59,527 bases of DNA, taken from Acidimicrobiia bacterium. Its GTDB lineage: Bacteria > Actinomycetota > Acidimicrobiia > IMCC26256 > PALSA-555. The first letter of the stretch is position 1. Each line of letters starts with the position of its first letter. Below, one piece after another: positions 1 to 59,527 of the stretch. The stretch is from positions 1-59,527 of the forward strand of contig DASZJD010000076.1 in the NCBI GenBank assembly GCA_035948415.1, given 5' to 3'. A program made the translations under genes and the position numbers. Below the pieces are notes generated by a model, which had not been told where the DNA came from, ran no database searches, and worked only from the letters and a program-made list of their open reading frames with translations.

Positions 1-309
1 GACGAGGATCTCTCGATAGCGCTTCGTGCCCGTGTTCTTCGCCGTCTCGATCCCGCCGCGCTCGATGTAGATCACGCTGCCCGGTGCGACGTCGCCCTCC
101 ACGGTGCCCGGCGGATACGGGCCGCCGGTGTCAGGCTCGAAGATCCCGGCGATCTTGTCGCCCTCCAGCTGGATCAAGAGGTAGTCGCGGCGGTGCTCGT
201 GGACGTCCGAGCTCTCGCCCGGGTCGAGCTCCATCTCCCACACCTTGACCCGCTCGTTCTCGAACAGGGGCTTCGTGGCGACTTCGCCGAGCTTGCGGTC
301 CGGACTCAT
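1..309 (-). CDS. cupin-domain protein, partial (3' end beyond left edge)
   Basis: The reading frame starts at ATG 309 and runs off the left edge after 103 codons with no stop. Seven bases upstream of the window-internal start lies a strong AAGGAGG ribosome binding site, which fixes the start. The protein reads KVWEMELDPGESSDVHEHRRD, then a region ending GDVAPGSVIYIERGG, which is the pattern of a small single-domain cupin: a conserved His-x-His metal-binding edge followed by a Gly-rich strand. Such proteins bind a metal and a small ligand; the substrate cannot be told. It may be in one transcription unit with the oxidoreductase upstream of it (338-1216), 28 bases away. Confidence 0.75.
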   Translation of the reverse strand, partial: MSPDRKLGEVATKPLFENERVKVWEMELDPGESSDVHEHRRDYLLIQLEGDKIAGIFEPDTGGPYPPGTVEGDVAPGSVIYIERGGIETAKNTGTKRYREILV

Positions 310-337
310 CGAGCCTCCTTCGTTCTCGGGCGGCCGG

Positions 338-1216
338 TCAGAGCCGGGCCGCCGCGTCGACGTATTCGTCGCCGAGCGTGCCGAGCACGGTGCGGATCCC
401 GTCGGGATCGGCGGCGAAGGCGCTCAGCACGAGCTGGTCGACGCCCGCGTCACGGTAGGCCGCGAGGTGCGTCGGCTGCACGGGCTGGAGGTACGCGCCG
501 ACCGTGACGTCGACGTCGGCGAGGCTGCGACCCTCGTCGGCGAGGAAGCCCTCGAGGCGGCGCACCGACGCCGCCGCCGAGTCGGGCAGGTGGTTGAAGC
601 CGTGCCAGCCGTCGCCGTGCCGTGCGACGCGTCGCAGCGCCGCATCGGTCTCGCCCCCGAAGTAGATCGGCGGGTGCGGCTGCTGGACGGGCTTCGGGTA
701 CATCCGACAGGGCGGCAGCGTGTAGTGGCGCCCCTCGTAGGAAGACACCTCGTCCTGCCAGCAGGACCGCATGACGGCCAGGTACTCGGCGTTCACCGCG
801 GCGCGCTGCTCGAAGGGCATGTCGAGGACGGCGAACTCCTCGCGCAGCCAGCCGATGCCCACGCCGAAGTCCACCCGACCACCGGAGAGCCAGTCGGCGG
901 TCGCGACCGACTTCGCCGTGTACACGGGGTTGCGCTGCGGCACCAGGCACACCGCGGTGCCGAGCCGGATGCGGTCGGTGACGGCAGCCAGGTACGTGAG
1001 CGTGCCGAAGAGCTCGAGCAGGCCGACGTCCGAGGGGAGCCCCAGCCGACCGTCGGCCGAGTAGGGGTAGCTCGAGGCGTAGTCGTCGAGGAACACGACG
1101 TGCTCGCCGAGCCAGATCGACGCGAACCCGCTCTGCTCGGCGGCCTCCGCGTACGCGATGAGGAACTCGGGCGTCGCCAGTGGGCTCAAGCTCGGGAGGA
1201 ACAGCCCGACCCGCAT
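338..1216 (-). CDS. LLM-class (luciferase-like) F420-dependent oxidoreductase
   Basis: A 292-residue single-domain TIM-barrel protein of the bacterial luciferase-like family. It begins MRVGLFLPSLSPLATPEFLI, and has the family patterns FASIWLGEHVVF, RIRLGTAVCLVPQRNPVYTAK, LSGGRVDFGVGIGWLREEF and PPIYFGGETDAALRRVARHGDGWHGF. Actinobacterial members mostly use reduced coenzyme F420 rather than FMN; cofactor use here is inferred from the family and from cofC elsewhere in the window. The start ATG is preceded by AGGAGG seven bases upstream. It sits upstream of a cupin gene on the same strand. Substrate is unknown. Confidence 0.9.
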   Translation of the reverse strand: MRVGLFLPSLSPLATPEFLIAYAEAAEQSGFASIWLGEHVVFLDDYASSYPYSADGRLGLPSDVGLLELFGTLTYLAAVTDRIRLGTAVCLVPQRNPVYTAKSVATADWLSGGRVDFGVGIGWLREEFAVLDMPFEQRAAVNAEYLAVMRSCWQDEVSSYEGRHYTLPPCRMYPKPVQQPHPPIYFGGETDAALRRVARHGDGWHGFNHLPDSAAASVRRLEGFLADEGRSLADVDVTVGAYLQPVQPTHLAAYRDAGVDQLVLSAFAADPDGIRTVLGTLGDEYVDAAARL

Positions 1217-1556
1217 GCGGCCCTCCTGTCGGCGGCGGGACGACGGCGGAGCATACGGCGTCGCGCCGTCGCCGCACCCGGGGCGCGCGCGGCGCGGCGC
1301 GTGACACCATCCGGCCCGTGAATCGGGACCTCGCGGACGAGGACCACCAGCGGCTCGCCGACCTCGCCCCCCACCGCACCGGGCCGACCGAGACCGTCAG
1401 CCGTCGAGGTGCCGGCAATCGGGGCGGAGCGGGAATGTCGCGCCACGACACGCGTGTTTTCAACCTGGGCGGCTCCGCCCGCGCTCACCCGCCCGGGTGC
1501 GGGCAGGGGCCGCTCCTCCTGCCACCCGGTTCGATCCCCGGCTCGGGCCCGGCGCC
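1217..1556. other. gene-free divergent spacer, 340 bases
   Basis: This is the spacer between two divergently transcribed luciferase-like oxidoreductase genes. Reading frames that cross it have the arginine/alanine-rich composition of shadow frames. It should hold both promoters, but no clear -35/-10 pair or operator was recognised. Confidence 0.5.
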
Positions 1557-2492
1557 GTGACCCGGCCGCTCCGCTTCGGGGTCATCACCTCTCGCGCCGA
1601 CGACGGGCCGGCCTGGCGGGCCCGGGCCCGACGCGCCGAGGACCTGGGGTACACGTCGCTCCTGATGCCCGACCACTTCCAGGACCAGTGGGCGCCCCTC
1701 GTCGGGCTCGCCGTCGCCGTCGAGGCGACCACCACGCTGCGCGTCGGCACGCTCGTGTTCGACAACGACTACCGCCACCCCGTCGTGCTGGCCAAGGAGC
1801 TGGCCACGCTCGACCGCGCCAGCGCCGGCCGACTCGAGGTCGGCCTCGGCGCGGGCTGGAAGCGCTCCGACTACGACGAGGCCGGGCTCGACTACGACCG
1901 GCCCGGCGTGCGCATCGAACGCATGGGCGAAGCCCTCGACGTCATGCGCGCGCTGTGGTCGTCGACGGATCCGGTGCACTACACCGGCGCCCACTACCGG
2001 ATCGACGGCGCCGTCGGCACCCCCCCGCCCTGGCGGCCCGGCGGCCCGCCGGTCTGCATCGGCGGCGGGGGCCGGCGGATCCTGTCGCTCGCCGCCCGCG
2101 CCGCCGACATCGTGAGCTTCAACGCCACCCTGAGCGCCGGCGAGCTCGGCGGCGACACCGCGGCGTCGGCGACGCCGAGCGCCTTCGACGAGAAGGTGGG
2201 CTGGGTGCGCGACGCGGCCGGGGAGCGCCTGGCCTCCCTCGAGCTGCAGTGCCACTGCCCCTTCGTGATGCTGACCGGCGAGCGGGCCGCCGTCGCCGAA
2301 CGGATGGCGTCCGCCTTCGGGCTCGAGCCCGGCGAGGCGCTCGACGTCCCGCTCGTGCTCCTCGGCACCGTCGAGGAGCTCTGCGACACGATCGAGCAGC
2401 GTCGCGCCCGGTACGGGTTCACGTACTGGGTCGTGCCCGACGACGCGATGGAGGCGCTGGCACCCGTCGTGGCCCGCCTCGCCGGCACGTAG
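1557..2492 (+). CDS. LLM-class F420-dependent oxidoreductase (TIGR03621-like)
   Basis: A luciferase-like TIM-barrel protein of 311 residues if started at GTG 1557, where the family-type N-terminus TRPLRFGVITSRADDGPAW begins; an in-frame ATG at 1497 would add 20 residues unlike the family. Visible patterns are YTSLLMPDHFQDQWAPLVGLA, LRVGTLVFDNDYRHPVVLAKE, SAGRLEVGLGAGWKRSDYD and PPVCIGGGGRRILSLAARAADIVSF. The length and the DHF/GAGW motifs fit the F420-dependent group named TIGR03621. Reaction is unknown. It is convergent with another family member that ends 11 bases downstream. Confidence 0.88.
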   Translation: MTRPLRFGVITSRADDGPAWRARARRAEDLGYTSLLMPDHFQDQWAPLVGLAVAVEATTTLRVGTLVFDNDYRHPVVLAKELATLDRASAGRLEVGLGAGWKRSDYDEAGLDYDRPGVRIERMGEALDVMRALWSSTDPVHYTGAHYRIDGAVGTPPPWRPGGPPVCIGGGGRRILSLAARAADIVSFNATLSAGELGGDTAASATPSAFDEKVGWVRDAAGERLASLELQCHCPFVMLTGERAAVAERMASAFGLEPGEALDVPLVLLGTVEELCDTIEQRRARYGFTYWVVPDDAMEALAPVVARLAGT

Positions 2493-2503
2493 GCGCCGGG
2501 CGG

Positions 2504-3514
2504 TCAGTCCCGGAAGCCGGCCAGCACGCCCTTCCAGCGGTCGGGGTCGCTCCGGTAGGGCGCGTAGAAGCTGATGCGGTCGACGACGTCGCCGAAGCGC
2601 TCGAGCATGCGAGCCGGGATGTCCTCGGGCTTGGCGACCACCGCGAAGGTCTCGAGGATGTCGTCGGTGACGAGGTCGCCCATCGCCACCCACTCGCCGC
2701 GCTTCGAGCGCGCGTTCAGCTCGCCTTGCAGGTCGCCCCAGCCGTGGAGCTCAAGGACCGGGCGGTAGGCCGGCGTCGACCCGTAGAAGGCGATCTGCTG
2801 CTTCGTGGCCGTGCGGGCGGCGTCGAACTCCTCGTCGGTGGTCCCGGTCACGACGAACAGCGGCCCGCACACCTCGAAGGCCTCGTGAGGGTGGCCCCGC
2901 TTCGCGAAGCCCCGCTCGAGCGCGGGCAGGGTCACCTCGCGCACGTACCGCTCGGTGGTGAACCCGTGGAGGATGATCCCGTCGGCGACCTCGCCCGCGA
3001 CCTCGGTCATCCGCTCGCCGACGGCGGCGAGCTGGATCGTCGGGGGGCCCGACGGGTTCGGGCCCGGGTTGAAGAAGGGCGTCATGAGCGTGTGCCGGTA
3101 GAACTCGCCTCGGAAGTCGAGGGGGGCGCCGTCGTTCCAGCACGCCCAGATCGCTCGGATGGCCAAGATCAGCTCCCGCATCCGGGCCGCCGGATGCGAC
3201 CACGGCATCGAGAAGCGCTTCTCGATGTGCGCCTTGATCTGGCTCCCCAGCCCGAGGCGGAACCGTCCCCGCGAGAGCGCCTGGAGGTCGTTGCTGATGC
3301 TCGCCAGGTTCATCGGGTTCCGAGCGAACGCGACCGCGATGCCGGTGCCGAGCTCGAGCCGCTCGGTGTGCTCCGCCGCGACGACGAGCGGGAGGAACGG
3401 GTCGTGGGAGGTCTCGGCGGTCAGGCCGCCGTCGTAGCCGACGTCCTCGAGCTCTCGGGCCGCCCGGGCCACCTCCTCCGGGTCGGCGCCCGGCAGGCCG
3501 CCGTCGACCTTCAC
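2504..3514 (-). CDS. LLM-class F420-dependent oxidoreductase (TIGR03617-like)
   Basis: A luciferase-like protein of 336 residues from the preferred GTG start at 3514, where the protein reads VKVDGGLPGADPEEVARAAR as in its family; the longer frame from 3565 adds a low-complexity Arg/Gly stretch. Family patterns include GYDGGLTAETSHDPFLPLVVA, LELGTGIAVAFARNPMNLA, FRLGLGSQIKAHIEKRF and PPTIQLAAVGERMTEVAGEVADGI. The SQIKAH motif is typical of the TIGR03617 group. This is the third luciferase-like gene in a row, each of a different subfamily. Substrate unknown. Confidence 0.88.
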   Translation of the reverse strand: MKVDGGLPGADPEEVARAARELEDVGYDGGLTAETSHDPFLPLVVAAEHTERLELGTGIAVAFARNPMNLASISNDLQALSRGRFRLGLGSQIKAHIEKRFSMPWSHPAARMRELILAIRAIWACWNDGAPLDFRGEFYRHTLMTPFFNPGPNPSGPPTIQLAAVGERMTEVAGEVADGIILHGFTTERYVREVTLPALERGFAKRGHPHEAFEVCGPLFVVTGTTDEEFDAARTATKQQIAFYGSTPAYRPVLELHGWGDLQGELNARSKRGEWVAMGDLVTDDILETFAVVAKPEDIPARMLERFGDVVDRISFYAPYRSDPDRWKGVLAGFRD

Positions 3515-3588
3515 GCCGGCGGAGCGTACCGGGCCGCCGCCGAACGGTCCGCGCCCCCGTCGCACCCCGGCGATACCCTCCGCCGAGG

Positions 3589-4416
3589 ATGGCTCCGCTG
3601 CCCTACGCGCTGTCGCCGAGCTCGATCTCGGCGTTCAAGGAGTGCCCCCTCGCGTACCGGTTCGCCTACATCGACCGGCTCCCGGAGCCGCCGTCGGTGT
3701 GGACCGCGAAGGGCACCCTCGTGCACCTGGCCCTGCAGTTCCTCCTCGACCGGCCCCGGGACGACCGCACCCTCGACGCCGCCCTCGCCGACCTCGACCG
3801 GGCCCGGGTGACGCTGGCCCACGACGCCGAGTTCGCGGCGCTGGAGCTCGACGACGACGAGCGCGCCGCCTTCGACCGGGACGCCGAGGAGCTGGTGCGG
3901 CGGTACTTCCAGCTCGAGGACCCGCAGTCCGTCCATCCGATCGGCCTCGAGCTGCGCCTCGAGGCCCAGGTCGCCGGCGTGCGGATCCGAGGCGTGATCG
4001 ACCGGCTCGACCTCGTCGACGGGGAGCTGGTGGTGACGGACTACAAGACCGGCTCGGTGCCGTCCGAGCTCTTCGAGTCGAAGAGCCTCGCCGGCGTCCA
4101 CATGTACGCCCTGCTCTGCGAGCAGAACTTCGGGCAGCGGCCCCACCACGTCCAGCTCCTGTATCTGTCGAAGCCGGAGGCGATCATCGCCACGCCGAGC
4201 GACCAGTCCAGCACCGGGCTGAGCCGGCGCACCCTCGCGCTCTGGGCCGCGATCGAGCGCGCCTGCGCGCACGACGACTTCCGTCCCCACCCCAGTCGAC
4301 TGTGCGACTTCTGCACCTTCCGGCCCTACTGCCCCGCGCACGGCGGTGACCCCGTCGACGCCGCGGTCCTGCGCGGTCCCGGGACGGTGATCGAACCGAT
4401 GCTGCCGCTCGGCTGA
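3589..4416 (+). CDS. RecB-like PD-(D/E)XK nuclease with Fe-S cysteines
   Basis: A 275-residue single-domain nuclease of the RecB/AddB-C-terminal/Cas4-like type. Motifs in order are SISAFKECPLAYRF (Cys19), GTLVHLALQ (His46), GVIDRLDLVDG (Asp138) and VVTDYKTGS (Asp151, Lys153), which is the catalytic H-D-(D/E)-K set. The C-terminus has Cys239, Cys242 and Cys248 in CDFCTFRPYC; with Cys19 these match the four ligands of the 4Fe-4S staple seen in AddB and Cas4. There are no CRISPR genes nearby, so a role in DNA repair or processing is inferred. It lies 43 bases upstream of a PAP2 phosphatase on the same strand. Confidence 0.88.
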   Translation: MAPLPYALSPSSISAFKECPLAYRFAYIDRLPEPPSVWTAKGTLVHLALQFLLDRPRDDRTLDAALADLDRARVTLAHDAEFAALELDDDERAAFDRDAEELVRRYFQLEDPQSVHPIGLELRLEAQVAGVRIRGVIDRLDLVDGELVVTDYKTGSVPSELFESKSLAGVHMYALLCEQNFGQRPHHVQLLYLSKPEAIIATPSDQSSTGLSRRTLALWAAIERACAHDDFRPHPSRLCDFCTFRPYCPAHGGDPVDAAVLRGPGTVIEPMLPLG

Positions 4417-4459
4417 CGGTCACGGTGCCGGCCGAGGCCGCCGGTAGGCTCGAGGGCCG

Positions 4460-4987
4460 ATGTCGTCCTACGGCGAGGCCGTGACCGCGTTCGACGAGCG
4501 GTTCGAGAAGTGGCTGGCGTCGCGGCGCTCCGAGGGCCTCGACCACGTCATGTACGGCATCTCGAGCGCGGCCGACCACGCGCTGCTGTGGCTCGCGCTC
4601 GGCTCGATCCGCGTCGCCCGTACCCGTGACGTCCGGTGGGGTGGACGGTTCCTCCTCGCCCTCGCCGGCGAGTCCGCGGTGACGAACACGGTGAAGATCG
4701 CCTTCCGCCGAGTGCGGCCTCCCGATCACTTCTCGCACGACGAGCCGCTGCCGTACCGGATGCGCCGTCCCATCACGTCGTCGTTCCCGTCCGGGCACGC
4801 GGTCACGGCGTTCACCGCGGCGGCAATTCTGTCGCGCCGCAGCCGACTCGGCCCGCTCTACTACGCGCTCGCCGCGACCGTCGCGGCCAGCCGCGTCTAC
4901 ACGCGCATCCACCACGCCTCCGACGGGATCGCGGGCGTCGCGCTGGGGCTCACCCTCGGGCGCGTCGCCCGACGGCTGGTACGGTGA
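4460..4987 (+). CDS. PAP2-family membrane phosphatase
   Basis: A 175-residue membrane protein with the three PAP2 (acid phosphatase/haloperoxidase) signature blocks in order: KIAFRRVRPP near residue 80, SFPSGHAVT near residue 110 with the catalytic His, and SRVYTRIHHASD near residue 143 with the nucleophilic His. Several hydrophobic segments lie between them. Members remove phosphate from lipid phosphates such as undecaprenyl pyrophosphate or phosphatidate; the substrate here is not known. It lacks the usual N-terminal membrane segments of longer members. It may be co-transcribed with the next gene, 23 bases downstream. Confidence 0.85.
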   Translation: MSSYGEAVTAFDERFEKWLASRRSEGLDHVMYGISSAADHALLWLALGSIRVARTRDVRWGGRFLLALAGESAVTNTVKIAFRRVRPPDHFSHDEPLPYRMRRPITSSFPSGHAVTAFTAAAILSRRSRLGPLYYALAATVAASRVYTRIHHASDGIAGVALGLTLGRVARRLVR

Positions 4988-5010
4988 GCGCGAGACGCCC
5001 AGGAGATCGA

Positions 5011-5604
5011 ATGGCTCGTCAAGTCGCCGTCACGTTCGACTATCGCTGCCCGTTCGCGCGCAACGCGCACGAGGCGATCGTCGCCGCCATCCGCGCCGAC
5101 GCCCTCCCCGACGTCGAGTGGCGGTTCCTGCCCTTCTCGCTCGACCAGGTCCACGTCGGCGACGACGAAGCCCCGGTCTGGGAGCGCAGCCCCGACTCGT
5201 GGGGAACCGGCGTTCTCGCGCTGCTCTACGGGATCGCGGTGCGCGACGCGTTCCCCGAGCACTTCCTCGACGCGCACCTCGGGCTGTTCGCGGCCCGGCA
5301 CGACCACGGCCGCAAGCTCGGCCACGAGTCCGTGCTGCGGGACGTCGTCGCGTCGGTCGGGCTCGACCCCGACGCCGTCGCCGAGGAGGCGTGGAGCGGG
5401 CGGCCCCTCAAGACGCTGGCCGCCGAGCACACCCAGGCCGTCGACGACTGGGAGGTCTTCGGGGTGCCGACGTTCGTGGAGCACGATGACGCCGTCTTCG
5501 TCCGCTTCATGGAGCGCGGCCGAATCGACGACCTCGAGCGGATGGTGGGCCTCCTCGACTGGGCCCGCCTGAACGAGTTCAAGCGGACCCGGATACCCCG
5601 CTAG
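5011..5604 (+). CDS. DsbA-family thioredoxin-fold protein
   Basis: A 197-residue protein starting at ATG 5011, chosen because AGGAGA lies four bases upstream and because MARQVAVTFDYRCPFARNAH begins a DsbA/2-hydroxychromene-2-carboxylate isomerase fold. The frame stays open further upstream but overlaps the PAP2 gene. The C-terminal part has the DsbA-type cis-proline loop in VFGVPTFVEHDDAVFVRF. The active-site CxxC is reduced to Cys-Pro-Phe-Ala, so only one active-site Cys remains; a disulfide oxidase role is therefore unlikely and an isomerase, transferase or FrnE-like role is more plausible. No signal peptide, so cytoplasmic. Confidence 0.75.
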   Translation: MARQVAVTFDYRCPFARNAHEAIVAAIRADALPDVEWRFLPFSLDQVHVGDDEAPVWERSPDSWGTGVLALLYGIAVRDAFPEHFLDAHLGLFAARHDHGRKLGHESVLRDVVASVGLDPDAVAEEAWSGRPLKTLAAEHTQAVDDWEVFGVPTFVEHDDAVFVRFMERGRIDDLERMVGLLDWARLNEFKRTRIPR

Positions 5605-5613
5605 GGCCGCGCC

Positions 5614-5976
5614 TCACTGGAGGCCCCGCCGCGCCTCGACGAACTCCTCGAGGACATCCGACCACTCGGTGAACCCCGGGTCCCGCCATCCCGCGTGCTC
5701 ACAGGACGTGACCAGGTCCTGCACGTAGAGGTGCAGGGTGGGCGCGTCCTCGGCCAGGTCGAGCAGCTCACGTCCCCGCGGGTGCGGGGGCACGTCGCCG
5801 AGAAGGTCGACGACGGCGACGCAGGCGAGCACCCGCCCGCGACAGTCGGGGCAGGCCGACACCGTGGCGGCGTCGAAGTCGTGGGCGAGCGCGAGCAGCG
5901 ACGCGGCCTCGTCGCCGTCGAGGACGATCTCGTTCCCGTCCTCGTCGAGGATCGACAGCGCCTCGTCCAGAGCCAC
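5614..5976 (-). CDS. hypothetical protein with CxxC motif
   Basis: A 120-residue acidic cytoplasmic protein, convergent with the DsbA-like gene and divergent from the dehydrogenase at 6039. It begins MALDEALSILDEDGNEIVLD and has a central ACPDCRGRVLACVAVVDLL segment whose three cysteines could bind zinc or iron, followed by an all-helical acidic C-terminus. Composition and codon use look like a real gene rather than a shadow frame. I do not recognise a named family. Confidence 0.6.
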   Translation of the reverse strand: MALDEALSILDEDGNEIVLDGDEAASLLALAHDFDAATVSACPDCRGRVLACVAVVDLLGDVPPHPRGRELLDLAEDAPTLHLYVQDLVTSCEHAGWRDPGFTEWSDVLEEFVEARRGLQ

Positions 5977-6038
5977 GGTCCGGACGGTACCGCCCGCGCC
6001 GCCGCGCGCCGCCCGCCGGGTTCCCTACGCTCCGGGCC

Positions 6039-6995
6039 GTGCACGCGGTGACGGTGGTCGACGGGGCCCTGCGGTGGCAGGAGCACCCGGATCCCGTCCC
6101 GGGCCCGGAGGAGCTGCTCGTCGAGGTGCGGGCGGCGGGGGTCAACGCCGCCGACCTCATGCAGCGCCAGGGCCTCTACCCCGCCCCGCCGGGGTGGCCG
6201 GCCGACATCCCCGGCATGGAGCTGGCCGGCACGGTGCGCGCGGCCGGGGACCGCTGCTTCCGGTTCGGACCCGGGGACCGCGTCATGGCCGTGGTCGGCG
6301 GGGGCGCGCAGGCCGAGCTGGCCGTCGTCCACGAGCGGACGGCGCTGCCCGTCCCCGACGGCGTGTCGTGGCCCGAGGCCGGCGGCTTCCCCGAGGTCTT
6401 CACCACCGCGCACGACGCCCTCTTCTCGCAGTGCGGGCTGACCGTCGGCGAGCGGCTGCTCGTGCACGGCGCCGCCGGCGGCGTCGGGGTGGCCGCGGTC
6501 CAGCTCGCGGCGCGGGCCGGGGCCCGCGTCGTGGCCAGCGTGCGAAACGAGGCCCGGCGTGTCGACGTGGCCGAGCTGGCGGCGGCGAGCGGCGCCGTCA
6601 CCGTCATCGGGCCGGACGCCCACGCCCGCCACGCGCCGTACGACGTCATCCTCGAGGTGGTCGGGGCCCCGAACCTCCCCGACGACCTCGACGCGCTCGC
6701 CACGGGCGGGCGCGTCGCCGTGATCGGCGTCGGCGCCGGCGGGCACGCCGAGGTCAACCTGCTGACGCTCATGCAGCGCCGCGGCCGGATCCACGGCTCG
6801 ACCCTCCGGGTCCGTCCGCTCGAGCAGAAGGCGGCGGCGGCGCAGCTCGTCGAGCGCCACGCGCTGCCGCTGCTCGCCCGCGGCGAGATCCGGGTGCCGG
6901 TGGAGGCCGCGGTCCCGCTTCCCGAGGCGACCGCCGCCTACGAGCGGTTCGAGACCGGGGGCAAGTTCGGGAAGGTCGTCCTCGTGGCGCCGTGA
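6039..6995 (+). CDS. zinc-type/quinone oxidoreductase (MDR superfamily)
   Basis: A 318-residue medium-chain dehydrogenase/reductase. It starts at GTG 6039 with a GroES-like N-terminal half (VRAAGVNAADLMQRQGLYP, then IPGMELAGTV) and continues into a Rossmann half with LLVHGAAGGVGVAAVQLAARAGARVVASV, the NADPH-binding AxxGxxG loop. It lacks the cysteine set of structural-zinc alcohol dehydrogenases, which places it with quinone oxidoreductases (QOR/zeta-crystallin type). The likely reaction is NADPH-dependent reduction of quinones or enoyl compounds; the true substrate is unknown. It ends close to a convergent lipoprotein gene. Confidence 0.85.
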   Translation: MHAVTVVDGALRWQEHPDPVPGPEELLVEVRAAGVNAADLMQRQGLYPAPPGWPADIPGMELAGTVRAAGDRCFRFGPGDRVMAVVGGGAQAELAVVHERTALPVPDGVSWPEAGGFPEVFTTAHDALFSQCGLTVGERLLVHGAAGGVGVAAVQLAARAGARVVASVRNEARRVDVAELAAASGAVTVIGPDAHARHAPYDVILEVVGAPNLPDDLDALATGGRVAVIGVGAGGHAEVNLLTLMQRRGRIHGSTLRVRPLEQKAAAAQLVERHALPLLARGEIRVPVEAAVPLPEATAAYERFETGGKFGKVVLVAP

Positions 6996-6998
6996 GGC

Positions 6999-7640
6999 TC
7001 AGTTCAGGATCAGCACGTTCACGTGCGGCGGCGAGTTCGCGGCGTCGGTCGTGAAGGGCCGCCGGCTGTCGAGCCCGATCAGCCACACGACGACGGAGGC
7101 GTTCGGGTCGGGCGACGGCTGCGGGAAGCTCCGCAGCAGCTCGACGATCAGGATGTGGCGCATGGCCCGGGGGAACGAGAGCCGGAGGTTGCCCTTGTAG
7201 GTCTGGACCGAGCTCGCCGGGTTGCGAACGTCGGTCTCCGACGCCGGGGTGATCATCACCTCGAGGATCGCGTGCACGCCCGTCAGCGTCTCGGCGGCGG
7301 TGGTGGGCAGCCCGGGCGCGAACGGGGGCTGCTTGTAGAACACGCTGTAGCTGGGCGGCAGGTCCGCGTTGCTGCCCTTGTCGAACGTGAAGGTGATCTT
7401 GTCGTAGCAGACCGTCGGCTGCGCGGCGGCGTCGATCAGGTACTCCGCCATGTTGACGAGCGGGACCGTCGACCGTTTCGCCTCGCCGGCGACGATGAAC
7501 TGGCACCCCGGGTCGTTGCTCGCCGCCCCGGCCCGAGCCCGGTGCGGCGACGCCGACCCGCCGCCGCCCCCGAAGCAGGAGGCGGCCACCACACCCGTCG
7601 CGACGAGCACGACGACGAGACCCGAGCGCGGGCGGCCCAC
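6999..7640 (-). CDS. putative lipoprotein with AMIN-like domain
   Basis: A 213-residue exported protein. The N-terminus is a signal peptide, MGRPRSGLVVVLVATGVVAASC, in which VVAASC is a lipobox with the lipidated Cys near residue 22, followed by a Gly/Ser-rich linker. The mature part has CYDKITFTFDKGSN, a Tyr/Pro-rich loop, then GVHAILEVMITPAS and HILIVELLRSF, resembling the AMIN-like beta domain common in actinobacterial lipoproteins. That family call is from pattern memory and is moderate. It would be anchored on the outer face of the membrane. It is divergent from the thiolase gene 35 bases away. Confidence 0.65.
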   Translation of the reverse strand: MGRPRSGLVVVLVATGVVAASCFGGGGGSASPHRARAGAASNDPGCQFIVAGEAKRSTVPLVNMAEYLIDAAAQPTVCYDKITFTFDKGSNADLPPSYSVFYKQPPFAPGLPTTAAETLTGVHAILEVMITPASETDVRNPASSVQTYKGNLRLSFPRAMRHILIVELLRSFPQPSPDPNASVVVWLIGLDSRRPFTTDAANSPPHVNVLILN

Positions 7641-7654
7641 GGCGGCGAGCGTAG

Positions 7655-8863
<1,209 letters not shown>

Positions 8864-8872
8864 CCTCGCGTC

Positions 8873-9721
8873 GTGGCTCCCGTCGAGGGTGCACCGCTGA
8901 CCGAGCGGCTCGGCTACCCGCCGGACGCGCGGCTGGTCATCGTGAACTGCGACGACCTCGGCTGCCTCCGCTCGGCGAACGTCGGCGTGTACGACGCCCT
9001 CCGCAACGGCCTCGGCACGAGCGCGTCCTTGATGGTGCCGTGCCCGTGGGCGCGTGACGCCGCCGCGCAGTACCGGGGCGAGGACGTCGGGGTCCACCTG
9101 ACCCTGAACGCCGAGTTCGAGACCTACCGGTGGGCGCCGATCACCTACTGCCCGAGCCTCCTCGACGGCGACGGGGGCTTCCCCCGCACGGTGGAGGACA
9201 CGTGGGACCACGCCGACCTCGACGAGGTCCGCCGCGAGCTCCAGGCCCAGATCGAGCGGGCGATCCTGTGGGGCTTCGACGTGAGCCACCTCGACAGCCA
9301 CATGGGGACCCTGCAGCTGCGGGCCGACTTCTTCGGCGTGTACCTCGAGCTCGCGATCGACTTCGAGCTGCCCCTCCGGATGGGCCCGAAGGGCGGCCAC
9401 CGGGTGGTGGGCTTCCCGTACCGCGACCTCGCCACCGCCGAGGGGATCGTGTACCCCGACCACTTCGTCTTCTACCAGGGTGTCGGCGCGCGGAAGCACG
9501 TCGAGCGGGCCCTCTTCGACCTGCGGCCCGGCGTCACCGAGGTGTACCTGCACCCGGCGGTCGACGCCGACGAGCTGCGGGCCTCGTACCCCGACTGGGC
9601 CGGGCGGGTCGAGGACCACGCCTTCCTCTGCGCGGACCCGTCCCTCCCCGACCTCGTCGACCGGGCCGGCGCGACCCTGATCGGCTACCGCGAGCTGCGC
9701 GAGCTCCAGCGCGCCGCCTGA
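8873..9721 (+). CDS. YdjC/ChbG-type carbohydrate deacetylase
   Basis: A 282-residue protein with the YdjC/ChbG/HpnK fold signature: LVIVNCDDLGCLRSANVGVYDAL near residue 21 (the Asp-Asp metal site), GEDVGVHLTLNAEFE (His of the metal site) and VSHLDSHMGTLQL (second His block). C-terminal GVTEVYLHPAVDADELR completes the family pattern. The family removes N-acetyl groups from chito-oligosaccharides or related glycans using a divalent metal; the glycan here is unknown. Start GTG 8873 is nine bases after the thiolase stop, so the two are probably co-transcribed. Confidence 0.85.
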   Translation: MAPVEGAPLTERLGYPPDARLVIVNCDDLGCLRSANVGVYDALRNGLGTSASLMVPCPWARDAAAQYRGEDVGVHLTLNAEFETYRWAPITYCPSLLDGDGGFPRTVEDTWDHADLDEVRRELQAQIERAILWGFDVSHLDSHMGTLQLRADFFGVYLELAIDFELPLRMGPKGGHRVVGFPYRDLATAEGIVYPDHFVFYQGVGARKHVERALFDLRPGVTEVYLHPAVDADELRASYPDWAGRVEDHAFLCADPSLPDLVDRAGATLIGYRELRELQRAA

Positions 9722-9730
9722 CGCCGCGGC

Positions 9731-10117
9731 TCAGTAGGTCGTGATGGCGCGGATCTTGTCCTGCAGGGCGCGGTACTCGGGTGACATGGTCAGCGGCATG
9801 AGCTGCATGAGCTTGCCCATGTTGCCGGTGACCTTGGTCTTGCCCTGCATGAACGCGGCGTTGGCGTCCAGCTCCCCCTTCTGGATCGCCACCGAGTCGG
9901 GGTAGGTCGTCGTGAGCGTCACCTCGGCGTCGGGCAGCTCGCCGAGCGCGGCCTCCGCCAGCAGGCCGTTCTCGAGCACCCAGTAGTACTTGATCTCGCC
10001 GTCGGGAGCCCCGGTCACGACGAACTGCATCGTGGCGCTGGCGCCCGGCCGCTCGGGCTGGTCCTGAGCGAGCGCCCGCGCCTCTTCCAACCACTCCTGG
10101 GTGAGGTACTTCGGCAC
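9731..10117 (-). CDS. SCP2 sterol-binding domain protein
   Basis: A 128-residue single-domain protein. GTG 10117 is chosen because the purine-rich run GAGAGGGGGA lies just upstream; the frame is open for long upstream but only as a shadow of the amidase gene. The protein reads VPKYLTQEWLEEARALAQ, then IKYYWVLENGLLAEAALG, AEVTLTTTYPDSVAIQKGEL and GKTKVTGNMGKLMQLMPL, the SCP2/alkyl-sulfatase C-terminal fold that binds lipids or CoA thioesters. It follows the amidase gene by 17 bases and is probably in its operon. Confidence 0.85.
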   Translation of the reverse strand: MPKYLTQEWLEEARALAQDQPERPGASATMQFVVTGAPDGEIKYYWVLENGLLAEAALGELPDAEVTLTTTYPDSVAIQKGELDANAAFMQGKTKVTGNMGKLMQLMPLTMSPEYRALQDKIRAITTY

Positions 10118-10134
10118 CGGTCCCCCTCTCGCGC

Positions 10135-11061
10135 TCAGCGGCGACGGAGTGTATCGACGGGCTCGGCGGCCCGCTCGGCTCGCACGCCCGCGAACAGGTC
10201 GTCCTCGGTGTCGCCGGCCGCGGGCTGGCCGACCGACGATCGGGCCAGCGCGTACTCGTCCCAGGGGAACACGTTGCGGATCACCTCGTCGGGCAGGCGC
10301 ATCCAGAAGCCGTCCGGGTCCACCTGGGTCCGGTGCGCGAGGAGGGCCTCCCGCCGGCGGTGCAGCCAGGGCCCCACGTCGACGAACGTGGTGAAGCGTC
10401 GCTCCCCGCCCTCGGGGAAGTCCCGCTCGAACCACCGCTGGAACGGGCTCTCCTCGCCGCGCTCGAGGTAGGCGGCGTGGAGCGCCTCGACGCGGCGGCG
10501 CGAGAAGCCCGTGTAGTACAGCTTCGACGGCTGCCACGGCGGTCCCGCGTCGGGGAAGCGGTCGGCCTGACCGGCGGCCTCGAACGCGGGCAGCGAGATC
10601 TCGTGGACCCGGATGTGATCCGGATGCGGGTAGAACTCGCGGTCGTCGGCGTAGGTGATGATCACCTGGGGCCGCTCGGCGCGGATGATCGCGACCAGGC
10701 GGCCCACCGCCTCGTCGAGCGGCGCGTTGGCGAAGTTGTCGGCGCGTCGGTTCGTGTCCGTGTCCGGCATCCCGGAGTCGTGGTAGCCGAGCAGGTGGAG
10801 GACGTCGTACCCGATGGCGGCGACGCTGGCCTCGAGCTCCTCGATGCGAACCTCGGGCAGGCGGGCCCGAACCTCGGGCGTGTCGACAGAGGGGTTCAGG
10901 ATGTCGCCGGCCTCGCCGCCGGTGCAGCACACCAGCGCGCACCACACGCCTTCGTCGTGGTAGCGCGCGACGGTCGCGGCGCCCTTCGACGCCTCGTCGT
11001 CGGGGTGCGCGTGCACACTGAGGAGCGCGAGCCGATCACCGTTGCGATCCGTGGGGGTCAT
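10135..11061 (-). CDS. mca: mycothiol S-conjugate amidase (Mca-like)
   Basis: A 308-residue zinc hydrolase of the PIG-L/LmbE fold. Start ATG 11061 gives MTPTDRNGDRLALLSVHAHP, with metal-binding His19, Asp21 and Asp22 in HAHPDDEASKG and the third ligand in YPHPDHIRVHE. The blocks CCTGGEAGDILNP, LLGYHDSGMPDTDTN and QVIITYADDREFYPHPDH match mycothiol S-conjugate amidase rather than the shorter deacetylase MshB. The enzyme cleaves mycothiol S-conjugates into GlcN-Ins and a mercapturic acid for export, a cytoplasmic detoxification step of actinobacteria. It is divergent from an exported hydrolase and followed by the SCP2 gene. Confidence 0.88.
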   Translation of the reverse strand: MTPTDRNGDRLALLSVHAHPDDEASKGAATVARYHDEGVWCALVCCTGGEAGDILNPSVDTPEVRARLPEVRIEELEASVAAIGYDVLHLLGYHDSGMPDTDTNRRADNFANAPLDEAVGRLVAIIRAERPQVIITYADDREFYPHPDHIRVHEISLPAFEAAGQADRFPDAGPPWQPSKLYYTGFSRRRVEALHAAYLERGEESPFQRWFERDFPEGGERRFTTFVDVGPWLHRRREALLAHRTQVDPDGFWMRLPDEVIRNVFPWDEYALARSSVGQPAAGDTEDDLFAGVRAERAAEPVDTLRRR

Positions 11062-11122
11062 CGAGCACGACGGTACCGCCCCCGCGGGTGGTCCGGCGCA
11101 ACCGATCGGTAGTGTGCCGCCC

Positions 11123-12613
11123 GTGCCACGAGGCCCCGCGCTCGCGATGGGCGCGGTCCTGGCCACGATGGCGCTGCTGGTGCCGGCCGCGGGCGCCGTC
11201 GCGCCGCCCGGAGGCGGGACGCTCGCCTGGCGCAAGTGCGGCGGCGGCAACCAGTGCGCCACCCTGTCGGTGCCGGTCGACTGGACCCAGCCCGCCGGCG
11301 CGCCGGTGACGCTCGCAGTCGCCCGACACCCGGCCTCCGACCACGCGCACCGGCTCGGCACGCTGGTGATCAACTACGGCGGCCCGGGCGACCCCGGCGC
11401 CGAATCGCTCCGCAACGGCGGCCTGCTCGGCATCCCCGCGGTGATCCGGGCCCGGTACGACCTCGTGAGCTTCGATCCGCGCGGGACCGGCTCCTCCCGA
11501 CCGATCGCCTGCGTCGACGACCCCACCTACGACCAGGTGCTCGCCCAGGACCCGACCCCTGACACGCCGGAGCAGTTCCAGAGCTTCTACGCCGGCACGA
11601 ACGGGCCCGTCGACCTGGTGCAGGCCTGCGTCAGCCGCCAGGGCCAGTGGCTGGCAGACGTCGGGACGCGCAGCACGGCCCGCGACCTCGAGGCGCTCCG
11701 GGGGGCGCTCGGCGAGCCGAAGCTGAACTTCCTCGGCTACTCGTACGGCACCGTCCTCGGCGCGGTGTACGCGCAGCTGTACCCGGCGCGCGTCGGCGCC
11801 CTGGTCCTCGACGGGGCCGTCAACCTCTCCAGCTCGCCGGCCGGCGAGCTGCACGACAACGCGGTCGGCTTCGAGCAGGCCCTCGACGCGTTCCTCGCCG
11901 ACTGCGCGGCGCGAACCTCGTGCCCGTTCCACCACCGCGGCGATCCACGCGCCGCGCTCGCGACGCTCCAGCAGCGCTTCGAGAGCGGGCTCCAGCTGCC
12001 GGTCGCCGACGGGCGGAAGGCGGGGGCGACGCTCTTCTACCTGGCGCTGGCCGGCGCGCTCTACGACCGGGCGACGGGCTGGCCGTTCCTCGCCCACGCC
12101 CTCGACCAGGCCGAGCGGGGCGTCGGCGACGGGCTCGCCGAGCTGTCCGACCCGCTGACCGGCCGGGGACCCGACGGCCACTACAACAACCTCCAGGAGG
12201 CGCTGAACGCCATCCGTTGCGACGACCGCCGCGACTCGCTGCTCTCCTTCGACGACTACCGCGCCACCTACGCGCAGTACTCGCAGGAGTTCCCGATCTT
12301 CGGCGGGTTCCTCGCCGCGTCGCCGCTCGGGTGCGACCCCCGGCTGCCGGCCCCGCCGGCGTCCGAGCAGGTCGGCGACGTCCGGGTGACCGACGCCCCG
12401 CCGATCCTCATCGTCGGGACGACCGGCGACCCGGCGACGCCGTACGCCGGGGCCGTCGACCTCCAGCAGCGTCTGCGCGGCTCCCGCCTGCTCACGCTGG
12501 TCAGCACCGAGCACGCCGGCTACGGGAAGGGGATCACCTGCATCGACGACTCCGTCGACGCCTTTCTCCTCCGCCACACGCTGCCGCCGGTGGGCCGCCG
12601 CTGCCGGCCCTGA
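11123..12613 (+). CDS. secreted alpha/beta hydrolase, S33 tripeptidyl aminopeptidase type
   Basis: A 496-residue exported hydrolase. GTG 11123 is preferred since it places a signal peptide (PRGPALAMGAVLATMALLVP) at the N-terminus; GTG 11114 is possible. The catalytic triad is visible: Ser207 in LGYSYGTVLG, Asp436 in TTGDPATPYAG and His464 in TEHAGYG. LVINYGGPGDPGAESL carries the oxyanion-hole motif, and the C-terminal third is the TAP-like domain of Streptomyces tripeptidyl aminopeptidases and SlpD/SlpE. It probably cleaves peptides outside the membrane. Its stop is three bases from a convergent cyclase gene. Confidence 0.85.
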   Translation: MPRGPALAMGAVLATMALLVPAAGAVAPPGGGTLAWRKCGGGNQCATLSVPVDWTQPAGAPVTLAVARHPASDHAHRLGTLVINYGGPGDPGAESLRNGGLLGIPAVIRARYDLVSFDPRGTGSSRPIACVDDPTYDQVLAQDPTPDTPEQFQSFYAGTNGPVDLVQACVSRQGQWLADVGTRSTARDLEALRGALGEPKLNFLGYSYGTVLGAVYAQLYPARVGALVLDGAVNLSSSPAGELHDNAVGFEQALDAFLADCAARTSCPFHHRGDPRAALATLQQRFESGLQLPVADGRKAGATLFYLALAGALYDRATGWPFLAHALDQAERGVGDGLAELSDPLTGRGPDGHYNNLQEALNAIRCDDRRDSLLSFDDYRATYAQYSQEFPIFGGFLAASPLGCDPRLPAPPASEQVGDVRVTDAPPILIVGTTGDPATPYAGAVDLQQRLRGSRLLTLVSTEHAGYGKGITCIDDSVDAFLLRHTLPPVGRRCRP

Positions 12614-12616
12614 GCC

Positions 12617-13696
12617 TCAGCCCGTGGGCGCCCGCGCCGGCTCCGGCGCGGCGCCGAGGCGGTACACGTCGATGCGGCCGATGCCGCGCACGCGACGTCG
12701 AGGCAGCCGCCGCAGCGTGAACCGCTCGTCACCGGCCAGCGCGGCGGCGACGTCGCTCGACGCCAGCACCGTCCCCGGGTAGGCGAGCTCGGTGAGCCGG
12801 CTGGCCAGGTTCACGACCGGCCCGAAGTAGTCGCCTTCCCGCGACAGCACGGTCCCGGACGCGATCCCGGCTCGAGCGTCGGGCAAGACCTCGTCGCTCG
12901 TCGACTCGGCGCTGAGGCTGAGCGCGATCACGGCCGCGGTCTGGGGGCGGTCGGCGATGAACATGACCTCGTCGCCGATCGTCTTCACCAGCCGCCCCCC
13001 GTGGGCGACGACGGTGTCGTGGGCGATCCCGGCGAAGCGCTCGACGAGGTCGGAGAGCTCGCGGTCGTCGAGGTCCTCGGCCAGCGCGGTGTAGCCGACC
13101 AGGTCGAGGAACCCGACGGTCACCTCGACCGTCCCGGGCGTGCCGGGCTCGCTGCCGGCCAGCTTGCGCCAGAGCGCGGCGCGCAGCTGCAGGCGGTGCG
13201 CGTGGTCGACGAGGCGGCTGATGTCGTCGAAGTCGAGGTTCGTCGCCACCGCGGCGGCCAGCTCCTCGTCGGAGAGCCCGGCGCGACGGGCGTCGTCCAC
13301 CGACAGGGCCACGTCGTCGCTCTCGGCGTCGGCGATGCGGGCGAGGGCGGAGCTGAGCACCCGCGCTTGGGGGAGCGCCCGCTCCAGGGTCCAGTCGTAG
13401 ACCCACGGCCGGTGAAGCCGCTCGACGAAGCCCCGGAGCGCCTCGACGTCCCGGTCGGTGAACGCGGGGAGGTCGTCGGGCAGGTCGGGGAACCCGAGCG
13501 CCCGCCACAGCGCACGCGCCGTGACGAGGTCGGTGCCGGCCGCGGCCGCCACCGCCGCCAGCGTGTACTTGCGCTCGCCGGGCATGACCGCCCGGTCGAA
13601 GACCAGCAGGGTGAGGTAGCCGTTGCGGACCGCCTGCTCGATCTCGGTCGGGCTGGCGCCGCGCCGGCGCAGGTACCGGGCGAGCGACCGGTCCAC
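12617..13696 (-). CDS. class III adenylate/guanylate cyclase with N-terminal regulatory domain
   Basis: A 359-residue cytoplasmic protein from GTG 13696. The first 160 or so residues are all-helical (RRRGASPTEIEQAVRNGYLT, then LWRALGFPDLP) and resemble the adenylate cyclase regulatory domain of actinobacteria. The C-terminal catalytic domain keeps both metal-binding aspartates, Asp198 in VGFLDLVGYTAL and Asp242 in RLVKTIGDEVMF, plus EGDYFGPVVNLASRL with the transition-state Asn and Arg, so it should be active. It starts 11 bases after the acyl-CoA dehydrogenase stop. A second protein with the same layout is at 34332-35423. Confidence 0.88.
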   Translation of the reverse strand: MDRSLARYLRRRGASPTEIEQAVRNGYLTLLVFDRAVMPGERKYTLAAVAAAAGTDLVTARALWRALGFPDLPDDLPAFTDRDVEALRGFVERLHRPWVYDWTLERALPQARVLSSALARIADAESDDVALSVDDARRAGLSDEELAAAVATNLDFDDISRLVDHAHRLQLRAALWRKLAGSEPGTPGTVEVTVGFLDLVGYTALAEDLDDRELSDLVERFAGIAHDTVVAHGGRLVKTIGDEVMFIADRPQTAAVIALSLSAESTSDEVLPDARAGIASGTVLSREGDYFGPVVNLASRLTELAYPGTVLASSDVAAALAGDERFTLRRLPRRRVRGIGRIDVYRLGAAPEPARAPTG

Positions 13697-13707
13697 GGGT
13701 CCGCCCG

Positions 13708-14991
13708 TCAGGCCGAGCGGGGGACGTCCTTCCAGGCCAGGTCCCGGGAGTTGTCCGGCTCCTTCGGCAGGCCGAGCACCCGCTCGCCGAGGATGTTGCG
13801 CATGACGTTCGACGTGCCGCCCTCGATGGTGTTGGCCTGGGCGCGCAGGAACCCGCGCGCGATCGACGGTCGGTCGTCGCCCATCCCGCCGAGATAGGCG
13901 AGCGGCCCTTCGGCCTTCGCGACGCCGGTCGGCTCCCAGGCCGCGCCGCCCGCGCCCTCCATGTCCACCGCCAGCTTCTGGAGCCGCTGGTTGAACTCGG
14001 CCTGCATGAGCTTGGTGATCGAGCCCTCGGGCCCGGCCTCGCTGCCGCTCTTGCGCTTGTCGCCGGCCCGCTGGTTGTTCAGCCGGATCAGGCGACCGTC
14101 GATGTAGGCCTGCGCCAGCCGCTGCCGCAGCAGCGGGTCGCGGACCGGCCGGTGGCGGTCCATAAGCGTCCGGATCGGGCTGCCGCCGACGGCGTCGCCG
14201 GCGAGCGACCCGGCCCCCGAGAGCGACACCCGCTCGTTCATGAGCGTCGTGATCGCGACCCGCCAGCCCTCCCCCGCCGGCCCCACCCGCATCGCGTCCG
14301 GGATCCGCACGTTCTCGAGGAACACCTCGTTGAACTCGGCGTCGCCGGTGATCTGCACAAGGGGGCGGATCTCGACGCCCGGCAGCCGCATGTCGAGGAC
14401 GAAGTAGCTGAGCCCCTTGTGCTTCGGCACGTCGGGGTTGGTGCGGGCCAGCAGCATCCCGTACCTGGCCAGGTGCGCGAGCGTGGTCCAGACCTTCTGG
14501 CCGGTGACGATCCACTCGTCGCCGTCACGGACGGCCCGGGTCGACAGGCCGGCCACGTCGGACCCCGCGCCGGGCTCGCTGAACAGCTGGCACCAGATCT
14601 CCTCGTTCGTGGCCAGGCCCCGGAGGAGCTGGTGCTTCTGGTCCTCGGTGCCCCACGTGATGACCGTCGGCCCGCCCATGCCGATCCCGATGATGTTGAA
14701 GGGCCGCGGCACCCGGTACGTGCTCAGCACCTCGTTCACGTGCTTGGCCTGCATCGGGGTGAGCGACAGCCCGGCCCCGTACTCGGCCGGCCACGTGGGC
14801 GTGGCGTAGCCCGCCTCCCCGAGGCGGCGGCACCAGTCGCGGTAGTCGAGCGACCGCCGCAACGCCGCGTACCGCTCCTCGTCGCCGGCGTCGATGGCGT
14901 CCATCCAGCCCGCCGGCAGCTGCTCCCGCAAGAACTCGAGCGTCTGCTCTCGAAGCTGGGCGTCGGCGAGCTGGGACGTGTCGACGGCCAT
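13708..14991 (-). CDS. acyl-CoA dehydrogenase
   Basis: A 427-residue flavoprotein of normal acyl-CoA dehydrogenase length. Start ATG 14991 follows GGGGGAGCC. Family blocks are ATPTWPAEYGAGLSLTPMQA, WCQLFSEPGAGSDVAGLSTR (FAD and substrate contact), WIVTGQKVWTTLAHLARYG, FNEVFLENVRIPDAMRVG and, near the C-terminus, QANTIEGGTSNVMRNILGER. It oxidises an acyl-CoA to the enoyl-CoA and passes electrons to ETF. The substrate could be a fatty acid or a steroid side chain. It is the first gene of a two-gene unit with the cyclase. Confidence 0.92.
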   Translation of the reverse strand: MAVDTSQLADAQLREQTLEFLREQLPAGWMDAIDAGDEERYAALRRSLDYRDWCRRLGEAGYATPTWPAEYGAGLSLTPMQAKHVNEVLSTYRVPRPFNIIGIGMGGPTVITWGTEDQKHQLLRGLATNEEIWCQLFSEPGAGSDVAGLSTRAVRDGDEWIVTGQKVWTTLAHLARYGMLLARTNPDVPKHKGLSYFVLDMRLPGVEIRPLVQITGDAEFNEVFLENVRIPDAMRVGPAGEGWRVAITTLMNERVSLSGAGSLAGDAVGGSPIRTLMDRHRPVRDPLLRQRLAQAYIDGRLIRLNNQRAGDKRKSGSEAGPEGSITKLMQAEFNQRLQKLAVDMEGAGGAAWEPTGVAKAEGPLAYLGGMGDDRPSIARGFLRAQANTIEGGTSNVMRNILGERVLGLPKEPDNSRDLAWKDVPRSA

Positions 14992-15170
14992 GGCTCCCCC
15001 TGTGCTTGGCACCGACCCGGATCGTAGCGGTCGTCGGTTGACGCCTCCCACGGCGCGGCCTCCATCCGCCGTCGATCCGTCGCGACCAGACCACGGATAT
15101 CCTCGACGTCGCGCTCGGCCCGCCGCGCCGACGCGGGCGGCTCGGGCGGACCGTCCCGGGACGGAGCAGC

Positions 15171-15866
15171 ATGCGGACCCATCAACCCGAACGCCACCGG
15201 TACGCCCGGATCGGCTGGCTGCGCGCCGCCGTCCTCGGCGCCAACGACGGGATCGTCTCCGTCGCCAGCATCCTGCTCGGCGTCGCCGCCGCCACCTCGT
15301 CGCAAAGCCAGGTCGCGGTCGCGGGCGCGGCCGCGCTCGTCGCCGGCGCCATGGCGATGGCCGCGGGCGAGTTCGTCTCGGTGAGCTCGCAGCGCGACAC
15401 CGAGCTCGCCGACATCGCACGGGAGCGACGGGAGATCCTCCAGCACCCCGACTTCGAGCTCGCCGAGCTCCAGGAGATCTACCAGCGCCGGGGCCTCGAC
15501 CGCGGCCTCGCCCGCGAGGTCGCGCAGCGCCTCATGGAGGCGGACCCGCTCGGCGCCCACCTGCGCGACGAGCTCGGGATGACCGGGGTCGGGGTGGCCG
15601 CGCCGGTGCAGGCGGCGGTGAGCTCGGCGGTGAGCTTCTCCCTGGGCGGGGCGCTCCCTCTCGCCGCCGCCCTCGTGCTGCCGAGCTCGGCTCGCATCCC
15701 CGTCGTGGCCGGGCTGGCCCTGCTGCTGCTGGCCGGTACCGGCGCGCTCGGCGGCCGGTTCGGTGGCGCGCCGGTGCGGCGGGCGGCGCTGCGGGTCCTG
15801 GCCGGCGGGAGCCTCGCCATGCTGGTGACGTGGGCCATCGGCGCCCTGGTCGGCGCCGCGGTGTAG
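15171..15866 (+). CDS. VIT1/CCC1-family metal transporter
   Basis: A 231-residue membrane protein of the VIT/CCC1 family, which moves Fe(II) or Mn(II) across membranes. The N-terminus has GWLRAAVLGANDGIVSVASILLG, the typical first membrane helix, followed by VAGAMAMAAGEFVSVSSQRDTE, the second helix with the metal-binding Met/Glu set. A soluble helical hairpin of about 80 residues (ELADIARERREILQHPDFEL onward) is the cytoplasmic metal-binding part, and three hydrophobic helices close the protein. Monocistronic, divergent from the acyl-CoA dehydrogenase by 180 bases. Confidence 0.9.
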   Translation: MRTHQPERHRYARIGWLRAAVLGANDGIVSVASILLGVAAATSSQSQVAVAGAAALVAGAMAMAAGEFVSVSSQRDTELADIARERREILQHPDFELAELQEIYQRRGLDRGLAREVAQRLMEADPLGAHLRDELGMTGVGVAAPVQAAVSSAVSFSLGGALPLAAALVLPSSARIPVVAGLALLLLAGTGALGGRFGGAPVRRAALRVLAGGSLAMLVTWAIGALVGAAV

Positions 15867-15879
15867 CCGGCGCGCCCGG

Positions 15880-16392
15880 TCAGGCCGGCGACGCCGGCCA
15901 CGAGAACGTGAACAGCTTCCGAGGCTCGATGCGGGCGTAGGGCGATCCCGCGACCCCGTCCTCCCAGCCCGGCCCGTACGCGGGCACGTAGGTCTCGAGC
16001 AGGTAGTCGCGGAAGCCGGCGTGCTCGGCGCCGCCGAGGTCGAGGAACCGGGCCTCGCCGTGGACGATCACCGCGAGCTCCTCGCCCCGGGTGTGCGAGG
16101 CGCTCAGGGCCGGCCGGGCCCGGAGGTGCCGGACCCGAACCGAGTCCGGTGAGGACCCGAAGTGGAAGTGCCCCCGGTAGAAGAGCCCGTCGACGGGCGC
16201 GACGAGCGGGCGGCCGGCGGCCGTGACCGTGGCCAGGTTCAGCACCTGCACGCCGACGAGCAGGCCGGCTAGGGACCGGGCGTCGAGGCGCCGCTCGGCG
16301 GTGAAGATGCTGGCGAGGTGCGGGCCCGCGGCCTCGTGGCTGGCGTCGAGCAGGGCCTGGAGCTGCTCGAGGTCGGCGGGCGTCTCGTACAC
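15880..16392 (-). CDS. PNPOx-fold (pyridoxamine 5'-phosphate oxidase-like) protein
   Basis: A 170-residue split-barrel protein: VLNLATVTAAGRPLVAPVDG, FYRGHFHFGSSPDSVRVRHL, RPALSASHTRGEELAVIVHG, then a C-terminal AYGPGWEDGVAGSPYARIEP. This is the pattern of flavin- or F420-binding proteins of the PNPOx-like group, with a C-terminal motif giving ARIEPRKLFTFSW. Cofactor and substrate are unknown. It begins 10 bases after the stop of the P-type ATPase gene and is probably co-transcribed with it. Confidence 0.82.
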   Translation of the reverse strand: MYETPADLEQLQALLDASHEAAGPHLASIFTAERRLDARSLAGLLVGVQVLNLATVTAAGRPLVAPVDGLFYRGHFHFGSSPDSVRVRHLRARPALSASHTRGEELAVIVHGEARFLDLGGAEHAGFRDYLLETYVPAYGPGWEDGVAGSPYARIEPRKLFTFSWPASPA

Positions 16393-16402
16393 GGCGCTCG
16401 CC

Positions 16403-18820
16403 CTACGGCGCGGCGGCCGCGGTTCGGCTGCCGTCGTGTCGACCGGCGACGAAGCGCGTGGTCCGCCACCCGAGCTCCACGAGCACGATCCCGACGGCGG
16501 CGATCGCGGCCGCCTCCCCGAGGACGCGGCCGGGCGGGAGCGCGAGCGCGAAGAAGCTCCGGAAGGACGGCACGGCGACGATCGTCACGACCGAGAGCAC
16601 CATCGTCAGCGCGAGCAGGCCCCGCCACCAGTTCACCGGGCGGGCGAGGATCACGAGGACCCAGAGGGCGATCGCCGCGACGACGAGCGTGGCCGTCGTT
16701 CGGGACTCGGTCAGCGACGCGTGCTCGGCGTAGTAGGCGACGCCGTACGCCGCGAGGGCGCCGGACCCGACGACGAAGCCCGCCGGCACGCAGAACCGCA
16801 GCACCCGTTTGATGAAGCCCGGGATGTACCGGCGCGTGTTCGGCGCCAGGGCGAGGAAGAAGCCGGGGATCCCGATCGTGAAGTTGCTGATGAGCGTCAG
16901 CTGACGGGGCAGGAACGGGTACTTCCAGTTCAGGATCACGACAATGACCGCGATCAGCACCGCGTAGACGGTCTTCGTGACGAAGAGGTTCGCCGACCGC
17001 TCGATGTTGGCGATGACGCGGCGGCCCTCGGCCACCACGCCGGGGAGCGTCGCGAACCGCCCGTCGAGGAGCACGAGCTTGGCGACGGCGCGAGTGGCCG
17101 CGGCGCCGGAGCCCATCGCGACGCCGATGTCGGCGTCCTTCAGCGCCAGCGCGTCGTTGACCCCGTCGCCGGTCATCGCCACGACGTGGCCGTGGGACTG
17201 GAGGGCGTGGACCATCCCGCGCTTCTGCTGGGGCGTGACCCGGCCGAAGACCGAGTGGGTGTCGAGGGCGTCAGCGAGTTGCGCGGGGTCGTCCGGCAGC
17301 TCGCGCGCGTCGACCGGGTCGTCGCTGCCGGCGAGCCCGACCCGGGCCGCCACCGCGGCGACGGTGCGGGGGTTGTCACCGGAGATCACCTTCAGCGCCA
17401 CGCCCTGCTCGGCGAAGTAGGCGAGGGTCTCGCGGGCGTCGGGACGGACCTTCTCCTCGAGGAGGACGAGCGCGACCGGCGTCAGCGGGACCGGGAGCGA
17501 CTCGTCCGCGAGCGGGGCGTCGCTGCGAGCGAGCAGCAGCACCCGCTTCCCGTCGGCGGCGAGATCGTTGGCACGCGAGCGCGGCGCGCGGTCCGGCGCC
17601 GCGTCGGGCAGGACCATCTCCGGTGCGCCGAGCACCCACGTCGCGTGGGATTCGAAGCTGGCCGCGCTCCACTTGCGCGCCGAGGAGAACGGGGTGGTCG
17701 CGGTGCGGCGCCATCCGTCCGGCGCCGACAGGGCCGCGCCGAGCGCGGCGAGGGTGGCGTTGCGGTTCGGGTCGTCGGCCAGGGCGCCAAGCGCGGCGTC
17801 GATGTCCGCGGGGCTGGCGCCGTCGAGCGGCTCCGAGCGCGCGAACACGACGTCACCCTCGGTGAGGGTTCCCGTCTTGTCCAAGCACACGACGTCCACC
17901 CGGGCCAGACCCTCGACCGCCGGCAGCTCCTGCACCAAGACGTTGCGCCGAGCCAGCGTGAGCGCCGCGATCCCGAACGCCAGGCTGGTCAGGAGCACGA
18001 GGCCCTCGGGGACCATCCCGACCACGCCGGCAACGACGCTGGTGAGCGCGGCGGGCACCTGGTCGGTCCGGAGCTGCTGCCAGAGCAGCAGCCCCGAGAT
18101 CGGGAAGAGCGCGTACTGGATCAGGCGCAGCAGGAAGTTGATGCCGTCGACGAGCTCGGAGCGGGCGAGCCGGAACTCGCGGGCCTCGGCGGCGATCCGG
18201 CGCGCGTACGAGTTCGGGCCGACCGCGGTGGCCTGGAAGCGTCCGGAGCCGGCGACGACGATGCTGCCGGACATGACCGTCGAGCCCGGCCGCTTGTCGA
18301 TCGGGTCCGATTCGCCGGTCAGCAGCGACTCGTCGATCTCGAGCCCGTCGGCCTGCCGGACCAGCCCGTCGGCGGGGACCTGGTCGCCGGTGCGCAGCTC
18401 GCAGAGGTCGTCGAGGACGATCTCCTCGATGGCGACCTCGGCGGGCTCGCCGTCGCGGACGACCCGGGCCCGCGGCGCGCTCAGCACCGCGAGCGCGTCG
18501 AGCTTCCGCTTGGCGAGGACCTCCTGCACGATCCCGATCAGGGAGTTGGCCACGAGTACGAACCCGAACAGCCCGTCCTGGGGGTGGCCGACGACGAGGA
18601 CGACGACCAGCAGCGTGCCGAGGATGGCGTTGAAGCGGGTCAAGACGTTGGCCCGGATGATCTCGCCGTAGGAACGGCTCGTGCGCTCGCCGCCGCCGTT
18701 CGTGAGCCCCCGTGAGACCCGGTCGCGGACCTCGGCTGCCGTCAGCCCGGTCGGCGGCGTGTCGGGCCCGGACCGGGGTGGCGCCAGCGCGCCCGACTCC
18801 GCGGGCCCGGACGCGGTCAT
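16403..18820 (-). CDS. ctpE: P-type cation-transporting ATPase (CtpE-like)
   Basis: An 805-residue membrane ATPase from ATG 18820 (15 codons inside the longest frame). The phosphorylated Asp314 is in VVCLDKTGTLTEGDVV, the actuator has DESLLTGESDPIDKR, and the hinge has AMTGDGVNDALALKDADIGVAMG. The N-terminus GLTAAEVRDRVSRGLTNGGG and IIRANVLTRFNAILGTLLVV resemble mycobacterial CtpE, which takes up calcium, better than KdpB or copper pumps; no heavy-metal domain or CPC motif is present. Calcium specificity is inferred. It is divergent from the L,D-transpeptidase and heads a unit with the PNPOx-like gene. Confidence 0.9.
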   Translation of the reverse strand: MTASGPAESGALAPPRSGPDTPPTGLTAAEVRDRVSRGLTNGGGERTSRSYGEIIRANVLTRFNAILGTLLVVVLVVGHPQDGLFGFVLVANSLIGIVQEVLAKRKLDALAVLSAPRARVVRDGEPAEVAIEEIVLDDLCELRTGDQVPADGLVRQADGLEIDESLLTGESDPIDKRPGSTVMSGSIVVAGSGRFQATAVGPNSYARRIAAEAREFRLARSELVDGINFLLRLIQYALFPISGLLLWQQLRTDQVPAALTSVVAGVVGMVPEGLVLLTSLAFGIAALTLARRNVLVQELPAVEGLARVDVVCLDKTGTLTEGDVVFARSEPLDGASPADIDAALGALADDPNRNATLAALGAALSAPDGWRRTATTPFSSARKWSAASFESHATWVLGAPEMVLPDAAPDRAPRSRANDLAADGKRVLLLARSDAPLADESLPVPLTPVALVLLEEKVRPDARETLAYFAEQGVALKVISGDNPRTVAAVAARVGLAGSDDPVDARELPDDPAQLADALDTHSVFGRVTPQQKRGMVHALQSHGHVVAMTGDGVNDALALKDADIGVAMGSGAAATRAVAKLVLLDGRFATLPGVVAEGRRVIANIERSANLFVTKTVYAVLIAVIVVILNWKYPFLPRQLTLISNFTIGIPGFFLALAPNTRRYIPGFIKRVLRFCVPAGFVVGSGALAAYGVAYYAEHASLTESRTTATLVVAAIALWVLVILARPVNWWRGLLALTMVLSVVTIVAVPSFRSFFALALPPGRVLGEAAAIAAVGIVLVELGWRTTRFVAGRHDGSRTAAAAP

Positions 18821-18915
18821 CGGGCTGACCGTAGCCGAGGAGGCCTCCGCGGCCGCCCAGCGCATGGGTCGCGGCGGCTCAAGGCGGCCACCCCCTCGGC
18901 CGATACCCCGCGGTG

Positions 18916-19725
18916 ATGGCGACGGGAGGCAGATCGCGGCTGCGTTGCGCGCGGGCCCTCTCCTGCCTCGCCGTCGGCGCGGTCGGCGCGGTCGTCGGGA
19001 CCTGGACCGTCGGCGTCCACGCCGCGGCGCCCGCGTCGGCGCCGTCCCACGCCCTCCGTCGGGAGCTCCGCCTGGCCCCGGCGCTGGCGCGAGCGGTCAT
19101 GGTCCCCATGACCCGCGCCGCGGTCCTGTCCGTGCTCACGCCGGTCGGCGGCGGCGGACTGCAGCTCTACTCGGGCCCCGACGCGGCGGCGCCGGCGGCG
19201 TCGCTGCCCGCGACCGACGAGCTGGGCTCGCCGCTCGTGCTGCTCGGCGTGGCCCGCCAGGGAGACTGGCTCGAGGCGCTGCTACCGAGCCGGCCGAACG
19301 GCTCGACCGGCTGGGTCCGCGCCGCGGACGTCACGACCGCCACCCCGCAGTACGAGGTCAGCGTCTCGCTGGCGGCGCACCAGCTGCGCCTGATCCGCAT
19401 CAGCGACGGCGCCGTCGTGCTGACGAGCACGGTGGGCATCGGCGCGCCGAACACCCCGACCCCGCCGGGCGAGTACTTCGTCCGGGACCTGTTCCCGACC
19501 CACACCATGGATCATCCCTACGGTCCCTTCGCGTTCGGGCTCTCCGGGCACTCGGACGTGCTCATGCACTTCGGGACCGGCGACGGTCGCATCGCCATCC
19601 ACGGGACGAACCAGCCCGCAAGCATCGGCGCCGACCTGTCGGCCGGCTGCGTGCACGTCCCGAACGACGTCGACCTCGCGCTCATCCCCTACCTGACCCT
19701 GGGCACGCCGGTCGTCATCGGCTGA
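18916..19725 (+). CDS. secreted L,D-transpeptidase (YkuD domain)
   Basis: A 269-residue exported enzyme that makes 3-3 peptidoglycan cross-links or attaches proteins to the wall. The N-terminal stretch LSCLAVGAVGAVVGTWTVGV is a signal peptide or anchor. The middle has an SH3-like region ending STGWVRAADVTT. The YkuD domain starts at YEVSVSLAAHQLRLIRISDG and has the catalytic set His229 in AIHGTNQPASIG and Cys245 in LSAGCVHVPNDV. A GTG three bases upstream is an alternative start. It is convergent with dnaE2. Confidence 0.9.
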   Translation: MATGGRSRLRCARALSCLAVGAVGAVVGTWTVGVHAAAPASAPSHALRRELRLAPALARAVMVPMTRAAVLSVLTPVGGGGLQLYSGPDAAAPAASLPATDELGSPLVLLGVARQGDWLEALLPSRPNGSTGWVRAADVTTATPQYEVSVSLAAHQLRLIRISDGAVVLTSTVGIGAPNTPTPPGEYFVRDLFPTHTMDHPYGPFAFGLSGHSDVLMHFGTGDGRIAIHGTNQPASIGADLSAGCVHVPNDVDLALIPYLTLGTPVVIG

Positions 19726-19771
19726 GCCCGGTGCGCCGGCCGACGGCGGCACCGACCGAGCGGCGTCCCGA

Positions 19772-22700
19772 CTAGTGGAAGTCGCGTGACCGCGGGAGCG
19801 CCGCGGGGGTGAGGGCGAGGGCCTCGAGGTGGCGGGCCAGGAGGTTCACGACCCCCTGCTGGCGCTCCAGCCGACCCCGGACCCGCAGGGCCGGCGAGGT
19901 CCGGGCCACCCGGCGATACCGCTGCCAGACGTCCGGCGTGCAGATCACGTTCACGAGCCCGGTCTCGTCCTCGAGGTTGAGGAACACCACCCCCTTGGCC
20001 GTCTCGGGCTGCTGGCGGTGCGTGACCACCCCGGCCACCTCGACGGCGTCGCCGTCGGGCCGGGACCGGAGCGCCTCGGCGGTGACCACCCCCGACGCGG
20101 CCAGCTCGTCGCGCACGAACTCGGTCGGGTGCCGGGCCGCGGACAGGCCGGTGGCGGCGAGGTCGGCGGCGGTGGCCTCCACCTCGGTCATGCCCGGGAG
20201 CGGCGGCGCGTCGATCCCGGTGACGATGCCGGGCAGGGTGTCGGGGCGGGCGTCGCGCAGGCCGCCGGCCGCCCAGAGCCCCTCCCGCCGGGAGACGCCG
20301 AAGGCCGCGAACGCGCCCGCCGTCGCCAGCGACTCGAGGGCGTCGACGGTGGCCCCGGTGCGGCGGGTGAAGTCCTCGAGATCCGTGAACGGCCGCTCGG
20401 CGCGGGCCTCGTCGATCCGGTCCAGCAGCCGGTCGGCGAGGCCCCGCACGTAGCGCAGGCCGATCCGCACCGCGTGCGTGGACACGTCGGCGTGCCACCC
20501 CGGCCGGGGGACGCCGATCGGCCCGACGTCGGCGGTGCGGGGCTCGAGGGTGCAGTCCCGCCGGGACGCCTGGACGCAGGGGCCGAGGACCTGCACCCCG
20601 TGGCGGATCGCGTCCCGCACGATCGTGTGGGACGAGTAGAAGCCCATCGGCTGCGCGTTCAGCAGCGCGCCGGAGAACTCGGCCGGGTAGCGCCGCTTCA
20701 CCCACGCGCTCGCGTACACCAGGTAGGCGAAGCTCACCGAGTGGCTCTCGGGGAACCCGAAGTCGGCGAACGCCTCGAGCTTGCGGGCGATCTCCTCGGC
20801 GGTCTCGCCGGTGATCCCCCGCTCCGCCATGCCTCGCAGCAGGCGGTCACGCATGGCCGCCATGCGCGCCCGTGAGCGCTTCGACCCCATCGCCTGACGG
20901 AGCTGGTCCGCCTCGCCCGGGGTGAACCCGGCGGCGTCGATGGCGATCTGCATGAGCTGCTCCTGGAAGAGCGGCACCCCCAGGGTCTTGCGCAGGCAGG
21001 GCTCGAGGATCGGGTGGGGGTACGTGACCGGCTCCTCCCCGCTGCGCCGCCGCAGGTAGGGGTGCACCGAGCCGCCCTGGATCGGGCCCGGCCGGATGAG
21101 CGCCACCTCGATGACGAGGTCGTAGAAGGTGCGAGGACGCAGACGAGGCAGCGTCGCCATCTGGGCTCGGCTCTCGACCTGGAACACCCCGATGGTGTCG
21201 GCGGCGCAGAGCAGGTCGTAGACCTCGTCCTCTTGGGGGATGGTGGCGAGGTCCACCTCGGTGCCCTCGTGCACGCGGACCAGGTCGGCGGCGAGGTGCA
21301 GCATCGTGAGCATCCCGAGACCGAGCAGGTCGAACTTCACGAGGCCGGCGGCGGCGCAGTCGTCCTTGTCCCACTGGAGCACCGACCGGTCCTCCATGCG
21401 GGCCCACTCGACGGGGCAGAACTCCACGAGCGGCCGGTCGGCCATGACCATCCCGCCCGAGTGGATGCCGAGGTGGCGCGGGTAGTCGAGGACCTGGCGG
21501 GCCAGGTCCAGCACCAGCTCGGGGACCGGCGGCGCCCCGTCGGAGGCGACGACGTCGTCGAAGGCCTCCTCGCGCGACCGCCACCGGTCGATCCACTTCG
21601 TGAGGGCGTCGGCGTGGCCCGGGGACAGCCCGACCGCCTTCGCCATCTCGCGCAGCGCCGAGCGGGGCCGGTAGGAGATGACGTTGGCGACCTGGGCGGC
21701 CCGGTCCCGCCCGTACCGCTGGTAGAGGAACTGGATCACCTCCTCGCGGCGCTGGTGCTCGATGTCGAGGTCGATGTCCGGGGGCCCGTCCCGCTCCGGG
21801 GACAGGAAGCGCTCGAAGAGCAGCCCGAGGGCGACGGCGTCGGCCTTCGTGATGCCGAGCGCGTAGCAGACGGCGCTGTTCGCCGCGCTGCCCCGACCCT
21901 GGCAGTAGATGTCGTGCTGGGCGCAGAACGACACGATCTCGTCGAGCAGCAGGAAGTAGCCCGGGAAGTTGAGCTGCTCGATCACGTCGAGCTCGTAGGC
22001 CAGCTGACGCACCGCCTGGTCGTGGTTCGGGTGGCTGGCCGGGTAGCGCAGGGCGGCTCCCCGCCAGGTGAGCTCGCGCAGCCACGAGATGTCGCTGTGG
22101 CCGGGCGGGACGTCGAGGTCGGGGAGGTCGGGTGCGGCCAGGCGCAGGTCGAACGCGCACGCGCCCGCCACGTCGAGCGTGCGCTCGACCGCGCCGGGCC
22201 AGCGGGCGAACCGGCGCGCCTGCTCTGCCGGCCGGCGGAGCTGCGCCAGCGGCGAGGCCGGCAGCCAGCCGTCGAGCTCGTCGAGCGAGCGCCGGGCGCG
22301 GATGGCGGCGAGCGCGGTGGCGAGCGGCTGCTGGCGGCTGGTCGCGTAGTGGACGTTGTTCGTGGCCACGACCTCCACCCCGGCGTGGGCCGCGACCTCG
22401 GCGAGGGCGTCGTTGCGGTGACGGTCGAGGGGGTCGCCGTGGTCCCACAGCTCGACGAGGACCCGGTCCCGCCCGAACGCGGCCACGAGGCGCTCGAGGG
22501 CCCGGCGGGCGGCGGCGGGACCGGCGGTGAGCAGCGCGCGCGGCACCGGGCCCTTGCGGCACCCGGTCAGCACCACCCAGGCGTCGTTCGTGACGCTCGC
22601 CCGGCCGCCGCTGGCGTGCACGCCGACGCGGGCGGCCTCGGCGAGGCCGGCCAGCGTGAAGCGAGGGGCGCCCTTCTCCCCCGCCAGCTGCCCCTCGCTG

Positions 22701-23005
22701 ATGGCCCGGGCCAGGCGGGCGTGCCCCCGCGGCCCCTCCGCCAGCACCACGAGGTGCTCGCCCGGGGGGTCGGCGGCCCCGTTCGCGGGCTCCCGGGCCT
22801 CCAGCGTGAGCTCGGCGCCGAAGACCGTCGGCAGCCCCACGCCGGCGGCCGCGGCCGCGAACCGGACGATGCCGTAGAAGCCGTCGTGGTCGGTGACGGC
22901 GAGGGCCGACAACCCGAGGCGGGCCGCCTCGTCGACGAGCTCCTCGGGGTGGCTGGCCCCGTCGAGGAACGAGAAGTTCGTGTGGCAGTGCAGCTCGGCG
23001 TACAG
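19772..23005 (-). CDS. dnaE2: error-prone DNA polymerase III alpha subunit DnaE2 (ImuC)
   Basis: About 1077 residues, normal for DnaE2. The PHP domain starts YAELHCHTNFSFLDGASHPE; the C-family polymerase core has CQGRGSAANSAVCYALGITK and GPPDIDLDIEHQRREEVIQF with the catalytic Asp pair, then LVKFDLLGLGMLTMLH and FGFPESHSVSFAYLVYASAW; a C-terminal OB fold follows. It does lesion-bypass synthesis with ImuA'/ImuB after DNA damage. A perfect LexA box lies 33 bases before the proposed start. No ATG, GTG or TTG exists in frame between an upstream TAG and the conserved HCH motif: CTG at 23005, preceded by GGGGGG with six bases spacing, is the only plausible early start. TTG 22912 would delete part of the PHP domain. 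A one-base indel in the G run is the other explanation. Confidence 0.9.
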   Translation of the reverse strand: MYAELHCHTNFSFLDGASHPEELVDEAARLGLSALAVTDHDGFYGIVRFAAAAAGVGLPTVFGAELTLEAREPANGAADPPGEHLVVLAEGPRGHARLARAISEGQLAGEKGAPRFTLAGLAEAARVGVHASGGRASVTNDAWVVLTGCRKGPVPRALLTAGPAAARRALERLVAAFGRDRVLVELWDHGDPLDRHRNDALAEVAAHAGVEVVATNNVHYATSRQQPLATALAAIRARRSLDELDGWLPASPLAQLRRPAEQARRFARWPGAVERTLDVAGACAFDLRLAAPDLPDLDVPPGHSDISWLRELTWRGAALRYPASHPNHDQAVRQLAYELDVIEQLNFPGYFLLLDEIVSFCAQHDIYCQGRGSAANSAVCYALGITKADAVALGLLFERFLSPERDGPPDIDLDIEHQRREEVIQFLYQRYGRDRAAQVANVISYRPRSALREMAKAVGLSPGHADALTKWIDRWRSREEAFDDVVASDGAPPVPELVLDLARQVLDYPRHLGIHSGGMVMADRPLVEFCPVEWARMEDRSVLQWDKDDCAAAGLVKFDLLGLGMLTMLHLAADLVRVHEGTEVDLATIPQEDEVYDLLCAADTIGVFQVESRAQMATLPRLRPRTFYDLVIEVALIRPGPIQGGSVHPYLRRRSGEEPVTYPHPILEPCLRKTLGVPLFQEQLMQIAIDAAGFTPGEADQLRQAMGSKRSRARMAAMRDRLLRGMAERGITGETAEEIARKLEAFADFGFPESHSVSFAYLVYASAWVKRRYPAEFSGALLNAQPMGFYSSHTIVRDAIRHGVQVLGPCVQASRRDCTLEPRTADVGPIGVPRPGWHADVSTHAVRIGLRYVRGLADRLLDRIDEARAERPFTDLEDFTRRTGATVDALESLATAGAFAAFGVSRREGLWAAGGLRDARPDTLPGIVTGIDAPPLPGMTEVEATAADLAATGLSAARHPTEFVRDELAASGVVTAEALRSRPDGDAVEVAGVVTHRQQPETAKGVVFLNLEDETGLVNVICTPDVWQRYRRVARTSPALRVRGRLERQQGVVNLLARHLEALALTPAALPRSRDFH

Positions 23006-23038
23006 GTGGCACCCCCCGGGCCCGGGGGCGTCACCCTA

Positions 23039-23054
23039 TCGAACACATGTTCGA
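23039..23054 (-). promoter_or_regulatory. LexA (SOS) box of dnaE2
   Basis: TCGAACACATGTTCGA is a perfect match to the actinobacterial LexA consensus TCGAAC-N4-GTTCGA, a 16-base palindrome. It sits 33 bases upstream of the proposed dnaE2 start, where LexA would block RNA polymerase until DNA damage. The partner gene set imuA'-imuB has its own box. Confidence 0.9.
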
Positions 23055-23058
23055 GGCT

Positions 23059-23597
23059 CCAAGTGCCCGGGGATGTGCGGGCTGACAAACCCAAGACCCA
23101 ACGCGCCGGCTGGGACACGGGGCTCAACCCCTATTGCGCGCTGCCCTGGCGGTAGGCGGTCACCTTGATCTCGACCAGGAAGCGAGAGTCGACCAGCTTG
23201 TCGACACCCACCATCGTGCTCGCCGAGAGCCCGCTCTGGAACAGCTCGTGGCGAATGGCGTCGCCGGCTGCCACCGCGGCCTCATGGTCACCGACGAAGA
23301 AAACCGTCTGGTCGGCGATATCCGCCAGCGTGCAGCTGAACTGGCTGAGAGCGTCGGCGATGCTGCGGTAGGCGATTCGCATCTGGCTCTCGATGTCGGC
23401 CGGAACGGTGAGTGTCTCGGGGTCGAGGCCGACCATGCCCGAAACGTGGACCGTGTCGCCAGATGCCACGGCGAGCGAGAACGGCAAGGCGCCGTCGAAC
23501 GGGTCGTATCGCTCTAATCCCATGCCCCTCCTTAGCAGCGGGCGAGTGTGCGGTCTCGCGCTGGGTTCGTCAAGCCGCTCATCACCAAGTGCCCGGG
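23059..23597. repeat. imperfect repeats flanking the ridA gene
   Basis: Two related segments bracket ridA. In the same orientation, CCAAGTGCCCGGG occurs at 23059-23071 and again at 23585-23597. Directly next to these, GATGTGCGGGCTGACAAACC (from 23072) is matched in inverted orientation by the complement of 23562-23583, which reads GATGAGCGGCTTGACGAACC; about 18 of 22 positions agree. The inverted arms look like remains of terminal repeats, but no transposase is present. Confidence 0.55.
23131..23523 (-). CDS. ridA: RidA/YjgF-family protein
   Basis: A 130-residue Rid-superfamily protein: FSLAVASGDTVHVSGMVGLD, IESQMRIAYRSIADALSQFS and LVDSRFLVEIKVTAYR are the usual three blocks. Rid proteins hydrolyse reactive enamines and imines; the catalytic Arg of true RidA is not clear here since the C-terminal block reads SRFLVEIKVTAY, so it may belong to a Rid1-7 subgroup. 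A strong AAGGAGG site lies four bases before ATG 23523. Its codons look less extremely GC-rich than its neighbours', and it is bracketed by repeats, suggesting acquisition. It interrupts the SOS gene set. Confidence 0.85.
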   Translation of the reverse strand: MGLERYDPFDGALPFSLAVASGDTVHVSGMVGLDPETLTVPADIESQMRIAYRSIADALSQFSCTLADIADQTVFFVGDHEAAVAAGDAIRHELFQSGLSASTMVGVDKLVDSRFLVEIKVTAYRQGSAQ

Positions 23598-23728
23598 TGG
23601 GTGGGCCCTCGCCCGCCGCCGTGGCCCCCGGCCCGCCGGGCCCGAAGGCCAGGACCCCGGCCGCCTCGTCCGGCTCGGAGCCGGCGTTGCCGGGTCGACC
23701 GCCCCCGCCCGCGCCCGACCCGGGCCGC

Positions 23729-24382
23729 CTACTCGCTCGACAGGAACGGGACGAGCCGCTCGCGTTGGATCAACAGGATCGACGTGACGAGCACCCACAG
23801 GGGGAAGAGCACGAAGGGGAAGAAGACCACGCCCCCCAGCTGGGCGGCGGCGACGACGAAGCCGGAGATGATCAGCCAGAGCGGGAGCGTCCGGTCCTGG
23901 CGGGCGAGCAGCGACGCGAGCAGGACGAACAGGCCCGCCGCCAACGCACCCGCGACCAGCAAGAGCGCGAAGCCGATCGAGTCGAACTGCTGCGGGAGCT
24001 CGTTCACGGGGACGGGCGTGCTGCCGAACTCCTTCGCGCCGGGGATGCTCGCCCGGATGAGCGCCGAGACCAGCGCGACGGCGGCGAAGACCGACCCGAA
24101 GGTGAACATGAGCCCACCGCGGTCACGGACGCGCTCTCGCAGGCTCCACGCGAACCAGACGAACGCGAGCACACCCAGCACCATGAGGTAGGCGCCGATG
24201 ATCGCTTGCGTCCGGTGGTCGCTGTTCTTCCACCACGTCGCCCACTTCAGCGTGCGCACGGCGCTGCGGCTGTCGGTCGGGGTGGGAAACACGAGGAAGC
24301 CGGCCACGAACAGCGCGACGAACGCAATCCCCATCCACGGCCCGAGGCGGGCGAGTCGGGATCCGCCTTCGTCTGCACTCAC
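23729..24382 (-). CDS. integral membrane protein, unknown function
   Basis: A 217-residue protein with about six hydrophobic helices: PWMGIAFVALFVAGFLVFP, AIIGAYLMVLGVLAFVWFAW, GSVFAAVALVSALIRA, GFALLLVAGALAAGLFVLLA, LPLWLIISGFVVAAAQLGGV and FFPFVLFPLWVLVTSILLIQ. Charged residues cluster at the ends of helices, as in a real membrane protein. I do not recognise a named family; it resembles many uncharacterised actinobacterial membrane proteins. No partner genes are evident. Confidence 0.7.
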   Translation of the reverse strand: MSADEGGSRLARLGPWMGIAFVALFVAGFLVFPTPTDSRSAVRTLKWATWWKNSDHRTQAIIGAYLMVLGVLAFVWFAWSLRERVRDRGGLMFTFGSVFAAVALVSALIRASIPGAKEFGSTPVPVNELPQQFDSIGFALLLVAGALAAGLFVLLASLLARQDRTLPLWLIISGFVVAAAQLGGVVFFPFVLFPLWVLVTSILLIQRERLVPFLSSE

Positions 24383-24695
24383 CTGATGCCTCCTCGGCGA
24401 CCCGCGTCGGATCGCGTGCGGTCGTCGCTTCCTACCCCTGACGCGGCGCGACAGTCTCCGAGACGCGAACGGAGCGCGTCAAGGACGCTCACGACCCGTT
24501 CACGGGGCGGCGCCGAGCGTCCACGAACCGGAGACCAGGACGCCGCGGCAGAGGCGCACCGCCGCGAGCCGCCCGCTGACCCCGGGCACCGGGCTGACCG
24601 TCGCCCCGGCTTCACCGACCGATGATCCGTCCCGCCCGCTGCCTTCACAGTCCGGGGCTATCCCGGGGGGAGATCGAGAGCATCGGAGGGCGGCC
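24383..24695. other. gene-free divergent spacer, 313 bases
   Basis: This lies between the membrane protein gene and the divergent fatty acid hydroxylase-like gene. Short reading frames here have shadow-type composition. It should hold both promoters; a GGAGGG ribosome binding site for the right-hand gene is at its end. Nothing else recognised. Confidence 0.5.
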
Positions 24696-25574
24696 ATGGA
24701 GAGCACTGCGAGTTCCCAGGGCCCGGCGGCGGCCGACCGACCGACGCGTGCGGGGCTCGCGGTGGGGCTCATCACCGTCACGGCCCTCGTCGTCGGCCTC
24801 GTCACCCGCGGCGCCGGCGTCGTCGGGATCGCCGTGCTCTTCCTGCTGTTCGTGCCGCTCGAGAAGGTGTTCGCGCTCCGACCGCAGCGGGTGTTCCGTC
24901 GCGGCTTCCTCACCGACCTGACCCACCTGCTCGTGAACAACGTGCTCATCACCGTCGGGGTCCTCGTGGCCCTGGTCGTGGCCATGATCCCGTTCTTCTG
25001 GGTCCGACGGCTCGACATCGCCGGCGCCCTGCCCGCCGCGGTCGCGGTCACGCTGGCGGTGCTCATCGTGCTGGTCGGGCAGTACTGGGCGCACCGCCTG
25101 ACGCACCAGGTGCCGTTCCTGTGGCGGTTCCACGCCGTGCACCACAGCATCGAGAACATGGACTGGCTCGCCTCTGCTCGCGTGCACCCGATCGACCAGG
25201 TCTTCACCCACGGCGCGGTGGTGATCCCGCTGTACCTCCTCGGGTTCAGTGGCGGCACCTTCGGCGGCGTGGTCGTGTTCTTCACGCTGCTGGCGCTGTT
25301 CCAGCACGCCAACGTGCGGCTGCGGTTCCCGGTGGTGCGGTGGGTCATCAACACGCCCGAGTGGCATCACTGGCACCACGCCTTGGACCGCGAGGCCATC
25401 AACACGAACTTCGGGACTCCTGTCGTCGACAAGCTCTTCGGCACCGCCTACCTGCCGCGCCATCGGTGGCCGTCGGGGTTCGGGACGTCCGAGCCGGTCC
25501 CGCCGGTCGGCTACGGGCGCCAGCTCGGCTACCCGTTCACCGCGGCCGCTCGCGCCGGCGCGGCGTCCGGGTAG
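24696..25574 (+). CDS. sterol desaturase / fatty acid hydroxylase-superfamily membrane protein
   Basis: A 292-residue membrane protein with four or so hydrophobic helices and the full di-iron histidine set: HRLTH in QYWAHRLTHQVPFLWRFH, HAVHHS directly after, and HHWHH in TPEWHHWHHALDREAINTNF. This is the FA_hydroxylase (sterol desaturase) superfamily, which uses O2 and a di-iron site to hydroxylate or desaturate lipids. The substrate cannot be told; carotenoid, fatty acid and sterol enzymes share the motifs. GGAGGG precedes ATG 24696. It sits alone between SOS genes. Confidence 0.88.
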   Translation: MESTASSQGPAAADRPTRAGLAVGLITVTALVVGLVTRGAGVVGIAVLFLLFVPLEKVFALRPQRVFRRGFLTDLTHLLVNNVLITVGVLVALVVAMIPFFWVRRLDIAGALPAAVAVTLAVLIVLVGQYWAHRLTHQVPFLWRFHAVHHSIENMDWLASARVHPIDQVFTHGAVVIPLYLLGFSGGTFGGVVVFFTLLALFQHANVRLRFPVVRWVINTPEWHHWHHALDREAINTNFGTPVVDKLFGTAYLPRHRWPSGFGTSEPVPPVGYGRQLGYPFTAAARAGAASG

Positions 25575-25632
25575 TGCCCGCGCTCACCGGGTGGCGGGCG
25601 CGCGCCCTGGCGGTGGCGATCGACCTCGGGGG

Positions 25633-27228
25633 TCAGTCGTAGATCGCCTCGATCCCGGCCCGTCCCCCCTCCACCACGACGAGGCAGGCGACGTCGGTCA
25701 CCTCGGTGCGCGCCACGACCTGCCAGAGCGCCCGGCGGCGACGACTGACCCGGTCCCACCAGCAGACGTCCTGGGGCCAGGGCCCGGCCCAGGCCACGAC
25801 GTCGGCGACCCCGAGCGGGTCGCCCACGAGGCGGGCCGGCGCCGCCGAGGCCTCGCCCCGTCCCGACACCAGCACGGGCTCCCCGTCGGCGTCGAGCAGC
25901 GCGACCGGGAGCCGGGACTCGAAGACGCGGGCCGGCGGCGGCCCGGGCACCGCGCCGGGCCAGGTCGGGGCCTCCGGTCCCGGGTCGCCGTCGCGGGCCT
26001 CGCCCCACGGCACCCAGCCCGTCCGCTCGCTCGGGATGCGTCCGCCGCGGGGCAGGACGGTGACGACCGCGCTCGGTCCCACCATCGCCTGGAGGCGGGC
26101 CAGGGCCCGGTCGGCCCGGTCGCCGGCGGCGGCGTCGCCGCCCCAGAAGCCGAGCTGGCGCCCGGTCGCCGCCACGACCTGGTCGGGGACCAGGCGCACG
26201 AGGGTGAGGCCCCCGGTGGCGTCGTCCTCGGCGGCCTCGCCGCCGCGGGTGAGCCACCCGTCGAGCTGCCAGCGCACCCGGGTGGCGAGGCCGGTGGCGG
26301 TGAGCGCGCCCTCGTGGCGCCAGCAGCGCGAGAGCCGCTCGCCGTGCTCGGTCTCGGCGTCGACGACGACCTGGGTGCAGGTGAGGCCTCGCGCCGCCAG
26401 CCGGTCGAGCAGCCGGTCGGCGAGGCCCTTGGCGACGAAGGCGACCTCCTCGACCCGGGTGGCCGGCGGGTCGAACTCCCAGGTCTCGACGAGCTCGGGC
26501 GGCGCCGGGGCCGGGCGCACCGCGTGCTCGCCGAGGCCGCGGGCCAGCCGGTGGGCGCGGACCCCGGCGGGCCCGAAGCGGGCGAGCACGGCCGAGCCGG
26601 GCAGGGCCGCGAAGTCCCCGAGGCGCTCCAGGCCGAGGCGGGTGAGGAGCTCGGGCAGGCCCTCGGCGTCGTCGAGCACGTCGACCGGCCAGGAGGCGAG
26701 GAAGGAGGGGGTGTCGCCCGGCGCGACGACGTGGGCGTCGCCGGGGCGGGCGCGTCGGGCCGCCAGCCGCGCCGCGAACCGGCCGTCGGCGACCCCGACC
26801 CTCGCCTCGGCGAGGCCGATCTCGGTCAGGGCGGCCCCGACGCGTCGACCCAAGCCGGCGTCGCCGCCGAAGTAGCGGGCGGGCCCGCGGGTGGGGAACG
26901 TCAGCACCCCCGGCTGCTCGAGCACCAGCCCCGGGGTGACCGCCTCGACGGCGCGGGCGACCACCTCGAAGGCGCGCGCCTCGACCGCGGGGTCGGCGTC
27001 GAGCACGACGAGGCCCGGACAGCGGGCCTCCGCCTCGCGGCGGCGCAGCCCGCGTCGGACCCCGTCACGGCGCGCCTCGCTCGACGCGGCGCGCACGAGC
27101 GTCCCGTGGGCGCCGGGCTCGACGACCGCGACCGGCTGGCCCGCCCGCGCCGGGACCGCCCGGCGGGCCACGACGACGGGCCAGTCCGGGCACCAGACGC
27201 AGAGGGTCCGTTCAGCCGGCGAGGACAC
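25633..27228 (-). CDS. imuB: ImuB, catalytically inactive Y-family polymerase-like protein
   Basis: A 531-residue protein of the Y-family polymerase fold: LCVWCPDWPVVVARRAVPAR at the start, AVTPGLVLEQPGVLTFPTRG, ARYFGGDAGLGRRVGAALTE and a helix-hairpin-helix region LLTRLGLERLGDFAALPGSA. The acidic catalytic residues of PolIV (DxD in the palm, SxDE) are absent, as expected of ImuB, which is an adaptor linking ImuA', DnaE2 and the beta clamp. The extended C-terminus ends with a Trp-rich RALWQVVARTEV region. GTG 27228 overlaps imuA' by 17 bases, so the two are translationally coupled. Confidence 0.9.
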   Translation of the reverse strand: MSSPAERTLCVWCPDWPVVVARRAVPARAGQPVAVVEPGAHGTLVRAASSEARRDGVRRGLRRREAEARCPGLVVLDADPAVEARAFEVVARAVEAVTPGLVLEQPGVLTFPTRGPARYFGGDAGLGRRVGAALTEIGLAEARVGVADGRFAARLAARRARPGDAHVVAPGDTPSFLASWPVDVLDDAEGLPELLTRLGLERLGDFAALPGSAVLARFGPAGVRAHRLARGLGEHAVRPAPAPPELVETWEFDPPATRVEEVAFVAKGLADRLLDRLAARGLTCTQVVVDAETEHGERLSRCWRHEGALTATGLATRVRWQLDGWLTRGGEAAEDDATGGLTLVRLVPDQVVAATGRQLGFWGGDAAAGDRADRALARLQAMVGPSAVVTVLPRGGRIPSERTGWVPWGEARDGDPGPEAPTWPGAVPGPPPARVFESRLPVALLDADGEPVLVSGRGEASAAPARLVGDPLGVADVVAWAGPWPQDVCWWDRVSRRRRALWQVVARTEVTDVACLVVVEGGRAGIEAIYD

Positions 27229-27859
27229 CGGCCTGTTCCCGCGTGCCGGTGACGAGCCGCACCCGGGGCGGCCGGGTGGCGAGGAGACCGCCGCCGCCGC
27301 CGAGACCCGACCACGGGCCCCCTTCGACGTGGACCCGCTGGGTCGCGCTGGCCGGCCACGGGCTCCGCGGCGCGGCGAGGGGCACCAGGACGACCCCCCG
27401 CTCGCGGGCCCGGGCCGCGAGGCGGTGGGCGTCGCCCGGTCGGAGGTGCCGCGGCACCTCGGCCACCGCCACGCTCACGCCGTCGAGCAGCACGGCGACC
27501 GCCGCGGCCCAGCGGTCGGGGGGAACCCGCCGGGCCACGGCGAACCGTTCGAGGGCGACCCCGGCGGCGGCGACCGCCTCGCCGCCGAGCGTGCCGTCGA
27601 GGTCGACGACCGCCGCCCACTCCCCGACGCTGGTCGCCGCCGCGCACAGCGACAGGGCCGCCGAGGTCGCCCCCGTCCCCACCCCTCCCTCCACCACCAC
27701 GACCGACCCCCGCACGACCTCCGGCAGGAGCCGGCCGAGCGGGCCGGGCACGGGCAGGGTCCGCGCCCAGGCCGGCACGACGGGGCGGGTCCGCTGGTGG
27801 ACCTCGGTCAGACGGGCTCGGGCGACGGGGTCCCGGGACGGGAGCGCAGCCAGCCTCAT
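27212..27859 (-). CDS. imuA': ImuA' mutagenesis accessory protein (RecA-fold)
   Basis: A 215-residue protein with a degenerate RecA-like fold: LLPEVVRGSVVVVEGGVGTG carries a poor Walker A (GGVGTGATS, no Lys), then SVGEWAAVVDLDGTLGGEAV as strand and Walker B-like region. ImuA' proteins support ImuB and DnaE2 in damage-induced mutagenesis. ATG 27859 is only 12 bases from a LexA box, with GGGGGG abutting it, so the transcript may be nearly leaderless. It overlaps imuB by 17 bases. The pairing with imuB and a LexA box makes the call firm despite low sequence conservation of the family. Confidence 0.85.
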   Translation of the reverse strand: MRLAALPSRDPVARARLTEVHQRTRPVVPAWARTLPVPGPLGRLLPEVVRGSVVVVEGGVGTGATSAALSLCAAATSVGEWAAVVDLDGTLGGEAVAAAGVALERFAVARRVPPDRWAAAVAVLLDGVSVAVAEVPRHLRPGDAHRLAARARERGVVLVPLAAPRSPWPASATQRVHVEGGPWSGLGGGGGLLATRPPRVRLVTGTREQAGVLAG

Positions 27860-27871
27860 CCCCCCGGTCTA

Positions 27872-27887
27872 GCGAACATACGTTCGA
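27872..27887 (-). promoter_or_regulatory. LexA (SOS) box of imuA'-imuB
   Basis: GCGAACATACGTTCGA matches the actinobacterial LexA consensus TCGAAC-N4-GTTCGA at all but the first base. It lies 12 bases upstream of the imuA' start codon, overlapping the likely promoter, and should give DNA-damage induction together with dnaE2. Confidence 0.85.
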
Positions 27888-27955
27888 TAGGCAAGAGCGG
27901 GGGTGAGGCGTCCCGGCGGGGGCGACACCCGCGGCTCGTCACCGCGTGCGCGTCG

Positions 27956-28720
27956 TCACCCCGACCCCCGAGCCCACGGCGCGGCCGCCGGCGCGGGCAG
28001 CCGCTTCACGGCGCTCAGGAGGCACAGCATCGGGATCCGATGCCACCCTTCCGAGCGCGTGGCGCCGCCGGCGTCGAGCCAGCACGGCTCGCGGAGCGCC
28101 TCGATGACGAAGCCGCTCGCTTCGAGCTCTCGGGTGTAGGACTCGAGGGGTCGGTGCATCGAGTGGAACGTCATCGCCAGGCCGGCCCGCTCGGCGCGAT
28201 CCGCGTACGGGAACGTCGCCAAGTACGAGCCCGTGATCACGAACGGGGCGTCCGGCGACGGGTCGGCGAACCGGCCCGCCGAGTTGATGGGGTGCACGAG
28301 CGCCAGCACGAATCGGCCGCCGGCGCGGAGGACTCGGGCGGTCTCGCGCACGGCGCCGCCGAGGTCATCGACGTCCTGGAGCGACAGGCAGGCGACGGCG
28401 AGGTCGGCCGACCCGGCGCGCAGCGGGAGGCGGGCCAGGTCCGCCACGACGGCGTCGGTCGGCTCGTCGTGCGTCGCGGCCAGGCGCGCCATCGTCGGGG
28501 AGCTGTCGAGCCCGAGCACGCGGTGGCCGGCGGCGCGCAGCTCCCGCGCCAGCCGCCCTTCACCCGAGCCGAGATCGAGCGTGAGCGAGCCGGCGGCCGG
28601 CAGGAGCGCGGCCAGCTCGGGGAGGGTGTGGTGCCAGAAGGCGTCGTGGCCGGGGGCGCGAGCCCAGACCGCCCACGCCTCGGCCTCCTCGTCCCACGCC
28701 CGGCGCAGCGGGCCGGTCAC
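27956..28720 (-). CDS. class I SAM-dependent methyltransferase
   Basis: A 254-residue methyltransferase from GTG 28720, which overlaps the TGA of the gene before it (GTGA), so it is translationally coupled. Motif I is SLTLDLGSGEGRLARELRAA near residue 45, followed by VLGLDSSPTMARLAA (acidic ribose contact) and VVADLARLPLRAGSADLAVA. C-terminal segments such as GLAMTFHSMHRPLESYTREL and EALREPCWLDAGG belong to small-molecule methyltransferases of the type-11 group. Substrate unknown. Confidence 0.88.
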   Translation of the reverse strand: MTGPLRRAWDEEAEAWAVWARAPGHDAFWHHTLPELAALLPAAGSLTLDLGSGEGRLARELRAAGHRVLGLDSSPTMARLAATHDEPTDAVVADLARLPLRAGSADLAVACLSLQDVDDLGGAVRETARVLRAGGRFVLALVHPINSAGRFADPSPDAPFVITGSYLATFPYADRAERAGLAMTFHSMHRPLESYTRELEASGFVIEALREPCWLDAGGATRSEGWHRIPMLCLLSAVKRLPAPAAAPWARGSG

Positions 28721-29085
28721 TCGGCGGCGGGCTCGGGGGGCGTCACCGGCTCGACGCCGATGGCGCGCAGCGCGTCCGGCGACCAGCCCGCCTCGTCGCC
28801 GTAGTAGCCGAAGAGGTGGCGGATGGCGTGCTCCACCTGACCCTCGAGCTCGCCCCACCGGTCCGGCGGCGCCTCGACCGTCACCGCGCTCGAGTACACG
28901 GTCACGCGGGTGGCGCCGAGGTCGAAGAGCCGGCGGGCGAGGACGTCGGGGGGTCGCGCCCCGCTGGTGTCGTCGACCGTCGTGTACCGCTCGATGGCCA
29001 TGCCGGTGATCGAGCGGTTGCAGTCGAAGATCATCACCGCGGGGGACGCCCCACGCCGCGCCGTCACCGTGATGTCCTGGCCCAC
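28717..29085 (-). CDS. small protein, possible Nfu/NifU N-terminal-like domain
   Basis: A 122-residue protein, MGQDITVTARRGASPAVMIF onward, with VMIFDCNRSI, then DVLARRLFDLGATRVTVYSS and AVTVEAPPDRWGELEGQVEH. The SPLA-LF-GV-xVF-like rhythm (here PPDVLARRLFDLGATRVTVY) recalls the Nfu N-terminal domain that helps in Fe-S cluster delivery, but no CxxC domain follows. That family link is tentative. It overlaps the methyltransferase start by four bases. Confidence 0.55.
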   Translation of the reverse strand: MGQDITVTARRGASPAVMIFDCNRSITGMAIERYTTVDDTSGARPPDVLARRLFDLGATRVTVYSSAVTVEAPPDRWGELEGQVEHAIRHLFGYYGDEAGWSPDALRAIGVEPVTPPEPAAE

Positions 29086-29136
29086 GCCGGCGACTCTAGA
29101 GGTCGGAACGACGGACGGGGCGCCGAGCGCGGTCGC

Positions 29137-29796
29137 TCACACGAAGAGGCGACCCGGCGGCGGCGGGACGCCGCGCCAGCACAGGCCGTCCATGAAGATC
29201 CACGAGCGGCGGTGGATGGCGCTCGGGCCGTAGCCGCGCAGCGCGCACTGGTGCGCGGGCGCCGGGTAGCCCACGTTCGACTCGAAGTCGTACGGCGGGT
29301 AGTGCTCGGCCTCGTCCATCATGATGGCGTCGCGCGTCACCTTCGCGACGCAGGACGCGGCGGCGACGGCGAGCACCGACACGTCGCCCCGCACGACCGT
29401 CGTCACCCGGTCGCCGCCGGCCAGGTAGTCGTAGTTGCCGTCGAGGATGATGCGGTCGGGCTCGTAGCCCTGGGCCGAGAGCTCGGCGAGGGCTCGGCGC
29501 CCGGCGACGCGCAACGCCATCGTCATCCCGAGCGCGTCGCACTCCTCGTACGAGGCGTGGCCGACGCCGATCGCCAGCGCCCACCCGCGGACGGCGCTGG
29601 CCGCCCGCTGCCGCTCGGGACGGGTCAGCAGCTTCGAGTCGCGGATGCCGCGGAGGTGCTCCGGCGCCGAGACGACGGCGCCCACGGTGACCGGGCCCGC
29701 CCACGCCCCGCGGCCGACCTCGTCGACGCCGACGACGACCCGGTCCCCCGCCTGCCAGCAGCGCCGTTCGAGGCGGAGGGTCGGGAACGTCACCAA
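29137..29796 (-). CDS. rnhB: ribonuclease HII
   Basis: A 219-residue type 2 RNase H. The catalytic set starts with Asp25 and Glu26 in VVVGVDEVGRGAWAGPVTVG, continues with the Asp in DRIILDGNYDYLAGGD, and ends with the Asp of VAKVTRDAIMMDEAEHYPPY. It cuts RNA in RNA-DNA hybrids and removes misinserted ribonucleotides from the chromosome. Length and motifs are complete. It stands between two small genes and appears monocistronic. Confidence 0.94.
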   Translation of the reverse strand: MVTFPTLRLERRCWQAGDRVVVGVDEVGRGAWAGPVTVGAVVSAPEHLRGIRDSKLLTRPERQRAASAVRGWALAIGVGHASYEECDALGMTMALRVAGRRALAELSAQGYEPDRIILDGNYDYLAGGDRVTTVVRGDVSVLAVAAASCVAKVTRDAIMMDEAEHYPPYDFESNVGYPAPAHQCALRGYGPSAIHRRSWIFMDGLCWRGVPPPPGRLFV

Positions 29797-29872
29797 CGGG
29801 AACCTATCCGTTCACCCACGCGCAACACCTCCGGTTCCGAGGCGTCATCTCGCCTCGGTAGCATGCTCCCGG

Positions 29873-30082
29873 ATGCAGCCCGGCACGCGGATCGAGGTCC
29901 GCTCTCGCTACGACCGTCGATGGGCCCGAGGCTTCGAGGTGGACGCCATCGTCGACGAGGCCAGCGACCACCCGGCCCAGTACCGGGTGCGCCGCCGCTC
30001 GGACGGCGCCGTGCTCCCGGCCCTCTTCGTGGACGACGAGGTCCGCGAGGAGCACCGGGGCCGCTCCATGTGGTGGATCTGA
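29873..30082 (+). CDS. small conserved-type hypothetical protein, 69 residues
   Basis: The protein starts at ATG 29873 (MQPGTRIEVRSRYDRRWARG) and ends with EVREEHRGRSMWWI. The layout, GTRIEVRSRYDRRWARGFEV then YRVRRRSDGAVLPALFVDDE, looks like a small SH3- or Tudor-like beta barrel of the kind found in actinobacterial genomes. No ribosome binding site is visible, which suggests a leaderless message. It lies between divergent rnhB and a convergent GYD-domain gene. Function unknown. Confidence 0.6.
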   Translation: MQPGTRIEVRSRYDRRWARGFEVDAIVDEASDHPAQYRVRRRSDGAVLPALFVDDEVREEHRGRSMWWI

Positions 30083-30086
30083 CCGC

Positions 30087-30380
30087 TCAGCCGCCCTGGC
30101 GGAGCCGCGCCACCAGCTGATCGACGGGCACCGCCTGGAGCGTCATCGTGCGCATCGTGCCCCGCGCCGCGAGCGTGATCGCCGCGGTGGCGAGGGTCGC
30201 CTCGTCGGGGGCCTCGATGATGTTCAGGAAGTCCCACTGCCCCATCAGGGCGTACTGGGCGACGACCCGCAGCCCCATCGACTCGACCTCCTCGGTCACC
30301 TCCCGGATGCGGTCCGGGTTCTCGCGCACGGTGGCCCAGCCGTCCGGCCCAAGCGTCGTCAGCATCACGTAGGTCCCCAC
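30087..30380 (-). CDS. GYD-domain protein
   Basis: A 97-residue single-domain protein of ferredoxin-like fold: MGTYVMLTTLGPDGWATVRE, then ESMGLRVVAQYALMGQWDFL, NIIEAPDEATLATAAITLAA and MRTMTLQAVPVDQL. The G-x-x-D/GQWD block gives the family its name (GYD). These proteins are widespread and of unknown function. Start ATG 30380. Confidence 0.82.
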   Translation of the reverse strand: MGTYVMLTTLGPDGWATVRENPDRIREVTEEVESMGLRVVAQYALMGQWDFLNIIEAPDEATLATAAITLAARGTMRTMTLQAVPVDQLVARLRQGG

Positions 30381-30435
30381 GGCGGGGAGCGTAGAGCGCG
30401 CGCCCCGAGGGAGCGAGGACGGCCGAGGGCCGCCG

Positions 30436-30855
30436 TCACTCGAGGCGGGCGATGTTGTCGGCCTCGGAGGCGTCGGGCTCGGCGGTGAACCAGGCGTCGA
30501 GCACCTCGCGCGCCACCTCGGGGCTCGTGAGCCGCAGGCCCATCACCACCACGTTGGCGTCGTTCCAGCGACGAGCCCCCGCGGCCGTGGCGGCGTCGGT
30601 GCAGAGCGCGGCGCGGACGCCGCGCACCTTGTTGGCGGCGATCGACGCGCCGGTCCCGGTCCAGCAGAAGAGCACCGCGGTGTCGCAGGTCCCGGAGGCC
30701 ACGAGCTGGCCGACGTCGTGGCCGACCTCGGCCCACGCCTTGGCCTCGCCGGCGGGCGGACCGACGAGCACGAGCTCGTGACCGCGACGCGCGACATCCT
30801 CGACGACGGCCTCGGTCAGCGGCGTCTGCTCGTCGGAGCCGATCGCCACGCGCAT
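30436..30855 (-). CDS. rpiB: RpiB/LacAB-family sugar-phosphate isomerase
   Basis: A 139-residue isomerase: MRVAIGSDEQTPLTEAVVED, HDVGQLVASGTCDTAVLFCW, TGTGASIAANKVRGVRAALC and RRWNDANVVVMGLRLTSPEV are the RpiB blocks. The catalytic Cys is in LFCWTGTG and the phosphate-binding anion hole is GTGASIAANK. It interconverts ribose-5-phosphate and ribulose-5-phosphate in the pentose phosphate pathway, or acts on a related sugar phosphate. The first Asp-His pair of classical RpiB is replaced (GSDEQT rather than GSDHAG), so the substrate may differ. It follows the MtnX-like gene by nine bases. Confidence 0.82.
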   Translation of the reverse strand: MRVAIGSDEQTPLTEAVVEDVARRGHELVLVGPPAGEAKAWAEVGHDVGQLVASGTCDTAVLFCWTGTGASIAANKVRGVRAALCTDAATAAGARRWNDANVVVMGLRLTSPEVAREVLDAWFTAEPDASEADNIARLE

Positions 30856-30864
30856 GCGGGCAGG

Positions 30865-31512
30865 TTACGACAGCAGCGCGGCGTGCACGTCGGCGAGCGT
30901 CGCGAAGCGGCGGTGGGGCACCTCCTGCAGCGCGCACCACTGGGCCAGGCGACCCTTCGCGAACACGAGGTCGGCGAGCAGCGCCGCCTTGCGGTCGCTC
31001 GTCCCGTCGCCGACGAGCACCGTCGTCCGCCCGGCGTGGCGGGCCTCCTTGATCGGCGCCTGCTTGCAGACCCCGCACGTCGAGCACGGGCAGCAGCGGT
31101 CCTCGTGCGGGAACTCGAGGCGGCGGGCGGCCCAGTCGACGTGGTTCGTGAGCACCCGGACGCCGGCGGCGGCGCAGACCTCCTCGGCCCGGAAGCCGAA
31201 CCCGTCCGAGACCACGACCAGCTCGGCGCCGGCGTCCCGCAGCGCGGCGACGAGCCCCTCGAACCCGGGGTCGAGCGGCACGTCACCGGCGGCGGCCCGG
31301 AGCGTCGTCTCGTCGGCGTGGAGGAGGTCCCACTGGCCGACGAGGCACTCGCGGCTCCCGATCGTCCCCGCCCGGTACTCGTCGCGCAGCGTCAGCCACT
31401 CGTCGCCGGCGAAGCGGTCGAGGAGGTGCTGGCCGACGTCGCGCTCGGTGACGGTCCCGTCGAAGTCCAGGAACACCGACGTCCGCGGGAGGTCGAGCGA
31501 CAGGCTCGGCAT
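30865..31512 (-). CDS. MtnX-like HAD-IB phosphatase
   Basis: A 215-residue HAD phosphatase. Motif I is SVFLDFDGTVTERDVG, motif II is LVVVSDGFGFRAEEV and motif III/IV is TTVLVGDGTSDRKAALLADL. The cap region carries a Cys cluster, CCPCSTCGVCK, in the place where MtnX proteins have cysteines. MtnX dephosphorylates a methionine-salvage intermediate, but no salvage genes are near and phosphoserine-type substrates are also possible. It is probably co-transcribed with rpiB. Confidence 0.82.
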   Translation of the reverse strand: MPSLSLDLPRTSVFLDFDGTVTERDVGQHLLDRFAGDEWLTLRDEYRAGTIGSRECLVGQWDLLHADETTLRAAAGDVPLDPGFEGLVAALRDAGAELVVVSDGFGFRAEEVCAAAGVRVLTNHVDWAARRLEFPHEDRCCPCSTCGVCKQAPIKEARHAGRTTVLVGDGTSDRKAALLADLVFAKGRLAQWCALQEVPHRRFATLADVHAALLS

Positions 31513-31561
31513 CGGACGATGCTACGCGGGTCGTGGTCGGCCGCCCTCGTAGGCTGCGCCG

Positions 31562-34342
31562 ATGGCCTCGCCCCGCGCCCCCAGCTCGGTGACCGAGCGC
31601 CGCGCGCCGGGCCCGACGACGGTCGCCATCGTGCCGCACACCCACTGGGACCGTGAGTGGTACCTGCCGTTCCAGGTGTTCCGGGTCCGGCTCGTGGCGC
31701 TGCTCGACGCGCTGCTCCCGCTCCTCGAGCGGGACCTCTCGTACGCGCGCTTCCTGCTCGACGGCCAGACCGCGGTGCTCGACGACTACCTCGCCGTCCG
31801 CCCCGAGGCGGCGGCGCCGCTCGGCCGGCTCGCCGCCAGCGGTCGCCTCCAGGTCGGCCCGTGGATGATCCTCATGGACGAGTTCATGGTCTCGGGCGAG
31901 ACGCTCGTGCGCGACCTCCAGCTCGGGATGGCCCGCGCCGCCGAGCTCGGGGGCGGCATGCGCGTGGGGTACCTGCCCGACATGTTCGGGCACGTGGCCC
32001 AGATGCCGCAGCTGCTCGCCCAGGCCGGCTTCGAGCACGCGGTGGTGTGGCGGGGCGTCCCCGCCGCGGTCACGAGGACGGCGTTCTGGTGGGAGGCGCC
32101 GGACGGCTCCCGGGTCCGGGCCGAGTACCTCTACGGCTCGTACTCGAACGGCCGCGACCTGCCGGAGGACGCCAAGGCCCTCGTGGGGCGCGCCCACGGC
32201 TACGAGCTCGAGCTCGGGGACGCTCGCCTGCCCGACGGCGCGCTCCTGCTCATGAACGGCACCGACCATCAGCTCCCGCAGCCCTGGCTCGGTCGCGTCG
32301 TCGCCGAGGCCAACGCCATCCAGGACGACTACCGGTTCGTCGTCACGTCGCTCCCGGAGTACCTGCCGACCCAGCCCACCGCCGGCCTGGCGACGTGGCC
32401 GGGCGAGCTCCGCTCGGGGGCCCGCGCCAGCGTGCTGATGGGCGTGGCGTCGAACCGCGTCGACGTCCATCGGGCCTGCGCCGTCGCCGAGCGGGCGCTG
32501 GAGCTGCGGGCCGAGCCGCTGTCGGCGCTGCTGCGGCCCGCCCGGGACTACCCGGCGGCGCTCCTCGAGATCGGCTGGCGGCAGCTGGTGCTGAACAGCG
32601 CCCACGACTCCTCGTGCGCCTGCAGCCACGACGAGGTCGTCGACGCCGTCCTCGTCCGCTACCACGAGGCCCGCCAGGTCGGCGACGCCCTGGTCCGCGA
32701 CGCCCTCCACGCGCTCGCGGGGCGGGTGGCCGCCCCCGCCGGCGCCACCCTCGTCGTGAACCCCACCCGGTCCGCGCGCGGCGGGCTCGTCGAAGGGGTC
32801 GTGCCTGGCGCCGGCCCGATGCACCTCGAGGCCGACGACGGCACGCCGTGCGCGACCCAGGTCACCTGGGAGCTCGGGACCGAGGGCTTCCAGACCGTCG
32901 TGACGGGCCAGAAGGTGCGCTGGGTCCTCGAGCTCCTGCGCGGCTCCGAGTTCGCGGCCGCGACGATCGCCGAGGTGACCCGGGTCGAGCTCGCCCCGGA
33001 CGACTGGGAGTACACGTTCCGCGCCGCGCGTCCGGGCGAGCCGGCGATCGACCTCGAGCCCACGCGCGAGGAGCTACTGGCCCTCGCCGAGGCCGGCGCC
33101 ACGATCCGCTTCAAGCAGCAGCTGGCACCGACGCGCGGGATCGTCTTCGCCGCCGACTCGGTGCCCGGGTTCGGCTGGCGCACCTACCGGGCGGTCGGGG
33201 GCGACGGGCCCGCGACCGCCGTGCGCGCCGCCGGCACCCGGCTCGAGAACGAGCACCTGACCGTGGCCGTCGACCCCGACGACGGCCGGCTCACGATCGA
33301 GACCCGAGACGGGGTCCGCATGGAGGGCCTGAACCGGCTCGTCGACGGCGGAGACGGCGGGGACACGTACAACTACTCGCCGCCGACCGTCGACCAGGTC
33401 GTCGACCGGCCGGCCACGGTATCGGTAGCGGTGGTCGAGCGGGGGCCGGTGCGGGCCGCGCTCGAGGTCAGCGCAGCCTACCGGTGGCCGGTGGGCGCGG
33501 TCGGTGACCGGCGCGCCTGCGAGCGCCGCCAGGTCCAGACCGTGACCGGCGAGGTGCGCACCCGTCTCGAGCTGCGGGTCGGCGAGCGGTTCCTGCGGGT
33601 GCGGGTGACGGTCGAGAACCGGGCTCGCGACCACCGACTGCGAGCCCACTTCCCGCTGCCGGTGACGGTGACGGGCTCGGACGCCGAGTGCGCCTTCGCG
33701 GTGGTCCGTCGGGGCCTCACCGCCGAGGGCGGGCCGCACGAGGCCGGGCTGCCGACGTTCGTGTCGCGCCGCTTCGTGGACGTCTCGGACGGCGAGGTCG
33801 GCCTCGGCGTGCTCCACGACGGCCTCCTCGAGTACGAGGTCGTCGAGGACGGACGGGAGCTCGCGCTCACGCTGCTGCGCGCGACGGGGTACCTGTCGCG
33901 CGTCGAGCCCGCGCTGCGTCCCAACCCGGCCGGCCCGCTGGACCCGCTCGAGGGTCCCCAGCTGCAGGGCCGCCAGGTCGCCGAGTACGCGCTGCTGCCC
34001 CACCGGGGCGACTGGGCCGCCGCCGACCTGTACGCCGCCGCGGCCGAGTTCCTCGTGCCGCTCGAGCGGGCGCGCGTCGGGACGACGACCGGGGTCGAGG
34101 CCGCGACCGGCGCGGCGCTGCGGGTGGACGGCGCCGAGGTCTCGGCCGTCGCCCGCGAGGCCGCGCTCCTCTCGGTGCGGGTCTTCAACCCTTCGCCGTC
34201 CCGCTCGGAGGTCACGGTGGAGCACGACGGCGCGCCGGCCCGCGGCTACGTGGTCGACCTGCTCGGACGACCGCTCGAGCCCTTCGAGGGCGGGATCTCG
34301 CTGCGTCCGTGGGGGATCGCGACGCTGCGGCTCAGCGGGTGA
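31562..34342 (+). CDS. glycoside hydrolase family 38 alpha-mannosidase-type enzyme
   Basis: A 926-residue enzyme, normal for GH38. The zinc site starts with His26 and Asp30 in VPHTHWDREWYLPFQVFRV; the nucleophile Asp140 is in YLPDMFGHVAQMPQLLAQA; His348-Asp349 are in NSAHDSSCACSHDEV, the bacterial form close to mannosylglycerate hydrolases. The C-terminal half is the usual beta-rich GH38 C-domain. No signal peptide, so it acts inside the cell on mannose-containing oligosaccharides or mannosyl compatible solutes. Its end overlaps the convergent cyclase gene by 11 bases. Confidence 0.92.
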   Translation: MASPRAPSSVTERRAPGPTTVAIVPHTHWDREWYLPFQVFRVRLVALLDALLPLLERDLSYARFLLDGQTAVLDDYLAVRPEAAAPLGRLAASGRLQVGPWMILMDEFMVSGETLVRDLQLGMARAAELGGGMRVGYLPDMFGHVAQMPQLLAQAGFEHAVVWRGVPAAVTRTAFWWEAPDGSRVRAEYLYGSYSNGRDLPEDAKALVGRAHGYELELGDARLPDGALLLMNGTDHQLPQPWLGRVVAEANAIQDDYRFVVTSLPEYLPTQPTAGLATWPGELRSGARASVLMGVASNRVDVHRACAVAERALELRAEPLSALLRPARDYPAALLEIGWRQLVLNSAHDSSCACSHDEVVDAVLVRYHEARQVGDALVRDALHALAGRVAAPAGATLVVNPTRSARGGLVEGVVPGAGPMHLEADDGTPCATQVTWELGTEGFQTVVTGQKVRWVLELLRGSEFAAATIAEVTRVELAPDDWEYTFRAARPGEPAIDLEPTREELLALAEAGATIRFKQQLAPTRGIVFAADSVPGFGWRTYRAVGGDGPATAVRAAGTRLENEHLTVAVDPDDGRLTIETRDGVRMEGLNRLVDGGDGGDTYNYSPPTVDQVVDRPATVSVAVVERGPVRAALEVSAAYRWPVGAVGDRRACERRQVQTVTGEVRTRLELRVGERFLRVRVTVENRARDHRLRAHFPLPVTVTGSDAECAFAVVRRGLTAEGGPHEAGLPTFVSRRFVDVSDGEVGLGVLHDGLLEYEVVEDGRELALTLLRATGYLSRVEPALRPNPAGPLDPLEGPQLQGRQVAEYALLPHRGDWAAADLYAAAAEFLVPLERARVGTTTGVEAATGAALRVDGAEVSAVAREAALLSVRVFNPSPSRSEVTVEHDGAPARGYVVDLLGRPLEPFEGGISLRPWGIATLRLSG

Positions 34343-35423
34343 GCGCGAACACCGCCACCGGCTCCGCGAAGCCGGCCACGGTGTGCCGCCCGCGCGCCTC
34401 GACCCGTCCCGGATCGAGCCCGCGCGCGGTGTCGGCGTCGAGGAGCACCTGCCCCGGCTCGGCGAGGCGTTCGAGGCGCGCCGCCAGGTTGACGACGGGG
34501 CCGAAGAGGTCGCCCTCGCGGGCGAGCACGGTGCCGCCGGCGAGCCCGATCCGCATGGTGGGCAGCTCGGTGGCGGCGAGGAGCTGACCGGCGACCGCGG
34601 CCGCGTCGGCGGCCGTGCCCGCGACGAACATCGCCTCGTCGCCGATCAGTTTCACGAGGCGAGCGCCGGGTCCGGCGACGGCGTCGAGCACGCGCTGCTC
34701 GAAGCTCGCGACCAGCGCGTCGAGCTCGCGGGTGGAGAGCCGCTCGTTCAAGGCGCTGTAGCCGACGAGGTCGGCGAAGCCGATGACGGCGTCGGTGGTG
34801 CTGGCCTCGGAGGGGCTCACGCCCCAGAGGGCGTAGCGGCGGGCCGCCTCGACGAGATGCCGTCGGTGCACGGATTCGAACATCGGGTAGATGCGGGGCA
34901 CGACCGACGACGCCAGGTCGACGAACCGGCTCGCGATGTCGACGTTCCCGGCCCCGGACTGGCGGAGGGGGGCCTCGACGCCGGTGCGCACGAGCTGGAT
35001 CGAGGAGTCGGCGAGCCGCGACAGCGCCGCGCCGGTCACCCGGGCCTGCGACACCGCCCCGTCGACGCCGAGGGCGTCGGCCACGAACGCGAAGAAGGCG
35101 AGCGTGTCGACGTCGGCGTCGGTGCACACGGCCTCGTCGGCGGCCGGGAGGGCGAAGCCGAGCGCCCGCCAGACCCGGGCCGCGAGGTCCGGCGCTACTC
35201 CGGCGGCGCGGGCCGCGTCGGCCAGGGTGAGCCGCGGGGGCCGGTCGAGCATCACGCGCTCGGCCGCGAGGGCGTGCAGCCGGGCGCCCTCGATCGCGCT
35301 GCGGATCTCGTCGACGCTGGCGCCGTGCTCGAGGGCGAGCCGCAACAGGCTGAGCCGCTCCGCCGCGCCCGGGGCGTCGGGGTCGTAGAGGCCGAGCGTC
35401 TCGAGCTCGGCGGCGTCGGTCAC
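34332..35423 (-). CDS. class III adenylate/guanylate cyclase with N-terminal regulatory domain
   Basis: A 363-residue protein from GTG 35423, which overlaps the stop of the gene before it (GTGA). The helical N-terminal half (LSLLRLALEHGASVDEIRSA, then RVWRALGFALPAADEAV) is like that of the cyclase at 12617-13696. The catalytic domain keeps Asp218 in IGFADLVGYSAL, Asp262 in RLVKLIGDEAMF and EGDLFGPVVNLAARL, so it should be active. It is the last gene of the plsC-gpsA-unknown-cyclase operon, tying nucleotide signalling to glycerolipid synthesis by position. Confidence 0.88.
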   Translation of the reverse strand: MTDAAELETLGLYDPDAPGAAERLSLLRLALEHGASVDEIRSAIEGARLHALAAERVMLDRPPRLTLADAARAAGVAPDLAARVWRALGFALPAADEAVCTDADVDTLAFFAFVADALGVDGAVSQARVTGAALSRLADSSIQLVRTGVEAPLRQSGAGNVDIASRFVDLASSVVPRIYPMFESVHRRHLVEAARRYALWGVSPSEASTTDAVIGFADLVGYSALNERLSTRELDALVASFEQRVLDAVAGPGARLVKLIGDEAMFVAGTAADAAAVAGQLLAATELPTMRIGLAGGTVLAREGDLFGPVVNLAARLERLAEPGQVLLDADTARGLDPGRVEARGRHTVAGFAEPVAVFALTR

Positions 35424-36595
35424 GCCACCCGGGCCGGGAGCAGCGCGTCGCCCGCCGCCGCCTCGGTCGTCCACGTCGGGTCCAGCCCCGGGGCGCGCAG
35501 GCGCGTCCCGGCGGGGCCGTCCCAGAACAGCACCGGGCGGGGCCCGTGCCAGCGCACCGCGTAGGAGAGGGGGCCGCGCCGGGTCGGCGCGCCGTGGACG
35601 GCGAGGTCGTGGCCGTGCCACGCCGGCGGCAGGTCGGCGAGGAGGGTGACGGTGCCGTGGTTGGTCTCGTGGGCGAGCAGGGAGCGGGCGGCCAGGAGCA
35701 GCCGCGGGCCGGGCCGGTCGGCGACGACGTCGGACCACCGCGCCGGCGGCGCCGGCCGGCGCCGGGCGACCCGGCGGCCCCGCCAGCCCAGGCCGGCCCA
35801 CGCCGCCGCCGCCTCGGCGTCGAAGCCCCAGTCCTCGAGCGCGGCGGCGACGAGGGGGTCGACGGGCGCCCGCGCCGCGCCCAGCAGCGTGGCGGCGCGG
35901 GCGGCTCGGAGCGAGCGCGTGAGGGCGGCGTCGGGCAGCTCGGCTTGCAGGCCCCGTTCGAGATGGGTCAGCCAGCCCCGCGCCGCCTCGGCCGGTGACG
36001 GCAGCGGGCGCCGGGGCGGGCCCGCGTCGGCGTCGGCGAGGGTCAGCGCCGCCCGCAGCGAGGTGCGGTGCGCGACCGGGTGCACGAAGGCGGCGACGAG
36101 GCGCCCGGCCCGGTCGTGCCGGGGGACGAACGGACCGCCGTCGGCGCGGCCGGCTCGCAGCCGCTCCTCGGTGGTGCCGTCGCTGGTCGCCACCCAGCGG
36201 GACGGCGCCCGCGGCGTCGTGAGCGCGGGTCGGCCGTCGACGAGGACGGTGCCGCCGTCGACGGCGAGGCGGTGGGCCCCCCGCACGACGAACGCGAGCG
36301 CGAAGGGCGCCGGCGACTCGTTGGCGACGTCGAGGACTGCGAGGTCGGCGCCGCCGACGGCGTAGGCGTGCTGGACGGCGTCGCCGCCGGGGACCCGCAC
36401 GGCGGTGCGCACCACCGGCACCGCGTCGACGAGGGACTGGCGCGTCGAGGGCTCGCAGGCAGGATCGTGCCAGCGGTCGTCGGCGCCGATCGACCAGTCG
36501 AGGGTCCACGGCACGTCGAGGGGAGCGACGCCGCCGTGCTCGTCGACCGAGGCCTGTCGGGCCGATCCGACCGTCCCGATCGTGGTGCCGGTCAC
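35420..36595 (-). CDS. unknown protein in lipid-synthesis operon, 391 residues
   Basis: GTG 36595 overlaps the gpsA stop and its own stop overlaps the cyclase start, both as GTGA, which makes it certain to be expressed. The N-terminal half is beta-rich (VPWTLDWSIGADDRWHDPAC, then FALAFVVRGAHRLAVDGGTV) and the C-terminal half is helical with WLTHLERGLQAELPDAALTR, LEDWGFDAEAAAAWAGLGWR and LLLAARSLLAHETNHGTVTL. This beta-then-helical layout recalls carbohydrate-active proteins with a toroid domain (glucoamylase-like), but I see no catalytic motif that I can name. No signal peptide. Function unknown. Confidence 0.75.
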   Translation of the reverse strand: MTGTTIGTVGSARQASVDEHGGVAPLDVPWTLDWSIGADDRWHDPACEPSTRQSLVDAVPVVRTAVRVPGGDAVQHAYAVGGADLAVLDVANESPAPFALAFVVRGAHRLAVDGGTVLVDGRPALTTPRAPSRWVATSDGTTEERLRAGRADGGPFVPRHDRAGRLVAAFVHPVAHRTSLRAALTLADADAGPPRRPLPSPAEAARGWLTHLERGLQAELPDAALTRSLRAARAATLLGAARAPVDPLVAAALEDWGFDAEAAAAWAGLGWRGRRVARRRPAPPARWSDVVADRPGPRLLLAARSLLAHETNHGTVTLLADLPPAWHGHDLAVHGAPTRRGPLSYAVRWHGPRPVLFWDGPAGTRLRAPGLDPTWTTEAAAGDALLPARVA

Positions 36596-37605
36596 CGGAT
36601 GCCGTGCAGCTCGGCTTTCGCCTCGCGCAGCATGAGCGTGGGCACGAGGTCGGCGGGGCGACGGCCCTCGTAGAGCACCGCGCCGACCATCGCCGCGATC
36701 GGCATGTCGATCCCGTGCCGCGCCGCGAGCTCGAGCACCGCGCCGGTGCTCTTCACCCCTTCGGCCACCATGTTCGTCTCGGCGACGATCTCGTCGAGCG
36801 ACCGGCCCCGGCCGAGCTCGACGCCGACGTGCCGGTTGCGGCTCTTCGGGCTCGTGCACGTCGCGACCAGGTCGCCCATCCCCGCCAGGCCCGAGAACGT
36901 GAGCGACTCGCCGCCGAGGGCGACGCCGAGCCGGGCCAGCTCGGCGAGGCCGCGCGTGATGAGCGCGGCCTTCGTGTTGTCCCCGTAGCCGAGGCCGGCC
37001 GCGATGCCGGCGGCGATTGCGATCACGTTCTTCAGGGCGCCGGCGATCTCGCACCCGGTGACGTCGGGGTTCGTGTACACCCGGAACGTCGTGGTCATGA
37101 AGACCTGCTGGAGCCACTCGGCGGTGCCGGGGTCCTCGACCGCCACCACCGACGCCGTGGGCTGGCCCTCGGCGACCTCGCGCGCCAGGTTCGGCCCCGT
37201 GAGCACCCCGATGCGGTCGCCGCGGTGCCCCGGCAGCGTGGCCGCGACGACCTCCGTCATGCGCAGCAGCGACCCCTGCTCGACGCCCTTGGCGAGGCTG
37301 ATCACCGGGACGTCGGCCGCGACCGCCGGCGCGGCGTCCTCGAGCACCGCCCGCAGCCCGTGGGACGGGACCGCGAGCACGACGACCTCGCCGTACTCGC
37401 AGGCTTGGCGCAGGTCGGCGACGGCGCGCAGGGAATCGGGCAGCACCAGGCCCGGCAGGTACGTCGGGTTCTCGTGCTCGCGGTCGATGCGCTCGGCGAG
37501 CGCCGGGTCGCGGGCCCAGAGCACCACGTCCGCGGTCGGCGCCAGGAGCGCCGCCACCGCCGTGCCCCAGGAGCCGGCACCGACGACCGCGACCCGGTCG
37601 CTCAC
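36592..37605 (-). CDS. gpsA: NAD(P)H-dependent glycerol-3-phosphate dehydrogenase
   Basis: A 337-residue enzyme from GTG 37605, which overlaps the plsC stop. The nucleotide-binding loop is VAVVGAGSWGTAVAALLA; substrate and catalytic blocks are SLAKGVEQGSLLRMTEVV, GVLTGPNLAREVAEGQPTAS, CEIAGALKNVIAIAAGIAAG (with the catalytic Lys) and FSGLAGMGDLVATCTSPKSR. It reduces dihydroxyacetone phosphate to sn-glycerol-3-phosphate, the backbone for phospholipids, which fits its place after the acyltransferase gene. Confidence 0.94.
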   Translation of the reverse strand: MSDRVAVVGAGSWGTAVAALLAPTADVVLWARDPALAERIDREHENPTYLPGLVLPDSLRAVADLRQACEYGEVVVLAVPSHGLRAVLEDAAPAVAADVPVISLAKGVEQGSLLRMTEVVAATLPGHRGDRIGVLTGPNLAREVAEGQPTASVVAVEDPGTAEWLQQVFMTTTFRVYTNPDVTGCEIAGALKNVIAIAAGIAAGLGYGDNTKAALITRGLAELARLGVALGGESLTFSGLAGMGDLVATCTSPKSRNRHVGVELGRGRSLDEIVAETNMVAEGVKSTGAVLELAARHGIDMPIAAMVGAVLYEGRRPADLVPTLMLREAKAELHGIR

Positions 37606-38333
37606 GACGGCGTCGACCCCGAGGCGTCGAGGCGCCGCACCGCGGTCTCGGGTCGGCGGACCCACCACGCCCCTTCGCCCGGGGCCGGACGCTGCGGGTA
37701 CAGCGCGCGCGCCCGGGCGACGGCGGCGGCGATGGCGTCCATGATCCGGTCGGTCGCCTCGCGGATGTCGTCGTCCGCCGCCACCCGCACGGGGTCGCCG
37801 ACGACGACCACCTCGGCCACCCCCCAGCGCCACCGGGGCTTGCGGCCCTTGAAGAGGATCCGCTGCGCGCCCCAGAGACCGACCGGCGTCACCGGCACCC
37901 CGGTGGCCGCGGCCAGGCGGGCGGTGCCGGTCTTGCCGGCCATCGGCTCCAAGTCGAGCGAGATCGTCCCCTCGGGGAAGACGCAGACGCACTCCCCCGC
38001 TCGGAGCGCCGCGACTGCGGCGTCGAGCGACCCGGCCGCGGCGGCGCTGTCGCGCGCCACCGGGATCTGGTGAGCCCGGCGCAGCACCGCGCCCATCACC
38101 GGCTTCTCGAACAGCTCCCGCTTGGCGAGGAACCGCAGCCGCCGGTGACGGCGGTCGGCGAGGTAGCCAAGGACGAGCGCGTCGAGGTAGGACACGTGGT
38201 TGCTGGCGAGGATCACCGGTCCACGCACGGGGATTCGGTGCGCGCCTTCGATCGTCCAGCGCAGCGCCAGGCGGGTCGGCACCACCAGCGCGTTGCGCAA
38301 GGCACCGTAGACCGGCTCCACGGCCGGTAGCAT
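37602..38333 (-). CDS. plsC: 1-acyl-sn-glycerol-3-phosphate acyltransferase (PlsC-like)
   Basis: A 243-residue acyltransferase from ATG 38333; in-frame starts further upstream overlap the divergent cofC gene. The catalytic HxxxxD is His46-Asp51 in ASNHVSYLDALVLG, and the acyl-acceptor motif is VFPEGTISLDLEPM; VVGDPVRV and the C-terminal helix complete the family. It transfers an acyl chain to lysophosphatidate at the inner face of the membrane. It is the first gene of the four-gene overlapped operon with gpsA. Confidence 0.88.
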   Translation of the reverse strand: MLPAVEPVYGALRNALVVPTRLALRWTIEGAHRIPVRGPVILASNHVSYLDALVLGYLADRRHRRLRFLAKRELFEKPVMGAVLRRAHQIPVARDSAAAAGSLDAAVAALRAGECVCVFPEGTISLDLEPMAGKTGTARLAAATGVPVTPVGLWGAQRILFKGRKPRWRWGVAEVVVVGDPVRVAADDDIREATDRIMDAIAAAVARARALYPQRPAPGEGAWWVRRPETAVRRLDASGSTPS

Positions 38334-38343
38334 AGGCAGCCCC

Positions 38344-38943
38344 ATGCGCCGCAACTCTGGCCGCTCAGCGCGCGCCGGTGTGGTGCTCCCGATCCGGTCC
38401 TTCCTGCTCGGCAAGGCGCGTCTCGCGCCGGAGCTCGGCGACGAGGCGCGGGCCGCGCTCGGCCGTCGCCTCGCCGACCGGGTCGCGGGCGCGGCGGCGC
38501 TCTACCCGATGGTGGTCGTCACGAGCGCTCCCGAGGTGCGGGCGTGGGCGGTCGACCGGCACTGCGCCGTCCTCGACGACCCGGGATCGCTCGACGCCGC
38601 CGCCGCCCTCGGGTACCAGCGCATGGGCGCGGCCGGCGTCGACCGGGTGCTCGTGGTCCACGGCGACCTGGCGCGGGCGCGCTCCTTCGAGCGGCTGGCC
38701 GCCGACGGCGTGCGTCCCGTCGTCGCCCTCGTCCCCTGTCACCGCGACGACGGCACGAACGTCCTGTCGCTGCCCGTGGGGACGGACTTCCGGTTCGGGT
38801 ACGGGCCGGGCTCGTTCCGGCGCCACGCCGCCGAGGCGCGCCGGCTCGGCCTGGCGGTTCGTGTGGTGCGAGACCCGGAGCTGGCCTTCGACGTGGACCT
38901 GCCGGAGGACCTGGCCGCGCTCGACGCGCTGACCCGGGCGTGA
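38344..38943 (+). CDS. cofC: 2-phospho-L-lactate / phosphoenolpyruvate guanylyltransferase (CofC/FbiD)
   Basis: A 199-residue nucleotidyltransferase: VVLPIRSFLLGKARLAPELG at the start (the Pro-Leu-Lys region that binds GTP), HGDLARARSFERLA with the metal-binding Asp, VVALVPCHRDDGTNVLSLPV and FRFGYGPGSFRRHAAEARRL. These match CofC/FbiD, which activates phospholactate or phosphoenolpyruvate with GTP in coenzyme F420 synthesis. This explains the several F420-type oxidoreductases in the window. GTGA overlap with the next gene means the two are coupled. It is divergent from plsC with nearly touching starts. Confidence 0.88.
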   Translation: MRRNSGRSARAGVVLPIRSFLLGKARLAPELGDEARAALGRRLADRVAGAAALYPMVVVTSAPEVRAWAVDRHCAVLDDPGSLDAAAALGYQRMGAAGVDRVLVVHGDLARARSFERLAADGVRPVVALVPCHRDDGTNVLSLPVGTDFRFGYGPGSFRRHAAEARRLGLAVRVVRDPELAFDVDLPEDLAALDALTRA

Positions 38944-39656
38944 CCGACGTCCCCGCCCGGGCCCTGGCGGTCGGCGCCCACCCCGACGACGTCGAGTTCG
39001 GCTGCGGCGCCACGCTGGCCCGATGGGCCGCCGCCGGCTCCGAGGTCCACCTGCTCGTGCTCACCGACGGCTCGAAGGGGAGCTGGGACGCCGGCGACGA
39101 CGTCGACGACCTGGTGACTCGGCGCCGTCACGAGCAGGACGCGGCGGCGCGCACGCTCGGCGCGGCGACGGTCGAGTTCCTCGACTTCGTGGACGGCGAG
39201 CTCGAGGCCGGCCGGGCCGAGCGGGCCGCGCTCTGTGGGGTGATCCGGCGGCTGCGCCCCGAGACCGTCCTCGGCCACGACCCGTGGAAGCGCTACCGCC
39301 TCCACCCCGACCACCGCCACGCCGGCCGGCTGCTGCTGGACGCCGTCGTCGCCGCCCGTGACCCGCACTTCTTCCCCGACCGAGGCGCCGCGCACCGACC
39401 GACGAGGCTGCTGCTCTTCGAGGCCGAGGTCCTGGACCACGTCGAGGACGCCGGACCCGGCCTGGCGGCCAAGGTGGCGGCCCTCCTCGCCCACCGCAGC
39501 CAGTGGCGCTCGACGATGGGCATCGAAGCCGGCGGTCCCGACGAGGCGGCGCAGCGTGAGGCCTTCGCGGCCCGGATCCGGGACGAGGCCGCGACGGTCG
39601 GGGCCCCGTGGGGCCTCGAGCTGGCGGAGGGCTTCAAGCGTCTCGAGCCGCTCTGA
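38940..39656 (+). CDS. PIG-L/LmbE-family deacetylase
   Basis: A 238-residue zinc hydrolase. GTG 38940 overlaps the cofC stop by four bases. The metal site is in ALAVGAHPDDVEFGCGATLA; further blocks are LLVLTDGSKGSWD, TVEFLDFVDGELE and VLGHDPWKRYRLHPDHRHAG with the third ligand. Members remove acetyl groups from GlcNAc linked to inositol or other aglycones (MshB, BshB, PIG-L) . Its place after cofC is unusual and its substrate is not known. A strong hairpin follows its stop. Confidence 0.87.
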   Translation: MTDVPARALAVGAHPDDVEFGCGATLARWAAAGSEVHLLVLTDGSKGSWDAGDDVDDLVTRRRHEQDAAARTLGAATVEFLDFVDGELEAGRAERAALCGVIRRLRPETVLGHDPWKRYRLHPDHRHAGRLLLDAVVAARDPHFFPDRGAAHRPTRLLLFEAEVLDHVEDAGPGLAAKVAALLAHRSQWRSTMGIEAGGPDEAAQREAFAARIRDEAATVGAPWGLELAEGFKRLEPL

Positions 39657-39673
39657 CGCGAGCCCGGACGCGC

Positions 39674-39699
39674 CGAGGGGGCCCCGAGGGGCCCCCTCG
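39674..39699. terminator. bidirectional hairpin terminator
   Basis: A perfect inverted repeat of 12 base pairs, CGAGGGGGCCCC against GGGGCCCCCTCG with a two-base centre. It lies in the 59 bases between two convergent genes (PIG-L deacetylase and the H1-like gene) and could end transcription both ways. No U-run follows, which is normal in this GC range. Confidence 0.7.
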
Positions 39700-39715
39700 A
39701 CCGGGTGGGGCGGGG

Positions 39716-40090
39716 CTAGCGGGACACCCGCCGACGCCGACGCCGCTTGGCCGGCGCCGAGTTGGTGGACGGCGCCTTCCGCCGACGCCGCTTGGCCGGA
39801 GCCTTCTTGGCCGCAGCCTTCTTGCGACGCCGCTTGACCGGAGCCGCCTTCTTCGCCGTCGACTTCCGCCGACGCCGCTTGGCCGGAGCCTTCTTGGCCG
39901 CAGCCTTCTTGCGACGCCGCTTGACCGGCGCAGCCTTCTTCGCCGTCGACTTCCGGCGACGACGAGTCGTCTTGCGCGCCGCCGGCTTGCGGGCGGCCGA
40001 CTTCTTGGCGGTACGACGCTTCGCGGGCTTGCGAGCGGCGGTCTTCTTAGCAGTCTTCCGTGTGCGTCTCTTGGCCGGAGGCACGGTCAC
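39716..40090 (-). CDS. histone H1-like Lys/Arg/Ala-rich DNA-binding protein
   Basis: About 124 residues composed almost only of Lys, Arg, Ala, Pro, Ser and Thr, with PAKRR, AKKAA and KRRRK repeats, like the C-terminal tail of mycobacterial HupB or bacterial H1-like proteins. There is no folded domain; it should bind DNA by charge and help compact the nucleoid. GTG 40090 or, with better spacing from AAAGG, GTG 40084 is the start. It lies 51 bases after the HU gene on the same strand, so the HU core and its basic tail seem to be made as two proteins. Internal repeats are listed separately. Confidence 0.82.
   Translation of the reverse strand: MTVPPAKRRTRKTAKKTAARKPAKRRTAKKSAARKPAARKTTRRRRKSTAKKAAPVKRRRKKAAAKKAPAKRRRRKSTAKKAAPVKRRRKKAAAKKAPAKRRRRKAPSTNSAPAKRRRRRRVSR
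39779..39952 (-). repeat. two tandem 87-base repeats in the H1-like gene
   Basis: Residues 47-75 and 76-104 of the H1-like protein are identical 29-residue units beginning KSTAKKAAPVKRRR and ending KKAPAKRRRR. The DNA copies, 39866-39952 and 39779-39865, are also nearly identical, differing at a few bases. Copy number could vary by slippage or recombination. Confidence 0.85.
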
Positions 40091-40141
40091 CTACCTTTCT
40101 CTGACGGTTTGGCTCCGAGGCCGATCGTGTCGGGCTCGGTC

Positions 40142-40417
40142 TCAGCTGTTCACCTTCTTCTTGAAATCGGCACCCACTGAGAACTTGACGGCCTTCGAAG
40201 CCGGGATCTGCACCGGCTCTCCGGTCCGGGGGTTGCGCCCGGTCCGGGCCGCGCGTTGCGTGCGGGACCATGCCCCGAATCCCGGCACGGTGACCTTGTC
40301 GCCCGTTGCGACGGCGCCCTCGACGACGCCGATGAACGCGTTGACCGCCCTCTCCGCGTCGGACTTCGTGAGGCCCGCCTGCCCGGCGACCTTGTCGATG
40401 AGCTCTGACTTGTTCAC
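40142..40417 (-). CDS. hup: HU-family nucleoid protein
   Basis: A 91-residue HU protein of normal length: MNKSELIDKVAGQAGLTKSD, GFGAWSRTQRAARTGRNPRT (with the beta-arm) and GEPVQIPASKAVKFSVGADF. It binds and bends DNA as a dimer. Unlike mycobacterial HupB it has no basic tail; a separate gene for such a tail follows. CTGGAGGAAG gives a good ribosome binding site before ATG... here read as GTG-type start MNKSEL at 40417. A TTGACA element lies 56 bases upstream. Confidence 0.94.
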   Translation of the reverse strand: MNKSELIDKVAGQAGLTKSDAERAVNAFIGVVEGAVATGDKVTVPGFGAWSRTQRAARTGRNPRTGEPVQIPASKAVKFSVGADFKKKVNS

Positions 40418-40449
40418 GCTTCCTCCAGGAGTCCGGCGTGCTTCAAGAA

Positions 40450-40478
40450 AGTCGAACGCATAACAGGTGCAGTGTCAA
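40450..40478 (-). promoter_or_regulatory. candidate promoter of the HU gene
   Basis: A perfect -35 element TTGACA (40478-40473 on the minus strand) is followed after 17 bases by TCGACT, a weak -10 match, ending 33 bases before the HU start. The -35 is convincing; the -10 is not strong. Confidence 0.5.
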
Positions 40479-40774
40479 GCATTTCGGGCTGCGACAGCCG
40501 CCCGACGCGCTCCCTGCGACGCTCTCCCCGCGTGCGTTGTGGTGGTCGTCCCTCCGTCGCTCGCGTGCAGAGCACTGCGAGACGCGCATCTGCTGTTTGA
40601 CGCGCACGTTGACCGTAATGGATTCGGCCCGCAAAGTGGTGGATTTCCGCCGTTTTTCGGCCCCGCGCTCGACGCTCGGCGAACGTCTCCGCGACGACCG
40701 CGACGACCGCGACGCGAGCACCCGCGACGCGCGACGTGGTCGGGGAGCCGAGCGAGCCGCCCCGGACGATGCTC

Positions 40775-40805
40775 GGCCCGCAACGTCGAGACGACGCTGC
40801 GGGCC
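40775..40805 (-). terminator. hairpin after tRNA-Glu
   Basis: GGCCCGCA and TGCGGGCC pair over eight bases, with one mismatch and then CGTC/GACG as an upper stem. It begins six bases beyond the tRNA-Glu CCA end on the minus strand and is the likely end of the gltX-tRNA transcript. No U-run. Confidence 0.6.
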
Positions 40806-40810
40806 GTGGA

Positions 40811-40886
40811 TGGCAGCCCCGAGCAGATTCGAACTGCCGTTTCCGCCTTGAGAGGGCGGCGTCCTAGGCCACTAGACGACGGGGCC
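40811..40886 (-). tRNA. tRNA-Glu (CTC)
   Basis: A 76-base tRNA with encoded CCA. Acceptor GGCCCCG pairs with CGGGGCT (first pair G-U). The anticodon arm is CCGCC-CTCTCAA-GGCGG, giving anticodon CTC for GAG codons. The T arm GGCAG-TTCGAAT-CTGC is present. It lies six bases after tRNA-Gln on the same strand, downstream of gltX. Confidence 0.95.
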
Positions 40887-40892
40887 GTTGGG

Positions 40893-40964
40893 CTCGGGGG
40901 GGAGGACTCGAACCCCCAACGACAGGGCCAGAACCTGTTGTGTTGCCGATTACACCACCCCCGA
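40893..40964 (-). tRNA. tRNA-Gln (CTG)
   Basis: A 72-base tRNA without encoded CCA (the bases after the discriminator G read CCC). Acceptor TCGGGGG pairs fully with CCCCCGA. The anticodon arm is ACAGG-TTCTGGC-CCTGT, giving anticodon CTG for CAG codons. The T arm GGGGG-TTCGAGT-CCTCC is present. Adjacent to tRNA-Glu and gltX. Confidence 0.95.
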
Positions 40965-41040
40965 AGGTGCGGTCAGCCTAGCGGGTCGACCTCGCGACGA
41001 CGCCGGCGAGGCGGGAGCCGCGCGGGGCAGCGCGCGAGCG

Positions 41041-42465
41041 TCAGCGCGCGAGGAGGTCCCGGGCTCGGCGGACGCGGCGGAGGGCGCGGTCACGTCCGAG
41101 GAGCCGGATCGAGTCGTAGAGCGGCAGTCCCGCGTGGCGGCCCTCGATCGCGGCGTACACCGCCGGCATCGTCTTGCGGACGTTGAGACCGAGCGCCTCG
41201 AGGCTCGGACGCAGGTCGACCGGCGTGTCCCAGTCGTGCTCGACCAGGTACTGCTCGACGGCGGCGAGCACCTCGTCGACCCGGTCGGTCGTCACGAGCC
41301 GGTCCCAGGACTCGGGGTCGATCGCGAACTCCTCGTCGTCGAGGAACAGGAAGTCGGCCTGGTCGAGCAGCCGCTCGATCGTCGTCGCCCGCTCCTGACC
41401 CAGCTCCAGCGCCGCCCGCAGCCGGTCGAGGTCGAGGCCGGCGCCGTAGCGCGCCGTCGCGAAGGGAACCGTCGCGGCCTCGAGCTCCCGCACGGTGAGT
41501 CGCCGCATCCACTCCCCGTTCATCCAGTCGAGCTTCTCGTGGTCGAAGGCGGCCGCCGCTCGGGTGACGTCGGCGAGCTCGAAGTCCCGGATGAGCTCCT
41601 CGGTGTCGAGGACCTCGCGACCGTCGCTCGGCGCCCAGCCGAGCAGGGCGAGGTAGTTCCGCACCGCCTGCGGCAGATACCCCGCGTCGCGCAGCTCCTC
41701 GAGCGCCACCGCGCCGTGCCGCTTCCCGAGCTTGGCTCGGTCGGGCCCGACGATGAGCGGCAGGTGCGCGTAGGCCGGGGGCGCCCCGGGGTCGAGGGCG
41801 GCCCGGAGGGCCAGGACCCGGTGGGTCGAGTCGAGCAGGTCCTCGCCCCGGATGACGTGGGTGATCGCCATTTCGAGATCGTCGACGGCGTTGGCGAGGA
41901 AGAACAGCGGCGTCTCGTCCGATCGCACGATTACGAAGTCGGCGATGGTGGCCCAGTCCACCCGCACCTCGCCCCGCACGAGGTCCACGAAGGAGCTCGC
42001 GCCCGTGTCCGGCGTGCGGAAGCGCAGGGTTCGGGGCCGTCCCTCCCGGGCCCGCGCCGTCCGCTCGGCCGACGAGAGGTCGCGGCAGCGGCCGTCGTAC
42101 CCGGGGCTTCCGCCGGCGGCGCGTGCCGCCTCGTTGCGGGCGGCGATCTCCTCGGGGGTGCAGAAGCACTCGTACGCGGAGCCCTCGTCGAGCAGCTGCT
42201 CGGCCGCGGCCCGATACTCGCTGAACCGCTGGCTCTGGCGGACGACGTTGCCGTCCCAGTCGACGCCGAGCCAGCCCAGCGCCTCCACGATGCCCGTGAT
42301 CCACTCCGTGCGGGACCGGGACTGGTCGGTGTCCTCGATGCGCAGGACGAACGACCCGCGGTGGTGGCGGGCGAAGAGCCAGTTGAAGAGGGCGGTGCGC
42401 GCCGACCCGACGTGGAGGAACCCCGTGGGGGCGGGCGAGAAGCGCACCCTCACGGGCGCGGTCAT
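41041..42465 (-). CDS. gltX: glutamyl-tRNA synthetase
   Basis: A 474-residue class I synthetase from ATG 42465 (TCAT context, 129 codons inside the longest frame). The HIGH-type motif is VRFSPAPTGFLHVGSARTAL, ECFCTPEEIAARNEAARAAG and FVLRIEDTDQSRSRTEW follow the family, and the KMSKS-type motif is AKLGKRHGAVALEEL. It charges tRNA-Glu and, in bacteria without GlnRS, also tRNA-Gln for later amidation; both tRNA genes lie 76 and 154 bases downstream on the same strand, which suggests co-regulation. Confidence 0.95.
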   Translation of the reverse strand: MTAPVRVRFSPAPTGFLHVGSARTALFNWLFARHHRGSFVLRIEDTDQSRSRTEWITGIVEALGWLGVDWDGNVVRQSQRFSEYRAAAEQLLDEGSAYECFCTPEEIAARNEAARAAGGSPGYDGRCRDLSSAERTARAREGRPRTLRFRTPDTGASSFVDLVRGEVRVDWATIADFVIVRSDETPLFFLANAVDDLEMAITHVIRGEDLLDSTHRVLALRAALDPGAPPAYAHLPLIVGPDRAKLGKRHGAVALEELRDAGYLPQAVRNYLALLGWAPSDGREVLDTEELIRDFELADVTRAAAAFDHEKLDWMNGEWMRRLTVRELEAATVPFATARYGAGLDLDRLRAALELGQERATTIERLLDQADFLFLDDEEFAIDPESWDRLVTTDRVDEVLAAVEQYLVEHDWDTPVDLRPSLEALGLNVRKTMPAVYAAIEGRHAGLPLYDSIRLLGRDRALRRVRRARDLLAR

Positions 42466-42560
42466 GGCGCCATTCTGGCCGGCCGATCCGCTCCGCGGGG
42501 TCGAGCGGCCCGGAGGGCCGGGCGCCACCGGTGGCGGCCGCAGGTGCGGGCCCCGCCGGA

Positions 42561-43316
42561 TCAGCCCGTCGGCCGCCGCTGGAGCAGCAGGACGCAGTTC
42601 CACGTCGCGAGCTCTCGGAGCCCGGGTACTCGGAGGATCCAGCGCTGTGACGGGTAGTACCGCGGGTAGGCGTCGAGCAGCCGGAGACCGGGTCGCTGGC
42701 GCACGAGTCGAAGCACCTGACCGATGTGCGTCGGCCACAGCCGCTCGTAGGGGAGGTTCTTGCCCTTCGGCTCCCCGAGGACGGCCCGATAGGTCTTGAG
42801 CCCGAGTCGTGGACCGAGGTAGTGGAACGGGGTGATGGCGTGGCCGCCCCACGGCGAGTACCAGTTGGTCCAGCTCAGGTACGCCCAGGCGCCCGGTCGC
42901 AACACCCGCTCGATCTCGGCGAGGATCTCCGCCGGTCGGGGCGTGTGCTCGAGCAGGTTCGAGCAGAACACGCCGTCGAAGGTCGCGGCCGTGAACGGGA
43001 GCCGGGTCCCGTCCGAGACGAGCGCGCGCGGCAGGGCCGAGGAGCGCAGCGCGAGGTCCCGGCGATCCAGGTCGGTCGCCACGACCAGGGCGCCACGGTC
43101 GGCGAGGGCCGTCGCGTAGTAGCCCGGCCCGGACGCGAGGTCGAGGACCAGCGCCGAGCGGAGGTCCAGCGGGAACTGGGCGATGTCCCGGGACGCCAGC
43201 CGCGTGTAGAAGGGCTCGGGGTCTCGTCGCTCAGCGAGGAAGAGGCGGAACAGCTCCCGCCGCGAGACGTCGGCTCGACGTGCGGGTGCGCGCGCCTTCA
43301 GAGTTCGGTCGCTCAT
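42561..43316 (-). CDS. class I SAM-dependent methyltransferase
   Basis: A 251-residue methyltransferase. Motif I is ALVLDLASGPGYYATALADR, followed by GALVVATDLDRRDLALRSSA and FDGVFCSNLLEHTPRPAEIL, the type-11 signature. The C-terminal half, YLSWTNWYSPWGGHAITPFH then YLGPRLGLKTYRAVLGEPKG, is like methyltransferases found in glycan or lipid gene clusters. It opens the surface-related region, 95 bases upstream of gltX on the same strand. Substrate unknown. Confidence 0.88.
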   Translation of the reverse strand: MSDRTLKARAPARRADVSRRELFRLFLAERRDPEPFYTRLASRDIAQFPLDLRSALVLDLASGPGYYATALADRGALVVATDLDRRDLALRSSALPRALVSDGTRLPFTAATFDGVFCSNLLEHTPRPAEILAEIERVLRPGAWAYLSWTNWYSPWGGHAITPFHYLGPRLGLKTYRAVLGEPKGKNLPYERLWPTHIGQVLRLVRQRPGLRLLDAYPRYYPSQRWILRVPGLRELATWNCVLLLQRRPTG

Positions 43317-43412
43317 CCTCTCGCCTTGCGCCCTACCGATTTGGCATCGTACGCGATCGCGCGACGAGGCCGGCTCGAGCGAGTGCCGCGGCCCCGGGAG
43401 TCCCCGATGCGG

Positions 43413-44576
43413 CTAGCGCGCGGGCAGTGAGTTGGGGAACGGACCCACGAAGTGCGGGCCGTAGGTCTGCCCGGTGAGCGGCGGTGGCGTGGTGAACGGC
43501 GACAGGTTCGTGCTGTAGATGATGGTCGGTGTCGCCACGCCGGGCAGCGTCCCGGTGTAGGCGTCGTAGGCGATGAGGCCGGGCGCGGCGGTCGACGCCA
43601 CGGTGCCGTAGTACCGCCACGGGCCCGCGGGAGACGGCGCCGTGAACACGCTGACGTCGTCGGTCACGTCGTTCGCGAGCTTGGCCGTGGCCAGGTACCC
43701 GGTGCCCCACGGCGTCATCCAGGGCTCCGCCCTCGGCCCAGGGCCGGCGTTCGGCACGGGGATCAGGGGCGGCATGTTGGTCCACTGCAGCGGGACGGCG
43801 TTGGCCTGGGTGGGAACCCAGGTCGGTCCGGCGCCGACGTCACCCCAGAACTGCCACGCCCCGGGAACCATGATCTGGCCCAGCGGCGCTCGGGCCACGA
43901 AGACGTTCCCCGCCTTTTCCCCGTAGAGGTAGACGTGCCCGTCGGCGTCCGCGAACGAGGTCGCGCCGTACGGCCGCGTGGCGCTGGTCGAGAAAGGAAG
44001 TGGCTGGACGCTCTGGAGCGCGAGGCCCGGGAGCGAGAAGGTGGCGACCTGCATGTCGATCACGGCGAAGCCGAGCTGGCCGGGGCCCGTGCGCTGGACG
44101 TGCCAGACGAACACGCGCAGGACGCCGTTCTCGACCACCGCTGACGCCGGCCAGTAGTACTGGCCGGCGGCCGGGTCGGGAATCAGGCTGCTCGGCGCCG
44201 ACGGCTGACCACCCTCGAGCGGGGTCAGACACGATCCCGCCTGCACGACGAAGCTGTTGTGGATCATCCGACCGTTGGGGTCGATGCCCCCGTTGGCGTT
44301 CAGGCTGCCGGCGTAGGTGTCGCCGAACAACCAGACCGTCCGCGCGTCAGGCAGGGTGACGGGGATCGCGGTGTCGGCCGAGAGCCACGCCGACGTCGCG
44401 TGCCGGAGCCCGTCGAAGAGGGCTCCGTAGTCGGCTGGTGAGCTCGGCGCGCTGGGGGCGCAGTACGTGACCGCCAGGGGCGCGACCCCTCGCGTCGGCG
44501 CCAGCGGCGCTCCGAGGCAGGCCGTCGCCAGCATGGCGACCGCCGCCGCGGCGGGGATCAGTCGGAGGCGGCGCAC
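43413..44576 (-). CDS. secreted lipoprotein with beta-propeller (DUF4185/DUF5005-like)
   Basis: A 387-residue exported protein. RLIPAAAAVAMLATAC is a signal peptide with a LATAC lipobox, Cys near residue 20. The rest shows repeated beta-propeller strands: ARTVWLFGDTYAGSLNANGG, QYYWPASAVVENGVLRVFVW, PYGATSFADADGHVYLYGEK and DDVSVFTAPSPAGPWRYYGT. WLFGDT and SPxGPW are the marks of the DUF4185/DUF5005 propellers, which resemble glycosidases of the five-bladed clan. Role unknown; outside the cell. Confidence 0.72.
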   Translation of the reverse strand: MRRLRLIPAAAAVAMLATACLGAPLAPTRGVAPLAVTYCAPSAPSSPADYGALFDGLRHATSAWLSADTAIPVTLPDARTVWLFGDTYAGSLNANGGIDPNGRMIHNSFVVQAGSCLTPLEGGQPSAPSSLIPDPAAGQYYWPASAVVENGVLRVFVWHVQRTGPGQLGFAVIDMQVATFSLPGLALQSVQPLPFSTSATRPYGATSFADADGHVYLYGEKAGNVFVARAPLGQIMVPGAWQFWGDVGAGPTWVPTQANAVPLQWTNMPPLIPVPNAGPGPRAEPWMTPWGTGYLATAKLANDVTDDVSVFTAPSPAGPWRYYGTVASTAAPGLIAYDAYTGTLPGVATPTIIYSTNLSPFTTPPPLTGQTYGPHFVGPFPNSLPAR

Positions 44577-45073
44577 CCTCAGCCCCCGTGTTGGCGGTCG
44601 ACGCGCGCCTCTCCCCTACCGCGAGGGCGACGGACAAGGGCATCGGGCGGCACCGCGTGCGCGCGCTTCGTCCGGACAGGAGGAGACGGGACGGCCATGA
44701 CAAGGGGGGTATCGACCCGTGATGTGGCGTCCTGAAGACCCGCGTGTCCCGCCCCGCGCACGCCCGTCGACGAGACCAGGACCACGGCGGACGCGGCGCT
44801 CGCCGGGCTCCGGGGACGATCACGTCAAGGACTCGGTGGCGGCCACGGACCCTCACGCCGTGGGCGACGAGAATCTCGAGGGTCAGCCGCGCCTCGGGAG
44901 CTTGGGGCGAGCATCGTGATGTCCGCCGGAAGCGCCGAGTGGACTCGAGGGCGGTTGGCCGATCCCAGCCAGCGCGACGTCGCGACGTGCTCAGACGACC
45001 CGCGGCGTCCGACGCGTCAGTGGGGCCGGCGCACCGTCCCGAGGCGGGCTGGTGAGCCGGCGGCGCGGGTGGC
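44577..45073. other. gene-free region, 497 bases
   Basis: Lies upstream of the propeller lipoprotein and downstream of the small surface protein, both on the minus strand. The open frames here (both strands) are Arg/Ser/Pro-rich and have no ribosome binding site. It likely holds the lipoprotein promoter; no element was recognised. Confidence 0.55.
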
Positions 45074-45616
45074 TCAGCCGATTGCGCGCGCGCGGCGACG
45101 CCGACGAGTGGCAGCGGTGACGCCGAGGCCGATCGCCATGAGCGCGGCGGCGATGGCGATCAGGATCCCCTCGTCGCTGCCCGTGAAGGCCAGGGCCCCG
45201 CTGCTGGTGCTGCTGCGGCTCACGGAGGCGACGATCGTGACCGGGATGCTGTACGTCACCGCGGTGCCAGCGGGGCCGGCGCCCGACATCGTGATGGTGT
45301 GGGGGCCGAGCGACGAGCCCGGAGGGATCGTCACGTTGGCACTCACCGCGCCCGTCGGGCTCGACGTGACACCACCCAGCGTTGCGCCCGGTGGGTCGAT
45401 CCCGACGTCGACGGGCGACTGGTGCTCGAAGCAGTCGTCGTCCCCCTCGACGGTCGCGTGCTCACCCGGCACCAGCGTCGAGCTCGAGATCGCGGTGTCG
45501 CAGCCCTTGTAGGCCGCCCCGGCGCTGGACGCGGTCACGCCGAGGGCGAGCGCGGAGGCGCCAGCCACCACGACCACCGCCAACACGGCCCGAAGGGCAC
45601 GCACGAACAGGAGCAT
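45074..45616 (-). CDS. cell-wall surface protein with LAFTG sorting signal
   Basis: A 180-residue protein. MLLFVRALRAVLAVVVVAGA onward is a signal peptide ending near ASSAGA. The mature part is one small beta domain (CDTAISSSTLVPGEHATVEG ... SLGPHTITMSGAGPAGTAV). The C-terminus is a complete sortase signal: LAFTG, a hydrophobic helix SDEGILIAIAAALMAIGLGV, and a basic tail ATRRRRRARAIG. LAxTG is the class E sortase form used in high-GC actinobacteria. GGAGG precedes ATG 45616. No sortase is in the window. Confidence 0.85.
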   Translation of the reverse strand: MLLFVRALRAVLAVVVVAGASALALGVTASSAGAAYKGCDTAISSSTLVPGEHATVEGDDDCFEHQSPVDVGIDPPGATLGGVTSSPTGAVSANVTIPPGSSLGPHTITMSGAGPAGTAVTYSIPVTIVASVSRSSTSSGALAFTGSDEGILIAIAAALMAIGLGVTAATRRRRRARAIG

Positions 45617-45664
45617 TGCCCCTCCTCCCAGCGCCCAAACCCTACTGCCCGCGGCGGAGCGTGG

Positions 45665-47575
45665 CTACTCCTGCGAGCCGTTTTGTCCGGAAACGGGGGA
45701 TTTCCGGGCCCGAATCGCGCCCAGGCGGACGAGCACGACGGCCGCGGTGGCGGCGGTCGCCAGGTCGGCGGCCAGCACCAGCAGCGCCGGCCAGTACCAG
45801 ACCGGACCGCTCCCCGCCGGCAACCGGAGGAGCCCGGCCGGGGTGGCGCCGGCCGCGCTCCAGCCCCGCATCCACCCGTTCTCGCTGGGCCGGAACCAGG
45901 TCGCGGCTCCGGAGGCGTCGAGCCGCCCGAACGGCTGCACGAGGGTGCGGAGCCTCACGGTGCGGCCCGTCCGGTCCACGACGGGCCCCCGCCAAGCCCG
46001 AACCCGCCACAGGTCGAGGCTCGGACCGCCGACGGCGTGGACCAGGCCCGGATCGTGGGCGATGGAGTCGTACGACTGCCAGTCGACCTCATGGAGGAGG
46101 ACGACCCACCGGACCCCGAGCCGGGCGAGCTCTGACGCCACGGGGTCGCCGGCCCGGATGACGCCCAGCAGTCGGCGCGCCGTGGGCTCACGGGGGTCGG
46201 CCTGCTCGGGTCCCGACTGGAACTCGGGATCCGACGAGGACAGGACGTCGCCGCCGAAGTAGATCGGCACCGGGTTGAAGACGTTCCGGTCCCCGGCGAC
46301 CTGGAGCTGGAGGTACTCGTGCCACGGCAGGGCGAGCACCGTCCCGGGCCGGTGGACGACCGCGGTCCGAGCCCGGCTCCACTCGCTCGGGAGCGACACG
46401 GGATCCAGGCGTCCGTCCACGCCGAGGAGGCCGGGGCCGGCCAGCACGACGGCGATCGCGAAGGGGGCGGCCCACAGCACGCCTTCGAGCAGCCCGACCC
46501 GCAGGCGCGCCAGGCGGGCCGCGCCCAGCGCCGCGGCCGGGGCCATCCAGACCAGGTACAGGGCGAGGAGGCGCTGGCCCTCGCGCAGCGGGGCACCGAG
46601 CCTGGTGTCGGCGACCGCCGAGTACGCCACGCGCACGCCCGGCACGGCGCTGGCCAGCCCGAGCGCGACGCCCGTGAGGGCCAACCACGCCGCCCGTCGC
46701 CCCCACGGTCGGGGCAGGTCCCGGGCGCCGACCACCGCGAGGGCCCCGAGGGCCGCGCCGGCGAACGCGGCTCCGGTGCCGGCACCGCCGCCGACCGGGC
46801 CCACCTGCAGCCGGGGCTGCCAGAAGCCGTAGCCGGCGAGGACGCGCAGCCAGCCGCCGAGCCCGGAGGCCTGGGTCGCGAACGCGGACGAGTGCGTGAG
46901 CCGGAGGGGCTGGGAGAGGAGGATCGCGCCCGGAACCACCCAGGGCAGCTGGGCGAGCACGTAGGCGCCCGCGACCCCCGGCGCGCGTCGACCACGCGAT
47001 CCCAACACACCGACGGCCACCACGAAGAGCCCGAGCACGCCACCGAACTGGCCGGTGCATCCCAGCGCCGCAGCCCAGAGAAAGGTCCGCCGGAGATCCT
47101 CGTCGGGCCGCAGGAGCGTCGGCAGCGCCCACGGCAGGATCGCCATCGCCACGACCAGGGCGAGGTCGCCCACGCCGAGTCGGGTGAGGACGAACGGGCT
47201 GAGCGCGTACAGGAGGGCGGCGCCGGAGCGTGCGATCGCCGGGGCGCCCTCGGCCAGCTTCCACGCGCCGGCCGACGCGGCCGCGAACGCGGCCAAGGCC
47301 ACCAGGGTCCAGATCCGCGACCCGCCGACGACCGTCGACGCCCAGGCCAGGGGAACGGTGAAGGGGACCCGCCGGGGCAGCTCGGGTCCGAGTCCCCAGA
47401 CCCCGCGTGGCACCGGAATGCGAGGCGTGACGACGAGGTCCAGGCTCAGGAGCGAACCGCCGCCGCCGAGGGCGGGGCCGAGCGCGACGGCGCCGGCCGC
47501 CAGCCCCAGCAGCCACGGGAAGGCTTGACCCAGCGCCGGCCGGGAGCGTCGGGGCAGGCCCAGCCTCATCGCCAC
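45665..47575 (-). CDS. large polytopic membrane protein (YfhO/AftD-like)
   Basis: A 636-residue membrane protein with about 12 hydrophobic helices in the first 400 residues and a soluble part after them. The region GTVLALPWHEYLQLQVAGDR, then ELARLGVRWVVLLHEVDWQS, resembles the soluble part of the AftD-like protein at 50051 (RLGVRWIVLRNDVAWE there), so the two are distant relatives. A last helix at the C-terminus ends in a basic tail. Such proteins are polyprenyl-phosphate-sugar-dependent glycosyltransferases or glycan-lipid partners. Start GTG 47575 or ATG 47569. Confidence 0.7.
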   Translation of the reverse strand: MAMRLGLPRRSRPALGQAFPWLLGLAAGAVALGPALGGGGSLLSLDLVVTPRIPVPRGVWGLGPELPRRVPFTVPLAWASTVVGGSRIWTLVALAAFAAASAGAWKLAEGAPAIARSGAALLYALSPFVLTRLGVGDLALVVAMAILPWALPTLLRPDEDLRRTFLWAAALGCTGQFGGVLGLFVVAVGVLGSRGRRAPGVAGAYVLAQLPWVVPGAILLSQPLRLTHSSAFATQASGLGGWLRVLAGYGFWQPRLQVGPVGGGAGTGAAFAGAALGALAVVGARDLPRPWGRRAAWLALTGVALGLASAVPGVRVAYSAVADTRLGAPLREGQRLLALYLVWMAPAAALGAARLARLRVGLLEGVLWAAPFAIAVVLAGPGLLGVDGRLDPVSLPSEWSRARTAVVHRPGTVLALPWHEYLQLQVAGDRNVFNPVPIYFGGDVLSSSDPEFQSGPEQADPREPTARRLLGVIRAGDPVASELARLGVRWVVLLHEVDWQSYDSIAHDPGLVHAVGGPSLDLWRVRAWRGPVVDRTGRTVRLRTLVQPFGRLDASGAATWFRPSENGWMRGWSAAGATPAGLLRLPAGSGPVWYWPALLVLAADLATAATAAVVLVRLGAIRARKSPVSGQNGSQE

Positions 47576-47868
47576 CCTCGCCTCCGGGGCCCGCCGCTCC
47601 GCTGCGCGGTCACGCTCGGCCCCCCAGCGGGCCGGCTGGACACTGCCCGCCGGTGCCCCCGCAGGTTTGCCATCGGCCGAGATCCGTGAATACTCTCACG
47701 GCGGGTGGTGACTGGGGCCCCTGGGCCCCACTCTGGGTAAAGGGAGGCATCCCCCTTGGGGGGCACTGGGGCGACGCGAACCGCGGGGACGGCGGTAGTG
47801 CGTGGGCGATTCCTCATCGCGCGCCCTGACCGCGCCGCCGGCCGCCCCGGGCGCGAGAGCGGACACGC
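47576..47868. promoter_or_regulatory. divergent control region with three hairpins
   Basis: The 293-base spacer divides the membrane protein gene and the glycosyltransferase-sulfotransferase gene. It holds three inverted repeats within 80 bases: CCGTGA-6-TCACGG (47684-47701), TGGGGCCCCTGGGCCCCA (47713-47730) and CCCCC-TT-GGGGG (47751-47762). They could be an operator, attenuator or RNA leader. I could not match them to a named riboswitch. Confidence 0.5.
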
Positions 47869-50049
47869 GTGGTAGCCGAACCCGAAGGTCGCGGCTGGGC
47901 GGTCCCGATCCCCCTCCACCCCGCGTGGGGCGCGGACGGGCAGCGCCGGCACGGGGGCACGGTCCGCGCGCTCATCATCTGCTCGGAGCAGCCACCGGTC
48001 GAGTCGGGTGTGGCCCGCGCCATCCATCAGCTGTCGGCGGGGCTCAGCGCCCGCGGCCATTCGATCGACCTCCTCACCGGCGGCGACGCCCGATACCTGA
48101 ACCTGGGCGAGTTCCGTTTCAACACCCTCGCCGCGCAGTGGCCCGCGGTCCGAGCCGCGCTCGCCGACTACGACGTCGTGAACATCCACGGCCCGGCTCC
48201 GACCATCAGCGACGCCTACCTCGGGCTGCTTCGGACCGTGCCCGCGGCGCAACGGCCTCGGATCCTCTACACCCATCACTTCTCGATCGACTTGGCCCAG
48301 TGGAAGACCGCCTCCCGCCTCTACGAGAACTTCCACCGGCACATCGCTCGCCTCGCCGACGAGATCGTCGTCCCGACGCCCTCCTACCACTCGATGCTGA
48401 GCAGCCGCCGCGGCCCAGCGGTCCGCCTGATTCCGTGGGGCGTCGACGTCGAGCGGTTCGCCGGTGAGCGGCTCATCGCCCCGTACGACGGCTCGCGCCC
48501 CCTGCGGGTGCTCTTCGTCGGGCAGATGCGGCCGTACAAGGGCATCGCGGAGCTCGTCCAAGCCGCCGCGGACGAACCCGACCTCGAGCTCACCGTGGTC
48601 GGGAAGGGCCGGCTCGAAGACCACTTCCGGGCCATGGCGACGTCGAGCAACACCACCTTCGTCGGGTCGGTCACCGACGATGTCCTGACCGACCTCTATC
48701 TCAGCCATGACGTCGTCGTGAAGGCCGCGACGAGCCGGCTCGAAGCCTTCGGGCTCGTGCTGCTCGAGGGCATGGCCGCGGGCTGTGTCCCGGTCGCGTC
48801 CGACCTGCCCGGGGTGCGTGACGTCGCCGTGGCGACCGGGCGCGTCGTGCCGGCCCGTGACGTCGAGGGCCTGCGGACGGCGCTCCTCCGCCTGGCTCGC
48901 AGCCCGGCCACGGTCCGCGACCTCCAGTCGCGTTCGCGCGCCGAGGCGGCCCGGTACAGCTGGGAGTCGACCGTCGACGCCTACGAACAGGCCTTCGTGC
49001 ACCCGATCCCCAAGACGATCGACCTCACGCGGCACGGTCGCGAGGGCGGCCTGGCGTCCGAGGAGCCGATCAAGGTCCTCTACATCGGTGGGACCGGGCG
49101 CACCGGGAGCACCCTGATCGACCGGATCCTCGGGCAGTACGAGGGGATCTTCAACGCCGGCGAGCTGGCCTTCGTCTGGCGGTACGGCCTCCGGGAGGGC
49201 GGACGATGCAGCTGCGGCGAGCTGCTGGCGGACTGCGCCGTGTGGCAGAAGATCTTCGTCCACGCGTACGGCGGGGTAGGGGCCGTCGACGCCGACGAGA
49301 TGGTGGAGTTGCGGCGCCGCTTCAACTCGAAGCACCTCCCGCTCATGCTCACCAAGGGCATCCGCGGCCGTCTGCTGAGCCGGCTGGGGCCGTTCCCCGA
49401 GCGAGTCGAGCACCTGTACCGGGCGATCCACGCGGTCACCGGGAGCCGGGTGATCGTCGATTCCTCGAAGGAGCCGCATTACTCCTACATCTTGAAGTCA
49501 CGGCCGGGTCTCGACGTGTACTTCCTGCACCTCGTTCGTGATCCGCGAGCCATCGCGCTGTCGTGGCGCCGCAAGCGCCGGGAGCAGGGCATGGGCGGGC
49601 GCGTGTTCATGCAGCGGCGGAGCTGGCTCACCAGCGCCGCGTACTTCGATGTCTCGAACGCCGCGGCCGACGTGATTTGGGGCGGGTCGTCGGACCGCTA
49701 CCTGCGGGTTCGCTACGAGGACTTCGTCTCGCGTCCCGCCGAGACGCTGGATGCGATCGGGGCGTTCGTCGGGGAAGCCCTCGATCTGGATCAGCTGCTG
49801 GTCGACGACCAGGTCGCCCTCGAGGTGACGCACTCGGCCTGGGGAAATCCGAATCGCTTCCAGCACGGCCTCGTCCGCATCACCCCCGACTCGGCGTGGA
49901 AAGAGGCCTTGCCGGTGTGGCGACGGCTGACGGCGACCGCCACGACGTTCCCGCTCATGCGTCGCTACGGGTACCCGATCCGCGTTTCGGGGACCATCTC
50001 GGAGAACGGCGCAGCCCGGCTCCGACCGCGCGTCACGCAGCCCGACTGA
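47869..50049 (+). CDS. glycosyltransferase family 4 - sulfotransferase fusion protein
   Basis: A 726-residue two-domain enzyme. Residues 33-390 form a GT4 (GT-B) glycosyltransferase: ALIICSEQPPVESGVARAIH, the donor region LRVLFVGQMRPYKGIAELVQ, and the EX7E motif Glu292-Glu300 in LEAFGLVLLEGMAAGC. Residues 400-700 form a sulfotransferase: the 5'-phosphosulfate loop is IGGTGRTGSTLIDRIL (406-421) and the 3'-phosphate site runs from Arg557 to Ser565 in LVRDPRAIALSW. One chain could thus add a sugar and sulfate it, using a sugar nucleotide and PAPS. No signal or membrane helix, so cytoplasmic. GTG 47869 is the start. Neighbours are surface-glycan membrane proteins. Confidence 0.88.
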   Translation: MVAEPEGRGWAVPIPLHPAWGADGQRRHGGTVRALIICSEQPPVESGVARAIHQLSAGLSARGHSIDLLTGGDARYLNLGEFRFNTLAAQWPAVRAALADYDVVNIHGPAPTISDAYLGLLRTVPAAQRPRILYTHHFSIDLAQWKTASRLYENFHRHIARLADEIVVPTPSYHSMLSSRRGPAVRLIPWGVDVERFAGERLIAPYDGSRPLRVLFVGQMRPYKGIAELVQAAADEPDLELTVVGKGRLEDHFRAMATSSNTTFVGSVTDDVLTDLYLSHDVVVKAATSRLEAFGLVLLEGMAAGCVPVASDLPGVRDVAVATGRVVPARDVEGLRTALLRLARSPATVRDLQSRSRAEAARYSWESTVDAYEQAFVHPIPKTIDLTRHGREGGLASEEPIKVLYIGGTGRTGSTLIDRILGQYEGIFNAGELAFVWRYGLREGGRCSCGELLADCAVWQKIFVHAYGGVGAVDADEMVELRRRFNSKHLPLMLTKGIRGRLLSRLGPFPERVEHLYRAIHAVTGSRVIVDSSKEPHYSYILKSRPGLDVYFLHLVRDPRAIALSWRRKRREQGMGGRVFMQRRSWLTSAAYFDVSNAAADVIWGGSSDRYLRVRYEDFVSRPAETLDAIGAFVGEALDLDQLLVDDQVALEVTHSAWGNPNRFQHGLVRITPDSAWKEALPVWRRLTATATTFPLMRRYGYPIRVSGTISENGAARLRPRVTQPD

Positions 50050-50050
50050 G

Positions 50051-53000
50051 TCACGTGCCCGCGCGAATGGGCGGGCTCGACGCTGCTGGGGGAAGGGGAC
50101 CTCGGCGCCGCCCCAGCCCCGCGGTCGCGAGCGCGGCGAGGACGACCACGAGGCAAGGGACGGCCAGCCATCGCAGCGACCGATCCCCGGCGACGTTGAC
50201 GACGATCCCGAACCCGAGCGCGAACACGCCGATCGGCGCCGCCCAATCCCGCCACGCTCGCGGCGGGCGCGGCCGCGGGGCGAGCTGCGCCTCACTCGGA
50301 GCCCGAGCGCCCGCGCGCTCGGCGAACGACAGGGTCGCTATCGCCACCAGGAAGATCAGGCCCGCGAGCCGGCCGACGAAGGCAGCCGCCGGGTGGTTCC
50401 CAACGAAGCCTGAGACCGCCGGGCTGGCATCGAGCGGAGACTCGAAGACCGTGAGCAGGGCCATGAACGCCACCCCGAACAGGGCATAGAGCCCTACCAG
50501 ACGCGCGTCGTAGACCGCGATCAGCGCCGCCAGCCCGGCGAGCAGCGCGCCGCCCAGACCACCGAGGAGGTATCCGACGGTTGCGAGGACGAGCGCGCGC
50601 GCCACGAGCGCGCCGACGGAGTCCGCGACCGGCACGTGCTCGCGTCGATCCGGTGACGGGCGCGACGACACCATCTGGCTCTCGGCCCTCCGTCGCACGC
50701 TCGCACCGACCACCAGGAAGATGCACAGGGCGGTCGTCCCGCCGGTGATCGCGAGCGCGAGCTCCCAGAGCCGCTGGGGGCGATAGGAAGCCACGACATC
50801 GATGGCCCTGGCGTGCGGCAGCTGCCAGCCGGTCAGCGTGTCGATCGACTGGGCCGAGCCGAGGGCGTGCCCGCTCGCCGACGCGTGCCAGTCGGCGCTG
50901 AACGACTGGCCGATGACGAGCGACCCGCCGTGTGGCGCCGCGATCTGCAGGTGGAGCCGAGTCGGTGACTCGGACAGCACCCGGACGGTTGCGGCTGGCG
51001 CGCTCCGAGTTGCCGGGGCCGGAGCCCCCGCCTGCAGCGCCACGGTGCTGATCACGCCGTCGGCTCCCGGTCGAGAGTCGAGTCGGTGTTGACCGCGAGC
51101 GAGCGAGACCGGGCTGCAGGCCTGGAAGTCGACGGGCCTGCCCCCGATGAGCACGAGGCTGCTCCCCGTCAGGCGCACGGCGACGGGACGCCCGTCGACC
51201 GTGAGCAGGCGGTCGGTACACCCGTCTGGGCTCAGCAGGCCGCTCCGAGCCAGCGCGACCGCGTCGGCCGGCGTGGACGAGTCGAGCTGGAGCGTCCCCC
51301 CCACCTGGTAGGAGCGCGTGCCGAGGGTCGTGAAACTGCGATGGACCGCGAGCTCGGTGTCCGACGCTCCGTCTCCCACGAGACGTTGGAACGAGAACGT
51401 TAACGGAGCCCCCGCGAGCGCGCGGCTGAGGGCCGGACTCGCGGTGGCGGCTTTCGCCAGATCGGTCGGAGCGGCGATCGTCTCGGTGAGGTTAAGCCCC
51501 GGGATCGTCACCTCCGAGAAGCCGACGCTCCCGCCGAAGCCCAGCACGGCTCGGATGCGCACCTCGAGCGAGCGCGTGGTGCGCGGCTTGAACGTCGCCG
51601 TCGTCGACGAGGAGGTGAACCCGACCGGCACCGTGGTCCCGTCCGAGAAGCGCAGCGTGGCGGCGGTCACGCGTCGTCTCCCGGTCGAAGCCCGGGTCAG
51701 ATCGACCCGGCTGATCCGCTCGGGGCGCTTGAAGTCGACTCGAACCCAGGCGCCGACTGGGCTCGACAACCCGCCCACGTACCACGCGGTGTTCGGGTCA
51801 CCGTCGAAGGCGTTCGCGGGCCGCACCCAGGTCTGGAACGGATTGACGACGGGATTGCCGTACCTCGACGCGACGATCTGCGTCGCGTCCGCGTACGTCG
51901 CCAGGCTCTGGCTGCCGGGACGATGGAAGAGGTCATCCGGCGCCCTCGTGAGCTGCTCGTTCGCGGCCAGCGTCGGCGACACGAAGTTCCGCAGGGTCGT
52001 GACCTGGGTCACCTGTCGGCGATTGGTGTCAGTAACGACGACACGGGCCCCTGCGGCCAGGAGGGGGCGGAGCGTGCCCGCGGAGCTCGCCGCCGTGTAG
52101 CGCACCGCGCCGACCGCCGCGAGCGTGCCGTCGCTCGAGAGCGCGGGCCACGCCTCGCCACTGCCGGAGAGCAGCAAGGTGGGCTGCCTCGCGACCACCT
52201 GCACCGGCGAGCCCGCGCCGCGGACCTGGTACACCTCGACCGGCGGCAGGCGCCCTTCCCCGAGCTGGCGCGCGGTGACATCGCCGGGTGTGATGACGTT
52301 CTGTCCGGGTCGGCCAAACGTCGCGACTCGGTGCAGCGTGGCGTCGGCGCGGAGCGCGTTGAGATCGCTGGGCCGCGGGGCGTCGCTGGTCTCCCAGGCG
52401 ACGTCGTTCCGCAGCACGATCCAGCGGACCCCGAGCCGCTGCGCCACCGCGGCGACCGAGCCCGGCAAGTAGGTGCGAGACAGCGCAGCGTCGTCCAAGG
52501 CCACGAGCAGATCCGCCGCCTGTCCCAAGCCCTGCGGCAAGGACTCACGGACGAGATGGGGCCGCGCGAGCAACGCGTCCAAGATGTCGTCTCCGACGTA
52601 CCCCCAGCGATACCGGGTCCGTGTCGTCCCAGGCAACACCAGCACCCGGCCGTCGCCAGGTTGACGATCCAGCCACGCGGTCGCGGAGCGCCAGTACTGC
52701 GGGACCGCCGCCACCCGGTTCGTCCGGGAGTACAGCCGGCCGGTCCAGAAGGGGAACGAGGCGACGCCGATCACGATGACGGCCAGGCCGAGGCCCAGAA
52801 ATCGGATCCAGAATGCCGACCGCGGCGGCCGCCGGCGACCAAGCCATCTCGTTCCGTCGATGACGCCGACCGCGAAGAGCGCGCTGAGACCCATCCCGAG
52901 CCCGGCGCCGGCCTTGTACGTGTCTCGGAACGAGCGGATGACCAGGCTGTGGTCGTATCCGAACTGCAGGACGCGACCAGCGATCGTGAGATGGTCGGTG

Positions 53001-54007
53001 GGATAGAGCCCGACCATCAGGACGAGGGCGAGCACCGCCATCCCGCCGAACACGAGCCGTGGCCGCCATCGCGAGCGCCAGACCACGGCGACCGCAACCA
53101 CGGGAATCACGCAAGTTGCGGCGACCACCAGCGCGTTCGTGAAGTAGGAGATCGACTCCGGGCGGGCCACACCGAGCGACGTCCGCAGGTACGACAGCCA
53201 GTTGCCGAGTCCACGCCAGCTCTCCGCCCACGTCGAGTGGCTGCTCACGGTCCTCGGAAGCTCCGTGGTCCCGAGGTTCTCGGCGAAGCCGCTCACGTTG
53301 AACCGGAGATAGATCAGGGTCGCCGACGTGATCGCGAGTGTCAGCACCACCATTCGACCGAGGAAGCCGAAGAGTGCCCGCGCTGGCACGGACCGCGTCA
53401 CCACGCCGAGGTAGATCGCGGTAGGGAGAATCGGGAGGGCCGCGTAGACGAGCGACGGCGTGTTCAGACCGCCCATCGTCAGGACGGCGAGGGCGAACGC
53501 GGCCGCCCACGGCCACTGGTGCTCAGGCTCGCGGACACCACGGACGAACGCCATGAGCAGCCACGGAGCGAGCGCGTAGTGGACGAAGAGCCCCGACGGC
53601 ACCAAGAACTGTGTGGTGAACGGGCTGAACATGTAGAAGAGCGCGGCCAGCAAGTGCTCCGGACCGAGCCGCGGCCGAAAAAGCCGCAGGACCTGCACCA
53701 TCCCGAGCCCCGCGATCACGAGGTACGTGCCGTGCAGCATCCGCTCGCTGAGCGCGGGCGAGAGGCCGACCGTCCGCAGGAGCGCGAGGTACGAACCAAT
53801 GACGGGCGAGAAGAACGGAGCCGGCCGCCCGACGCCGCGCACGGAGTCCCAGAGCCACTGCTGTCGGGCGATGTACCGCTGGGCCCCCCAGTACTGCTCG
53901 AAGCGGGCATCGGCGATGTACCAGCCCGGCGAGTTCGTGAGGACTGCGAACGCGGCTGCCGCGACCAGGACTCCGCTCGTCGTCCAGAACCGCGCGCGCT
54001 CGGTCAT
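50051..54007 (-). CDS. aftD: AftD-like alpha-(1->3)-arabinofuranosyltransferase with F5/8-type C domain
   Basis: About 1318 residues from ATG 54007 (a longer GTG start at 54088 is possible). The N-terminal 400 residues carry many membrane helices, beginning FWTTSGVLVAAAAFAVLTNS, with the GT-C loop PGWYIADARFEQYWGAQRYI. A soluble middle part follows (RLGVRWIVLRNDVAWE). Residues 720-830 form a discoidin-like carbohydrate-binding domain (NAFDGDPNTAWYVGG, then VRVDFKRPERISRVDL). More helices close the protein. This is the AftD/DUF3367 layout, which adds arabinofuranose to wall polysaccharides from decaprenyl-phosphoryl arabinose. The exact sugar here is inferred. Confidence 0.83.
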   Translation of the reverse strand: MTERARFWTTSGVLVAAAAFAVLTNSPGWYIADARFEQYWGAQRYIARQQWLWDSVRGVGRPAPFFSPVIGSYLALLRTVGLSPALSERMLHGTYLVIAGLGMVQVLRLFRPRLGPEHLLAALFYMFSPFTTQFLVPSGLFVHYALAPWLLMAFVRGVREPEHQWPWAAAFALAVLTMGGLNTPSLVYAALPILPTAIYLGVVTRSVPARALFGFLGRMVVLTLAITSATLIYLRFNVSGFAENLGTTELPRTVSSHSTWAESWRGLGNWLSYLRTSLGVARPESISYFTNALVVAATCVIPVVAVAVVWRSRWRPRLVFGGMAVLALVLMVGLYPTDHLTIAGRVLQFGYDHSLVIRSFRDTYKAGAGLGMGLSALFAVGVIDGTRWLGRRRPPRSAFWIRFLGLGLAVIVIGVASFPFWTGRLYSRTNRVAAVPQYWRSATAWLDRQPGDGRVLVLPGTTRTRYRWGYVGDDILDALLARPHLVRESLPQGLGQAADLLVALDDAALSRTYLPGSVAAVAQRLGVRWIVLRNDVAWETSDAPRPSDLNALRADATLHRVATFGRPGQNVITPGDVTARQLGEGRLPPVEVYQVRGAGSPVQVVARQPTLLLSGSGEAWPALSSDGTLAAVGAVRYTAASSAGTLRPLLAAGARVVVTDTNRRQVTQVTTLRNFVSPTLAANEQLTRAPDDLFHRPGSQSLATYADATQIVASRYGNPVVNPFQTWVRPANAFDGDPNTAWYVGGLSSPVGAWVRVDFKRPERISRVDLTRASTGRRRVTAATLRFSDGTTVPVGFTSSSTTATFKPRTTRSLEVRIRAVLGFGGSVGFSEVTIPGLNLTETIAAPTDLAKAATASPALSRALAGAPLTFSFQRLVGDGASDTELAVHRSFTTLGTRSYQVGGTLQLDSSTPADAVALARSGLLSPDGCTDRLLTVDGRPVAVRLTGSSLVLIGGRPVDFQACSPVSLARGQHRLDSRPGADGVISTVALQAGAPAPATRSAPAATVRVLSESPTRLHLQIAAPHGGSLVIGQSFSADWHASASGHALGSAQSIDTLTGWQLPHARAIDVVASYRPQRLWELALAITGGTTALCIFLVVGASVRRRAESQMVSSRPSPDRREHVPVADSVGALVARALVLATVGYLLGGLGGALLAGLAALIAVYDARLVGLYALFGVAFMALLTVFESPLDASPAVSGFVGNHPAAAFVGRLAGLIFLVAIATLSFAERAGARAPSEAQLAPRPRPPRAWRDWAAPIGVFALGFGIVVNVAGDRSLRWLAVPCLVVVLAALATAGLGRRRGPLPPAASSPPIRAGT

Positions 54008-54791
54008 CGGCGGGCCCGGCGGCCTCGACGGGGCCGTCCCCGCCGGGGGACTCCTTACGTCCCGGGCCGTCTCCCACGCCACGCGCACGTCAGCGCCTCA
54101 CCGCTGCCGTCGCCCGCCGGCTCGGTGGCAGGACACTGCTTGGGGAGCCAGGCCCGGCATCAGCGCGTCCAGGCCGTCGTCCGGGTGACGAACGCCGCCG
54201 CGAAGCGCCGTCCCGTCGCCGAGTCGGCAACGGCGTGTTGCGACCAGCCGGTCCCCGCCGGCGTCGAGCGGTTGCGCCGGCGGCGTTTGCGGCGCGTGAC
54301 GCGGACCCTCTGATCGGCGGCCCATAGTTGTGTACGCGCTGTCAATGCGTGCCCATCGCCTCGATAGCCCAAGAGTCGGCCCAGCCCACCGAGCCCCACC
54401 AACCGCAGCATCTGCACGACGACGTTGCGGGCAGACAAACAAGGATACCGACTGCCCCGTGACGTTGCGGAGCCGAGCGCACGCGGTCGCCGAGCAGTGA
54501 CGCTCCCCGCACACTGTGGTTGCACGTCTCGGCCGCGACCGCTTCGTCAAGGCCGATCCTCGCTCCGGTCACCGCGTGCTCCGCACGTGGATCCGACGTC
54601 GCCGGATCGTGGATCAGCGCTCCCGGACGGGATCGACGAGCGGCCGACGGTCCTGCCACCGGCTCGGGCGAGCGGCGGTGAACAGCGGCCGGCGCGCCAA
54701 CGGCCTCGGGCGGGGTCGCCGCGATCACGTGATTCGTCGAGCGATCGACCGAACGGATGAACGCGCCGGCGCCGCCGTCAGGGCATGACCG
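54008..54791. other. gene-free region, about 780 bases, between two minus-strand genes
   Basis: No reading frame here has the composition of its neighbours: the frames on both strands are rich in Arg, Ser and Cys and lack ribosome binding sites. The part from 54320 to 54470 is less GC-rich. A minus-strand TTGACA occurs at 54345-54340 without a good -10. A decayed gene, an RNA gene or a long leader of the AftD-like gene are possible; I see no decisive signal. Confidence 0.5.
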
Positions 54792-55622
54792 CTAGGTGCG
54801 TGCTGTCTTGGGTGGGCGCCGCCGCGTCGTAGGAGTCCGCGGGCGCGGTGCCGTGCCAGCAGGCCGCGGGGCGGGAGCTGGCGGTGCGGGCGCCGCACCC
54901 GACGCGACGAAGTTCACCCAACGAGCGTTGCGCCCACCGCTGCCGAACGCGACCAGGCCCGCATACGGGGCGGTCTGCAGCAGGGTGTTGTTGGCAAACG
55001 ACTTCCGAAGCTGCCCGTTGACAGCGACGTCGATCTCCGTCCCACGCAGCACGACGCTGATGGTCGTCTGGTTTTGAACCGGCACGAGGCCAAGGCGCCC
55101 GATCGAGGCCAGCTTCCCGTGGTCGACCCGCAGAACACCCCAGGTCGCGAACCTCGGAACGGCGACGATGGCGTAGTAGTTGAGGATGTTCTGATACCGG
55201 AACACCAGCCCGGCGCTCTCGACCATCCGGGCCAGCGTCACCTGGACCGTGCCGTCCCCAGTGTGCATGTCCGCCACGGCCAGGTTGTAGCGGCGGGATG
55301 CCGGAGTGGCGACGTACGCCTCTCCGCCCTTCACGCCCCAAGTCCCGACCCGTGGGATCCACCGCTTGCCGCTGTCCGCCTGGCCGAGGGTCGTTGGGCT
55401 GTCCGCTCGCCGGAACGTGTCGAACACTCCGAACGAAAGGTTCTGGACGTGCGCGACTGGGGTCGACGTCTGACCGGTGGCCACCAGCGTGAGACCGACG
55501 CTCACCCCGGCGACGACGACCGAGACGAGCAGCAGCGCCAGGATCCTTCTCGCGCGTGACGACGCTGCGTACGGGCGGTCCGCGGCCGCGCGGCCGATGC
55601 CATCGAAGCTTCCCTGGTTCAC
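54792..55622 (-). CDS. membrane-anchored LamG/concanavalin-like domain protein
   Basis: A 276-residue protein from GTG 55622, which overlaps the flippase stop (GTGA) and has AAGGAA just upstream. One membrane helix lies at RRILALLLVSVVVAGVSVGL (residues 25-45). The outside part is a jelly-roll lectin-like domain: DTFRRADSPTTLGQADSGKR, WGVKGGEAYVATPASRRYNL, SAGLVFRYQNILNYYAIVAV and FGSGGRNARWVNFVASG. The end is a Pro/Arg/Thr-rich tail that may reach into the wall. It probably binds glycans and works with the coupled flippase. Confidence 0.75.
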   Translation of the reverse strand: MNQGSFDGIGRAAADRPYAASSRARRILALLLVSVVVAGVSVGLTLVATGQTSTPVAHVQNLSFGVFDTFRRADSPTTLGQADSGKRWIPRVGTWGVKGGEAYVATPASRRYNLAVADMHTGDGTVQVTLARMVESAGLVFRYQNILNYYAIVAVPRFATWGVLRVDHGKLASIGRLGLVPVQNQTTISVVLRGTEIDVAVNGQLRKSFANNTLLQTAPYAGLVAFGSGGRNARWVNFVASGAAPAPPAPAPRPAGTAPRPRTPTTRRRPPKTART

Positions 55623-57013
55623 CGGTTCCTTCCGGGTGCGAAGAGCGCGGGTCGGGTCCGTTCCACGTCGCCGAGCCGCGATCCGGCGAGGGGCTCGAGG
55701 CTGAGCGCGACGCGCGACGCCCGGACGCCACGGCGGATCTGACTGGCCACCGAGACCACGATCGCGATGCACGCCGCCACTGCGTTTCCTTCGAGCCAGG
55801 CTCGAGCCGCGCTGTCCGCGGCGTTCTGCGTGGTCAGGAACACGGCGGGCACGAGCACCGCCAGCGCAAATGCGACGCTGATCGCCACCGTGGAGGCGGA
55901 GCTCTCTCGGATCCGCGCCTCGGCGAGGAGCGTCACCGTCACCGCCCACGGCACCGTAGCGAGGACAAGGATCGGCAGCAGGTGCGCGGCATGGGAGTAG
56001 GCGGCCCCGTAGAGCGTCGTGACCGAGTCCGCGCCGAGGTAGGCGATCACGGAGCAGAAGCCGGCGAAGCCGAGCGCGATGCAGAGCGTGACTCGGAGCT
56101 GCGGGGCCAGACGCGCACCTTCCTTGCTCCCCTCGGACAGGAGCGCCTGGCTGACCATCTGCACACTCAGCAGCACAACGGCCATCACACTCCACGAGAT
56201 GTAGAAGACCGCGTTCGTCGCGGGTCGCACCTTGAGCAGGACGATCACCGGCAGCACGAAGAACGGGGCTTGGATCGCGAGCTGGCCAAGGTAGTTGACC
56301 GAGGCGTACCGAAACACGCGCGCCGCATTCGCCGGTAGCGGCAGCAACGCGTGCCACACGCGGCCCTGGAGGGCCAACGCGCCGACGAGGCCCGACGCTG
56401 CCTGTGTCCCCCCGACGAGGACGAGGAGCCAGAGGGCACGGTCGCCGAACGGATGGAACCACACAAACGGCATCCGGACCACGGACACCAGCAGCGCCCG
56501 ACCAAATACCCAGCCCCAACGTCGAAGGGCCATGAGGCGCATGTCGACGATCAGCGTGAAGGACATCCCCGTCACGATGATCGCGAACAGCGCGAACCCC
56601 AGTGCGTGACCGCCAACGAGCAGCGGAGCCGCCAGCGAGTGCGGGGCGAACAAGAAGAACACGGCCGTCCCGACGACCGAGGTCGCGGCCGTGTACAGCA
56701 ACCCCCATTCCAGGAGGACGCGTGTGTCTCGAGTGCGGTCGTGCGCGTATCGGGCGACAGCGACGGGCAGGCCCATGCCCGTGGCGTAGTTCAGGAACTG
56801 AGCCGAGGTGAACAGGGCGGAGGCGCGGCCGACGGTCGTCGTCGAATCGACATGCGCAGCGACGAGCCAGAACACGAAGCCGCCGAGGGCAGCGGTCACG
56901 GTGGCGGCGATCAGCCACGCCGATCCCGCGATGAGGTGACGATGTCGGACCGAGCCGCGGGCGAGCCGCTGGCTCACCCGACCGCGATGCGGCGTTCTAG
57001 GCAGGACGCGCAT
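55619..57013 (-). CDS. polysaccharide flippase (Wzx/MOP-type)
   Basis: A 464-residue membrane protein with about 12 helices, beginning HLIAGSAWLIAATVTAALGG, with the charged loops VARYAHDRTRDTRVLLEWGL and ALLSEGSKEGARLAPQLRVT typical of MOP/MATE-superfamily polysaccharide exporters. These turn lipid-linked oligosaccharides to the outer face of the membrane. It is translationally coupled to the LamG-like protein gene and sits in the same region as the AftD-like and sulfotransferase genes, which supports a role in surface glycan export. Confidence 0.82.
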   Translation of the reverse strand: MRVLPRTPHRGRVSQRLARGSVRHRHLIAGSAWLIAATVTAALGGFVFWLVAAHVDSTTTVGRASALFTSAQFLNYATGMGLPVAVARYAHDRTRDTRVLLEWGLLYTAATSVVGTAVFFLFAPHSLAAPLLVGGHALGFALFAIIVTGMSFTLIVDMRLMALRRWGWVFGRALLVSVVRMPFVWFHPFGDRALWLLVLVGGTQAASGLVGALALQGRVWHALLPLPANAARVFRYASVNYLGQLAIQAPFFVLPVIVLLKVRPATNAVFYISWSVMAVVLLSVQMVSQALLSEGSKEGARLAPQLRVTLCIALGFAGFCSVIAYLGADSVTTLYGAAYSHAAHLLPILVLATVPWAVTVTLLAEARIRESSASTVAISVAFALAVLVPAVFLTTQNAADSAARAWLEGNAVAACIAIVVSVASQIRRGVRASRVALSLEPLAGSRLGDVERTRPALFAPGRNR

Positions 57014-57417
57014 CGGAACGAGTCGGCGCGTCTACGTCTCCATCTACACGGTTCACCGAAGCCCGGCCCTTCTTCGTCGACGAGTGCCGCACCGGCCCCG
57101 CCGGGCGCCAGAGCGCGTCCGCCCTTTCGCTCTGGTGGCGCCGTACCTTACGCCATCCTCCTGCCTTCCCGGAACGGAACTCGGCCGCCGCGGCACATCT
57201 CGGCCGTGCCCTGTGGACGCGCGTGATCGCACGAGAGCTCAGCGATTGTGGCGCTGAGAACTGGTCGCCGACACGGTCGTCGTGACGCTGATTCTCGAGT
57301 CGCGCCGGCAATACTGAAGCCCGCCGGGTTTCGCCCGGGTTGACCAGGATCGCTAGCGTCGGGAATGCGTCGGTGGAAGCGCCCTCGTCGGCGGCGGGGC
57401 CGACGAGGAGTGAGACC
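57014..57417. other. gene-free divergent spacer, 404 bases
   Basis: Separates the flippase gene from the phospholipase C-type gene. It should hold both promoters. Frames that cross it are shadow-like. Apart from the GAGGAG ribosome binding site of the right-hand gene I recognise nothing. Confidence 0.5.
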
Positions 57418-58884
57418 GTGCGACGAGACATCACGAAGCTCGGGATGGCAGCGCTCGTGACCGCATTGTGCTGGGGCGGCTCGAGTGCGGCCGCGACGAC
57501 GGGATCGCGGGCCCCGACGGGCATCCACAAGATCCAGCACGTCGTCGTGATCATGCAGGAGAACCGCTCCTTCGACAGCTACTTCGGCACCTATCCGGGC
57601 GCGAACGGCATCCCGATGCGGCGCGGCGTGCCCACCGCGTGCCTTCCGGACCCGAAGTCCTTCCAGTGCGCGAAGCCCTACGTCGACCACTCCGACGTGA
57701 ACGGCGGTGGCCCCCACGGGCAGCAGAACGCGGTCGCCGACATCAGCTTTGGCCAGATGAACGGCTTCGTGGCCGAGGCGCGGGCGGCGAGCACGACCTG
57801 CGGGGACCCGAACAACCCGGCGTGCGCCCACTCTGGCAACGGGCAGGACGTCACGGGCTACCACACCGGGAGCGACATCCCCAACTACTGGCGCTATGCG
57901 AAGGACTTCGTGCTCCAGGACCGCATGTTCGAGCCCAACGCCAGCTGGAGTCTCCCCGAGCACCTGTTCCAGGTCTCCGAGTGGTCCGCCGTCTGCCCCG
58001 ATCACAACCCGGCGCACTGCGCGAACGCCAACCAGACCCCGGGCCTCCCACCGGACTTCCAGAACCCCCAGCACCAGCCCCGCCCGGACCCGATCTACGC
58101 GTGGACCGACCTCACGTACCTCATGCACCGGCAGAACGTCTCGTGGGGCTACTACGTGACCCCGGGAAGCGAGCCCGACTGCCAGAACGATGCCGCGATT
58201 TCGTGCGCGCCGGTGCGCCAGGCCTCGAACACGCCCGGGATCTGGAACCCGCTGCCCTACTTCGACACCGTTCGGAACGACCAGCAGCTTGGGAACATCC
58301 GATCGGTCAAGTCCTTCTACAGCGCGGCCCAGGCTGGGCGGCTCCCCGCGGTGTCCTGGGTGACGCCGTCAGGACAGCTGAGCGAGCACCCGCCGTCCCC
58401 GGTGAGCTTCGGCCAGTCATTTGTGACGAGCATCGTGAACGCGGTCATGCGGAGCCCGAACTGGAAGTCGACCGCCATCTTCCTGTCCTGGGACGACTGG
58501 GGCGGCTTCTATGACCACGTCGTCCCACCCACCGTCGACCAGAACGGCTACGGCCTCCGAGTGCCCGGCCTCGTCATCAGCCCGTACGCCAAGAAGGGCA
58601 TGATCGACCACCAGACACTGTCGTTCGACGCCTACGTCAAATTCATCGAGGACGACTTCCTCTCCGGCCAGCGGCTCAACCCGCTCGTTGACGGCCGGCC
58701 CGACCCCCGCCCCACCGTGCGCGAGAACGTGCCGATCCTCGGCAACCTGACGAAGGAGTTCGACTTCAGCCAGTCACCGCGCTCGCCCGTGCTGCTGCCC
58801 GTCCATCCCAAGACCACCCTCACCGGCACCCCCCGGGCCCGTGGACTCTCTGCGGCCGCTCTCGCCGGCGATACCGACGGCTGA
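57418..58884 (+). CDS. secreted phospholipase C / phosphoesterase (PF04185 type)
   Basis: A 488-residue exported enzyme. GTG 57418 is chosen: AGGAG lies seven bases upstream and it gives a signal peptide [20 protein letters not shown] ending near SAAA. The active site starts at Glu48-Asn49 in [20 protein letters not shown], and later metal or catalytic blocks are [20 protein letters not shown] and [20 protein letters not shown], with [16 protein letters not shown]. This is the bacterial phospholipase C / acid phosphatase (AcpA) family, which splits phosphodiesters or phosphomonoesters outside the cell, often for phosphate gain. An upstream in-frame start at 57340 is unlikely. Confidence 0.88.
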
Positions 58885-58951
58885 CCCAGACCGCCGCCAC
58901 GGCGCTCAGGTTGTTCAAGAGCGCCGAAGTCGCGGCGCTACCCCTCGGTTC

Positions 58952-58965
58952 AGACCCTTCGGTCT
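58952..58965. terminator. short hairpin between convergent genes
   Basis: AGACC-CTTC-GGTCT forms a five-pair stem with a four-base loop in the 106-base gap between the phospholipase gene and the convergent SDR gene. It may end transcription, but it is small and lacks a U-run. Confidence 0.4.
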
Positions 58966-58990
58966 ATTGCGGCGCTCACACTGCAGCGGG

Positions 58991-59527
58991 TCAGGCCTCG
59001 GGAGTGCTTCGTCGCTGCGCCCGCGCTTCATATCGGCGAATACCCCACCGCATCGGCCGACCGACCAGCGGATAGAGGGCGCCTACCGCCCCGTATCGGC
59101 GGGGGGTCGTGAGGTGCGTGATTCGCCGCTCGATCATCTTGGCGACCGCGTCGGCAACGACCTTCGGCGGGTAGAGCTTGCCGGTATACGACTGCTCCTC
59201 GTCGAGGGACCAGATCTCGGTATCGATCGGACCGGGGCTGACGACGCCAACATGCACACCGGTACCGTCGAGGTCCACCCCGAGGCCGTGAGACCATCGC
59301 GAGAGCGCCGCCTTCGACGCGCCGTATGCGGACTCACCGGGGTTGGGGACATATCCGGCCACCGACGTGACGTTGACGATCGAGCCGTCCCTCCGCTCGA
59401 GCATCCCCGGCAGCGCTGCCATCGAGAGATACACGGGCGCGAAGAAGTTCACCGCCATGAGCCGCTCGATCTCCTCGACCGAGGTCCGGGCCGCATTCTT
59501 GTGAATGCTGATGCCGGCGTTGTTGAC
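58991..59527 (-). CDS. short-chain dehydrogenase/reductase, partial (5' end beyond right edge)
   Basis: The frame enters from the right edge and covers 178 residues to the stop. It begins with the NNAG motif (VNNAGISIHKNAARTSVEEI), then MAVNFFAPVYLSMAALPGML, IVNVTSVAGYVPNPGESAYG with the catalytic Ser and the YGASK motif (Tyr and Lys), and VVSPGPIDTEIW. The Rossmann glycine loop lies outside the window. It is a classical SDR that uses NAD(P)H; the substrate is unknown. The C-terminus is basic (RRYEARAQRRSTPEA). Confidence 0.9.
   Translation of the reverse strand, partial: VNNAGISIHKNAARTSVEEIERLMAVNFFAPVYLSMAALPGMLERRDGSIVNVTSVAGYVPNPGESAYGASKAALSRWSHGLGVDLDGTGVHVGVVSPGPIDTEIWSLDEEQSYTGKLYPPKVVADAVAKMIERRITHLTTPRRYGAVGALYPLVGRPMRWGIRRYEARAQRRSTPEA

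Follow-up and report, generated by a model that had tools for sequence, protein, structure and literature searches.

To our knowledge, sulfated surface glycans of bacteria are little known beyond cyanobacteria, rhizobia, and mycobacteria. Synechocystis produces the sulfated exopolysaccharide synechan from its xss cluster, in which sulfotransferases are encoded alongside glycosyltransferases and a flippase (PMC8205485). In Corynebacterineae, the mtrP-mmpA locus brings together genes for a methyltransferase and a membrane protein of the MmpA family, with a protein of the AftD family close by, and both MmpA and AftD function in the assembly of envelope glycolipids and arabinan; MmpA has been described as lacking homology to proteins outside corynebacteria and mycobacteria, with the exception of AftD (PMC8698533). 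At the level of the enzyme, the PAPS sulfotransferases of the Sulfotransfer_3 family include those of CurM and Ols, TPST, and NodH, the last being a member of PF13469 (PMC11625862). Two successive glycan-modifying domains in one chain, one of them a PAPS sulfotransferase, are also found in the animal deacetylase-sulfotransferase enzyme, where the partner is a deacetylase rather than a glycosyltransferase. A described fusion of a glycosyltransferase (GT) with a sulfotransferase (ST) was not found in the literature.

The window analyzed here, a stretch of 59,527 nucleotides from an Acidimicrobiia bacterium (contig DASZJD010000076.1), contains such a gene, which is a variant within known enzyme families, GT4 and Sulfotransfer_3. 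Like the cluster of Synechocystis, the locus places sulfotransferase, glycosyltransferase, and flippase functions together, whereas the GTs and STs of the xss cluster are separate genes and neither AftD nor MmpA is reported there (PMC8205485). The reading favored here, at a probability of about 0.6, is that the gene encodes a soluble cytosolic bifunctional enzyme derived from one cluster by fusion, in which the GT4 domain would extend a lipid-linked envelope glycan by a sugar and the second domain would sulfate the same glycan from PAPS in a separate reaction.

The open reading frame at 47869-50049 (+) yields a translation of 726 amino acids with zero internal stops, consistent with the single uninterrupted GT4-sulfotransferase chain proposed in the first-pass annotation, which had opened the frame at 47869. 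The first 31 codons score 0.03 per codon on codon usage, approximately zero, and the proteins of GT4 orthologues align to the fused protein from residue 32 (numbering, here and below, from 47869); for these two reasons translation probably begins with the GTG at 47962, giving a gene at 47962..50049 (+) of 695 amino acids. In each block of 150 nucleotides, the frame of the fused gene outscores the other five on codon usage, the last C-terminal block being weak and still best in this frame. A reverse-strand frame of 637 amino acids (47566-49479) lies below the forward frame's score throughout and is apparently a shadow ORF. The linker of 24 codons between the two domains (48997..49068, +) shows coding-like usage, scoring 0.34 per codon against 0.37 and 0.32 for the two domains, with a GC3 of 0.96, and this similarity excludes a non-coding junction between the halves. 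In alignments, the linker is closely bordered by the ends of the GT4 orthologues on one side and by the starts of the ST orthologues on the other; the fusion thus contains both enzymes at full length.

The GT-B/GT4 domain (47962..48996, +) matches Pfam Glycos_transf_1 (E 4e-22) and Glyco_transf_4 (E 4e-15), both above the gathering cut-offs. Glu292 and Glu300 of the EX7E motif, as well as the Arg/Lys of the RPYKG donor-phosphate loop, are invariant in an alignment with the GT4 orthologues of related clusters, to which the GT4 half is 40-46% identical (genomes G257, G762, G803, and G891). The closest solved folds identified with Foldseek are those of MshA, BshA, and PimA, indicating a GT-B fold, with low to moderate model confidence in the N-terminal half of the GT domain. 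The domain thus resembles the GT4 glycosyltransferases of the PimA, MshA, and BshA type in fold, EX7E motif, and Pfam composition, and differs from this type in the C-terminal ST domain of the fused protein; identity to PimA over the structural match is approximately 27%.

The sulfotransferase domain (49069..49977, +) passes the Pfam gathering cut-off for Sulfotransfer_3 (PF13469, E 2e-11), and its AlphaFold model has a mean pLDDT of 90. Among 17 aligned ST sequences, Arg411 in the PAPS loop, Thr415, Glu432, Arg557, Ser565, and His655 are invariant, and in a profile alignment Glu432 lines up with the second Glu of the GEE motif of TPST2, which we take to be the TPST2 catalytic base. Foldseek matches include CurM, Ols, TPST1/2, and other PAPS sulfotransferases, with the CurM and Ols sulfotransferases the best matches in both sequence and fold, at an identity of just 17-20%. 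In its PAPS-loop Arg, 3' Arg/Ser, conserved Glu and His, and fold, the domain therefore resembles the CurM/Ols ST, TPST, and NodH, whereas it differs from them in being fused to a GT and in belonging to an actinobacterial envelope-cluster subfamily with additional conserved Cys residues. The earlier description of both domains as intact is upheld by these Pfam, alignment, and fold comparisons, since no catalytic residue is lost in GT4 (relative to orthologues) or in the ST (17 sequences), and every residue position that had been cited was confirmed. A supply of PAPS in this genome is likely, as judged from its gene content, because CysD, CysN, and the APS kinase CysC are encoded in one run on contig C63.

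The model of the full chain consists of two domains and a linker of low confidence (pTM 0.52), which in the modeled chain is probably flexible. How the two domains lie relative to each other is not confidently predicted, so the model gives no hint of substrate channelling. The proposal that the sugar is added and sulfated in one step found no support: the two chemistries occupy two active sites with different donors, which must act in sequence, the linker is of low confidence, and relatives manage with separate proteins.

The relationship between the two halves becomes apparent from three Acidimicrobiia genomes, G257, G762 (CALKPY010000059.1, Acidimicrobiales), and G891, in which one cluster contains the GT4 and ST orthologues as two separate genes with 4-8 kb between them. 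MmpA-like, AftD-like, flippase, and methyltransferase genes are common to these clusters and the window, and a sulfatase gene is present in all three. The order in G891 is MmpA-like (-), GT2, GT4, AftD-flippase (one ORF), LamG-like, methyltransferase, ST, Methyltransf_24, and sulfatase; that of G762 is almost the same, and G257 carries a rearranged set. In G891, the AftD-like protein and the flippase are fused in a single ORF of 1891 amino acids (L217:8353-14028, +). The GT4, flippase, and AftD genes are also present in G803, whose contig stops inside AftD, so that any ST there is out of reach, and an MmpA-like gene, a flippase, and an ST are present in G204. In the ST tree (140 rows), the ST of the window groups with those of G257, G762, and G891 with an SH-aLRT of 99, followed by G204 and G170. 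On these comparisons of sequence and gene order, the fused gene is the product of a fusion between two members of one cluster. In other genomes the orthologues of its halves are individual genes of one and the same cluster, which indicates a functional link between GT4 and ST. That both partners come from this one cluster speaks strongly for a single pathway and also argues against a chimeric assembly; very probably the two reactions are parts of a shared pathway, whose predicted product is a sulfated surface glycan.

The gene content surrounding the fused gene agrees with this context. An AftD-like GT-C protein with an F5/8-type C domain (50051..54088, -) is convergent with the fused gene, their stop codons adjoining, and is accompanied by a LamG-like cluster protein (54792..55601, -; start uncertain) that is 35% identical to a G891 cluster protein and had no match in a Pfam search. 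A flippase-like membrane protein (55619..57013, -), whose G891 homologue matches Polysacc_synt weakly and below the cut-off, and a SAM methyltransferase (42561..43316, -), 54% identical to the G891 cluster methyltransferase, are also present, together with a polytopic membrane protein of the MmpA superfamily (45665..47575, -; NF053599, E 9e-51). The envelope-glycan neighborhood anticipated in the first-pass annotation is accordingly recovered, with AftD-like, flippase, LamG-like, MmpA-like, and methyltransferase genes common to the clusters of relatives; aftD-like and flippase genes also accompany the separate GT4 and ST genes in G257, G762, and G891. Neither a sulfatase nor a DPM-like GT2 is found beside the cluster in the window, a point that counts against the favored reading. 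Additionally, a DUF4185-like protein (43413-44576, -; below the Pfam cut-off) lies within the cluster region, and a phosphoesterase of the PC-PLC/acid phosphatase superfamily (57340-58884, +) adjoins it. Genes at 36000-59500 have a GC3 of about 0.81-0.94, compared with mostly 0.92-0.99 for most genes before 34 kb, and this region of lower GC3 may be acquired DNA.

Similarity to the mtrP-mmpA locus lies in the proximity of a methyltransferase, an MmpA-type membrane protein, and an AftD-type protein; it differs in that no ST is described in that locus and the MmpA match in the window falls below the curated cut-off. The protein at 45665-47575 scores 173 bits against NF053599, below the curated cut-off of 210, and is thus a superfamily member rather than MmpA proper. 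A test of whether the GT4 of the window is orthologous to the GT4 beside mmpA in genomes with a true MmpA gave no support for such a relationship. Since the MmpA-like gene lies below the cut-off and this orthology was not found, only a resemblance to the locus is claimed. As a separate observation, the protein at 45665-47575 (-) is a member of the MmpA superfamily outside Corynebacterineae, to be set beside the published statement on MmpA homology (PMC8698533), and above-cut-off mmpA genes are convergent with an ST of the window's ST family at L237 (G550) and L239 (G521), in other actinobacterial families.

A search for the same fusion elsewhere gave a divided result: an orthologous fusion was absent from the order (58 genomes), class (395), and phylum (396) samples, and other GT4-ST and GT28-ST fusions were found. 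The full fused protein used as a query against genome contigs gave no match, and the loci were retrieved with an ST alignment; nor did any plasmid record cover 80% of the fused protein. The ST was not found in G037, the one genome of the same genus examined, so the fusion is unconfirmed in a close relative, and this precise arrangement has been seen in just one MAG. Of the 178 distinct ST loci compared, 32 are immediately preceded by a GT gene and 16, the window gene among them, are in-frame fusions to a GT; only selected GT types were searched, and the sample consists of relatives of the window protein, so these fractions are not unbiased. In addition to the window gene, the fused loci comprise one GT4-ST gene in G204 and 14 of GT28 type (PssE/WelK-like). 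The G204 gene (L263:50-2752, +) has Pfam GT4 and Sulfotransfer_3 matches both above cut-off, and its GT and ST are each just about 29% identical to those of the window; judged from this divergence, the two fusions are apparently independent. The GT28 (Alg13/PssE/WelK-like)-ST fusions, for example at L214, L215, L216, L226, L227, L228, L180:6446-8053, L273, L274, and L090, are spread over families f11, f59, f67, and f84 and conserved within f59; at L203 and L204 the GT28-like part is below Pfam detection and apparently degenerate. Long frames upstream of other STs (L037, L088, L007, L071, and others) were rejected as fusions, the in-frame stretch being GC-rich shadow reading, as were seeming fusions in Micromonospora and Rubrobacter, which are neighboring genes in different frames. 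A broader proposal is offered tentatively and with reservation: GT-PAPS-sulfotransferase fusions might constitute a recurrent, undescribed bifunctional class in Acidimicrobiia and other actinobacterial lineages, coupling glycosylation and sulfation in the assembly of sulfated, methylated envelope glycans with AftD-/MmpA-like machinery.

These occurrences also bear on how the fusion is to be understood. It may merely secure co-expression, with each domain acting on a substrate molecule of its own within a common envelope pathway; direct coupling is evidently not needed where the GT4 and ST genes stand several genes apart (G891, G762, and G257), and a low-confidence, probably flexible linker fits such an arrangement. 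However, the repeated adjacency or fusion of STs with different GT types, GT4 and GT28, favors a shared substrate, and co-expression as the whole explanation is considered rather unlikely. The same independent GT4-ST fusion in G204 argues against an artefact of assembly or sequencing that joined two neighboring genes. Such an error would account for the presence of the exact fusion in one MAG only, yet it conflicts with the in-frame coding signal through the linker and with the derivation of both halves and both flanking genes from the same cluster lineage, leaving it very improbable.

A further question concerns the acceptor of the sulfate, which might be a lipid or a small molecule instead of a glycan, given that CurM and Ols, the best matches of the ST in sequence and fold and its closest relatives by sequence among solved structures, act on polyketide or olefin-synthase intermediates. 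Their low identity to the ST reduces the weight of this comparison, and the ST family occurs in a glycan-assembly context: its neighbors in other genomes include flippases (Polysacc_synt), GT4, Wzz-like proteins, sulfatases, methyltransferases, and GT28. A non-glycan acceptor is thus regarded as improbable.

In the favored reading of a bifunctional enzyme acting on one glycan, we infer the activities, the order of steps, the shared substrate, the identity of the sugar, and the sulfated product as follows. The GT4 domain would transfer a sugar from a nucleotide donor onto a lipid-linked glycan at the inner face of the membrane, with the retention expected for the family. In a reaction of its own, the C-terminal domain would sulfate a hydroxyl of this glycan, with PAPS as the donor and Glu432 as the probable base. 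Both reactions would precede export, after which the flippase would move the glycan outward, and the AftD-like and MmpA-like membrane proteins would extend or deliver it outside.

The fused chain is a possible starting point for the enzymatic synthesis of sulfated sugars. For the biology of these organisms, the fused gene and its separate orthologues name one GT and one ST that should share a pathway, and whether deep-branching actinobacteria sulfate their AftD-type envelope glycans therefore becomes directly testable.
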